A DNA stretch of 42,745 nt from contig JAUVZX010000006.1 of NCBI GenBank assembly GCA_030602345.1, forward strand, positions 1-42,745. Reading direction: 5' to 3'. Positions 1 through 42,745 of this stretch are shown here, one piece after another; within the stretch, counting starts at the first letter, position 1, and every line of letters starts with the position of its first letter. The DNA comes from Bacilli bacterium. Lineage in GTDB: Bacteria; Bacillota_I; Bacilli_A; RF39; UBA660. Under the pieces are notes generated by a model that made no database searches, had not been told where the DNA came from, and saw only the letters and a list, made by a program, of their open reading frames with translations. The translations under genes were made by a program, and so were the position numbers.

Positions 1-24
1 TGAAGTGAACCCCATTTAGGACAC
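1..24 (+). repeat. Left terminal inverted repeat of the IS
   Basis: Bases 1-24 match the reverse complement of 1201-1224 at 20 of 24 positions, with the outer 14 identical. The outer end starts TGA and the opposite end closes TCA, as in most IS3-family elements. Confidence 0.9.
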
Positions 25-48
25 TTTATAAAAAAGGACAGTTGATAT

Positions 49-80
49 AAAATAGTATCTCAGAAAGGAGATGCTATTTT
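49..80 (+). promoter_or_regulatory. Hairpin over the orfA ribosome-binding site
   Basis: Bases 49-61 pair with 68-80 in a 13-bp stem (one G-U pair) around a 6-base loop. The Shine-Dalgarno AAAGGAG (64-70) sits in the loop and 3' arm, and the stem is followed by a T run. A transcript entering from outside the IS would fold this stem, hiding the ribosome site or ending transcription, while one starting inside would lack the 5' arm. Such protection against outside transcription is known for several insertion sequences; for this element it is inferred from base pairing only. Confidence 0.7.
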
Positions 81-83
81 TAT

Positions 84-371
84 ATGGCAAATAAAGGACA
101 AAAATTAAAATCATATTCGGATGAATTAAGAAAAGAAATAGTTAACAAATATTTAAATGGTATGGCTGGAAGAAGTTCATTATCAAAAGATTATGATGTT
201 CCACTAAAAACAATAAATAATTGGTTATGCAAATATAATCATGGATATGATTTAATAAGCAAAAATAGTCTTAAAGGAAGAAGAAAAGATGAAAATATTG
301 ATTATAAAGAACGATATGAAATACTAAAAAAATACCAAGCCTTCCTAAAGGCACAACGCGAGAGAAAGTGA
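84..371 (+). CDS. IS3-family transposase OrfA (helix-turn-helix subunit)
   Basis: 95 residues, the DNA-binding subunit of an IS3-type transposase. Residues about 10-50 form the usual helix-turn-helix (LKTINNWLCKY near residue 41), and the C-terminal part (ERYEILKKYQAFLKAQ) is the leucine-zipper-like stretch through which OrfA and OrfAB pair. The start ATG lies 13 bases after AAAGGAG. The TGA stop overlaps the GTG that opens the orfB frame (GTGA). A slippery A7 run in the zipper region would allow -1 frameshifting to make the fused OrfAB transposase. OrfA alone usually acts as a regulator of transposition. Confidence 0.92.
   Translation: MANKGQKLKSYSDELRKEIVNKYLNGMAGRSSLSKDYDVPLKTINNWLCKYNHGYDLISKNSLKGRRKDENIDYKERYEILKKYQAFLKAQRERK
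326..332 (+). other. Probable -1 frameshift site (A AAA AAA) joining orfA and orfB
   Basis: Seven A residues in the register needed for tandem slippage: the orfA codons are AAA (327) and AAA (330). After a -1 shift the reading frame stays open through GTG at 368 into orfB. This is the standard IS3-family way of producing OrfAB. I did not find an obvious downstream stimulatory pseudoknot, and coupled reinitiation at GTGA (368-371) is an alternative. Confidence 0.7.
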
Positions 372-1171
372 CATTTATTAATTTGTATATTGATAATTAT
401 AAACTTTCGAACATGTGTGCCGTTTTAGAAATAAGTAAAAGAACTTATTATAAATATAGAAAAGCTGAAGATTTAGATTATTATGATTATTTAATAGTTA
501 AAGAAATATTTGATGATTCTAAAGGTACATATGGATATCGTAGGATAACTGAAGGTGTAAAGATTAAATATGGTGTAATATTTAATCATAAAAAAGTTAG
601 AAGAATAATGACTAAATACTATATAAAACCAGAATATATAAGAAAATTAAGGCCTAACATAACATATAAAAGAATTGAAGGAAATGTAAAACCAAATTTA
701 CTTAACAGAAAATTTAATGTAGATAAAGAAAACAGTATTTGGTGTACAGACATTACTTATTTAATTTTCAATAACAAAAGAGCGTATTTATCCACTATTA
801 TTGACTTATATGACAGAAAAGTTGTCTCTTATAAAATTTCAAAATTCAATGACAATCGATTAGTGTTAGACACTTTAAACGAAGCTTTAGGCAAAAGAAA
901 AAACGTATCTGGCTTGATTATTCATAGTGATCAAGGATTCCAATATACGTCTTTTGAATACAAAGTTGTATGTGAATATAACCACATACAGATTTCTATG
1001 AGCAGAAAAGGTACTCCGATTGATGATTCACCAATGGAATCTTTCCACAGCATACTCAAGAAAGAAACTTTGTATAACAATAATATCACATCTTTACAAG
1101 AATATATAATTCTTGTTGAAGACTGGATATTTTTTTATAACACAACGAGATTAAAGTCAAAAAGGACCTAG
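368..1171 (+). CDS. IS3-family transposase OrfB (DDE integrase domain)
   Basis: 267 residues in the -1 frame relative to orfA, probably made mainly as an OrfAB fusion. An N-terminal HTH_21-type region (GTYGYRRI near residue 53) is followed by the retroviral-integrase-like core: D128 (CTDITY), D188 (HSDQG) and E224 (MESFHS), with exactly 35 residues between D188 and E224. The protein ends at RLKSKRT, about 20 residues before the usual GY.SP..Y tail, and its TAG stop lies inside a terminator stem. The catalytic residues are intact, so activity is plausible. The GTG at 368 is the nominal frame start only. Confidence 0.92.
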   Translation: MTFINLYIDNYKLSNMCAVLEISKRTYYKYRKAEDLDYYDYLIVKEIFDDSKGTYGYRRITEGVKIKYGVIFNHKKVRRIMTKYYIKPEYIRKLRPNITYKRIEGNVKPNLLNRKFNVDKENSIWCTDITYLIFNNKRAYLSTIIDLYDRKVVSYKISKFNDNRLVLDTLNEALGKRKNVSGLIIHSDQGFQYTSFEYKVVCEYNHIQISMSRKGTPIDDSPMESFHSILKKETLYNNNITSLQEYIILVEDWIFFYNTTRLKSKRT

Positions 1172-1194
1172 AATTAATATTCTAAGTCCTTTTT
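1159..1194 (+). terminator. Terminator at the 3' end of the IS transposase
   Basis: AAAAAGGAC-c-TAGAAT pairs with ATTCTA-a-GTCCTTTTT: a 15-bp stem with one mismatch, a 4-base loop and a trailing T run. The orfB stop codon (1169-1171) lies in the 5' arm. Confidence 0.85.
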
Positions 1195-1200
1195 ATTATT

Positions 1201-1224
1201 GTGAACTATTTGGGGTTCACTTCA
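1201..1224 (-). repeat. Right terminal inverted repeat of the IS
   Basis: Reverse complement of the left end with four mismatches in the inner part. It marks the right boundary of the element, 12 bp short of the stop codon of the neighbouring minus-strand gene, so that gene is not interrupted. Confidence 0.9.
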
Positions 1225-1236
1225 TCTTAGTTCTTT

Positions 1237-1986
1237 TTATTTTGTTCTCGAGAAAGGTATATAGTCTTCTAAATTATACCCTTTTGACTCTACAAACCTG
1301 TTCCATATTTCAAATTTAAAAAGCCAAAACCTCAAAAAATATTCATTACTATACTCTCTTATAGTTTCTCTTGAAAAATCATATATACCGTCTTCAATAC
1401 TCGGATGCATTTGACAACCAGCAAACTCACCAGTCCAACAACTAGTATTTTTTTGAACTATTTGCATAAACGGATTAGAAGGCATTATTTCACCTTTATA
1501 TAATTTTCTAAATATATTTGTTTCTATATTATTAAATTCCGTAATTGTTCCTTCAGGCATATCTGTAATTTTCAAATTGTATCCAAAATTTGAAAATGCT
1601 GTTGTATTATCATGTGTTTTAGTTAAAAATAATACTAACTTTTGATATTGTTTTGATATTTCTTCTTTTGTCATAGGAACCACTAACGGATAATATACTC
1701 CATATTCTTCTTGCAATTGAGCTAAATCATATACTTTTCCATTTACCTCTCTTGCCCCTTCAGGCATAACGCCTAAATCGAGCCCTCCAAAACCTTTATT
1801 TGAATCTACAATAACTATATTGTCTTGTAAAAAATTTATAATGGGTTCACGATAAATATAGCCTCCAGTCACTAGAGTTAGTGCTAATAAACCTTTTATT
1901 ATTTTTTTGCTTAATTTTTTCTTATTAGAAGATATTTCTTTAAATTTTTCTTCATTTATAATTAAATTCTTTATTCCTTTATACAT
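1237..1986 (-). CDS. Membrane-anchored protein of unknown function
   Basis: 249 residues; no family recognised. A basic N-terminal tail (residues 1-29) precedes one hydrophobic segment at about 30-45 (IIKGLLALTLVTGGYIY), so it is probably a signal anchor with about 200 residues outside the membrane. The outer part is rich in aromatic and acidic residues and has two close cysteines (CWTGEFAGC, around residues 183-191) that could form a disulfide. The ATG is preceded by TTAGGAG at good spacing and by its own promoter with a TTGACA -35. The gene is monocistronic, lies between nth and the IS, and ends 12 bp before the IS right end. A lipoprotein is unlikely because there is no lipobox. Confidence 0.75.
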   Translation of the reverse strand: MYKGIKNLIINEEKFKEISSNKKKLSKKIIKGLLALTLVTGGYIYREPIINFLQDNIVIVDSNKGFGGLDLGVMPEGAREVNGKVYDLAQLQEEYGVYYPLVVPMTKEEISKQYQKLVLFLTKTHDNTTAFSNFGYNLKITDMPEGTITEFNNIETNIFRKLYKGEIMPSNPFMQIVQKNTSCWTGEFAGCQMHPSIEDGIYDFSRETIREYSNEYFLRFWLFKFEIWNRFVESKGYNLEDYIPFSRTK

Positions 1987-2004
1987 TTAAATCTCCTAAA
2001 TTTT

Positions 2005-2032
2005 ATTTTATACTATTATATATCATTGTCAA
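2005..2032 (-). promoter_or_regulatory. Sigma-A-type promoter of the membrane-anchored protein
   Basis: On the minus strand TTGACA (2032-2027) is separated by 16 bp from TAAAAT (2010-2005), about 20 bp upstream of the start codon. Confidence 0.6.
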
Positions 2033-2035
2033 ATT

Positions 2036-2056
2036 AAAAGAGACATATATCTCTTA
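2036..2056 (-). terminator. Probable terminator of the cca-dnaD-nth genes
   Basis: On the minus strand AAGAGA pairs with TCTCTT around a 6-base loop, followed by TTAATTT. The nth stop codon lies in the 5' arm. The stem is short and low in GC. Confidence 0.5.
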
Positions 2057-2680
2057 TTTAGTAAATTTCGTTTTATAATAACTACAAATATTCTTAAGTT
2101 CACATTCACTACAATTTGGTTTTATTGCTTTGCAATGATGTCTGCCAAATAATACTAATTGATGATGTAATTTAAGTATATTTTTATTTTTAAATAATTC
2201 TAATAGTTTTTGTTCTATTTTTATAGGATCATCTTTTTCATTTACTAATTTTAATCTTTTTGACACTCTCATAACGTGAGTATCTACTGCTAAACACTCT
2301 TCATTATAAAGATTACTTAATACTACATTAGCTGTTTTTCTCCCAACGCCTGGTAGGGATTCTAATAATTCTCTATCATTAGGAATTTTGTCAATATCTT
2401 TTAATTTGATAGCTATTTCTTTTAAATTAAATGCTTTTTTTCTAAATGTTCCAATTGGTTTAATTATCTGCTCAATATCTTCAATATCCGCCTCTGATAA
2501 AGCCGCTAAACTAGGGTATTTTTCAAATAGAACTTTTGTTACTTGGTTTACTCTTATATCTGTAGTTTGAGCAGATAACATTACTGCTAATAAAAGTTCA
2601 TAATCTTTTGTGTAATTAAGCTCTATTTTAGCATCTGGAATTAGTTTTTCTAAGTAGTCACTTATTAAATCAATTTTCAT
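2054..2680 (-). CDS. nth: Endonuclease III (DNA glycosylase/AP lyase)
   Basis: About 208 residues. Removes oxidised pyrimidines and cleaves abasic sites in base excision repair. Visible: the helix-hairpin-helix with catalytic lysine (LPGVGRKTANVV), the catalytic aspartate (AVDTHVMRVS), and the C-terminal 4Fe-4S cluster ligands in C-x6-C-x2-C-x5-C spacing (CKAIKPNCSECELKNIC). The start is uncertain: TTG at 2698 and ATG at 2692 are also in frame with no clear ribosome site, while ATG at 2680 gives MKIDLISDY, which lines up best with Bacillus Nth. It overlaps the end of dnaD, so translation is probably coupled. Confidence 0.95.
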   Translation of the reverse strand: MKIDLISDYLEKLIPDAKIELNYTKDYELLLAVMLSAQTTDIRVNQVTKVLFEKYPSLAALSEADIEDIEQIIKPIGTFRKKAFNLKEIAIKLKDIDKIPNDRELLESLPGVGRKTANVVLSNLYNEECLAVDTHVMRVSKRLKLVNEKDDPIKIEQKLLELFKNKNILKLHHQLVLFGRHHCKAIKPNCSECELKNICSYYKTKFTK

Positions 2681-3302
2681 TGAGCCAATCATAATCAATT
2701 AACTTTTCTTCTTTTGTTTTATTGGAAATTACTTTCTTAGAATCATTTAAATCTTTTTCGTTTTTAATTCCTTTTTTATGCCATTCATGTAATATTTTAT
2801 CAATATATCTAAAACTGAATACAGCATTATAAACTGATTCTTTTAATGCCAAAACAATTAGTTCTTTGCTATAATTCAAATCGTTTTGCCATGCAACTAA
2901 CAATTCATATTCTGTTGGAGATAGTGGTCTTGAAAATTCTTTTTCAAAGATATCAAATAAATTACTATCATATTTTTTTTCTTCTTTATTCATTAAAATA
3001 AAAGCTAATTTCTTATATAATGAATCAAAGTCAACATATTCTGTTCTGATATTATTAACTTTTCTTACTTTAAAAGAAATTATATCTTTACTACTTAAGT
3101 TAGTTATTATATCCATTATTTCTTTCAAATTAAAATTTAATTCTTGTTCTATTTTTTTAGGATTATATATTTCTTCCTCATTCATTAAATAGATTAATAG
3201 AACTAGTTCTTTTTCCGTTAATTCTAGTTTTTTATAATTATTTAACAGTAATTTAGGGAATGATACTTGCCCTTTTTTTAATATTGAAATTATTTCTTCC
3301 AT
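2670..3302 (-). CDS. dnaD: DnaD-family primosome protein
   Basis: 210 residues with the layout of Bacillus DnaD: an N-terminal winged-helix domain (about 1-100) and the C-terminal DnaD/DnaB-like domain containing the signature YIDKILHEW. DnaD helps load the replicative helicase at oriC and at restarted forks. An AAGGAGG site lies 4 bases before the ATG. The gene overlaps the end of cca by 13 bp and the start of nth, giving a cca-dnaD-nth unit; dnaD-nth adjacency is common in Bacilli. It ends in TGA. Confidence 0.93.
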   Translation of the reverse strand: MEEIISILKKGQVSFPKLLLNNYKKLELTEKELVLLIYLMNEEEIYNPKKIEQELNFNLKEIMDIITNLSSKDIISFKVRKVNNIRTEYVDFDSLYKKLAFILMNKEEKKYDSNLFDIFEKEFSRPLSPTEYELLVAWQNDLNYSKELIVLALKESVYNAVFSFRYIDKILHEWHKKGIKNEKDLNDSKKVISNKTKEEKLIDYDWLNEN

Positions 3303-4372
3303 ATTTCCTCCTTAATGATCATTGCATCAATTATTTCTTTTTTATTATTGTTAATTGTTCCTCTTAATATCTCTTTTTCTAAATATTCATAAAACTTCGA
3401 TATTTGAACTCCCTCCAGTTTAAATACTTCAATTACTTCTTCAGGTTTTAAGTCTATTTCTTGTCTACTATTAATCGGCATAAGTCTATACAATCTAATT
3501 ACTTCTTTAAGATCAAAGTCTAGTATTTGGGCTTTAATTTCACAAGTATATAAACCATATTGATATATATTATACATAGTAATTGAATCAATTTGTTTTA
3601 AATCTTTAATTATTTTTAATTCATGTTTGCTAAATGGGTATTTCAAAGCTTCTAATTGGGCCCACATTCCAATTAAATCGTTGGTTTTTTTTAATTTTTC
3701 TAAACCTTTAATATCTAAATATTTAATAATATTGTATTCTTTCAACAATTTTATTATCTCATATATATTCGGAGATAAAAACATTTTATTTAATTCTTCT
3801 TTAATTTTAAAATGAGATAAATTTTGAATCAAGTGAGCTTGTTTTTTGATTGAATTACCTAATTTTTTTTCTATTTTAAAATCTAAATGTCCTGCGAATC
3901 TTATTGCTCTTAGAATTCTTAAAGGATCATCTTTTAATAATTTTTTAGGGTTTTGTACTGATCTTATTATTTTATTTTCTATATCTTTTTTAGCATTTAA
4001 ATAATCAACATAGTTACCATTTTCATCAATACATAAAGTATTAATTGTAAAGTCTCTTCTTTTTAAGTCGTCTTTTAAAGAATTTATTTTAATAAATTCC
4101 GGATGTCTGTTTTTATATGATATCTCTTTTCTATATGTGGTTATTTCAAACATTGTTTTTCGATATGTCATTCTAAACGATCCATATGAAGATGGGGATA
4201 CTTTATGATTAGGAAATATCGAAATAATATCATTATAAGTAGCGGATGTCGTTATATCAACATCACATGATATTTTTCCCATATAATAGTCCCTTGAAAA
4301 ACCACCTATTATATAAGCTTCATACCCTTTAGCGTTTATTTTTTTAATAAGGTTTAATGCATCGTTAAACAT
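3290..4372 (-). CDS. cca: CCA-adding tRNA nucleotidyltransferase
   Basis: 360 residues, class II nucleotidyltransferase that builds or repairs the tRNA 3' CCA end. Motifs in order: GGFSRD and CDVDITTSA (metal-binding DxD) near residues 25-45, RRDFTINTL near 105, and DPLRILRAIRFAG near 150, followed by the helical body and tail. Start: the ATG at 4372 follows GGTGAT at good spacing; the in-frame ATG 12 bp upstream has no ribosome site. Poly(A) polymerase has the same fold, but as the family member beside dnaD/nth in a small Bacilli genome the CCA enzyme is much more likely. Confidence 0.9.
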   Translation of the reverse strand: MFNDALNLIKKINAKGYEAYIIGGFSRDYYMGKISCDVDITTSATYNDIISIFPNHKVSPSSYGSFRMTYRKTMFEITTYRKEISYKNRHPEFIKINSLKDDLKRRDFTINTLCIDENGNYVDYLNAKKDIENKIIRSVQNPKKLLKDDPLRILRAIRFAGHLDFKIEKKLGNSIKKQAHLIQNLSHFKIKEELNKMFLSPNIYEIIKLLKEYNIIKYLDIKGLEKLKKTNDLIGMWAQLEALKYPFSKHELKIIKDLKQIDSITMYNIYQYGLYTCEIKAQILDFDLKEVIRLYRLMPINSRQEIDLKPEEVIEVFKLEGVQISKFYEYLEKEILRGTINNNKKEIIDAMIIKEEIWKK

Positions 4373-4399
4373 ACTATCACCCATCTATATTTTAACACA

Positions 4400-4422
4400 A
4401 AAAAAAGGCTTATGCCTTTTTT
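4400..4422 (-). terminator. Terminator after hup
   Basis: On the minus strand AAAAAAGGC-ATAA-GCCTTTTTT forms a 9-bp stem with a 4-base loop and a T run, directly after the hup stop codon. Confidence 0.9.
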
Positions 4423-4423
4423 A

Positions 4424-4696
4424 TTAGTTTAAAGCTTCTTTTAGTTTAGAACCAGCTTTTACAGTAACTGCTACTCTTGCAGGAATTTTTACTGGAGCTC
4501 CAGTTCTTGGATTACGTCCTTCTTTAGCAGGTTTTTTCTTTGCAACAAATGTTACAAATCCTGTAAGTTTAACTTCTCCTTCTTTCTTAAGTCCAGTTTT
4601 AACACCATCTACCATAGCGTTAAGAGCTCTTTCTGCGTCCGCTTTTGTTAAACCAGCGTGTTCAGCCATGTATGCTACTAAATCTTGTTTAGTCAT
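4424..4696 (-). CDS. hup: HU-family DNA-binding protein
   Basis: 90 residues, full length for HU. Small basic dimeric protein that bends and compacts DNA. The family signature is clear: GFVTF followed by GRNPRTG (the DNA-intercalating beta-arm) and KIPAR. The start ATG follows TAGGAGG closely. It has its own promoter and terminator and is therefore a single-gene unit, as expected for an abundant nucleoid protein. Confidence 0.97.
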   Translation of the reverse strand: MTKQDLVAYMAEHAGLTKADAERALNAMVDGVKTGLKKEGEVKLTGFVTFVAKKKPAKEGRNPRTGAPVKIPARVAVTVKAGSKLKEALN

Positions 4697-4733
4697 GTTC
4701 TACCTCCTATTATAAGCTATTGCTTACACTTAA

Positions 4734-4762
4734 AGAATACCACTAACATGAAAAAAAATCAA
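4734..4762 (-). promoter_or_regulatory. Promoter of hup
   Basis: Minus-strand TTGATT (4762-4757), 17-bp spacer, TATTCT (4739-4734). The -35 box overlaps the T-run side of the upstream der terminator. Confidence 0.6.
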
Positions 4763-4788
4763 CACTTTTGATAAAAATCGTTGATTTT
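4751..4788 (-). terminator. Terminator after der
   Basis: Minus-strand AAAATCAAC (4788-4780) pairs with GTTGATTTT (4763-4755) over a 16-base loop and runs into further T residues. Confidence 0.65.
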
Positions 4789-4800
4789 ATAAGGATATTT

Positions 4801-6117
4801 TTAATATTCTTCGCCTTTACTCTTAAATTGGAGAACAATTGGAGTACCTGTAAAATCAAAAGATTCTCTCATTTTGTTTTCTAAATATCGTTGATAAGAA
4901 AAATGAACTAAACCTTTGCTATTTACTGATAAATTAAAGGTTGGAGGACAATTTCCTGCTTGACTAGCAAAGTAAATCTTAAGTCTTTTGTTTTTATATG
5001 ATGGTGGCAAGTTTAAAATGTATGCATCTTGAATTACTTGATTTAAAACGCTTGTTTTGATTTCTTTAGTATAGTTTTCATACACTTTTAATACTTCAGG
5101 CATCAAAGTGTGAATTCTTTTCTTCGTCATAGCAGATAAAAATACAATTGGCGAATATCCGATAAATTTAAATTCTTCTTTAATTAACTTAGTAAAATCT
5201 CTCATTTTTTGATCTTTTTCGTCAATCAAATCCCATTTATTAACAACAATTATAGTTGCTTTCCCTGCTTCTTTAGCATATCCAGCGATATGTTTATCGT
5301 GTTCTATTATACCTTCATTGGCATCTATAACTACTAGGCAAACATCACTTCTATCGATGGCTTTCAATGATCTAAGTAGACTATATTTTTCTATTTTATC
5401 GTAAATTCTTCCTTTTTTTCTCATTCCCGCAGTATCAATAACTACATAATCTTTTTCATGGTATTTAAAAATAGTATCGATGGCATCTCTTGTAGTTCCC
5501 GCTTCTTCACTTACAATTACTCTTTCTTCATTTACAATTGCGTTTACTAAACTACTTTTACCTACATTAGGTCTTCCGATCACACTGAATTTAATCATTG
5601 ATTCATCATATTCTTCTTCAATCGGAGTAAAATCTTTAGTTACTGTTTCCAAAAGTTCATATATACCTGTATTTTGTTCACCACTTACATAAACATATTC
5701 TTCAAAACCTAATTCATAGAAAACATACATATTATCTCTGCTTTCTTTACTATCAACTTTGTTTATTACTACAATTACTCTTTTACCTGATTTTTTAAGC
5801 ATTTCTTGAACTACATAGTCATTTGAAGTTAAACCTTCTTTTCCGTCCACGATAAATAAAACAATGTCCGATTCATCTATTGCTATTTGTGCTTGAATTT
5901 TAATTTCTTCATTAAATAATTCTTGTGATACGTCTATTCCTCCCGTATCAATTAGATAAAAACTATAATCCTTAAAGCTTACATTACCATAAATTCTATC
6001 TCTTGTTACTCCAGGAGTATCCTCAATTATAGCTACTTTTTTACCTACTAAATTATTAAATATTGTAGATTTACCTACGTTTGGTCTTCCTACCAAAGAC
6101 ACTGTTGCTTTTTTCAT
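4801..6117 (-). CDS. der: Ribosome-assembly GTPase Der (EngA)
   Basis: 438 residues, normal length. Essential GTPase for late 50S maturation, unique in having two tandem G domains. Both are seen: GRPNVGKST with DTPGVTRD and NKVDS in the first (about 8-160), and GRPNVGKSS with DTAGMRKK and NKWDL in the second (about 178-350). The C-terminal KH-like domain (HFSYQRYLENKMRESF) follows. Start ATG is preceded by AGAGGTGAT. It is downstream of engB, another ribosome GTPase, but separated by a terminator and a new promoter. Confidence 0.98.
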   Translation of the reverse strand: MKKATVSLVGRPNVGKSTIFNNLVGKKVAIIEDTPGVTRDRIYGNVSFKDYSFYLIDTGGIDVSQELFNEEIKIQAQIAIDESDIVLFIVDGKEGLTSNDYVVQEMLKKSGKRVIVVINKVDSKESRDNMYVFYELGFEEYVYVSGEQNTGIYELLETVTKDFTPIEEEYDESMIKFSVIGRPNVGKSSLVNAIVNEERVIVSEEAGTTRDAIDTIFKYHEKDYVVIDTAGMRKKGRIYDKIEKYSLLRSLKAIDRSDVCLVVIDANEGIIEHDKHIAGYAKEAGKATIIVVNKWDLIDEKDQKMRDFTKLIKEEFKFIGYSPIVFLSAMTKKRIHTLMPEVLKVYENYTKEIKTSVLNQVIQDAYILNLPPSYKNKRLKIYFASQAGNCPPTFNLSVNSKGLVHFSYQRYLENKMRESFDFTGTPIVLQFKSKGEEY

Positions 6118-6132
6118 AAAATCACCTCTTTA

Positions 6133-6141
6133 ATTATATCA
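6133..6141 (-). promoter_or_regulatory. Extended -10 promoter of der
   Basis: Minus-strand TGATATAAT (extended -10, no good -35), just after the engB terminator and just before the der ribosome site. Confidence 0.5.
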
Positions 6142-6142
6142 T

Positions 6143-6164
6143 AAAAAAAGATGCCGAGGCATCT
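6143..6164 (-). terminator. Terminator after engB
   Basis: Minus-strand AGATGCC-tc-GGCATCT followed by seven T residues. The engB stop codon overlaps the 5' arm. Confidence 0.85.
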
Positions 6165-6744
6165 ATATTATTCGCTCGATCTTTTCTAAAACTTCATTTC
6201 TTCCAACTTTGGTTATGTTAGAAAATACGATAAATTCATGTTCCGTTGATAACTCTAATTCTTTTAAAATAATGGCTCTTTGTTTCTGTTGAGTTGAAAC
6301 ACTAATTTTATCTGCTTTTGTTGCTACTATTGTAACAGGGATGTCATAATGTTTTAGAAAATTCAGCATTAAAATATCATCTTTGCTTGGTTTATGTCTA
6401 AAATCTACAAGCATAAATACTTGTTTTAAGTTAGGACGATTAGTTAAATAATCTTCCATCATCAATCCAAATTTCTTTTTATTTCCTTTTCCAATTCTTG
6501 CATATCCATATCCCGGAGCATCAACTAAATAAAACTGTTCATTAACTTCATAGAAATTAATTGTTTGAGTTTTTCCCGGTGTTGAACTTGTTCTTGCAAA
6601 GTTTTTCCTATTAATTACTACATTTATAAAGCTACTTTTACCTACATTTGACCTTCCAACCAACAAAAATTCTGGTTTTAAATCAGTAGGATATTGGCTT
6701 CGTCTAACTGCACTGATAGTTATATCAACACTATTGATTATCAT
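6163..6744 (-). CDS. engB: Ribosome-biogenesis GTPase EngB (YsxC)
   Basis: 193 residues, family-typical. Small GTPase needed for 50S assembly. G1 GRSNVGKSS (about residue 30), a TPGKTQT G2 loop, G3 DAPGYGYA, and G4 TKAD are all present. The ATG at 6744 is chosen because AAGGTG lies at proper spacing; a GTG three codons upstream lacks a site. It is transcribed from a strong promoter (TTGACT/TATAAT) whose start point falls on a 14-bp palindrome. Confidence 0.97.
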   Translation of the reverse strand: MIINSVDITISAVRRSQYPTDLKPEFLLVGRSNVGKSSFINVVINRKNFARTSSTPGKTQTINFYEVNEQFYLVDAPGYGYARIGKGNKKKFGLMMEDYLTNRPNLKQVFMLVDFRHKPSKDDILMLNFLKHYDIPVTIVATKADKISVSTQQKQRAIILKELELSTEHEFIVFSNITKVGRNEVLEKIERII

Positions 6745-6761
6745 TTTAATCACCTTACTAC

Positions 6762-6775
6762 GCTTTAATTAAAGC
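6762..6775. repeat. Perfect 14-bp palindrome at the engB transcription start
   Basis: GCTTTAATTAAAGC reads the same on both strands. It lies between the engB -10 box and ribosome site, at about +1 to +14. It may be an operator for a dimeric repressor or a 5' end mRNA stem; the sequence alone cannot decide. Confidence 0.5.
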
Positions 6776-6781
6776 TAACAT

Positions 6782-6810
6782 ATTATAACATTTATATATG
6801 TAAAAGTCAA
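6782..6810 (-). promoter_or_regulatory. Promoter of engB
   Basis: Minus-strand TTGACT (6810-6805), 17-bp spacer, TATAAT (6787-6782). Near-consensus. Confidence 0.8.
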
Positions 6811-6844
6811 AAAAAGTAAACTCGTATTTTACGAAGAAAAATGA

Positions 6845-6850
6845 TATAAT
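6845..6850 (+). promoter_or_regulatory. -10 box of the recU promoter
   Basis: TATAAT at 6845-6850, 17 bp upstream of the recU ATG. No convincing -35 is seen, and the 5' leader would be only about 10 bases, ending in the GGTGAT ribosome site. Confidence 0.5.
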
Positions 6851-6866
6851 ATTATATGGTGATAAA

Positions 6867-7451
6867 ATGAATTATCCTCGCGGAATAAAAATGAATAACA
6901 TTAAAAATGTTTCTTATAAAAATAGAGGTATGTCTCTTGAAAATGACATAAATAAAACAAATATGTACTACTTAGAAAAGAATAAAGCGGTTTTTAATAA
7001 AAGGCCTACTCCGGTCAAAGTAATCAAAGTAGAATATATAGACGGTTTTGAAAGAATAGTAAATGCTTTTTTTGAAAAACCTTCGACAACGGATTACTAT
7101 GGTGTTTATAAAGGACATTATATCGACTTTGAAGCTAAGGAAACCAATTCAAAAACGTCATTTCCTTTGAACAATATTCATAAACATCAATGGGAACACA
7201 TGAATAATGTATTGAATCATGGCGGAATAAGTTTTCTGATAGTCAGATTCAGTAAATTAAATAAAACATTTTTTATACAAGCAGATGATATAGTAAATAT
7301 ACAAAAAGAGAAAAAAAGTATCCCCTTATCACTTTTCGAAGAAAAGGGTGTATTAATTAAAGAAAAATTAAATAATCCCGTAGATTATCTACCAATTATA
7401 CAAGAACTATACTTTAAAGGAGAAGAATATGCCGAAAAAGAAAGTAAATAA
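6867..7451 (+). CDS. recU: Holliday-junction resolvase RecU
   Basis: 194 residues. Resolves four-way junctions in recombination and aids chromosome segregation in Firmicutes. The conserved core is present: NRGMSLENDIN near residue 18, then the nuclease motif STTDYYGVYKGHYIDFEAKE with the metal-binding acidic residues and lysine, and KTSFPL. The start MNYPRG matches the MxYPxG start of Bacillus RecU and follows GGTGAT. The stop overlaps the start of the PBP gene by 23 bp, reproducing the classic recU-ponA operon. Confidence 0.96.
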   Translation: MNYPRGIKMNNIKNVSYKNRGMSLENDINKTNMYYLEKNKAVFNKRPTPVKVIKVEYIDGFERIVNAFFEKPSTTDYYGVYKGHYIDFEAKETNSKTSFPLNNIHKHQWEHMNNVLNHGGISFLIVRFSKLNKTFFIQADDIVNIQKEKKSIPLSLFEEKGVLIKEKLNNPVDYLPIIQELYFKGEEYAEKESK

Positions 7452-10293
7452 ACAGAAAAAAAAGAATAAAATAAATTTTAATGATATTAAAAATATCATT
7501 TTAACTATTGCAAAAAGGAATAAAAAATTAACAATGCATTTAGTTGTTACTATTTTATTTACAATATTATTAATTTTTACAGTAGGATTATTGAGAACTG
7601 TTCTATTTGTTTTATTAACAAATATTATATTGCTTCCCTTTTTAAGAAAAAAGAAAGATAAAAATAGCAAAAAATCTTTTTGGAATAAATTTTTAATAGG
7701 ATCAATGATTACTGCTATTATTGGTTTCACGGCAGTATTTGCATTTGTTGGATTGGTTATTTTAACTGCACCAGACTTTGATCCAAATGCAATGTATCGA
7801 ACAGATGCTTCAATATTATTTGACAAAGATGGAAATGAGATAGCTAAATTAGGGCTTCAAAAAAGAGTAACTGTTAGTTATAATGAATTACCCGATGTTT
7901 TAGTAGATGCAATCATTGCAACTGAAGATGCTCGCTTTTTTCAACATAATGGATTTGATTTACCGAGATTTGTAGTAGCTTCCATAGGCCAAGTTATGGG
8001 CCGCGATTCTGGTGGAGCTTCCACTTTAACGATGCAAGTTTCTAAAAATAATTATACTTCAACCAAAGATACTGGTTTTGAAGGTATTAAGAGAAAATTC
8101 ACAGATATATATATGTCTATATTTCAAATAGAAGCCAATTATACAAAAGAAGAAATAATTGAATTTTATGTTAATCAACCTTTCTTAGGTGGTGGTTCAT
8201 ATGGTGTTGAACAAGCTTCTTTAACTTACTTTGGAAAAAGTGTAAAAGATTTAAACTTATCTGAAGCTGCAATTATAGCTGGTTTATTCCAAGCACCAAA
8301 CTCACTAGATCCGTTTAGAAATCCACAATTAACTGAAAGAAGAAGAAATACAGTTTTATATCTAATGGAAAGACATGGATATATTACTAATGAAGAGAGA
8401 AAAATGGCTGCCGCTATACCGGTAGAAGACTTGTTAACCGATAGAGCATCAACTGTTAAATATCAAGACTTTATCGACACTGTCGTCGAAGAAGTGATTA
8501 AAAAAACTGGAAAAAATCCATATTCTACACCAATGATAGTTTACACTACGATGGATGCTAAAAGACAAGATTATATAAATTCTATTATGAATGGCGAAAT
8601 TTGGAAATGGGAAAATGATCTCGTCAACGCTGGTATTGCAGTTACTAGTATCAAAGATGGTTCTATTGTGGCTATTGGTGCTGGCAGAAATCGCGTTGGT
8701 CAAAGACAGTTTAATAATGCAACAATGATCAAGAGACAGATTGGTTCTACTTCAAAACCGATTTATGACTATGGTCCTGGAATTGAATATTTGAATTGGT
8801 CAACATATCAGTTATTTGCAGATGAACCACATTCATACACAAACGGCCCAGAAGTAAAAAATTGGGACAGTAAATTTAGTGGATTGATGACCATGAGAAC
8901 AGCATTAGTTCAATCTAGAAACATCCCAGCCTTAAAAGCTTTTCAGTCAGTAGATAACAGTAAAATAGTCGAGTTTGCTAAAAATTTAGGTTTATCACCG
9001 GAATTGTCAGGAGGAAGAGCACATGAAGCACATTCTCTTGGTGGTTATAATGGTGAATCTCCGTTAACGACAGCTGCTGCATATGGTGCATTTGCTAGAG
9101 GAGGAATATACATAGAACCTCATAGTTTTACCAAAATTACATTCTTGGCGGATAACTCTACATATGAAAATAAACCGCTAACTAGAAGAGCAATGAGCGA
9201 AGCAACAGCATCAATGATTACAAGTATGTTAATTGATGCAGGTAGAGCTTACGGAAGAATAAGTGGAGTTACATATATGGCCAAATCGGGGACAACTAAC
9301 TTGGCCAAGGAAACTAAAGAAGCATTTAATTTGCCTAGCAGAGCTGTTAATGATCTTTGGGCTATAGGATCATCACCAGATTATTCTCTCTCAGTATGGT
9401 ATGGATATGAAAGAGTAAATTCAGAGTACTTTAATGTGATTTCTGGACGAAATCAAATAAGATTATTTTTGAAAGTTGGAGAAGGAGTATTTGATAAAAA
9501 TACGACTTTTAAATCGTCAAGAAATGTCGTTTCAGTAGCTGTTGAAAAAGAAAGTTGGCCTGCGATGTTACCTAGCGCTAACACTCCTGCCGATATGATA
9601 GTCACTGAATTATTTAAAAAAGGAACCGAACCAACTCAAGTATCGCCAAGATATAATACATTACCAAATGTAACAAATCTTGAATATACTAAAGATGTAA
9701 ACAAGGTTACATTTACATGGACAAAAATAGATACTCCAGACGCTATCAATCCAGATAGTTTAAATGCTTATTTTAAAGAGTTATATTTAAATAGTTCATC
9801 AAGAACTAAAGCATTTAATGATAGAATTACATATAACAACACTAAGATTGGTAATATTACTTATAATGTTTATAGGAAAAATAGTGATGATAGTTTAACA
9901 TTGATAGGAACTACTACAAGTGAATCTTTTGAAACAAATGTATTCTCTAATGGTACTTATGTTATAAAAACATCATATTCAATATTTAAAGCCAATATTT
10001 CAACAGGAGTTTCAATTAGCGTATCAGTTGATAATTCTATTAGTTCTTCATTAATCGGAAGTACTCCAACTGAATTAACTATTGGTGACCCTTATATTGA
10101 GCAATCTGTTAGAGTAACGGAAAATTCAGTAGATGTTTCTGATGAAGCTACTATAACTAGAACTATTAAAAATAGTTTAGGAGAAACAGTGTTTAGTATT
10201 GATACTTCATCTGCTAAAACATATACAATAACTTATAACGTCGTGTATAAGACTTACAATCAAAATCACACAAGAACAGTTATTATAAATTAA
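7429..10293 (+). CDS. ponA: Class A penicillin-binding protein (PBP1, bifunctional)
   Basis: 954 residues. Polymerises glycan strands and cross-links peptides in peptidoglycan. After a very basic cytoplasmic tail comes a hydrophobic stretch at about 36-70, a basic loop, and the usual anchor at about 88-113. The GT51 domain shows the catalytic EDARFFQHNG (E166) and GASTLTMQ. The transpeptidase has STSK (S440 as active serine, K443), SRN (496-498) and KSGT (619-622). About 250 C-terminal residues look like beta-rich fibronectin-type repeats. The ATG follows AAAGGAGAAG. The first hydrophobic hairpin is extra compared with Bacillus PonA, which has one anchor. Confidence 0.96.
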   Translation: MPKKKVNKQKKKNKINFNDIKNIILTIAKRNKKLTMHLVVTILFTILLIFTVGLLRTVLFVLLTNIILLPFLRKKKDKNSKKSFWNKFLIGSMITAIIGFTAVFAFVGLVILTAPDFDPNAMYRTDASILFDKDGNEIAKLGLQKRVTVSYNELPDVLVDAIIATEDARFFQHNGFDLPRFVVASIGQVMGRDSGGASTLTMQVSKNNYTSTKDTGFEGIKRKFTDIYMSIFQIEANYTKEEIIEFYVNQPFLGGGSYGVEQASLTYFGKSVKDLNLSEAAIIAGLFQAPNSLDPFRNPQLTERRRNTVLYLMERHGYITNEERKMAAAIPVEDLLTDRASTVKYQDFIDTVVEEVIKKTGKNPYSTPMIVYTTMDAKRQDYINSIMNGEIWKWENDLVNAGIAVTSIKDGSIVAIGAGRNRVGQRQFNNATMIKRQIGSTSKPIYDYGPGIEYLNWSTYQLFADEPHSYTNGPEVKNWDSKFSGLMTMRTALVQSRNIPALKAFQSVDNSKIVEFAKNLGLSPELSGGRAHEAHSLGGYNGESPLTTAAAYGAFARGGIYIEPHSFTKITFLADNSTYENKPLTRRAMSEATASMITSMLIDAGRAYGRISGVTYMAKSGTTNLAKETKEAFNLPSRAVNDLWAIGSSPDYSLSVWYGYERVNSEYFNVISGRNQIRLFLKVGEGVFDKNTTFKSSRNVVSVAVEKESWPAMLPSANTPADMIVTELFKKGTEPTQVSPRYNTLPNVTNLEYTKDVNKVTFTWTKIDTPDAINPDSLNAYFKELYLNSSSRTKAFNDRITYNNTKIGNITYNVYRKNSDDSLTLIGTTTSESFETNVFSNGTYVIKTSYSIFKANISTGVSISVSVDNSISSSLIGSTPTELTIGDPYIEQSVRVTENSVDVSDEATITRTIKNSLGETVFSIDTSSAKTYTITYNVVYKTYNQNHTRTVIIN

Positions 10294-10319
10294 AAGAAAC
10301 AACTAACGTTGTTTCTTTT
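10292..10319. terminator. Bidirectional terminator between PBP1 and divIC
   Basis: A perfect 12-bp stem (10292-10303 with 10308-10319) and TAAC loop, with T runs on both strands. It includes the stop codons of both convergent genes. Confidence 0.92.
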
Positions 10320-10701
10320 TCTTTCTTCGCGTAAAAATTATTAATGTTATAACACCTATACCTATAACTATATAAACATAAGGCTTTAAATTTTCTTCTT
10401 CTACTTCATTATTGATCGCTGCCGGATTTATTCTTATTACAAATTCGCTATCTTTGGAGTATAAATAATTTTCTCTAGCCCACCTGGCTATATAATCTTT
10501 GTCTTGTAGCTTTTCATATTCTAATCTTAGATAATATTCATTTTCTTTAAGAATATACAAATCTCTTTCTAAAAAGCTTTTTGTTTTTTGTAAATCATAA
10601 TATCTATAAACAGTTGATACTAGATTAAAAATAAAATAAAAAATTAAAATTATTGAAATACTTCCAAAAATAAGTAATCTTCTTTTCGCTTTCTTTTTCA
10701 T
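10303..10701 (-). CDS. divIC: Septum formation initiator, DivIC/FtsB family
   Basis: 132 residues. Bitopic division protein that joins FtsL and DivIB at the septum. A basic N-terminus, a membrane segment at about 9-30, and a coiled coil (about 36-70, LEEN-rich) lead to the family motif YIARWARENYLYSKDSE. Unusually, a second hydrophobic segment (about 107-123, YVYIVIGIGVITLIIF) and a basic tail RRKKKKQR follow, so the C-terminus should return to the cytoplasm. Standard DivIC/FtsB ends outside. GGTGAT precedes the ATG. Confidence 0.85.
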   Translation of the reverse strand: MKKKAKRRLLIFGSISIILIFYFIFNLVSTVYRYYDLQKTKSFLERDLYILKENEYYLRLEYEKLQDKDYIARWARENYLYSKDSEFVIRINPAAINNEVEEENLKPYVYIVIGIGVITLIIFTRRKKKKQR

Positions 10702-10716
10702 ATAATCACCTAATTA

Positions 10717-10725
10717 ATTATAGCA
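10717..10725 (-). promoter_or_regulatory. Extended -10 promoter of divIC
   Basis: Minus-strand TGCTATAAT directly after the spoVG terminator and 15 bp before the divIC ATG. Confidence 0.5.
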
Positions 10726-10727
10726 TA

Positions 10728-10753
10728 TTAAAAAGCACATAAGTGCTTTTTAA
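10728..10753 (-). terminator. Terminator after spoVG
   Basis: Perfect 11-bp stem TTAAAAAGCAC/GTGCTTTTTAA with ATAA loop. The spoVG stop codon is in the 5' arm. Confidence 0.85.
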
Positions 10754-11007
10754 TTTATTTTTTTAAACTCTTCCAATATCGCTTCTTCAAACATAGTGCG
10801 AGTCTCTTGGTTTAAAGGATGTACGATATCATGGTATTCACCATCTGGAGTTTGTCTTCTTGGCATAGAAACAAACAATTTATTGTCACCCTCGATTATT
10901 TTAAGTCCGCGAATTATAAAACAGTCATCTAGTACTACTGAAGCAACTCCAAGCATCTTAGAATCTACTTTATTGTATTTGTGAACATTAACTGATGTTA
11001 TTTTCAT
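10750..11007 (-). CDS. spoVG: SpoVG-family nucleic-acid-binding regulator
   Basis: 85 residues. SpoVG was found as a stage V sporulation and septation protein in Bacillus, but it is also kept in non-sporulating Firmicutes as a DNA/RNA-binding regulator. The family is evident from the MKITSVNVHKY start, LDDCFIIRGLKIIEG, and the invariant MPRRQTPDGEYHDIVHP. The start ATG follows AAAGGGG. It has its own near-consensus promoter and a terminator. Function in this organism is unknown; no sporulation genes other than a Spo0A-like regulator appear in the window. Confidence 0.96.
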   Translation of the reverse strand: MKITSVNVHKYNKVDSKMLGVASVVLDDCFIIRGLKIIEGDNKLFVSMPRRQTPDGEYHDIVHPLNQETRTMFEEAILEEFKKIN

Positions 11008-11036
11008 GCATTACCCCTTTCGCATTTTATAACTTC

Positions 11037-11065
11037 ATTATAATCTATTATATTCAATTTTGCAA
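11037..11065 (-). promoter_or_regulatory. Promoter of spoVG
   Basis: Minus-strand TTGCAA (11065-11060), 17-bp spacer, TATAAT (11042-11037). It begins 3 bp after the ftsX stop, with no terminator between the two, so readthrough from ftsX is also likely. Confidence 0.75.
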
Positions 11066-11067
11066 TA

Positions 11068-11967
11068 CTAGGCTTTTAAATGCCTTCTGACCGCCCACCA
11101 TGATCCAATCATACCGACAGTTATACCAATTCCAAGCAACATTAGGGATACAACATATAAAAATGGATTAGGTGCAACTAACTTAATAAATGGTGAGAAT
11201 ACTTGACCATCAAAATTATCATATAAAAAGGCATAGCTATATACTGTAGCGATAATAGGAATGATTGATCCAATTATTCCTAAAAATAATCCTTCAAAAA
11301 CGAAAGGTATTTTAATAGTTATATTTGATGCTCCAACTAATCTCATAATGCTTATTTCTGTTTTTCTAGCAAAAATAGTTAGTTTGATGGTATTAGAAAT
11401 TAAGAAAGTAGTAACAATGATTAAAGCAGCAACTATCCCTATAGATATTTGTCTTATTATATCAAATGTTTTGATAAGGTTTTGAACAACACCTTCACCA
11501 TATTTAACCAGTGAAACATTTGGTATACCTTTTATTTGATCTGCTATACCATCAATTTTATGTAAATCTTCTACTTTAATAAGATAAGTGTCTTGAAGAG
11601 GATTATCTGTATCATCCCAGTTAGACATTATATTTTTAAAAACATCTGATGTTTCTATCATTGATTTTAAAATATCTGCTTTAGATTCAAAAATATAACT
11701 TTCAATTCCTTCAATTTTACTCAATTCATCTTTTATCTCTAAAATTCTTTCCGGACTTACATCTTTATCTAAAAAGGCAACAATTGTGACATCTTCTTCT
11801 ACCAATCGAGTAAAATTTGCTACATTATAAGTTAATAATATTGAAATAGACACTACGACTAGTGTTATCGTTATTGATGAAATTGATGCTATTGATAAAG
11901 AAAAGTTTCTAATAACGCTTATAAAAGCGTCTCTTATGTTTCTTATTAAAATTCTAAACGCTTTCAT
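11068..11967 (-). CDS. ftsX: Cell-division ABC-type permease FtsX
   Basis: 299 residues. Membrane partner of FtsE; in Gram-positives the pair switches on peptidoglycan hydrolases at the wall. Topology is typical: first membrane segment at about 23-48, an extracellular domain to about 170 (DVTIVAFLDKDVSPE, then LVKYGEGVV), then three membrane segments around 175-195, 220-245 and 270-290 with the FtsX signature KTEISIMRLVGAS. The ATG follows GGAGGG and overlaps the end of ftsE by 14 bp. Confidence 0.95.
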   Translation of the reverse strand: MKAFRILIRNIRDAFISVIRNFSLSIASISSITITLVVVSISILLTYNVANFTRLVEEDVTIVAFLDKDVSPERILEIKDELSKIEGIESYIFESKADILKSMIETSDVFKNIMSNWDDTDNPLQDTYLIKVEDLHKIDGIADQIKGIPNVSLVKYGEGVVQNLIKTFDIIRQISIGIVAALIIVTTFLISNTIKLTIFARKTEISIMRLVGASNITIKIPFVFEGLFLGIIGSIIPIIATVYSYAFLYDNFDGQVFSPFIKLVAPNPFLYVVSLMLLGIGITVGMIGSWWAVRRHLKA

Positions 11968-12643
11968 AAGTGCCCTCCTTGAAATCTTTAACTAATCTTC
12001 CAGCATCTAGTAAGATAGTTCTTTTTTTCATTCTTTCCACAATATCACGATTATGAGTAACCATAATTAATGTGGTTCCCATTTGATTAATTGCAGTTAA
12101 AACATCCATAATTTCACTACTTGTTTTAGGGTCTAAGTTACCTGTTGGCTCATCACAAATAAGTATTTTGGGACCATTTACAATTGCTCTAGCAATTGCA
12201 ACTCTTTGTTGTTCTCCTCCAGATAATTGATGAGGATAATTTTTAGCACGATGCTTCAATCCAACTAAATCTAATACTTTAATAACTTTACCGTGAATTT
12301 CGCTTTTTGGTAAACCAAAAATTTCTAAAGCGAAGGCAATGTTTTCATATACTGTTGCTTTTGATAATAATTTGAAGTCTTGAAAAACAACACCAATTTT
12401 TCTTCTTAATTTATAAACACTGCCATTTCTTAGTTTAGCTACATTTAAACCCCCAACAAAGATACTCCCGGCAGTAGGTTTTTCTTCTCGATATAACATT
12501 TTAATTAAAGTACTTTTACCACAACCCGTTGGTCCAATAATAAAAACGAATTCTCCTTTTTCTATTTCTAAATTTAAATCATATATGGCAGTGACTCCTG
12601 TTTTATATCTTTTTTTGACATCTTTAATTTCTATCTGAGCCAT
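11954..12643 (-). CDS. ftsE: Cell-division ATP-binding protein FtsE
   Basis: 229 residues. ABC ATPase that drives FtsX. Walker A GPTGCGKST, signature LSGGEQQRVAIARA, Walker B ILICDEPTGNLD and the switch histidine (MVTHN) are intact. The start is the ATG at 12643, preceded by AAGGAGGTAATT; upstream in-frame starts have no ribosome site. It overlaps the end of the YitT gene by 20 bp. The order prfB-(yitT)-ftsE-ftsX keeps the common prfB-ftsEX neighbourhood of Bacilli. Confidence 0.97.
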   Translation of the reverse strand: MAQIEIKDVKKRYKTGVTAIYDLNLEIEKGEFVFIIGPTGCGKSTLIKMLYREEKPTAGSIFVGGLNVAKLRNGSVYKLRRKIGVVFQDFKLLSKATVYENIAFALEIFGLPKSEIHGKVIKVLDLVGLKHRAKNYPHQLSGGEQQRVAIARAIVNGPKILICDEPTGNLDPKTSSEIMDVLTAINQMGTTLIMVTHNRDIVERMKKRTILLDAGRLVKDFKEGTYESV

Positions 12644-13475
12644 AATTACCTCCTTGAACTTCATATGCATCTGCTACTACGAAATAGGCAGCAGGGTCTA
12701 TTTTATTTATTCCTTCCTTAAAAACAAAATATTTTTTAGTAGGAATAGTACACATTATTACTTTTTTTCGATCTCCTGTAAATCCACCGCGTGCCTCTAA
12801 AACAGTTACCCCATAATTTAGATTTTCAGTTATGAATTTTTTTACTGAAGTCTCCTCTTGCGTTATCACATAAAACAATTTAGATTCTGATATTCCTAAA
12901 ATTACTTTGTCTGCTAAAGTACTGACAATAAATAAATTAATTAAAGAATACATAACACTATTTATTCCTAAAAATAGGGCACCGAATAAGATGATTACAC
13001 CATCTGTAAATATCATTGCCGTTCCCATAGAAACTTTAAAATATTTAGCCCAAATTTGATTTATTATATCTGAACCACCTGTAGTGAAACCTGATTTTAA
13101 AATTAAACCTACACCAAAGCCACTTATTGCTCCTGCAAACAAAGTGTTCAAAAGAGGATCGGCTTGAGATATTACGATATACGTAATTAATGGTGATGTT
13201 AATCTCACAAAAATTGGATATAAAATTGATCCAATAATTGAATTAGTTGTTTTTTCTTTACCCAATAGTATAAAACTCAATATTAAAAGAATAATTGATC
13301 CGACAAAAATAACATCGGATGGCGCTAATCCAAACTGGTGATTTAAAATAACTGCTACACCACTTATACCGTAAGTTATCTTAAGCGGTAAAACCAATAA
13401 GTTAAATGATATTGCTATCAATAAAACTCCGAATACAAACTTGATATACCTTTTTATATCTAATTTTTTAATCAT
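12624..13475 (-). CDS. YitT-family membrane protein
   Basis: 283 residues. The N-terminal 200 residues hold five or six membrane segments with the YitT pattern (ITYGISGVAVILNH, GFTTGGSDIINQ), and the C-terminal 80 residues are the soluble DUF2179 domain (GGFTGDRKKVIMCTI, KIDPAAYFVVADAYEVQGG). Transport or sensing roles have been suggested for the family but the function is not established. ATG follows AAAGGAG and overlaps the prfB stop by 8 bp; the gene sits inside the prfB-ftsEX operon. Confidence 0.92.
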   Translation of the reverse strand: MIKKLDIKRYIKFVFGVLLIAISFNLLVLPLKITYGISGVAVILNHQFGLAPSDVIFVGSIILLILSFILLGKEKTTNSIIGSILYPIFVRLTSPLITYIVISQADPLLNTLFAGAISGFGVGLILKSGFTTGGSDIINQIWAKYFKVSMGTAMIFTDGVIILFGALFLGINSVMYSLINLFIVSTLADKVILGISESKLFYVITQEETSVKKFITENLNYGVTVLEARGGFTGDRKKVIMCTIPTKKYFVFKEGINKIDPAAYFVVADAYEVQGGNYGSDRN

Positions 13476-14575
13476 TCTTTTCTCCTTTTAAACTACTGTT
13501 TATAAACTCGATGATATTTCCATCTAATACATCATCAGGATTAGTACTTTCATAGTTTGTGCGATGGTCTTTAACAAGAGAATATGGATGCAATACATAA
13601 CTTCTTATTTGTGAACCAAAGTTAATTGCATCTGTCTCTCCCTTTAAATTTTTGATAGCCTCTTTTTGTTTATCCAATTCTAATTTATATAGTTTATTTT
13701 TTAATATTTCCAGAGCTCTTTCTTTATTTTTAATTTGGCTTCTTTCATTTTGACAAGAAACCACTATTTTAGAAGGAATATGTGTAATTCTAACTGCACT
13801 ATCAGTAGTATTAACGTGTTGTCCACCCGCACCACTTGCTCGATACACATCTATTTTTAAGTCTGATTCTTTAATTTCAATGTTTATTGTCGTGTTATCA
13901 AACAATGGTGAAGGCAATACTGATGCGAATGATGTATGTCTTTTATTGTTCGAATCAAAAGGTGATAACCTAACTAAACGGTGAACTCCTTTTTCTTCCT
14001 TTAAAAATCCGAAGCTGTATAGTCCTCTTATTATGATAGAAGCACTTTTTATACCTACTTCATCTCCTTGTTGAGTATCTACAACTTCATATTTATAATT
14101 TTGCTTATCGCAAAATCTTAAATACATTCTAAGTAGCATATTTGCCCAATCACAAGCTTCTGTACCACCTGCACCAGAATGTATTTCTAATAAGCAATCA
14201 TTTTTATCATATGGACCATTTAAAAGTATTTCTACTTCGTTTTTTTCTAATAATTTTTCTTGTTCTATCAGATCTTCAATCAAGGTATTCAACATCTCAT
14301 CATCAATATTATCTTTCATCATAGAAAATATTTCTTGATTAGCTTTGATTCCTTCTTTTAAAGCAGATACCTCACTTAAAACTCTAGATAAAGAGTTAAA
14401 TTGAGCAATTGTTTGCTCACTTTTTCTCTTGTCTTTATAAAAATTATCTAAAGCCATCTCTTCTTTCAAATCATTAATTAAGTTGTATTTTTGTTCAGGT
14501 TCAAAGAGCCCTCCATAAATCTTCTGCCCTTTTACTTAAGTCTTCTAATTTTTTTAATATTTCATACGGTTCCAT
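13468..14575 (-). CDS. prfB: Peptide chain release factor 2, with programmed +1 frameshift
   Basis: 368 residues after frameshifting. RF2 reads UAA and UGA stop codons. Translation starts at ATG 14575 (GGAGGT upstream), reads 24 codons to CTT, meets an in-frame TGA (14503-14501) and shifts +1 to continue as EPEQKYN. The body has the GAGGQHVN motif with the hydrolytic GGQ and the stop-codon recognition region ending near SPF (LSPFDSNNKRHTSF). Lack of RF2 favours the shift, so the gene controls itself. The first 24 codons form a separate frame and should not be dropped. First gene of prfB-yitT-ftsE-ftsX. Confidence 0.96.
14501..14515 (-). promoter_or_regulatory. prfB programmed +1 frameshift signal
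   Basis: Minus-strand TGG AGG GCT CTT TGA: the SD-like GGAGGG sits three bases before the slippery CTT, followed by the in-frame TGA, as in the classic prfB signal. Confidence 0.95.
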
Positions 14576-14593
14576 ATTCAACCTCCGATTATA

Positions 14594-14602
14594 ATTATAC
14601 CA
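14594..14602 (-). promoter_or_regulatory. Extended -10 promoter of prfB operon
   Basis: Minus-strand TGGTATAAT about 20 bp upstream of the prfB ATG; -35 is poor. Confidence 0.55.
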
Positions 14603-14636
14603 TAAAAATAAAGGTATTCATTAAACAAAAAAAGGA

Positions 14637-14915
14637 CTAGACACTTTTTTTAAGTAAAAAATGTCTACATCCATATGCACAATTTTCTTTTAAATATTCA
14701 TCCATTATTTTAATATCGTTATGCTCTTTTCGTTTAGGACTGTTACTTTCAAAATAACCTTTCAGTCTTAATTTACCATAAGACCAATCACCAAAAACAT
14801 AATCATAATCATCAAAATAATCAGTTAATTTTGATTCTACTTCTGTAAAATCAAAACCATCGTTATAATTTTTTATAAGTTCATAATATTTATCATTAAT
14901 CAAATATCTTTTCAT
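14637..14915 (-). CDS. yutD: YutD family protein (DUF1027)
   Basis: 92 residues. Matches the YutD family of Firmicutes: YYELIKNYNDGFD near the start, then DYVFGDWSYGKLRLKGYFE, and the C-terminal YLKENCAYGCRHFLLKK. Its molecular role is not established. The ATG follows GGTGATTAT. It has its own promoter inside the end of nrdG and lies just downstream of the nrd operon. A weak A/T-rich hairpin at about 14627-14651 may end its transcript. Confidence 0.88.
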   Translation of the reverse strand: MKRYLINDKYYELIKNYNDGFDFTEVESKLTDYFDDYDYVFGDWSYGKLRLKGYFESNSPKRKEHNDIKIMDEYLKENCAYGCRHFLLKKSV

Positions 14916-14930
14916 ATAATCACCATATAA

Positions 14931-14959
14931 ATTATATCATTTAAAAAGTATTTATACAA
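14931..14959 (-). promoter_or_regulatory. Promoter of yutD
   Basis: Minus-strand TTGTAT (14959-14954), 17-bp spacer, TATAAT (14936-14931), overlapping the last codons of nrdG. Confidence 0.65.
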
Positions 14960-15503
14960 ATAAATACTCTTTGCTCTTTTTATTCTTACTGTTCATATAT
15001 TTTCTATAAATAACTACTTTTTTATCTTTTAGACTTTTCTTGACATTAATTATTCTTTGATTACTTGAACCTCTAAATTTTAAAGTTAGATCTTTTTTTT
15101 CTAATTCAAATTTACCGTCAACTAAAACATCAATATTATTTAAAAATTCACTTAAATTTTTGTTTATTTTAGACATAATCATTAATTCTTCATATGTAAA
15201 TCCTGTATAACACCATACATTTAATTTGAGTGATTTAGCATGCCTTGCTATTTCTAAACATGATGCTATTTGAAATATAGGATCTCCTCCTGAAAAAGTT
15301 ATTCCATCTATTATTTTATTTTGACTTAACTTTTCATTTATTGAAGAAACTTCTTCCAAAAAACCATCAGTAAAACTATGTGTATTGGGATTATGACAGC
15401 CTAAACATGCGTGAGAACAACCTTGAGTCCAAACTACTGCTCTTATTCCATCTCCATCAACTATACTATTGTCATCTAGTTGCTGCGCTAATCTAATTTT
15501 CAT
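14952..15503 (-). CDS. nrdG: Anaerobic ribonucleotide reductase activating protein
   Basis: 183 residues. Radical-SAM enzyme that puts the glycyl radical on NrdD. The cluster-binding C-x3-C-x2-C is CSHACLGC (about residues 29-36), followed by the CHNPNTH context and the SAM-binding GGDP (FSGGDPIFQ). The start overlaps the nrdD stop by 11 bp, so the two are made together. Together with NrdD it indicates growth without oxygen. Confidence 0.96.
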   Translation of the reverse strand: MKIRLAQQLDDNSIVDGDGIRAVVWTQGCSHACLGCHNPNTHSFTDGFLEEVSSINEKLSQNKIIDGITFSGGDPIFQIASCLEIARHAKSLKLNVWCYTGFTYEELMIMSKINKNLSEFLNNIDVLVDGKFELEKKDLTLKFRGSSNQRIINVKKSLKDKKVVIYRKYMNSKNKKSKEYLFV

Positions 15504-17841
15504 TTAAAGTATGTTTAACCCTGTCTTTTTCTTCTTTTTGTTTAGCATTATTAAAGCGATCTACAGTACCAACTAAATAACCAGTTATTCTTCTTATTCT
15601 CTCGAATTTAACACCATCATCCTCAGTACGATTACATCCTGGACAAATATTATTAATAACTCCAGTAAAGCCACATATTGGGTCTCTATCCACAGGATGA
15701 TTAATTGCTCCATACCCAACACCAGACTCTTTCATAATTCTTACTATTTTTTCAAAAGCGTTTAGATTGTTAGTAGTATCGCCATCTAATTCAATATATG
15801 TAATATGTCCCGCATTAGTTAATGCGTGATATGGTGCTTCTATTTTAATTTTTTCTTCAATGCTAACTTTAGAATAAACAGGAATGTGGAATGAATTAGT
15901 ATAGTATTCTTTATCAGTAATACCTTTTATATTTCCATAGATTGCTTTATCGATTGAAGTAAATCTTCCTGATAAGCCTTCTGCAGGAGTTGCAATCAAT
16001 GAGAAGTTTAAATTGTATTTAGCAGCATATTCATCACATTTACTTCTCATAAATTTAACTATCTCTAAACCAAGTTCTTGAGCTTCTTTAGATTCACCAT
16101 GATGTTTTCCTATCAAAGCTACTAAAGCCTCAGCAAGACCAATAAAACCAATTGTTAAAGTACCGTGTTTATAAACTTTTCTTAATTTATCATTTGGTTT
16201 TAGTTTTTCACTATCAATCCAAACTCCTTGTCCTAATAAGAAAGGAAAATTATTTAATCTCTTGTTACATTGGAATTCAAATCTCTGCAATAATTGATCT
16301 TTCACCAAATCCATCGTATCTGATAATTCATTATAAAAACCATCTTTATCAAATTTTGCATTTAATCCATATTTTATGCCTAATCTAGGTAAGTTAACAG
16401 ACGTAAATGATATATTACCTCTTCCTATAACCGTTTCTTTATTTTTATCGACTACATTAGCTAAAACTCTTGTTCTACATCCCATATAAGTTACTTCTGT
16501 TCCAAAATTACCTTTTTCATAAAAAGGAATATTAAATGGAGCATCTATAAAAGCAAAGTTAGGGAATAATCTTTTTGCAGAAACTTCACACGCTAATTTA
16601 AATAAATCATAGTTAGGATCTTTGGTGTTATAATTAACACCTTCTTTGACTTTAAAAACTGAAATAGGGAAAATAGGTGTTTCACCTTTTCCTAATCCTG
16701 AATTAGTAGCAAGTAAATAGTTTTTAATAACCATTCTTCCTTCTGGAGTAATATCGGTACCAAAATTAATTGAACTAAATGGTACTTGTGCTCCTGCTCT
16801 TGAATGCATAGTATTTAAATTGTGAATAAAAGCTTCCATCGCTTGATATGTTATTTTATCTGTTTTCTTCATAGCTTTTTCATAACTTATTTTAAATATT
16901 TTTTCTATTTCTTTTACATCTTTAGCATATGGAAAAAACATTTTGATGTCAAAATCAATAGAGTCTAATTTATCTATCTCTTTTATAATTTTTTCTATTT
17001 TAATAAATTTAGAAAATTCAGTATAATCAAGATAATCTATTATCGTTTGCTTAAATTGTTTTCTAAAAGTTTTTAAAACTCCAGGCGCCATATAATAATC
17101 AAAGGCAGGAATACTTTGCCCTCCATGTTGATCATTTTGATTAGACTGAATTGCAATAGCTGCTAAAGCAGTATATGACATTATATCGTTTGGTTCTCTT
17201 AAAAAACCATGCCCTGTTGAAAAACCATTATCAAACAATTTTTTTAAATCTATTTGGCAACAAGTTGTTGTTCCCATTGGCATAAAGTCTAAATCATGAA
17301 TATGAATTCTTCCATTATCATGAGCATCAGTAAATTTAGCGTCTAATAAGTAAGATTTAGCAAATTCTTTTGAAACAGTACTACCATATTGAAGCATTGT
17401 TCCCATAGCAGTATCGCCGTCCACATTAGCGTTTTCCCTTTTGTCATCTACTTCTTCAGCAGATTTTAATCCAAGCGCTTCAATAGATTTCAAAAATTTA
17501 TGTTTTTTTGAATCATCGCCTGCTAAAAATAGTTCTCTTGCTCTTGCTCTTTTCAAACGATAATTAGAGAATGATAAATACACATCATCATAAGATAATT
17601 TTAATAATTTTTTTTCTATAATATCTTGTATTTCTTCAATTTTATATTTAGTTTTATTATTTTCTAATAATTCTTTTAAAACTTCGTCATAAACTATTTT
17701 ACTATCTTCAGGTTTATATTTGCATTCTCCATCTATAGTAATACTTTCAAAGCCTTTTTTGATTGCAATAGCTATTTTTGAACCATCAAAATTGACTATT
17801 TTTCCATCTCTTTTTTGAACTTTTAGTTCTTTTTCTGTCAT
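15493..17841 (-). CDS. nrdD: Anaerobic (class III) ribonucleoside-triphosphate reductase
   Basis: 782 residues. Makes dNTPs anaerobically by glycyl-radical chemistry. An N-terminal ATP-cone (about 1-95, KRDGKIVNFD) is followed by the ten-stranded barrel. The glycyl-radical loop is RITGYLVG (G754 when counted from the start given here). The zinc site near it has three cysteines, CGFTGVINNICPGC, with the usual outer cysteine replaced (DRDPIC), a form also remembered from lactic-acid bacteria. Start: ATG 17841 is 10 bases from AAGGGG; the ATG at 17850 is too close to it. Strong promoter upstream. Confidence 0.97.
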   Translation of the reverse strand: MTEKELKVQKRDGKIVNFDGSKIAIAIKKGFESITIDGECKYKPEDSKIVYDEVLKELLENNKTKYKIEEIQDIIEKKLLKLSYDDVYLSFSNYRLKRARARELFLAGDDSKKHKFLKSIEALGLKSAEEVDDKRENANVDGDTAMGTMLQYGSTVSKEFAKSYLLDAKFTDAHDNGRIHIHDLDFMPMGTTTCCQIDLKKLFDNGFSTGHGFLREPNDIMSYTALAAIAIQSNQNDQHGGQSIPAFDYYMAPGVLKTFRKQFKQTIIDYLDYTEFSKFIKIEKIIKEIDKLDSIDFDIKMFFPYAKDVKEIEKIFKISYEKAMKKTDKITYQAMEAFIHNLNTMHSRAGAQVPFSSINFGTDITPEGRMVIKNYLLATNSGLGKGETPIFPISVFKVKEGVNYNTKDPNYDLFKLACEVSAKRLFPNFAFIDAPFNIPFYEKGNFGTEVTYMGCRTRVLANVVDKNKETVIGRGNISFTSVNLPRLGIKYGLNAKFDKDGFYNELSDTMDLVKDQLLQRFEFQCNKRLNNFPFLLGQGVWIDSEKLKPNDKLRKVYKHGTLTIGFIGLAEALVALIGKHHGESKEAQELGLEIVKFMRSKCDEYAAKYNLNFSLIATPAEGLSGRFTSIDKAIYGNIKGITDKEYYTNSFHIPVYSKVSIEEKIKIEAPYHALTNAGHITYIELDGDTTNNLNAFEKIVRIMKESGVGYGAINHPVDRDPICGFTGVINNICPGCNRTEDDGVKFERIRRITGYLVGTVDRFNNAKQKEEKDRVKHTLNEN

Positions 17842-17879
17842 ATTTTTCATTCCCCTTCTTTCCCTATTTTATATTTTTA

Positions 17880-17908
17880 ATTATAAGTAAAATAAAAAAT
17901 AAAGTCAA
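17880..17908 (-). promoter_or_regulatory. Promoter of nrdD-nrdG
   Basis: Minus-strand TTGACT (17908-17903), 17-bp spacer, TATAAT (17885-17880). I saw no clear NrdR box beside it. Confidence 0.8.
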
Positions 17909-17931
17909 ACAAAAGTTCGTATGTTTCACAA

Positions 17932-17953
17932 AAAAAAGAATCAAATTGATCCT
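17932..17953 (-). terminator. Terminator of the dusB-to-nrnA operon
   Basis: Minus-strand GGATC-AATTT-GATTC (with one G-U) followed by eight T residues, right after the nrnA stop. Confidence 0.6.
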
Positions 17954-18909
17954 TAATCTGTTTTTAAATAATCTTTGCAAGCCTTATTAAGCTCTTCAAT
18001 CAAATCATCTATTTGATTTTCCTTTACAGCACGAACTCCACTTGCATAAATGTGGCCGCCTCCATTAAAATTATTGGCTACTTTATTAATAATTGGGCCT
18101 CTTGAACGGATTGATCCTTTAATTTCACCGTCTTCCTCTTCAGTTAAAATAACCCAAACTAGCATTTCCTCGATATAATTAAAATTCATAACTGAATTTC
18201 TAGCAGTAGCAGAATCTACTCCGTACTCTTTTAATGTTTCTTTCGAAATTAAAATGTATGCTAATTTATTTTCAGTTATTTTCATATTGTCAGCAACATA
18301 TCCATGAAACCTCAATTCATTTATGCTTCTTAAATATAAGTTTTCGTATAAATCTGCAAAATTAATTCTTGTTGTTTTAATTAATTTTGATACTAAGCTA
18401 AATGTTTTTGAAGAAGTATAATAAAATAAGAAACGATGCGTATCTGCAACTATTCCTACGAATAATTTTTCTGCCGCCTCTTTAGTCATTTTTAAATTAG
18501 TTTTAAAAACTAATTCTACTACCATCTGAGCTGCACTACTGGCGTCTTCATCTATCCACTCTGTTTTGCAAAATTTTTCCATAAATGGATGATGATCTAT
18601 TTTAATAGAATCTTCAAATAATGATGCATCTACACCATCTACTCTTTTTTTATCTGGAGTATCTACTACAATCAGTAGTGAATTTTGATACATTTCTTCC
18701 TTAAATTTATCTAGCATTCCTAAATATTTAAACTTAGAAGCAGGATAACCTACTGCATATACTTTTTTGTCAGGAAAAGTATTTAAAATGATATCTCTAA
18801 GTGCTATTTGACTAGATAATCCATCAGGATCTGGTCCAATATGCCTTGCTATTACAATAGTGTCATACTTTTTAATTTTTCTATATATTTTACTATAAAT
18901 GCTAAACAT
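17953..18909 (-). CDS. nrnA: DHH-family oligoribonuclease/pAp phosphatase NrnA
   Basis: 318 residues. DHH/DHHA1 phosphoesterase that degrades nanoRNA and dephosphorylates 3',5'-pAp. Motifs: ARHIGPDPDG, VVDTPD, the defining DHHP, and the C-terminal substrate site GGGHIYASG. The start is the ATG at 18909, immediately after the ackA stop (TAATATG); a longer frame from TTG 18942 reads through ackA and is unlikely. Last gene of the dusB operon. A c-di-AMP phosphodiesterase (GdpP) would carry extra N-terminal domains, absent here. Confidence 0.93.
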   Translation of the reverse strand: MFSIYSKIYRKIKKYDTIVIARHIGPDPDGLSSQIALRDIILNTFPDKKVYAVGYPASKFKYLGMLDKFKEEMYQNSLLIVVDTPDKKRVDGVDASLFEDSIKIDHHPFMEKFCKTEWIDEDASSAAQMVVELVFKTNLKMTKEAAEKLFVGIVADTHRFLFYYTSSKTFSLVSKLIKTTRINFADLYENLYLRSINELRFHGYVADNMKITENKLAYILISKETLKEYGVDSATARNSVMNFNYIEEMLVWVILTEEEDGEIKGSIRSRGPIINKVANNFNGGGHIYASGVRAVKENQIDDLIEELNKACKDYLKTD

Positions 18910-18910
18910 A

Positions 18911-20089
18911 TTAACCCACAATCTCGTAAGTATCTCTTGCAATCATTAATTCTTCGTCAGTAGGAACAATAAATACTTTTACTGAAGATTTATCAGAAGA
19001 AATTAATCTTTCGTCATCTCTTACATTATTTTTTTCTTCATCAATAAAAATATTTAAAGCTGATAGTTCATCTATAATATCTTTTCTAGTTTGAATAGCT
19101 TTTTCACCAATTCCACCACTGAAACTTATTGCATCTACTCCACCCAATAAAACATAGTATTTAGCAATATATTCTACGATTCTTTTAACATATAATTTTT
19201 GTGTTCTTATACATCTTTCATCATTTTGAGCTATTCCATCTTCAATATTTCGTGAATCACTACTAACTTCACTTATTCCTAAAAAACCACTTTTTTTATT
19301 AAGCGTATCCAATACTTCTTCAAAAGTAGTATTAGTTTTATTCATAATATAAGGTATTCCAGTGAAATCAAAATCACCACTTCTCGTACCCATGATTAAT
19401 CCCGAGTTAGGGGTAAATCCCATTGAAGTGTCATATGATTTACCTTCTTTGATGGCACATATAGAAGCTCCATTACCTAAATGACAAGTTATAGCATTAA
19501 CTTTATCTTTACCTAATAAAATAGATAATCTAGACGCTATATAGCGATGTGAAGTTCCATGAAACCCATATTTTCTAAATTGATATTTTGAATACCACTC
19601 ATATGGTCCACCATATAAATAAGATTCTTCTGGCATTGTTTGATGAAATGCCGTATCAAATACTGCTACATTTTTCGCAGATGGTATTTTTTTAACGAAT
19701 GTCTTAATCGCTGATAAGTTAGCAGGATTATGCAAAGGAGCTAAATCTGATAATTTATCGATTTCATTTATACTTTCTTCAGTTAACAAAACTGACTCAC
19801 TATAAATTGATCCTCCATGAACCACACGGTGACCCACTGCAGTTATATCTTCATATTTTTCGATTACATTTAATTCTATTAATTTATTTAATAAAATATC
19901 AACAGCATCATCATGATTTTTTAACTCTACTTCTGCTTTTATTTTTTGATCATTTAATTTTAGAGTATATGATGCTTTATCTAACCCTATTCTTTCGAAT
20001 AGTCCTGATATTAAAACAGTCTCCTCTGGCATTGTATATAATTGGAATTTCAGTGATGAACTTCCTGCATTAATTGATATTATCTTCAT
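18911..20089 (-). CDS. ackA: Acetate kinase
   Basis: 392 residues. Converts acetyl phosphate and ADP to acetate and ATP, the energy-yielding end of acetate fermentation. Signature N-terminal NAGSSSLKFQLY, substrate arginine region GHRVVHGG, FDTAFHQTMP, GFHGTSHRY, the nucleotide motif HLGNGASICAI, and TRSGDFD are all present. It overlaps the end of lysS by 20 bp. A phosphotransacetylase gene is not in the window. Confidence 0.97.
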   Translation of the reverse strand: MKIISINAGSSSLKFQLYTMPEETVLISGLFERIGLDKASYTLKLNDQKIKAEVELKNHDDAVDILLNKLIELNVIEKYEDITAVGHRVVHGGSIYSESVLLTEESINEIDKLSDLAPLHNPANLSAIKTFVKKIPSAKNVAVFDTAFHQTMPEESYLYGGPYEWYSKYQFRKYGFHGTSHRYIASRLSILLGKDKVNAITCHLGNGASICAIKEGKSYDTSMGFTPNSGLIMGTRSGDFDFTGIPYIMNKTNTTFEEVLDTLNKKSGFLGISEVSSDSRNIEDGIAQNDERCIRTQKLYVKRIVEYIAKYYVLLGGVDAISFSGGIGEKAIQTRKDIIDELSALNIFIDEEKNNVRDDERLISSDKSSVKVFIVPTDEELMIARDTYEIVG

Positions 20090-21569
20090 TTTTAACTTCC
20101 TTTCTTGGTTTCATAAGAGGGAAAATAACACATTCCCTAATTGGTCTATTCATTAAAGTGGAAAATAAACGCTCTGACACACCGAATCCAAATGCTGGAG
20201 GCATTCCATATTCAAGTGCTTCAATAAATTCATAATCATGTTCATGAGCTTCTTTATCACCCGCTTCAGACATTTTTCTTTGTTCTAAAAATCTTGATTC
20301 TAAATCGATTGGATCATTGAGTTCGTTATACCCATTACCCATCTCAGAACCCGCCAAAATAACTTGAAATTGCGCTACTTTTCGTTGATCTTCTTGTAAT
20401 CTTTTGGGAAGGGGATTAAGTTCTACTGGTTGTCCAACTAAAAATCCTGGTCCAGTTAATGTTTTTCTTACCATTTTCCACAATATATCGACTAGTCTCC
20501 AGTAAGATACATTAGGATCAAACTCTATTTCTTCTTGGTTTAACTTTTTAATTATATCTTCTTTTGTAGCTTCATAAATACTGATTCCCGTACCATCTTT
20601 AATGATAGTCTCAAAATCATATATTTGCCATTCTGCATCCATATCAATTTCATATCCTTTTGATTTAAATTTAGATGTTCCTAAAACATTTTTAGTTATT
20701 TCTCTATATAATCTCTTTACTAGCTCCATGCCATCTTTATAATCAGCATAAGCCCAGTAAAATTCCATTTGAGTGTAATCTTGTAGATGCTCCGGGCTCA
20801 TTCCTTCATTCCTAAATTGTCTTCCAATTTCAAATGTTTTTTCGTATCCAGCGACAAGTAATTTTTTTTGCCATAATTCTCCCATTGATATTCTCAAAAA
20901 TACATCAATATCTAAATCATTATGATGTGTTATGAACGGTGTTGCTGCTGCACCACCTGCTGAATTTTCTAGAATTGGTGTCTCTACTTCTAAAAAGTCT
21001 TCTTCAAGCAAAATATTTCTAACTGTTGCCCAAAATTTTTGTTTCTTCTTAAATAAGTCCCTAACTTCTGGATCCATTATTATATCTAAATATCTTTTTC
21101 TTAATTTAATTTCAGAATCAGCTAATCCATGGTACTTTTCGGGAAGAGGACGAAGAGCTTTTACTAAATGAGTATATTTAGTTGCTTTAACACTTAATTC
21201 TCCCATATTGGTTCTAAATACGTATCCTTCGATACCAACAATATCACCTAAATCAGCATTTAAAAATATTTCATATTCTAATTCAGTTAAAGCATCTTTT
21301 CTAACATAAACTTGAATTTGTCCAAATTTATCTTGTAAATGCATGAATCCCGCTTTACCTTTTTCTCTTTTAGTCATTATACGACCAGCTATAATAACGT
21401 GTTCATGTAATTCTTCTAATTTTTCCTTATCAAAAGAATCAAATTTTTGTTTGATTTCTTCACTGTTAGAAGTTACAACAAATTTTTGTCCGAAAGCATC
21501 TATATTATTTTCCTTAAAAAAATCTAACTTGCTTCTTCTAACTAATTCTTGTTCCGTAAAGTGTCTCAT
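20070..21569 (-). CDS. lysS: Lysyl-tRNA synthetase, class II (divergent type)
   Basis: 499 residues. Charges tRNA-Lys. An OB-fold anticodon domain (about 50-150, VIIAGRIMTKREKGKAGFMHLQ) precedes the class II core: motif 1 FLEVETPIL, motif 2 GRQFRNEGMSPEHLQDYTQME, motif 3 GFGVSERLFSTL. Compared with common bacterial LysS (ELYLKRL, HNPEFT, GIDRL) it has GELWQKKL, HLQDYTQ and SERL, a form I associate with a distinct LysS subgroup. The motif arginines are kept, so it should be active. ATG follows GAGGTGAAAG. It overlaps both neighbours. Confidence 0.93.
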   Translation of the reverse strand: MRHFTEQELVRRSKLDFFKENNIDAFGQKFVVTSNSEEIKQKFDSFDKEKLEELHEHVIIAGRIMTKREKGKAGFMHLQDKFGQIQVYVRKDALTELEYEIFLNADLGDIVGIEGYVFRTNMGELSVKATKYTHLVKALRPLPEKYHGLADSEIKLRKRYLDIIMDPEVRDLFKKKQKFWATVRNILLEEDFLEVETPILENSAGGAAATPFITHHNDLDIDVFLRISMGELWQKKLLVAGYEKTFEIGRQFRNEGMSPEHLQDYTQMEFYWAYADYKDGMELVKRLYREITKNVLGTSKFKSKGYEIDMDAEWQIYDFETIIKDGTGISIYEATKEDIIKKLNQEEIEFDPNVSYWRLVDILWKMVRKTLTGPGFLVGQPVELNPLPKRLQEDQRKVAQFQVILAGSEMGNGYNELNDPIDLESRFLEQRKMSEAGDKEAHEHDYEFIEALEYGMPPAFGFGVSERLFSTLMNRPIRECVIFPLMKPRKEVKNEDNIN

Positions 21570-22134
21570 CTTTCACCTCGATTACTTTGGTTTTGCTAAA
21601 CGTCTCATACCAAAGTTCTTTCTTTAATAATATTTGTTTAATAGTATAAATTGCTATTGCTATATGAATAAAAACAAATAACACTATAACATATGCATAA
21701 TATTCTTTAAATATAATTACACTCATAATTAACAATAAATAATATAGTATTCCCGATTTAAAAAACTCTCTTTTAAATAATGAAAATAAACTTAGTTTAT
21801 TATAAGAAACTATTCTCAAATTTAATATAGACTTAAATATTGTTTGCCCATTCATATAATAGGGAATAAATATAAAATAAATTATACTAAATGATAATGC
21901 CATAACAATAAATATTAATCTTAAACTATCGATTTCATAAAATATTTTAAAACTATTATTTATATATTCTAAAAATCCTATCTCCTCAACTAAAAAGCTT
22001 TCTGACAAACTAGATAAATTATTATCTAAATTAATTATTTTATCATTATCGATAAATAACCCAGTAATATAACTAATTAATAATGAAATAACTGATAAGT
22101 CTAAAATATATGCGATTAATCTTTTAAACATCAT
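21538..22134 (-). CDS. RDD-family membrane protein
   Basis: 198 residues with about four membrane segments (8-28, 70-92, 120-142, 145-165). The family's R-x-x-A-x-x-x-D pattern starts it (RLIAYILDL), and GQTIFKSILNLRIV is the second RDD signature. Function of the family is largely unknown, with some members linked to ion transport. It overlaps dusB by 11 bp and lysS by 32 bp. Confidence 0.85.
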   Translation of the reverse strand: MMFKRLIAYILDLSVISLLISYITGLFIDNDKIINLDNNLSSLSESFLVEEIGFLEYINNSFKIFYEIDSLRLIFIVMALSFSIIYFIFIPYYMNGQTIFKSILNLRIVSYNKLSLFSLFKREFFKSGILYYLLLIMSVIIFKEYYAYVIVLFVFIHIAIAIYTIKQILLKKELWYETFSKTKVIEVKDETLYGTRIS

Positions 22135-23101
22135 TTTCGATCACAAATCTTTCTATTACATCATTAAAATGTTCTTTACTTTTTGCAAACATTAATTCTT
22201 GTTTAAATTCTTTTAAATTAGGATATCCCTTTAAATACCATGCGATATGACTTCTAATTTCTAATAATGCTAATTTATCAGGCTTTGTATTAATTAAATA
22301 TTCAAAATGTTTCTTTAACATTTCTATTTTTTCTTTAAGAGTGATTTCTTTATTTAATTTACTACTCTCTAAATATTCAATTGTATCTTTAATTAACCAA
22401 GGATTACCTAAAACTCCTCTTCCGATCATTACAGCATCACATCCAGTTTCATCGAGCATTCTTTTTGCATCTTGTGGAGTTCTAACATCTCCATTACCAA
22501 TTACTGGTATAGATACTGCCGCTTTAACTTGTCTAATAATATCCCAATTTGCTTTTCCTGAATATCCTTGTGCCCTTGTTCTTGCATGAATACTAATTGC
22601 ACTTGCTCCTGCTTTTTCGCATAGTTTTGCTATTTCTATCGCATTAATGCTTTTGTCATCCCAACCACTTCTAATTTTAACAGTGACTGGAACACTAACC
22701 GTTTCTTTAATTTCTTTTACTATTTCATATACTTTTTCAGGATGTTTAAGTAATGCGCTCCCCGCTTGAGCTCTAAGCGCTACTTTAGGAACAGGACAAC
22801 CCATATTAATATCGATAATATCTGGCTTCATAAATTCTTCGATAAATTTTGCTGCTGTTTTAAATGATTCAATATCGCTTCCAAATATTTGTTGTGCAAT
22901 AGGTCTTTCATAATCTGTCATGTAAAGTAAATCAATGGTTTTTTTATTTTTGTATTGAACTGCCTTATCACTTACCATCTCGGCAAAAATAAGTCCACAA
23001 CCCATTTCTTTTATAATAGTTCGATAAGCACTATTACTTATACTAGCCATAGGAGCTAGTACTACTCTATTTTTTATCTCAATATCGCCTATTTTCCACA
23101 C
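22124..23101 (-). CDS. dusB: tRNA-dihydrouridine synthase (DusB type)
   Basis: 325 residues. FMN enzyme reducing uridines in the tRNA D-loop. TIM-barrel features: VVLAPMASISNSAYR, DINMGCPVPKV with the catalytic cysteine, VKIRSGWDD, ISIHARTRAQGYSGKA, IGNGDV and MIGRGVLGNPW. The likely start is GTG 23101, because GGTGAT lies at the right distance; in-frame GTGs further up overlap that site. First gene of the dusB-RDD-lysS-ackA-nrnA operon; dusB-lysS adjacency is common in Firmicutes. Confidence 0.96.
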   Translation of the reverse strand: MWKIGDIEIKNRVVLAPMASISNSAYRTIIKEMGCGLIFAEMVSDKAVQYKNKKTIDLLYMTDYERPIAQQIFGSDIESFKTAAKFIEEFMKPDIIDINMGCPVPKVALRAQAGSALLKHPEKVYEIVKEIKETVSVPVTVKIRSGWDDKSINAIEIAKLCEKAGASAISIHARTRAQGYSGKANWDIIRQVKAAVSIPVIGNGDVRTPQDAKRMLDETGCDAVMIGRGVLGNPWLIKDTIEYLESSKLNKEITLKEKIEMLKKHFEYLINTKPDKLALLEIRSHIAWYLKGYPNLKEFKQELMFAKSKEHFNDVIERFVIENDV

Positions 23102-23117
23102 AAAAATCACCACTATA

Positions 23118-23146
23118 ATTATATACGAATATAACCTTTTTTACAA
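23118..23146 (-). promoter_or_regulatory. Promoter of the dusB operon
   Basis: Minus-strand TTGTAA (23146-23141), 17-bp spacer, TATAAT (23123-23118). Confidence 0.75.
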
Positions 23147-23147
23147 T

Positions 23148-23170
23148 AAAAACGGACTTTAACCGTTTTT
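23148..23170 (-). terminator. Terminator after the HExxH protein
   Basis: Minus-strand AAAAACGG/CCGTTTTT, 8-bp stem, 7-base loop, trailing T residues; the stop codon overlaps the 5' arm. Confidence 0.85.
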
Positions 23171-25751
23171 ATTTTTTCATAGTTTGACTATATTTTTGTT
23201 TGGATTCTAAAGTATTAAGAATAACTTTTTTATCCTCAAGAAATAATTGATACATAAGTTCTAAATGTTTAAAAGGTTTTTTTCTTAGAGCTTCATTTAT
23301 AACTCTTGAATCTAGAAATGCTTCAATACTTTCTAAATCATTAATTATTTTAGGAGTTATTGCGTCTAGATAGCCATTAGTGTGGTGCCTATTTATTTCA
23401 AAAATATAATTTCTCTTTAAAACTTGTCTGAATAACTTTATGACTTCAGAGAGATCTTGTTGATCATCAAAAGGAATAATTGCTATTGATTTTAAATCTG
23501 AAGGGATATCTTCAATTGATATACTTCTAAATTTCATAACTTTTAAATAACTAGCTTTAATTTTTTCATCATCTGAAGTTTTGTATTCTTTATATATTTC
23601 TCCAGTTTGTCTTCTTCTCCCATCTTCTCTATATTCCATTCTTAAAATTGGATAATCATTTAGTAAAGCGGGGTTATTAACTACTTCATCTTCCAACAAT
23701 AAATCTAACGGAGAAACATAATTATTCTCTTTATTTACTCCATCTTTTCTATTTAAAGTGGACTTTAAATTATTGTCTTTCGCGATATCATTAGCAAGTT
23801 CTTGTTCAAACTCTTCGCTTAATAAGTTAGGTGCAACATCTTTCAAAAATCTTTTTAAGTAAATATTGCCAGCTAATCTTGCGTCAATTTCTGGAACATA
23901 TATCTTATAATTCTCTTCATAATAATTTTTACCGTATTTTCTTCTTAAAACTTTATCTTTTGTCCATTGTAAAACGGAATAATTAATTTCTCCAGTTTTA
24001 ATTTTGTGTTCTTGAACAGCATGGCGCATTTCATGAAAAACAGTTCTCAAAGCATAAGCTGCCTCTTTACCCCTACCTTTAATTACCATCTTATCAATAA
24101 CAAGAACTGATCCCGAGGCAGTTGGAATGTGCTGCCCTTTTGCTGATTCTAAGTCACCAAATGCACACTTAACGCTTATTCCTTTTTTAGCTAAAAACTT
24201 CTCCGCCATAGCTTTAATATATGTTTTTAATATATGTTCATTAGTAATGTTTATGGTCTCATTTAGAAAGCAAGCAAAAAAAGATCTTATTACTTTTAAA
24301 TCAATATTATTTTCATTTGAAGACAAAAACATAAACATTATATTATATTCTTCAGAAGTATATTTATTAGGTTTTTTAGGATCTAATGATTTTTGAATTG
24401 CCAATACTTTCTCTTTATATTGCATTCTTTCTAAAGCATCGCTAACCAATTTTTTAGATTCTAAATTAGAAAATTCTTTTTTATCGTAAGTATTAAATAT
24501 TTCATAAACTGTAGCTATTGTTTTGTTTTTATTAAAGGTATTAGTAATATGCTCCAAACAATTTACTAACCATTTGATTTCACTTTCTGTCAATTTTTTC
24601 TTTTCGAAGCACAAACTATCAGTATACTTAGAAATCATATGTAAGTAGTGACCACTATTATTATTTTCGCCGAAAAAGGCATGATTTGACTTGAAGTTTA
24701 TAAACTTAGCATAAACTTCCTTATCAGTGAATATCTGTTTAACTATATTTTCAATGAAATCATAATCTATTTTTATTTCCTTTTTGGTGCCGTCAACTTC
24801 ATAATATTTAATTAAATTTTTATTTTTTTGAAGCATTTCTTCAAATCTCTTTACAGATAATAACTTATCTTTAACCAGATTAAAAATTACATCTATATCA
24901 TGAACTTTACCTTTTATTTTTCTAAGATTTCCAAAGGCATTTTTACCTTGATACATTTTCTTAAATTCATCTAGTTTGTCGGGAGAAAACTCTTTCAAAA
25001 AATTAGTCATGAATCTGACAGATTCATTGCATAAATGAATAATGGGTGTTGTTGCCATGTAATTTTCTAAATAATATTCATAATCACTACAAGTAACTGC
25101 ATTCAAAACTGCTCTTTCCTTTGCTGCATTCTCACTAAGAACTGTGTTTTTATCGCGATATAACTCATTTAATAATAGGCTATATCCTAATAACGGTTTC
25201 CTATCGATTATTTTTAAAAATGAAGGACTGAATACCATCGTTTGTGTTTCTTTAGAATAATCTAAAATTTCCATAGCTGAATCATTTAATATAAAATTGG
25301 TTACAGGAAAATCGCTACCAACAAACAAAGAAACATATTTCAACATTTCTGCGGCTATCAATTTTAAATTTTCATTTAATATTTGATTAGTCATTATATC
25401 TTCAAAAGATATAGCGTCTAAAGTAGTCTCTACTTCTTTATATTCTTCTTCAGTTATATTTAATTTCCCAACTTCATAAAAGAGATCAAATTTATACAAT
25501 AAGTTAGGATTTTCCAAAGCAAAATCATATAAATATATATTTATAAAATTTATTAGCCATTGGGTTTTTATTTTGTCAGATTCTTTTTTTAGATCATCTA
25601 CTATTTTATTAGAATAATTTAAAAATGCTTCATGATAATCTTCTTTTGTATATTTAAAGATATCTTTATGCATTCCATCATAAAAAAATTCATCCCATTT
25701 TTTAGAAGTTTCTTTGTCCGTAAATATTTGTTTTATTAATTCTAAATCCAT
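23169..25751 (-). CDS. Large protein with HExxH zinc-protease motif, unknown family
   Basis: 860 residues, no signal peptide and no membrane segment, so probably cytoplasmic. Residues 1-560 are largely helical, lysine/asparagine-rich and resemble nothing I recognise. Then FHEMRHAVQE (H573, E574, H577) gives a zincin motif, with E621 (PEIDARLAG) 44 residues later as a possible third zinc ligand, the gluzincin arrangement. About 240 further residues follow without recognised motifs. The ATG is close to a TGAGGA site. It has its own promoter and terminator, so it is a single-gene unit. A metallopeptidase is inferred from the motif; substrate and role are unknown. Confidence 0.8.
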   Translation of the reverse strand: MDLELIKQIFTDKETSKKWDEFFYDGMHKDIFKYTKEDYHEAFLNYSNKIVDDLKKESDKIKTQWLINFINIYLYDFALENPNLLYKFDLFYEVGKLNITEEEYKEVETTLDAISFEDIMTNQILNENLKLIAAEMLKYVSLFVGSDFPVTNFILNDSAMEILDYSKETQTMVFSPSFLKIIDRKPLLGYSLLLNELYRDKNTVLSENAAKERAVLNAVTCSDYEYYLENYMATTPIIHLCNESVRFMTNFLKEFSPDKLDEFKKMYQGKNAFGNLRKIKGKVHDIDVIFNLVKDKLLSVKRFEEMLQKNKNLIKYYEVDGTKKEIKIDYDFIENIVKQIFTDKEVYAKFINFKSNHAFFGENNNSGHYLHMISKYTDSLCFEKKKLTESEIKWLVNCLEHITNTFNKNKTIATVYEIFNTYDKKEFSNLESKKLVSDALERMQYKEKVLAIQKSLDPKKPNKYTSEEYNIMFMFLSSNENNIDLKVIRSFFACFLNETINITNEHILKTYIKAMAEKFLAKKGISVKCAFGDLESAKGQHIPTASGSVLVIDKMVIKGRGKEAAYALRTVFHEMRHAVQEHKIKTGEINYSVLQWTKDKVLRRKYGKNYYEENYKIYVPEIDARLAGNIYLKRFLKDVAPNLLSEEFEQELANDIAKDNNLKSTLNRKDGVNKENNYVSPLDLLLEDEVVNNPALLNDYPILRMEYREDGRRRQTGEIYKEYKTSDDEKIKASYLKVMKFRSISIEDIPSDLKSIAIIPFDDQQDLSEVIKLFRQVLKRNYIFEINRHHTNGYLDAITPKIINDLESIEAFLDSRVINEALRKKPFKHLELMYQLFLEDKKVILNTLESKQKYSQTMKK

Positions 25752-25768
25752 AAATCCTCACTGAAAAT

Positions 25769-25797
25769 ATTATAACATTATTATTGTTTTACAACAA
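25769..25797 (-). promoter_or_regulatory. Promoter of the HExxH protein
   Basis: Minus-strand TTGTTG (25797-25792), 17-bp spacer, TATAAT (25774-25769), overlapping the last codons of the Spo0A-like gene. Confidence 0.65.
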
Positions 25798-26427
25798 ATT
25801 AATGTTATTCTTTTCTTCGATAATTTGATTTTTTAAAAATTTTAAATACATATAATTACTTGGTCTGTCTTTTGAAAAAGTATAGTATGTATCTTGTTTA
25901 ACTTTTAGGTTAGAATAAGTATTTTCAATAGAGTGCCTTATACTTCTTTCGACACACTTAATATTAGTGCTGTGTTTCTCGGCAATCAAAGGGTATATTT
26001 CTTTAGTAACGTGTTTAACATCTTCATTTATCATAATGTGAAGAGCTGTTTTAATATATGTATATCCTAATAATTTGTTACTAAAGCCTGCCTTTAATAA
26101 AGTACTATCAATCACTTTTTCATAAGAATACATTGAAAGCTTAGAAATAATATCATCATTTTTAGAAATTGTTTTTATTTGAGGATGATTAAATTTTTGG
26201 TCACAGTCATTTAAAATGATAATTGTTGATTTCAGATTTTTTATTACTATATCTCTTAATATCTTTTTTCTCATCACAATTTTATGATCGATTATAATAT
26301 AGTTATAAATATTTTTATTTTTTATAAAAGATTTCCAAGAAGTAAATATGTCAATATCCATGTGTGGATGTTTAAATAAAGTTTTTCTAATTAATTTGCA
26401 TTTAGTTATTACTGCGTTTTTATACAT
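25789..26427 (-). CDS. Spo0A-like transcription regulator with degenerate receiver
   Basis: 212 residues from ATG 26427. The C-terminal half matches the Spo0A DNA-binding domain: LLKAGFSNKLLGYTYIKTAL, then EIYPLIAEKHSTN, and the recognition helix CVERSIRHSIE. The N-terminal ~105 residues have the length and alternating hydrophobic strands of a receiver (YIIIDHKI, STIIILNDCD) but lack the acidic pair at the first strand, so aspartate phosphorylation is doubtful. No clear ribosome site precedes this ATG; a TTG at 26448 is in frame inside the hairpin. It lies downstream of tpiA behind a terminator-like stem. Targets are unknown. Confidence 0.8.
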   Translation of the reverse strand: MYKNAVITKCKLIRKTLFKHPHMDIDIFTSWKSFIKNKNIYNYIIIDHKIVMRKKILRDIVIKNLKSTIIILNDCDQKFNHPQIKTISKNDDIISKLSMYSYEKVIDSTLLKAGFSNKLLGYTYIKTALHIMINEDVKHVTKEIYPLIAEKHSTNIKCVERSIRHSIENTYSNLKVKQDTYYTFSKDRPSNYMYLKFLKNQIIEEKNNINLL

Positions 26428-26451
26428 AAAAAAGTTGTCATTTGACAACTT
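26428..26451 (-). terminator. Terminator-like hairpin between tpiA and the Spo0A-like gene
   Basis: Minus-strand AAGTTGTCA-aa-TGACAACTT followed by TTTTTT, ending one base before the ATG of the next gene. The tpiA stop codon (TGA) is in the stem. It should end most transcripts or act as an attenuator or as a translation block for the next gene. Confidence 0.7.
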
Positions 26452-27136
26452 CTAGTAATTTAATCGCTTTATTTATGTCTGCAGAGGCCTTACCAATTAG
26501 AAAACCATCTATGTATGATGAAATAGATAATTCTTTAATACTATTTTCATCAACACTTCCACCATATAAAACTTTTACTTCTTTTTGCTTTTTATCAAAA
26601 AAATATTTTTTAATTACTTTAATTCTTTGCTCTATTTTTTTTCTTGATAAAATCTTTCCTGTTCCAATTGAATATACAGGTTCGTAAGCAATTACAATGT
26701 TGTCATTCACAATATTTTTGAATATTTTTTTTAATTGATACATTATCAAAAATTCACTAAAAATATTGTCTTTCTTATCACCAACACAGACTATCGCTTT
26801 TGCTCCTTTTTCCTCAATCAGTTTTAATTTTTTATTTATTATATTTAATTTTTCACCATGGTGTTTAACTCTTTCACTATGACCTATAATATAATTTTTC
26901 ACTCCTAGACCATATAGTTTAGATAAAGAAATTTCTCCAGTATCTGCTTCTTGATTAGTGGATGAAAAGTTTTGAGCACCAATATTTAAATCACTCTTTA
27001 AAAAGGTGTTTAATTCTATGAAATCAGGGCATATAATTAAATTATCATTATTATATTCTTTTATTTTTTCGATATATAAACTAGTATTTTTATTATCTAA
27101 ATAAATCTTATGATTAAATACTATTAATTTTTCCAT
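26438..27136 (-). CDS. tpiA: Triosephosphate isomerase (divergent, short)
   Basis: 232 residues, about 20 shorter than usual. Interconverts DHAP and glyceraldehyde 3-phosphate. Catalytic residues are kept: K10 (FNHK, usually NWK), H86 (IIGHSER) and E152 (AYEPVYSIGTG), and the phosphate-binding YGGSV near 200. The start ATG follows AAAGGGGATT. It overlaps the glycosyltransferase end by 23 bp. Several positions that are otherwise near-invariant are changed (NHK, PVYSIG), but no active-site residue is missing. Confidence 0.93.
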   Translation of the reverse strand: MEKLIVFNHKIYLDNKNTSLYIEKIKEYNNDNLIICPDFIELNTFLKSDLNIGAQNFSSTNQEADTGEISLSKLYGLGVKNYIIGHSERVKHHGEKLNIINKKLKLIEEKGAKAIVCVGDKKDNIFSEFLIMYQLKKIFKNIVNDNIVIAYEPVYSIGTGKILSRKKIEQRIKVIKKYFFDKKQKEVKVLYGGSVDENSIKELSISSYIDGFLIGKASADINKAIKLLEVVK

Positions 27137-28361
27137 TTTTAATCCCCTTTTTTATTTCTTTTATTATTCTTTTCATAATGCCTTTTGTTTTTCCTTTTTT
27201 AATTATTGCTTGCTTATATACATCAATAACTCTAGTTGCAAATACTCTTGAAGAATATTCAATTGCTGTTACTTTACCATTTTCAACTATTTGATTATAT
27301 AGTTCTTCATTTTCGATTAATAAAGATACTTTTTCAAAATATTGTTTAACGTTTTTAAAAATTAATCCATTTTCCATATCTTTTATGACCGTTTTAAAAT
27401 TCTCATCATCAATGCATAAAACAGGTTTTTGGGCTGCCATAGCTTCGATAACCGTTAATCCTTGGGTCTCACTTAATGATGCCGTTACAAAGGCATCACA
27501 AGATTGATAATATAGACCTATTTTTTCGAATAATACTCTTCCTGTAAAAATAATATTATTTTCTAATTTCTTTTTAATTACTTCTTTTTTATATTTTTCT
27601 AGTTCAGGTCCATCTCCTACTATAAGTAATACTATAGAAGGATATTTTTTAATTAATTTAGAATGATTTTTTAGTAAAAAATCAATGTTTTTTTCTTTAG
27701 CAATTCTACCCACAAAAAGTAGAGTAAATTTATCTTTTATATTAAGTTCTTCTTTTAATTCATCAATTTCACTTTGTTTATATTTCTTTGGAATAAAACG
27801 ATCTATTTCAATACCTGTTGGTACAATATGAATATTTTTTGTATATTTATATTTTTCTTTAAATAAACGATAAGTTTTCAAAGAAGGAACAATTAATTCG
27901 TCTGCTGTTTTATCACAGTAAAAATTAGTTAAATATTCTACTAATTTTGTTCCTGGTTTTTTGAAATAATTCCCTGTTATATAGTGAATATAATCTTCAT
28001 ACATCGTATGATAAGTATGAACTAATGGAATATCAAATTGTTTAGCAAATAATCTAGCAAAAGTTCCTACTCCAAACTCCGTATGGGAATGAATAACATC
28101 TAAATCCCATTTTCTAACTTTATTTATTATTCTTATAGGATATATCGATGTTAAACGATAATCATATATACCTGTTGGTATTCCTGGCATTTTTAAAATT
28201 TTATTTTCTTCGTCATATGAATATGACAATAAATTATCATTAACTGATACTACATATACTTCGTGACCTTTCTTTTCTAAGGCTCTTTTTAACATTAATA
28301 CACTTGTAGATACTCCATTTATAAACGGAGGATAAGTATCTGAGAATAATCCTATTTTCAT
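27114..28361 (-). CDS. GT4-family glycosyltransferase, probable diacylglycerol glucosyltransferase
   Basis: 415 residues, GT-B fold. The N-terminus FSDTYPPFINGVSTSV and the HSHTEFGVGTFARLFAK and YHTMYEDYIHYI regions resemble the Acholeplasma alpha-monoglucosyl-diacylglycerol synthase. The GT4 donor-site E-x7-E pattern is ETQGLTVIE. It would act at the inner face of the membrane, making the glycolipid that anchors lipoteichoic acid or balances the bilayer. A very basic C-terminal tail (KGKTKGIMKRIIKEIKKGIK) fits membrane binding. It is one base downstream of the flippase-like gene. Confidence 0.88.
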   Translation of the reverse strand: MKIGLFSDTYPPFINGVSTSVLMLKRALEKKGHEVYVVSVNDNLLSYSYDEENKILKMPGIPTGIYDYRLTSIYPIRIINKVRKWDLDVIHSHTEFGVGTFARLFAKQFDIPLVHTYHTMYEDYIHYITGNYFKKPGTKLVEYLTNFYCDKTADELIVPSLKTYRLFKEKYKYTKNIHIVPTGIEIDRFIPKKYKQSEIDELKEELNIKDKFTLLFVGRIAKEKNIDFLLKNHSKLIKKYPSIVLLIVGDGPELEKYKKEVIKKKLENNIIFTGRVLFEKIGLYYQSCDAFVTASLSETQGLTVIEAMAAQKPVLCIDDENFKTVIKDMENGLIFKNVKQYFEKVSLLIENEELYNQIVENGKVTAIEYSSRVFATRVIDVYKQAIIKKGKTKGIMKRIIKEIKKGIKNGKINSI

Positions 28362-28362
28362 T

Positions 28363-29361
28363 TTATCTTCCTCTTTTCACAAAATAATAAGATCCAATAA
28401 TTAATCCAAAGTGGTATGTTACAAATCTCCACATTAACATAACTGTGTTTAGAAGTGGCCCTTTTAAATATTTACTAAAGAAATTAATAAATGCAAATTC
28501 CACTCCTCCAGTAGCTCCCGGAACTGGAATAAATGAACCTACTAATTGAATATATGTTGCAATCACAATAGTGTTAATTGCTGTAAATGATGAATAATCA
28601 TATAAAGCAAACAAAATAATCATCGGAATCAAATGATGAATAACCATCGATAAAATATTTATTAAAATGAGACTGATAAATGTTTTTTTATCCTCAAAAA
28701 GAAGCATTGCACCATCATGGAATCGATTAACTTTACTTCCCCATTTATCAATCGTTTTTTGCTTATCTTTAACGAATTTTAAGTGATTTAATAGAATAAT
28801 AAGTTTTTTAGAAATATATTGATTTAGTCTTCTGGCAAACGCTATTGAGAATAAAACAAAGATTACTAAAGAATTTACTACAAAACCTAACACAACTAAC
28901 TTTTTAAGCAAGTTATTATGGTCTATTACATGAAATATATTGTTATATATAACTGCGAATATTCCTAATATTATAAGAGCTATTTGATAAGTTATAAAAT
29001 CTTGAATAACTATATTTGCACTGTCGGAAGTTGATAATCCTTCTTTTTTCAAAGTCAATATTACTAATGGTTGTCCCCCGGTAGCAAAAGGTGTTATAGC
29101 GTTAAAAAATTGTGTTAACATAATTAATTTAAAAGATTTTTTCAAACTATAACAAGCAGTGTATTTAGCAATTATTTTGTTATATATATAAGCTTTTAAA
29201 AACCAATATATAAGCATCATAATAAGTGCAATAAATATATAAAAATAGTTTGATCCAATTATAAAATCAATTATTTCAAAGAAGTTTTCTCTTAAAGTAA
29301 AATATAACACCAAAAAAGAAAATATAAATAATATAGCAAGGTTTAGTTTATTGTTTTTCAT
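28363..29361 (-). CDS. Flippase-like membrane protein (UPF0104/YbhN, LPG-synthase TM type)
   Basis: 332 residues with about eight membrane segments. The family pattern is seen in AITPFATGGQPLVILTLKKEG (first half) and PVPGATGGVEFAFINFF (second half). The family includes the membrane part of MprF and is thought to move or handle lipid-linked molecules. Its position next to a glycolipid synthase suggests movement or use of glycolipid, which is inference. It overlaps the pgk stop by 14 bp. Confidence 0.88.
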   Translation of the reverse strand: MKNNKLNLAILFIFSFLVLYFTLRENFFEIIDFIIGSNYFYIFIALIMMLIYWFLKAYIYNKIIAKYTACYSLKKSFKLIMLTQFFNAITPFATGGQPLVILTLKKEGLSTSDSANIVIQDFITYQIALIILGIFAVIYNNIFHVIDHNNLLKKLVVLGFVVNSLVIFVLFSIAFARRLNQYISKKLIILLNHLKFVKDKQKTIDKWGSKVNRFHDGAMLLFEDKKTFISLILINILSMVIHHLIPMIILFALYDYSSFTAINTIVIATYIQLVGSFIPVPGATGGVEFAFINFFSKYLKGPLLNTVMLMWRFVTYHFGLIIGSYYFVKRGR

Positions 29362-30496
29362 TTAATATTACATCTATACCTGGCATGTCAGAACCTTCCA
29401 ACATTTCAAGTGATGCTCCCCCTCCCGTTGAGACATGAGAAAATTTACTCTCAAGTCCAAACTTTTTGGCAGCAGCAGCACTATCACCACCACCTATAAC
29501 ACTGATAGATTGCGAATTAGATATTGATTTTAGAATGTCCTTAGTTCCTTTTGAAAATTGTTCTTTTTCAAATACTCCCATTGGTCCATTCATGAAAATT
29601 ATACTAGATCTATTGATATATTCTTCAAATAAATTTACTGTCTTATACCCAATATCAAATATGCTTAATCCTTCATCAATATTTTCTATATCACATTGAA
29701 TTATTTCTTCACTATCAATATTTGAAGCACAAATGACATCGACAGGTAATATTATTTTTTTATTATATTCTTTAATTAAAGTAGCAGCATAATCGATATA
29801 ATCTATTTCATACATAGATTCTCGTATATCATATCCTTTGGCTTTTAGAAAAGTGTTAGCCATAGCGCCACCAATTAAAATATAATCAGCTTTTTTCAGT
29901 AAATTTTCTATTAACTTAATTTTGTCACTTACTTTTGCTCCGCCCATGACAATTGTATATGGTCTTGATTCTATTTTGTTTAATTTTGATAAAAACTCTA
30001 TTTCTTTTTCAACAAGAAAACCAAACATACTAGGTAAAATTTTAGCTATACCAACATTGGAAGCGTGTGCTCTATGGGAAGTTCCAAATGCATCATTTAT
30101 AAAAACATCTCCCATAGCAGCCCAATATTTAGATAGATCAACATTATTAGAGCTTTCTTTCTTGCCTTCTAAATCTTCCCACCTAGTATTTTCCAAAAGA
30201 AGAATATCTTCATCATTAGATAATTTTATAAATGCTATTTTATCTTTATAAATAGTTTTCAAATATTCAAAAACTGGCAACAAAGTATTTTTTTGTTTAT
30301 CTTCTTCAGTTTTAACTCTTCCTAAATGAGAAAGTAAAATAATCTTTCCACCTTTAGATAAAACAAAATTTATTGTTTCTAAACTCTTATCGATTCTAGA
30401 TGTATCAGTTATAGTACCATTTTTAATCGGTACATTAAAATCTACTCTTATGATAACCTTTTTATTTTTAAAATCATATTCCCTTATATTTAACAT
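29348..30496 (-). CDS. pgk: Phosphoglycerate kinase
   Basis: 382 residues, slightly short. Makes ATP and 3-phosphoglycerate from 1,3-bisphosphoglycerate. Motifs: RVDFNVPIKNG, LLSHLGR, FINDAFGTSHRAH, GGAKVSDKI, IGGGDSAAA and STGGGASLE. The start is ATG 30496, two bases after the stop of the pilin-like gene (TAAAATG); the in-frame extension upstream runs through that gene and is not real. Translation is likely coupled to the pilin-like gene. GXGXG-like nucleotide binding features are intact. Confidence 0.96.
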   Translation of the reverse strand: MLNIREYDFKNKKVIIRVDFNVPIKNGTITDTSRIDKSLETINFVLSKGGKIILLSHLGRVKTEEDKQKNTLLPVFEYLKTIYKDKIAFIKLSNDEDILLLENTRWEDLEGKKESSNNVDLSKYWAAMGDVFINDAFGTSHRAHASNVGIAKILPSMFGFLVEKEIEFLSKLNKIESRPYTIVMGGAKVSDKIKLIENLLKKADYILIGGAMANTFLKAKGYDIRESMYEIDYIDYAATLIKEYNKKIILPVDVICASNIDSEEIIQCDIENIDEGLSIFDIGYKTVNLFEEYINRSSIIFMNGPMGVFEKEQFSKGTKDILKSISNSQSISVIGGGDSAAAAKKFGLESKFSHVSTGGGASLEMLEGSDMPGIDVILNEKQ

Positions 30497-30497
30497 T

Positions 30498-31532
30498 TTA
30501 TCTATGCCTTTCAATATCAATTTGATAATTAGCACTTATTTGTGAACTATTAAGTGCTACATTATATGCCCTTACTGAATATAAATCCATGCTTGCTAAC
30601 CAAGCATTATCACTCCAAGCGTTACCAATTGTTCTAATAGCCATTTGAGCATTTGCCACATTATTTGTTCCAGACAATACTCCATTTACATATAAATCTA
30701 CTTTTGCTCCATTAGAAACAAAAGATAATGTTCTTCTAGAACCACTTATCGAAGCAGAGGTAACACCAAGTGAATGATAGGTGTTAACAGGATAACTATA
30801 CGAAACATTTCCATTGTGTCTTAATAATATTTTACCGAATGCTCCAGAATTGTCAGAAGTACCTACTAAGAATTCAAATGTTTTACTTTGATTAGTATAA
30901 TTTAAATGAAATTCTAAAGTCCAAACTGTTGATAAGTTTATATTATTATCTAATTCTAGACGATCATTAGTTCCATCAAATCTTAAATACCCATTATTAA
31001 ACCCACTAGAGGCATTATTATTGAAATTGATTAATCGCGAACTTCTTCTAAATGCGGTTAAATCATTGAATAAATTAGAATTAGGATTATATCCTATTCC
31101 AAAATTTATTCTTGAATCATAGTGCATAACTAACCCAGTCTGCACATAATTCTTAATATCGGTATTTCTTTCTTCCAGAATATAAGAAATAGTTCCATCC
31201 GCTTGCTTTGTTGCTACCACTGTATCTGTTGGAGAAACTAAAGATCCAGTATAAGGGTTTTCTCCAAGTTTTCTAATATAGTTTTCTTCTAATAACAATC
31301 TTATTGGTATATCTACTCTTCCGTTGGTAGCACTCAAAAGACCAAATGCATCAATATTGGTCTCTATATATATTTCTGAAGCAGCATACAAAGAAGCTAT
31401 ATAAGCTTCTGCTTCCTTTAATTTGGCATTTTTATACGAATTAATTGTTGCAGGAACAGCAACTAACATAATTACTCCTAATATGACAATAATTCCTAAT
31501 AATTCTACTAATGTAAATGCTTTTTTCTTCAT
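30498..31532 (-). CDS. Type IV pilin-like protein with LamG/concanavalin-like domain
   Basis: 344 residues. Starts MKKKAFTLVELL, a prepilin leader with Ala instead of Gly at -1 and the conserved Glu at +5, followed by a hydrophobic helix (about 6-28) and a charged amphipathic helix (KNAKLKEAEAYI). Residues about 130-340 look like a LamG jelly-roll: GLVMHYDSRINFG, YLRFDGTNDRLELD, WTLEFHLNY, VDLYVNGVLSGT, and YSVRAYNVALNSSQI. It should sit at the cell surface or in a pseudopilus and bind glycans or another ligand. ATG 31532 follows AAGGTG. It is the first gene of a pgk-flippase-GT4-tpiA operon, and no pilus assembly genes are nearby. Confidence 0.87.
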   Translation of the reverse strand: MKKKAFTLVELLGIIVILGVIMLVAVPATINSYKNAKLKEAEAYIASLYAASEIYIETNIDAFGLLSATNGRVDIPIRLLLEENYIRKLGENPYTGSLVSPTDTVVATKQADGTISYILEERNTDIKNYVQTGLVMHYDSRINFGIGYNPNSNLFNDLTAFRRSSRLINFNNNASSGFNNGYLRFDGTNDRLELDNNINLSTVWTLEFHLNYTNQSKTFEFLVGTSDNSGAFGKILLRHNGNVSYSYPVNTYHSLGVTSASISGSRRTLSFVSNGAKVDLYVNGVLSGTNNVANAQMAIRTIGNAWSDNAWLASMDLYSVRAYNVALNSSQISANYQIDIERHR

Positions 31533-31556
31533 TTTCAACACCTTACTATCAATATA

Positions 31557-31585
31557 ATTTTATCTTATTTATGACTTTTTTACAA
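31557..31585 (-). promoter_or_regulatory. Promoter of the pilin-like/pgk/tpiA operon
   Basis: Minus-strand TTGTAA (31585-31580), 17-bp spacer, TAAAAT (31562-31557), immediately after the gap terminator. Confidence 0.7.
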
Positions 31586-31591
31586 GAAAAG

Positions 31592-31612
31592 AAAAAAGGA
31601 AGATTACTTCCT
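31592..31612 (-). terminator. Terminator after gap
   Basis: Minus-strand AGGAAG-TAAT-CTTCCT followed by TTTTTC. The loop begins with the gap stop codon TAA. Confidence 0.8.
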
Positions 31613-32611
31613 CAATTCAAATAACTTAATTGCTGTTCTAACCATCTGAGCACTGTAGCCCATTTCATTGTCGTACCAACCAACAACTTTGACTAATTGT
31701 TTACCATCGACATCTAATACTGTGGTTAATAATCCATCCACTAAACATCCAAGTTTGCTTCCAATTATATCACTAGATACTATAGGATCTTCAGTATATT
31801 TAATTGATTCATTTTGATTATTTCTAAATAATTTATTTATTTCTTCTTCAGTAACACTTTTATTTAGTTCTACTGTTAAATCTACTACTGAACCAGTTGT
31901 AGTTGGAACTCTTAATGCGCTTCCGTCAAGTTTTCCTTTTAATGAAGGTAAAACTAATCCAATTGCACTCGCTGCTCCTGTAGAAGAAGGAACTATATTC
32001 GCTGCTCCAGCTCTACCCCTTCTTGATTCAATACCTTTGGGATGAGAAACATCTAAAATAGTTTGATCATTTGTATAAGCATGTACAGTTGTCATGAAAC
32101 CTTTTACTATTCCGTATTCTTTTTCTAATAAATGAACCATAGGTGCTAGACAATTAGTTGTACAACTAGCTGCACTTACTATCTTTTCTGTTCCATCGAG
32201 AACGTCATCATTTACGTTATACACAATTGTTTTAACGTTTCCTTTTGCAGGAGCTGAAATAATAACTTGTTTTGCTCCAGCATTGATATGGTAACCAGCT
32301 TTTTCTTCAGTAGTAAAAATACCACTGCATTCAAACACTTGATCTATGCCTAACTCTTTCCAAGGTAAATTATTTGGATCTTTTTCAGCAAAAATTTTAA
32401 TTTTTTTACCTTCTACTTCAATATAGTCATCACCATGAGTTATATTCTTTTCATATAGTCTATGACTAGTATCATATTTCAATAAATACGCTAACTGTTT
32501 TGCATCAGTTAAATCATTAATTGCTACTATTTCAAATTTTGGATTATCTTGCATTAGTCGAAAAACTAATCTTCCTATTCTTCCAAATCCGTTTATTGCT
32601 ACTTTTATCAT
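31604..32611 (-). CDS. gap: Glyceraldehyde-3-phosphate dehydrogenase (glycolytic)
   Basis: 335 residues. NAD-dependent oxidation and phosphorylation of glyceraldehyde 3-phosphate. NAD fold INGFGRIGR, the NAD-selecting NDLTD, the catalytic SAASCTTNC (Cys near residue 152) and partner histidine (TTVHAYTNDQ), RAGAANIVPSSTGAA, and WYDNEMGYS are intact. ATG 32611 follows GGGAGGT; the six-codon upstream extension has no site. It overlaps neither gene but lies 4 bp from the nucleoside kinase stop, so the two are one operon. Confidence 0.98.
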   Translation of the reverse strand: MIKVAINGFGRIGRLVFRLMQDNPKFEIVAINDLTDAKQLAYLLKYDTSHRLYEKNITHGDDYIEVEGKKIKIFAEKDPNNLPWKELGIDQVFECSGIFTTEEKAGYHINAGAKQVIISAPAKGNVKTIVYNVNDDVLDGTEKIVSAASCTTNCLAPMVHLLEKEYGIVKGFMTTVHAYTNDQTILDVSHPKGIESRRGRAGAANIVPSSTGAASAIGLVLPSLKGKLDGSALRVPTTTGSVVDLTVELNKSVTEEEINKLFRNNQNESIKYTEDPIVSSDIIGSKLGCLVDGLLTTVLDVDGKQLVKVVGWYDNEMGYSAQMVRTAIKLFELRK

Positions 32612-32615
32612 TTTT

Positions 32616-34262
32616 CTAATACCTCCCAATAAATTCTCTTAGTACTGAATCTCTAGGCACTAATTGACTAGAAATAGCGAGAAAGTTTCTTAAAAGATTA
32701 ATTAATCTTTTTGCTTCTGGATAAACCTCATCATCTGAATCTATAGTATACAATATTGGTTCTACATAAACTTTTAATACTGATATTTCGTATATTAAAG
32801 CTGAGTTTACTATGAAATCCGCTGCATCTTGATATGGGTAAATATATTTTTCTTCACCCTTCTTAATTTTCTTCCACATTTTTAACGTGTCAGATGCACT
32901 ATATCCTCTAAATTTATAATCTCTAACTAATCTTCTTATTTTTCTTAAGTCACTAGTATATACATGATTATGATTATCTATATTTAAATGGGTTAATGGA
33001 CTTATATATACTTTTTTCTTACAACCGTTATCTAGGCTACTTGTTAACTCTTCATTTAAAGCATGAAGACCCTCAACAATTATAATTTCTCCTGGATTTA
33101 CTTTTAACGTTTTTCCATTATACTCTTTTATTCCTTTAATAAAACTATATTCAGGAATAGGAACTTCTTCTCCCATCAAAAGCAAACTCATATGTTCGTT
33201 AAACAAGTCTAAATCGATTGCATAAAGAGATTCAAAATCATATTCTCCATTTTCATCTCTTGGAGTTTCTGTTCTATTTTTAAAATAATCATCTATGGAA
33301 ATTTGATGTGTTTTAACTCCTAAATTATTTAAGTAATGCATTAATTTATGAGATGTAGTTGTTTTTCCACTAGAAGATGGACCTGACATTAAAACAATTT
33401 TAACCTTGTCTTTTTCATCGCATATTTTATCTGCTATTCTAGCTAATTGTTGTTCATAATAAGTTTCTGCCAATCTAACCAAATCTTGATGCTTACCTGT
33501 TGCTACAACGTCATTAAAATCAGAAACGTTGCTAATATTTAAGAATTTGCCCCATTTCATATGATCAATAAATGCATCAAATATTAAAGTATGATGAACA
33601 TACTCTGGAGTCTCTTTTGGATTATAAATTGTTGGTAAACTAACCACAAAACCATTTTCGTTAATATACGTTAATTTAAAACAATCAATTGCTTTTGTAG
33701 TATAAGCTAAATTACTAAAGAAGAAATCATAGATTCCAGCTAAAAGATGTAAGTTTACAAAAGTATTGCTAATATATTTCAATAATTTAACTTTATCAAA
33801 TTGCTTCTTTTCTTTATAATGTTGAATCGCATCTAATCTACTAACACTAACTTTCTCGATGATCTGATTTTCTTCCACTATTTCTCTCATCGCATTTTCA
33901 AGAAGTTTTACATCTTCTTCCGTTAGTTTCATATTTTCAATTTCACAATAAAAACCTTTATCGATTGAATGTTCTATAAAAACATCTTTTTTAAATAAGC
34001 GATTGACTGCTACAACTAAAATAAAATGCAATGTTTTTTCATAAACATTATATCCTTCTTGTGAACTTCTATCATAAAATTCAACCTTACTGTCTCTGCT
34101 AACAATAAAATCTAATCCGACTATTTCACCATCAACTTTTGCACCAATAATATCAAAAGCGAAATCCTTTTGACATTCCTTAGCAACAGTAATAAGAGGA
34201 CTACCTTTTTCTATTTCTATTATTTGATTTTTATAATCCAAATATGCTATTTTTTTCGTCAT
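32616..34262 (-). CDS. Nucleoside (uridine-type) kinase with ThrRS-like N-terminal domains
   Basis: 548 residues. N-terminal TGS domain (about 1-65) and a threonyl/alanyl-tRNA-synthetase second-additional-domain-like part (HSIDKGFYCEIE near 103) precede a P-loop kinase: Walker A SGPSSSGKTTTS near residue 298, DDYFKNR, PEYSFIKG and VEGLHALN. This architecture is known in Firmicutes as a putative nucleoside or uridine kinase. It lacks the ThrRS catalytic core and anticodon domain, so it is not a synthetase. It precedes gap in one operon. The substrate is not shown by the sequence. Confidence 0.88.
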   Translation of the reverse strand: MTKKIAYLDYKNQIIEIEKGSPLITVAKECQKDFAFDIIGAKVDGEIVGLDFIVSRDSKVEFYDRSSQEGYNVYEKTLHFILVVAVNRLFKKDVFIEHSIDKGFYCEIENMKLTEEDVKLLENAMREIVEENQIIEKVSVSRLDAIQHYKEKKQFDKVKLLKYISNTFVNLHLLAGIYDFFFSNLAYTTKAIDCFKLTYINENGFVVSLPTIYNPKETPEYVHHTLIFDAFIDHMKWGKFLNISNVSDFNDVVATGKHQDLVRLAETYYEQQLARIADKICDEKDKVKIVLMSGPSSSGKTTTSHKLMHYLNNLGVKTHQISIDDYFKNRTETPRDENGEYDFESLYAIDLDLFNEHMSLLLMGEEVPIPEYSFIKGIKEYNGKTLKVNPGEIIIVEGLHALNEELTSSLDNGCKKKVYISPLTHLNIDNHNHVYTSDLRKIRRLVRDYKFRGYSASDTLKMWKKIKKGEEKYIYPYQDAADFIVNSALIYEISVLKVYVEPILYTIDSDDEVYPEAKRLINLLRNFLAISSQLVPRDSVLREFIGRY

Positions 34263-34284
34263 ATATATCTCCTATTATATTGAT

Positions 34285-34293
34285 ATTATAACA
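34285..34293 (-). promoter_or_regulatory. Extended -10 promoter of nucleoside kinase-gap
   Basis: Minus-strand TGTTATAAT, with AGGAGA near the ATG downstream; no clear -35. Confidence 0.5.
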
Positions 34294-34302
34294 CAGAAAT
34301 AA

Positions 34303-34327
34303 GAAAAATAAAGTAATTACTTACTTT
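34303..34327 (-). terminator. Probable terminator after ezrA
   Basis: Minus-strand AAAGTAA-gtaa-TTACTTT then ATTTTTCTT. A/T-rich stem; the ezrA stop overlaps it. Confidence 0.5.
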
Positions 34328-36041
34328 ATTTTTGATAGATATCCAACAATTTTTTATATATATCAGGTTCAAATTTGTTAATTGAATTAATTGTTACTTC
34401 CAATGACTTTTGATAATCACCTTTGTAAAATAATAATTCTGCATAGTTTAAACCTTTGTCTACGTCTTCATACATAGTCCTATAACGGTTTCCATATACT
34501 ATTGCCATCTCAGCAAACATTGCGGTTTTTAGCATATTTTTAGTATTAGCAAATAATTTTAAAACTAAATCTCTAGCTGTATCCACTCTTGTATTTAAAA
34601 TACTGATTGTAATTGGTGCTTTTTCTAATTCTTTATTAATTTCTTTAATAGCATCTTGTGCTTCGTTTAATTCAATATAATAATTTTTAGGTATAATTGG
34701 TAAATTATATTCTCTTATTTTATTTTTAGAATCTTTAAATATTTGTTTTACTTCTTCTAATTGTTGTCTAGCTCTTTTTTCATCTTCTTTCATACTTCCA
34801 ATCGCTTCCAACGAACTAGTTAAATGATCTTCTAAAGCATTTAAACGCATTAATAAATTTTCTATTTCAACACTTACTTTAGAGAAAGCAAATGAATTAT
34901 TTTTAGTATGTGTTTTAAATATATTATAATCATCATTTAAAACGTTAACTTCTTCTTTTGCTTCATTAAGTATTTTAATGTCTGAATCAGATAAATTATA
35001 TAATTGTTTAATATCAGACATTTGATAAATTAAATCGTTTATTAATTTATTAATTTTAAATAATTTATTTTCAAATATTTTAACATTCTCTTGATATGTT
35101 TTACGATGAACTCTTTCTTTATCGAAATCTACAAATATACCTTCAAAATAATCAAGTAGAAGTTTTAACTCAAATAAACTGTCTTCCAAATCTAGAACAT
35201 GGGCACGATCTAAAATATCTTTTATTTTCTTTTTTGTTTCTGAAACATTGTATTCAATATTTAAATAATCTAATGAGTAATGTTCTTCTTTCAATTGTTC
35301 ATATTGAGCCACTATATCTTCAATTTTTTTAGGCAATACTGAAGATGCAAGTAACAATATTGAAGGAACTTGCTCAATTACAATAGCCATGTGTTTCAAT
35401 AAATCATCAATTGCTTTTATAATTTGATTAACTTCTTGATACTCATTTTGCTCCATTGCTCTTTCAAAGTCATCAAAACGGTAGGCAATATTTTCAAATT
35501 GCAATGTAATCACTTTAGAAATATCTTTATAATCAGATTTAGTACTATTAAACTTATCATATAAAGTTCTATATTTCGTTTTTAAAGTTGTTATTATTGC
35601 TCTGTTTTTTTCATCATTAGTTGTTATTTCTTTTATTTCTTTTAATAAAAGATCAGAATTAGCGCGAACTTTATATAGCTCTAACTCTAATTTAGCCAAT
35701 TTATGGATTGTACTTTTATAATTTGATTTAGTAAGTGCAAATTCAGTATCTAAAATCATATCATTTAGAACTGGAACTTTATCACTCTTTAAAACATCTA
35801 AACGATGTTTCCAATCATCATATTTTTGTTGCATTTTCTCATTATTTAAAAAGGCCTCTATTTTAGAAAGTTCTGATACAATCGAACTTCCATCAATTAA
35901 ATTTTTTTCATAGTTTACTTTTTCTATATTTTGCTTAAGTTTATTTTTATTAGATTTAAAGACAAAAAATAACATTATTGCAAACAAAATAATGGAAATA
36001 AGAATTGCGATTATTAATGTAGTTATAATTGTCATATCCAT
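34326..36041 (-). CDS. ezrA: Septation ring regulator EzrA
   Basis: 571 residues, typical length. Membrane-anchored spectrin-like protein that limits FtsZ ring assembly to midcell and links it to wall synthesis. One N-terminal membrane segment (about 5-27) is followed by a wholly helical, coiled-coil-rich body. Family features include WKHRLDVLKS near residue 77 and the C-terminal YRTMYEDVDKGLNYAELLFYKGDY (QNR-patch region). ATG follows GAGGTG at 7 bases. It is transcribed away from rpsD, a neighbour also seen in other Bacilli. Confidence 0.93.
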   Translation of the reverse strand: MDMTIITTLIIAILISIILFAIMLFFVFKSNKNKLKQNIEKVNYEKNLIDGSSIVSELSKIEAFLNNEKMQQKYDDWKHRLDVLKSDKVPVLNDMILDTEFALTKSNYKSTIHKLAKLELELYKVRANSDLLLKEIKEITTNDEKNRAIITTLKTKYRTLYDKFNSTKSDYKDISKVITLQFENIAYRFDDFERAMEQNEYQEVNQIIKAIDDLLKHMAIVIEQVPSILLLASSVLPKKIEDIVAQYEQLKEEHYSLDYLNIEYNVSETKKKIKDILDRAHVLDLEDSLFELKLLLDYFEGIFVDFDKERVHRKTYQENVKIFENKLFKINKLINDLIYQMSDIKQLYNLSDSDIKILNEAKEEVNVLNDDYNIFKTHTKNNSFAFSKVSVEIENLLMRLNALEDHLTSSLEAIGSMKEDEKRARQQLEEVKQIFKDSKNKIREYNLPIIPKNYYIELNEAQDAIKEINKELEKAPITISILNTRVDTARDLVLKLFANTKNMLKTAMFAEMAIVYGNRYRTMYEDVDKGLNYAELLFYKGDYQKSLEVTINSINKFEPDIYKKLLDIYQK

Positions 36042-36118
36042 CTAAAACACCTCGCATTATTATGATACCATATTTATTATTTTTTTTAAATAATATATAT
36101 TATTAATTATGGTTTTAC

Positions 36119-36147
36119 TTGACTATTTTGCTTAAAAACACTATAAT
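36119..36147 (+). promoter_or_regulatory. Promoter of rpsD
   Basis: TTGACT (36119-36124), 17-bp spacer, TATAAT (36142-36147). Transcription should start near 36154, leaving a leader of about 150 bases. Confidence 0.88.
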
Positions 36148-36153
36148 TATTAT

Positions 36154-36306
36154 TGCGTAGTTAAAGCAGCATTATTTGAAAAATGTGATGTGTTTATTAC
36201 CTATAGGGATATTAGTAACTTTGCTGCATAGCGAATATATTAAATAAACACCCCAGGTTTTGGCAAATAACCTTTGAATATGCAAAAATACAAAGGAGGT
36301 AAAAAA
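36154..36306 (+). ncRNA. rpsD leader, probable ribosomal protein S4-binding regulatory RNA
   Basis: About 150 structured bases upstream of rpsD. GTGTTTATT (36190-36198) pairs with AATAAACAC (36243-36251), and GCAGCA (36166-36171), outside that stem, can pair with TGCTGC (36222-36227) inside its loop, which makes a pseudoknot. A further small stem AGGTT/AACCT (36255-36273) precedes the ribosome site. Firmicutes rpsD genes are known to be repressed by S4 binding to such leaders that mimic its 16S rRNA site. There is no terminator, so control is probably at translation. Confidence 0.72.
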
Positions 36307-36909
36307 ATGAGTAGATATACTGGTTCAGATTTTCGTAAATCTAGAAGACTTGGCTTTTCTATCTTGGAAACAGGAAAAGAATTAGTTAAACGTCCTTATG
36401 CTCCAGGGCAACATGGACAAGCTAGAGCTAAGAAATTATCTAACTATGGGATTCAATTAAAAGAAAAACAAAAAGTTAGATTTATGTATGGATTAACTGA
36501 AAGACAATTTAAGAAAACTTTTCAAGAAGCTGGTAAACTTCGTGGTGTTCACGGGGAAGACTTCTTAAAACTACTTGAGAGCAGATTAGATAATTTAGTT
36601 TATCGTATGGGTCTTGCTAATACAAGACGTGGCGCTAGACAATTAGTTAACCATGGACATATTACTGTTAATGGTAAAAAAGTTGATATTGCTTCATATC
36701 GTGCTACACCTGGTGATGTTATAGCAGTTAAAGAAAATGCTAAAACACATCCAGCTATTAAAGTAGCTCTTGAAGGAAGAACTAGCCGTGTTGATTTTGT
36801 TACTTTTGATGAAACTAAACTTGAAGGAACTTTTGTAAGATATCCTTTACGTTCTGAATTGAATCAAGACATAAATGAAGCATTAATAGTTGAATTCTAT
36901 AATAGATAA
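36307..36909 (+). CDS. rpsD: 30S ribosomal protein S4
   Basis: 200 residues, standard length. Primary 16S rRNA binder that starts 30S assembly. Starts [26 protein letters not shown] and the S4 domain ([29 protein letters not shown]) are clear. There are no N-terminal zinc cysteines. ATG 36307 follows GGAGGT; an upstream in-frame start lies in the leader and lacks a site. Monocistronic, with leader control and a strong terminator. Confidence 0.98.
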
Positions 36910-36910
36910 T

Positions 36911-36936
36911 AAAAAAACCACAAATGTGGTTTTTTT
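36911..36936. terminator. Bidirectional terminator between rpsD and rbfA
   Basis: AAAAAAACCACA-aa-TGTGGTTTTTTT, a 12-bp stem with T runs on both strands, serving the convergent rpsD and rbfA. Confidence 0.92.
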
Positions 36937-37274
36937 TATTTATTTAAATCTTCTAATATTTTTTCAATCTTATTTCCGTAATCAATAGATTCATCATAAG
37001 TAAATCTCAACTCCGGAATATGTCTCATGTCTACACGATCATATAACTGACTTTTAATAAACTTACTCGCTTTATTTAAAGATGAAACTATTTCATCTTT
37101 TTTTGATTCATCTAAAACTCTAAAATATACTTTAGAAAAAGATAAATCATTTGTAGTATTAACTGCAGTTAATACTACAAATCTTAAATTCTTATCTTTT
37201 ACTAAAAATTGAATAATGTAGCTTATTTCTCTTTGAAGAATATTATTTATTCTCTCTAATTTAACTATATTCAT
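36936..37274 (-). CDS. rbfA: Ribosome-binding factor A
   Basis: 112 residues. KH-like protein that assists 16S 5' end maturation in the 30S subunit. Family pattern: LERINNILQREISYII at the start, SFSKVYFRVL, and the C-terminal RHIPELRFTYDESIDYG. Its ATG overlaps the infB stop (ATGA), and it is the last gene of the rimP-nusA-ylxR-infB-rbfA operon. The usual next gene truB is absent because rpsD lies convergently. Confidence 0.95.
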   Translation of the reverse strand: MNIVKLERINNILQREISYIIQFLVKDKNLRFVVLTAVNTTNDLSFSKVYFRVLDESKKDEIVSSLNKASKFIKSQLYDRVDMRHIPELRFTYDESIDYGNKIEKILEDLNK

Positions 37275-39361
37275 TTAACTTGCACCATTTCGTAAGCTTG
37301 AATAATGTCATCGACTTGCAATTCATTGAAATCTACTAAAGTAATACCACATTCAAATCCTTTTTTAACCTCTTTAACGGTTTCTTTTTCTCTTTGAAGC
37401 GTATTGATTGATCCTTCATATACAACTTTATCAGCTCTTAAAACTCTTGCTTTAGCAGTATGCTTGATAGAACCATCCGTAACATAACTCCCTGCAATTG
37501 ATCCTACTTTTGAAAATTTAAATATCTGTCTAACAATTGCTGTTCCTAACATTTTTTCTTCATAAACTGGATCTAACATGCCTTTCATGGCTGCTTCCAT
37601 ATCTTCTACTATTTTATAAATGATTTCATATGTTCTTATTTCAACACCACTTGTTTTAGCATATTCTTTAATTTGAGCATTAACTTTTAAATTAAACCCA
37701 ATTATGATTGCTGATGAAGCTTTGGCCAATACTACATCACTTTCAGTAATATTACCAACTGTACTTCTTAAAACATTAATCTTGACTCCATCAATATTAA
37801 GTTGTGTTAACATACTCTTAACTGCTTCACTACTACCATGAACATCAGTTTTAACTATGACATTGACTTCTTTATATCCTTCTTGAATTTTAGAAAATAA
37901 TTCATCTAAAGTAACACTGTCTTTAGTTATGCGATTATTAGTTTTATATTTTTCTTTTCTAAATTCCGCGATTGATCTAGCTTCTTTTTCCGTTTCAAAA
38001 GCCATAAAGCGGTCTCCTGCAACAGGAACTTCGCTTAATCCTGTAATTTCAACTGGTTGCGATGGTGATGCGTGAGTTATTTCCGTTCCTAAATTATTTT
38101 TTAAAGTTCTAACTTTACCAAATACATGCCCAACTACAATTGGATCACCCAATCTTAACGTTCCGTTTTGAATTAATAGAGTAACGATTGGACCAACATG
38201 TTTATCAAGCCTAGATTCAATAACAGTACCTATTGCATAACGATTTGGATTTGATCTATAATTATTCATTTCTGAAATTAATAAAATATTTGAAAGAAGA
38301 TCATCTAATCCTTCACCAGTTAATGCCGAAATTTGTGAATAAAGAGTTTCTCCACCCCAAGTATCAGGCATTAAACCATATTCACTTAATTCAGTCATTA
38401 TTCTTTCGATATTTGCGCCTGGTTTATCAATTTTATTGATTGCTACTACTATTGGTACTCCTGCTGCTTTAGCATGATCTATTGCCTCTTTTGTTTGTGG
38501 CATAACACCATCATCTGCTGCAACAATAATAATAACTATATCCGTTACACTGGCACCTCTTGCTCTCATTTCAGTAAAAGCAGCATGTCCAGGAGTATCA
38601 ATAAAAGTTATTTTTTTACCATTCTTTTCTACCTGATAAGCACTTATTGCTTGAGTAATTCCTCCTGCTTCTTGCGCAGTAACATTAGTATTTCTTAAAG
38701 TATCCAACAAAGTAGTCTTCCCATGGTCAACATGTCCCATGATAGTAACAACTGGCGGTCTTTCAACTAAATTAGCTTCATTATCTACAACTTCATATTC
38801 TTCAAAGTTTTTAACGTCAGCCGTTTCTTCTTTTTTTAATTCTTTATTATAATCAATAACTAATAATTCAGCCTGTTCATAAGTAACAACACTATTAATA
38901 TTAGACATAATTCCTAATAAAAATAGTTTTTTAATTATTTCAGAAGATGCAACATTTAAAGCTGTAGCCAATTCACCAATTGTCATATTTTCTTTATATA
39001 AAACAATTGATTCATTTTCAGCATTAACCATTAATTTTTCTTTGTTTTTGTACATTTCTTTTTTCTTATCAACCAAATCTTTTTTAATAACCGGTTTAGA
39101 AAAATCAGGTTTCTTCTTTAATTTTTCCTTGTTTTGAGTATTATCGATAGACATGCTTTTATCTTTAATTATTTCATTAGCCTTATTCTCATATTTTTCA
39201 TCTTCTTCATATGTTAATAAGAAGTTATCTAATTCGATTATATCTTCTTCACTAAGTAAATCATCCTCTTTATTGACAAAGATATTTAATGACTTACATA
39301 TTCTAATTAAATCGTCTACTTTCTTGTCTATTTCTTGTGCGTATTCAATGACTGTCATCAT
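37271..39361 (-). CDS. infB: Translation initiation factor IF-2
   Basis: 696 residues, short-N-terminus type. GTPase that brings initiator tRNA to the 30S. A lysine-rich linker and IF2-N domain ([21 protein letters not shown]) precede the G domain: [25 protein letters not shown]. Domain II ([17 protein letters not shown]) and the C-terminal tRNA-binding domain follow ([23 protein letters not shown]). ATG 39361 (GAGGTGAT upstream) is preferred over a GTG three codons earlier; it is followed by another ATG. It ends in TGA. Confidence 0.98.
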
Positions 39362-39380
39362 AAATATCACCTCTTTCTTT

Positions 39381-39641
39381 TTATTTTAATAGGTTGTTTA
39401 ATTCTTCATAGATTGCATCGGGAACTTGTATTTCTAAGTGCCTAGATAGAACATTTGATTTTTTAGCTTTTTCAAAGACTAATAAATCTTTTTTTAAATA
39501 TGCTCCTCGACCATTTACTTTACCTGTTAAATCTACTAAAACTTCTTGTTCTTTTGTTTTAACAACTCTAATTAAATCTTTTTTTTCAAGTCTCTCTTTA
39601 GTTACAATACAACTTCTCAATGGAACTTTTTTAACTTTCAT
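39381..39641 (-). CDS. ylxR: YlxR/RnpM family RNA-binding protein
   Basis: 86 residues. The family signature P-x-R-x-C (PLRSCIVTKE) and GRGAYLKKD are present. Bacillus YlxR (RnpM) binds RNA and modulates RNase P; earlier work linked it to gene regulation. It lies between nusA and infB, its standard place, but the usual partner ylxQ (L7Ae-like) is missing: only 19 bp separate ylxR and infB. Confidence 0.95.
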   Translation of the reverse strand: MKVKKVPLRSCIVTKERLEKKDLIRVVKTKEQEVLVDLTGKVNGRGAYLKKDLLVFEKAKKSNVLSRHLEIQVPDAIYEELNNLLK

Positions 39642-39644
39642 ACA

Positions 39645-40733
39645 CTACCTACTTTCGATTAAATTAATACCAATTTCTCTAGCTTGTTCATATGTTTTAA
39701 CATCTAATTTATACCTAACAAGTCTTGAAGCAAGCCTTATGTTTGCTCCTTTTTTACCAATTGCTAATGATAAATTTTCTTCGTTAACTACAACTAATGC
39801 TTCTTTATTTTTTTCATCCATAATAATAACATATACATCTTTTGCAGGACTTAATGCATTTTTAATGAATTCAACCGGATCTGCACTATAAGGAATAACA
39901 TCGACTTTTTCACCACTTAATTCTTTTAAGATGTTAGCGATTCTAATTCCTCTTTCACCAATACAAGAACCAATTGCATCGACTCTTGGATTTTCTGAGT
40001 AAACTGCTACTTTACTTCTAAAGCCAGCTTCTCTAGCAACACCGTGAACCATAATTGTACCATCATTAACTTCAGGTATTTCAAGTTCAAATAATCTTTT
40101 AACAAAATTATAGTGAGTTCTTGACAGAAGAATAAGTGGTCCTTTAACGTTCATTTCAACTTTAGAAACATATACCTTAATATTTGAATTCATAACGATT
40201 TTTTCATCAGGAATTATTTCAGTTTTTGGAAGAACTCCTTGTGCTCTACCCAAATCTATATAGTAATTTCTAGCATCTTCCATTGAAACTAATCCAACTA
40301 ATAATTCATTCTCTTTTTCAGTAAATTCTTCTATAATTGAATTTCTTTCAGCTTCTTTAATTTTTTGAACAACAACTTGTTTTGCTGTTGAAGCTGCAAC
40401 TCTTCCAAAATCATATGGAGTTACTTCTTCCTCAATAGTTTCACCAATTTTAATATCTGGCACAATTGCCTTAGCTTCTTTCAGAGTAATTGGGAAAATT
40501 GGATTTTCCAAATCCTCTTCTACATAATCTTTGTCTACTACTGTTTTAACAGAAAAAACTTTTATATCTCCTGTTTCACGATTAATTTCAACTCTTACAT
40601 TCGTTAGTGAGTTATAATTTTTTTTGTATGCTGATGTTAATGCTAAAGTCATTGCATCATAAATAATATCTTCTTTAATATTTTTTTCTTTAATTAAATT
40701 ATCTACCGCAAGTTTAAACGCTTTACTATCCAT
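39645..40733 (-). CDS. nusA: Transcription termination/antitermination factor NusA
   Basis: 362 residues, Firmicutes length. RNA-polymerase-bound factor controlling pausing and termination. N-terminal domain (about 1-120), S1 (ELLVGLVSMEDARNYYIDLG), KH1 (RVDAIGSCIGERGIRI) and KH2 (SLAIGKKGANIRLASRLV) are in order; there are no C-terminal acidic repeats, as usual here. ATG 40733 follows AAAGGGGAATAA and comes 1 base after the rimP stop; longer in-frame starts lie inside rimP. Confidence 0.97.
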   Translation of the reverse strand: MDSKAFKLAVDNLIKEKNIKEDIIYDAMTLALTSAYKKNYNSLTNVRVEINRETGDIKVFSVKTVVDKDYVEEDLENPIFPITLKEAKAIVPDIKIGETIEEEVTPYDFGRVAASTAKQVVVQKIKEAERNSIIEEFTEKENELLVGLVSMEDARNYYIDLGRAQGVLPKTEIIPDEKIVMNSNIKVYVSKVEMNVKGPLILLSRTHYNFVKRLFELEIPEVNDGTIMVHGVAREAGFRSKVAVYSENPRVDAIGSCIGERGIRIANILKELSGEKVDVIPYSADPVEFIKNALSPAKDVYVIIMDEKNKEALVVVNEENLSLAIGKKGANIRLASRLVRYKLDVKTYEQAREIGINLIESR

Positions 40734-40734
40734 T

Positions 40735-40977
40735 TTATTCCCCTTTCTCTTTCGAACAAACATCTAAAACATATGTTTCTTTGACTGGATCTTCTTTATC
40801 CAAGATTGGATTAATTGCGTGACTTACTTTAATGCAGTCTTCAATATCAACTAAACCATTTTTATCAATAACAACTCGTAAAAAAAGATTACCGCTTTCT
40901 TTTATTAGACTAACATCATCTAATATGTATCCTAATTCATTGATAGGTTGTTCTATTAATTGTCTTACTTTTTCCAT
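40735..40977 (-). CDS. rimP: RimP-like ribosome maturation factor, N-terminal domain only
   Basis: 80 residues, about half of the usual 150. RimP assists 30S assembly. The N-terminal alpha/beta domain is recognisable (LGYILDDVSLIKESGNLFLRVVIDKN, DIEDCIKVSHAINPILD, YVLDVCS), but the frame ends at the point where the SH3-like C-terminal domain should begin, and nusA starts at once, leaving no room for it. Not a frameshift, since nothing follows. ATG is preceded by TGAGGT. First gene of the nusA-infB operon. Whether one domain suffices is unknown. Confidence 0.85.
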   Translation of the reverse strand: MEKVRQLIEQPINELGYILDDVSLIKESGNLFLRVVIDKNGLVDIEDCIKVSHAINPILDKEDPVKETYVLDVCSKEKGE

Positions 40978-40996
40978 ATTTTACCTCATCTACATT

Positions 40997-41021
40997 AAAG
41001 AGCGGGTTTGGCCCACTCTTT
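40997..41021 (-). promoter_or_regulatory. rimP leader hairpin
   Basis: Minus-strand AAAGAGTGGG-ccaaa-CCCGCTCTTT, a 10-bp stem with one G-U, located at the 5' end of the rimP-nusA-infB transcript. It resembles the rimP leader element described for Bacilli. It is followed by AATG rather than a T run, so it is not a simple terminator. Confidence 0.65.
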
Positions 41022-41029
41022 CTTTGATA

Positions 41030-41038
41030 ATTATACCA
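41030..41038 (-). promoter_or_regulatory. Extended -10 promoter of the rimP operon
   Basis: Minus-strand TGGTATAAT; the start point would be close to 41023, just before the leader hairpin. Confidence 0.6.
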
Positions 41039-41082
41039 TAATAAACCATAAAATAAAAGTTTTTTATTTATAATATATTTGA

Positions 41083-41088
41083 TATAAT
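41083..41088 (+). promoter_or_regulatory. -10 box of the CPBP protease promoter
   Basis: TATAAT 16 bp before the ATG, next to AGAGGTGAT; the -35 region is T-rich and weak. Confidence 0.45.
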
Positions 41089-41103
41089 TAAAGAGGTGAT
41101 AAT

Positions 41104-41790
41104 ATGAAAACATTTTTTAAAAACTTAGGCTTATTCGTATTGATTTTTTTTGTATGGCTATTAATTGCTCCAATATCAGTAGCATTACCTCTAGCAATCA
41201 TTAATAACTATGTTGAAGTATCGATTTCAGCCCAAAGAATGTTTTTAATGTTAGGTGAACTAATTACTATTTTCTTCATATTTATTCTATATAAAGAGGA
41301 AATATTAAAAGAACTAAAAAAATTTAAAGAAAACATATTATATTATATAGAAACATATTTTCCATATTGGATAATAATGCTAGTCATAATGACTGTCGTT
41401 GCCAATATTATTGAAATATTTGTCAAAGATGGTCCGGCAAATCAAAATCTAATTGAAGAAGCTATCAAACAAACACCAATACTAATAGGGATTTCAGTCA
41501 TGATATTGGCCCCTTTAACAGAAGAATTGATATTTAGACTAGCACTAAGAAAAGTTTTTAAAAATGATATTATTTATGTTTTATTATCTGGTTTTGTATT
41601 TGGTTTTATTCATATAATAGCTGGAGAAAACATTATAAACGAACTTCCTTATTTACTAACATATAGCATCCCAGGTTTTGTATTTGCATATTCTTATATA
41701 AAATCGAAAAATATTATGGTTCCTATTTTTCTTCATTTTATACATAATACATTTGCAACTGTAATAATTTTTTTAACAGGAGTTATATAA
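41104..41790 (+). CDS. CPBP-family intramembrane metalloprotease
   Basis: 228 residues, about seven or eight membrane segments. CAAX-protease-like (Rce1/ABI) family. The three catalytic motifs are visible: EELIFRLALRK (EExxxR, about 143-153), FGFIHI with histidine (about 168), and HFIHNT near the end. Bacterial members act in peptide modification or immunity, but the substrate here is unknown. ATG follows GAGGTGAT. The following phosphoesterase starts 1 base after its stop, so the two are one operon. Confidence 0.9.
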   Translation: MKTFFKNLGLFVLIFFVWLLIAPISVALPLAIINNYVEVSISAQRMFLMLGELITIFFIFILYKEEILKELKKFKENILYYIETYFPYWIIMLVIMTVVANIIEIFVKDGPANQNLIEEAIKQTPILIGISVMILAPLTEELIFRLALRKVFKNDIIYVLLSGFVFGFIHIIAGENIINELPYLLTYSIPGFVFAYSYIKSKNIMVPIFLHFIHNTFATVIIFLTGVI

Positions 41791-41791
41791 T

Positions 41792-42634
41792 ATGAAAGTA
41801 AAAAAAACAATAATTATATTAGTTATTATAATTATCATAATATTAGTTTATGCAAGATTCATTGGCACTAAACCTTTAAGAGTTAATGAATTTAAAATTG
41901 TGAGCCCAAAAATAACTGAAAATTTATATGGACTTAAAATAATTCATTTAACCGATATACACTATGGAAGAATAGTAAAAGAAAAGGAACTTGAAGAAAT
42001 AGTTTCAAAAGTAAATAAGTTAAATCCAGATATGATTATAATAACTGGTGATCTATTAGACAGAGATCGCACTTTAAACAGCGAACAAAGAGAACAATTA
42101 GTAACTATTTTGAATAAATTTAAAAGCAATCTTGGAAACTATATAATTTCAGGAAATCATGATTTGGTTCATCCTTATTATTATGATTTAGTTAAAAAAA
42201 CAAATTTTAAAAATATTGATGATTCATTTGAGTTAATTTATCATCAATCAAGTGTACCTTTAGCAATAGTAGGTTTAAGTAGTAATATTCTAAATACAAC
42301 AAGTATAGAAGACAAATTAAATGATTTTTTAGTTTTTAAAGAAGAAAATGAAACTAGTTATAATATTTTGTTGCTTCATGAACCAGATTTCATAGATCAA
42401 GTAAACTTAAGTAATTTTGATATTGCCTTTGCAGGCCATTCGCACTATGGTCAAGTGAGATTACCTTTAATTGGGCCTTTGATTCTACCACCAAAAGCAC
42501 AAAAATATCATGACCAATTTTATCTTATTGGAGATTTCCCTCTTTATATTTCTGGAGGAGTAGGAACATCTACTGTCGATTTTAGATTATTTAATCATCC
42601 TTCTATTAATTTATATAGATTGACTAGCAAATAA
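41792..42634 (+). CDS. Membrane-anchored metallophosphoesterase (YkuE-like)
   Basis: 280 residues. An N-terminal signal anchor (about 5-24) places the enzyme outside. Calcineurin-type metal motifs run in order: HLTDIHYG, ITGDLLDRD, SGNHD, LLHEPD and GHSHYGQ. The layout resembles Bacillus YkuE, a wall-associated phosphoesterase thought to act on UDP-sugar lipids. GGAG precedes the ATG. It stops 13 bp before the second IS copy, without a visible terminator. The substrate is inferred only from the family. Confidence 0.9.
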   Translation: MKVKKTIIILVIIIIIILVYARFIGTKPLRVNEFKIVSPKITENLYGLKIIHLTDIHYGRIVKEKELEEIVSKVNKLNPDMIIITGDLLDRDRTLNSEQREQLVTILNKFKSNLGNYIISGNHDLVHPYYYDLVKKTNFKNIDDSFELIYHQSSVPLAIVGLSSNILNTTSIEDKLNDFLVFKEENETSYNILLLHEPDFIDQVNLSNFDIAFAGHSHYGQVRLPLIGPLILPPKAQKYHDQFYLIGDFPLYISGGVGTSTVDFRLFNHPSINLYRLTSK

Positions 42635-42647
42635 AAAAAGATATATT

Positions 42648-42745
42648 TGAAGTGAACCCCATTTAGGACACTTTATAAAAAAGGACAGTTGATATAAAAT
42701 AGTATCTCAGAAAGGAGATGCTATTTTTATATGGCAAATAAAGGA
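42648..42745 (+). mobile_element. Start of a second copy of the IS3-family element
   Basis: These 98 bases are identical to bases 1-98 and include the left inverted end, the orfA hairpin, its ribosome site and the first five orfA codons. The copy is cut by the window end and faces the same way as the first. The left flank (tatt) does not match the right flank of the first copy (tctt) as a target duplication would. It may be a second genomic copy or an assembly overlap. Confidence 0.93.

Follow-up and report, generated by a model that had tools for sequence, protein, structure and literature searches.

A gene on the minus strand (30498..31532) of the window, by which we mean the whole 42,745-nucleotide stretch of Bacilli DNA that was analysed, is best read from its sequence as encoding a modular type IV pilin, a known kind of protein, and lies directly before pgk, the gene for phosphoglycerate kinase, a position that pilin genes also occupy in related genomes. 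The explanation that we favour, and that we hold to be probable though well short of certain, is that this pilin would display a lectin module at the tip or surface of a filament, would be made together with Pgk, and would owe its position to selection while its C-terminal passenger is exchangeable. The features that point to this explanation are a leader motif, a LamG profile match, genes for pilus assembly, conservation of the linkage, a pattern of promoters and terminators, and purifying selection.

The gene begins with an ATG and specifies 344 amino acids, to which we assign, from the sequence, a class III leader (residues 1–5), a pilin module (residue 6 to about residue 127) and a LamG module (approximately residues 128–344). 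Specifically, the 344-residue translation opens with MKKKAFTLVELLGIIVILGVIMLVAVP, a class III prepilin leader, and the leader with Glu at +5 that a preliminary description of this DNA had pointed out is read from the open reading frame as MKKKA/FTLVELL. The leader peptide MKKKA (31518..31532, minus strand) places Ala at −1 and Glu at +5 of a predicted cut before Phe6, around which the sequence reads MKKKA/FTLVELLGIIVILGVIMLVAVP, with Glu5 of the mature end in the hydrophobic helix; F6, T7, E10 and L11 are invariant in an alignment of ten orthologues (alignment A2). The match of the window pilin to the Pfam model N_methyl (E 3e-4, 20.7 bits) is slightly below the cut-off of 21.2 bits, and most orthologues exceed the curated cut-offs for N_methyl and for Laminin_G_3. 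An alternative in-frame GTG start is present 9 nt upstream of the ATG; we favour the ATG because the sequence AAGGTG (31539..31544, minus strand) suits it as a ribosome-binding site, and AGGTGA-type sites precede most pilins. Sites of the AGGTGAT type near the ATG are common to pilin genes (e.g. L017, L018, L019 and L024).

The C-terminal part of the protein matches Laminin_G_3 (PF13385) over residues 186–333 (30534..30977, minus strand; Pfam E 6.9e-8, 33.2 bits against a cut-off of 27.6), so that the fusion of a pilin with a LamG domain noticed earlier is upheld by one match near its cut-off and another above it. When a profile made from the ten orthologues (profile A2) was compared with the PDB, it matched a solved LamG-type domain, 4qvs_A, over profile positions 135–330 (E 1.9e-13), whereas sialidase lectin domains were matched weakly and the first 60 positions matched pilins. 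The assignment of a LamG fold is based on these profile matches because AlphaFold, used on the single sequence without an alignment, gave low-confidence models: the full protein had a mean pLDDT of 36, with a helix at residues 8–50 and pLDDT below 50 from residue 37, and the LamG part alone consisted mainly of strands with a mean pLDDT of 32.

The layout of the window protein is reminiscent of a characterised pilin from Streptococcus sanguinis. The minor pilin PilC of that organism is modular and combines an Ig-like module with a ConA-like lectin module (Shahin 2023, PMC9934059); its lectin binds sialylated and sulfated glycans on a glycan array and has been modelled at the pilus tip (PMC9934059). 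Both proteins have a class III leader, a pilin module, a C-terminal module of the ConA/LamG class and a monoderm host; unlike PilC, which is encoded in the pil locus and carries an Ig-like module, the window pilin is encoded in a pgk operon and has no recognised Ig module. By analogy with PilC, the window protein would display a glycan-binding module, and its LamG (ConA-like) module most likely binds carbohydrate. The two are not treated here as orthologues, since the profile A2 search revealed no sequence homology beyond the leader, and PilC was not among the 28 PDB sequences that this profile matched at E 0.1.

The window is contig C9 (27.8% G+C) of an assembly of 760,795 bases in 11 contigs that is 98.8% complete. 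The preliminary description had stated that no pilus assembly genes are near the pilin, which is true locally; the pilus is not missing, however, as a search of the genome for a prepilin peptidase and PilB/PilC-type genes recovered all three on contig C10, which encodes PilB (T2SSE, 420 bits), a PilD-type peptidase, a PilC-type platform protein and two pilin-like genes. A lack of pilus machinery is thereby ruled out. A PilC-type platform protein (L015:11885-14149), whose T2SSF domains begin at residue 416, has an N-terminal extension of 400 residues with repeated hydrophobic segments. Within genome stretches around pilin and machinery genes, at least 11 further open reading frames have the leader motif, nine of them 282–925 amino acids long, and the passengers of these other pilins include Ig-like, RCC1-like and LamG modules and one with a weak FGE-sulfatase-like match (large modular pilins with such passengers lie at L018:5943-7487, L019:7673-9985, L023:9275-11179, L016:7442-10033, L017:10516-12126 and L022:12157-14931). 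Two RCC1-like pilins of this genome are near-copies in the pilin module. Because the genome contains PilB, PilC and PilD together with these further pilin-like proteins, we read the window protein as one member of a family of modular type IV pilins for which the assembly machine is present. A PilB-type ATPase was also found in the 36 sampled relatives of the same GTDB family, and PilD in 28 of 28 genomes with the linked pilin.

These machinery genes do not separate an adhesive pilus from an enzyme-exporting, type II secretion-like piston, since PilB, PilC and PilD are common to both systems, and the linked pilin might therefore be a pseudopilin of such a piston. GspG is among the best curated N-terminal matches (E 8e-7, far below its cut-off), but the ComGC score nearly equals the GspG score, and the C-terminal LamG module, being bulky, is better suited to display than to the body of a piston. 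Bacilli are monoderm, which we also count against the pseudopilin, and we consider it very improbable. We suggest instead, for a pilus, that the prepilin peptidase would cut the window pilin after Ala5, that the N-terminal helix would then join a filament built by PilB and PilC, and that the LamG module, displayed at the filament tip or surface, would bind carbohydrate, like the ConA module of S. sanguinis PilC.

In the window the pilin is followed on the minus strand by pgk (29348..30496; Pfam; the only copy in the genome), a gene for a flippase-like LPG_synthase_TM protein (PF03706; 28363..29361; Pfam and NCBIfam matches), a GT4 glycosyltransferase gene (27114..28361), whose best equivalog is alpha-monoglucosyldiacylglycerol synthase (264 bits, below the cut-off of 400), and tpiA, encoding triosephosphate isomerase (26438..27136; TIM match), and thus the three genes named earlier as lying downstream of pgk were all matched. 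A single base separates the pilin stop from the pgk ATG (30496), and there are overlaps between pgk and the flippase gene and between the glycosyltransferase gene and tpiA, at the end of which a terminator-like hairpin with a T run (26430..26453, minus strand; hairpin scan) likely marks the end of the unit. Upstream lies gap, the gene for glyceraldehyde-3-phosphate dehydrogenase (31604..32611, minus strand; Pfam), which belongs to a separate unit and ends in a terminator-like hairpin of its own (31596..31613, minus strand; hairpin scan). The promoter that had been proposed ahead of the pilin was found by a promoter scan as TTGTAA-17-TAAAAT (31557..31585, minus strand). Chance promoter sites are common in the window's 28% GC DNA (100 found, 84.5 expected), and we find this one credible because such sites recur ahead of orthologous pilins in other genera. 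The one-base spacing, the gap terminator and the promoter pattern together bear out the placing of the pilin as first gene with pgk next. Glycolytic operons of the gap-pgk-tpiA type occur in Bacilli, and gap, pgk and tpiA are likewise in line in the window; unlike such operons, the window has a pilin gene before pgk, a terminator after gap, and genes for a glycolipid-type flippase and a glycosyltransferase between pgk and tpiA.

To see how widely the arrangement is shared, we took 120 pgk regions: 116 from within the GTDB family, comprising 36 chosen across genera and 80 with the most similar pgk, and four that represent other families in the class. The window brought the number of scored family loci to 117, of which 110 had a readable upstream side and seven ended at a contig edge; pilins were detected with an HMM built from seven linked pilins and counted if directly upstream of pgk on the same strand. 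A pilin occupied this position in 62 of the 110 readable family loci, from 35 genera, whereas the seven other positions around pgk (−3, −2 and +1 to +5) held 15 pilins in 722 places. The sample of 80, having been chosen by pgk similarity, is biased towards close relatives. In samples not picked in this way the linkage occurs in only roughly one locus in four or five: 6 of the 33 readable loci of the genus-spread sample (7 if G001 is included, in which the pilin lies behind the gene gap at a contig break), and 16 of the 69 loci of an independent named collection, in which a pilin was looked for within 900 nt before pgk. No pilin was linked to pgk in the four regions taken from outside the family. 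Since at least 35 genera share the arrangement, it did not arise by accident in this genome alone, and the possibility of a chance insertion found only here, which the preliminary description had named as its refutation, is ruled out. Moreover, pilin and pgk stay joined even though the neighbouring gene changes, since the gene above the linked pilin is gap in 28 of the 62 loci, another gene in 30 and a contig end in 4. Most pilin-pgk spacings range from an overlap of about 26 nt to a gap of about 27 nt. Pilin genes occur as a tandem pair immediately ahead of pgk in three loci (L154, L196 and L217), where one of the two carries a long passenger and the other is bare.

Signals for transcription are distributed around the linked pilin in a consistent manner. 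A hairpin followed by T residues lies between gap and the pilin in 23 of 28 gap-pilin-pgk loci when AT-rich stems are allowed (2.3 expected by shuffling), and in 10 of 28 under a strict G+C-rich definition of a terminator (0.05 expected). A promoter pattern consisting of a TTG(A/T) hexamer, 16–19 bases and a TA(N)(A/C)AT hexamer was present upstream of the linked pilin in 34 of 61 loci (2.7 expected). In pilin-bearing loci the 130 nt before pgk contained it in 4 of 62 (1.7 expected), none of the four having tight spacing, and in loci lacking a pilin it preceded pgk in 14 of 47 (2.2 expected). The enrichment over shuffles is descriptive, because the pattern was written after these sequences had been viewed; the contrast between the pilin position and the pgk position is the stronger point. 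This pattern fits a pilin placed so as to separate pgk from the pgk promoter, pgk then being dependent on the promoter of the pilin. Pilin and pgk are on the same strand, at short spacing, with neither a terminator nor a promoter between them, and are conserved together in relatives. Thus the gap hairpin, the conserved promoter before the pilin and its lack before pgk suggest that the pilin heads a transcription unit of its own with pgk, and the comparative sequence, taken alone, lends support to the co-expression that had been proposed. We envisage that the pilin would be the first cistron of a pilin-pgk-flippase-glycosyltransferase-tpiA transcript arising from the promoter just upstream of it, and that its supply would therefore follow that of an essential glycolytic enzyme. 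A bolder version, in which the arrangement is a selected device whereby the supply of the pilin and of its glycan-binding module rises and falls with sugar-burning capacity under the glycolysis-glycolipid promoter, with passengers swapped as cartridges in one place, we offer tentatively and regard as rather unlikely.

The same promoter counts can be accounted for by a frozen arrangement without any coupling of adhesion to glycolysis: a single ancestral insertion of a pilin between the pgk promoter and pgk would suffice, after which the pilin would not easily be lost because its loss would harm pgk expression. We take this as a serious rival and a possible account, if not the one we think probable. 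Linked pilins that are free of a passenger or lack the cleavage motif persist, as it would predict, and a constitutively supplied pilin requires no sensing of sugar. Against it, the pgk tree calls for repeated gains or losses of the linkage, with 18 changes needed for the loci without a pilin, although the tree is too weakly supported for gains and losses to be counted. Pilin loss seems possible given these repeated changes, yet the gene is often retained and its dN/dS is low. In the explanation that we favour, the position beside pgk would be inherited in the family and maintained by selection, with a benefit from the linkage itself, while the passenger is swapped or lost.

Linked pilins resemble each other across loci more than unlinked pilins do. 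Specifically, when each of 144 different pilin modules was assigned its best match (below 65% identity and from another locus), 119 of these matches fell within the module's own class, linked or unlinked, a number reached in none of 5000 permutations. Between close pairs, dN/dS was 0.05–0.31 for bare linked pilins with an intact motif, compared with 0.03–0.18 for pgk, and these ratios indicate that the linked pilin is under purifying selection. Passengers had a higher dN/dS than their own pilin module in five of six pairs (not all of them independent), with values of up to 0.67. The passengers on linked pilins (none, LamG, DUF6273 or Glug) differ even inside one genus: in g66 the pilin of G297 carries LamG whereas those of G068, G202 and G366 carry DUF6273-type passengers, on pilin modules 43–46% identical, and in g82 and g110 a bare and a LamG-bearing pilin occupy the same place (G112 has a small open reading frame between pilin and pgk). 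Altogether, 8 genera have linked orthologues with the PF13385 module; most linked pilins at the family pgk loci are without a lectin module, and no LamG-type linked pilin was among the loci returned by a related-locus search. The claim that a surface adhesin is linked with pgk therefore holds for the pilin and not for the adhesin module; what is linked is the pilin, since a lectin module is altogether missing from many orthologues.

In four species of the genus g3 (L093:6544-6909, L219, L227 and L208) and in G134 (L170), the linked gene lacks the prepilin FTL.E cleavage motif, and its product retains a membrane helix and an outer domain. PilD is present in all five of these genomes, and PilB in G002, the only one of the five searched for it. 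Since the motif has been lost while PilD persists, filament assembly is not needed for the retention of the linked gene, which in g3 and G134 can be kept for a non-filament reason or can be slowly decaying; dN/dS within the genus is 0.15–0.45 for the motif-less genes. Such proteins, together with the dN/dS of 0.15 for the pair G273/G347 and the short spacing between pilin and pgk, could mean that the linked gene encodes a membrane-anchored surface protein outside the pilus, or serves as a leader cistron that sets pgk translation by coupling. We judge this improbable, however, as the FTL.E motif, PilD and PilB are retained in nearly all the other genera and pgk in the window genome (G000) has a ribosome-binding site of its own (AAGG, 30510-30507).

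We know of no earlier case in which passengers are exchanged between genera while the locus stays fixed. Literature searches on RF39 with type IV pili, on prepilin with pgk and on prepilin with LamG yielded no description of a pilin-pgk linkage. Modular pilins have been surveyed broadly, with more than 1200 proteins in 264 architectures and PF13385 among the 15 most frequent (Raynaud 2021, PMC8179133); the N_methyl plus PF13385 architecture of the window protein is already catalogued there, and in the parts of that survey consulted we found no mention of linkage to glycolysis. The type of protein is thus known, and a conserved pilin with an exchangeable passenger as first gene of a pgk unit appears to be undescribed. 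The family is large and consists of uncultured gut Bacilli with small genomes, for which we found no description of how they attach; the named relatives to which the glycosyltransferase led were MAGs of uncultured Bacilli, Tenericutes and Erysipelotrichaceae, and many of them came from animal gut. The window genome has about a dozen pilins, mostly large and modular, one of which is encoded at the head of an operon that includes the gene for an essential glycolytic enzyme. This locus, conserved as it is, may allow joint expression of surface display and central metabolism to be tested, and its passenger changes between species may serve as a natural series for finding the host or food glycans bound by each.

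Several further features of these loci were observed. In L202:5048-7240 (G200) pgk and the flippase gene are fused in one frame of 730 amino acids, with the pgk match at 4-390 and the flippase match at 407-721. Directly after tpiA the window encodes a Spo0A_C protein (25789-26448) whose receiver part is poorly recognisable; a Spo0A-like gene lies 3′ of tpiA in most family loci, and in L149, L160, L157, L158, L175, L200, L192 and L203 a further pilin gene follows it at the far end of the locus. The window also encodes, at 23169-25751, an 860-amino-acid protein that has no Pfam match and contains FHEMRHAVQEH, an HExxH-type motif.
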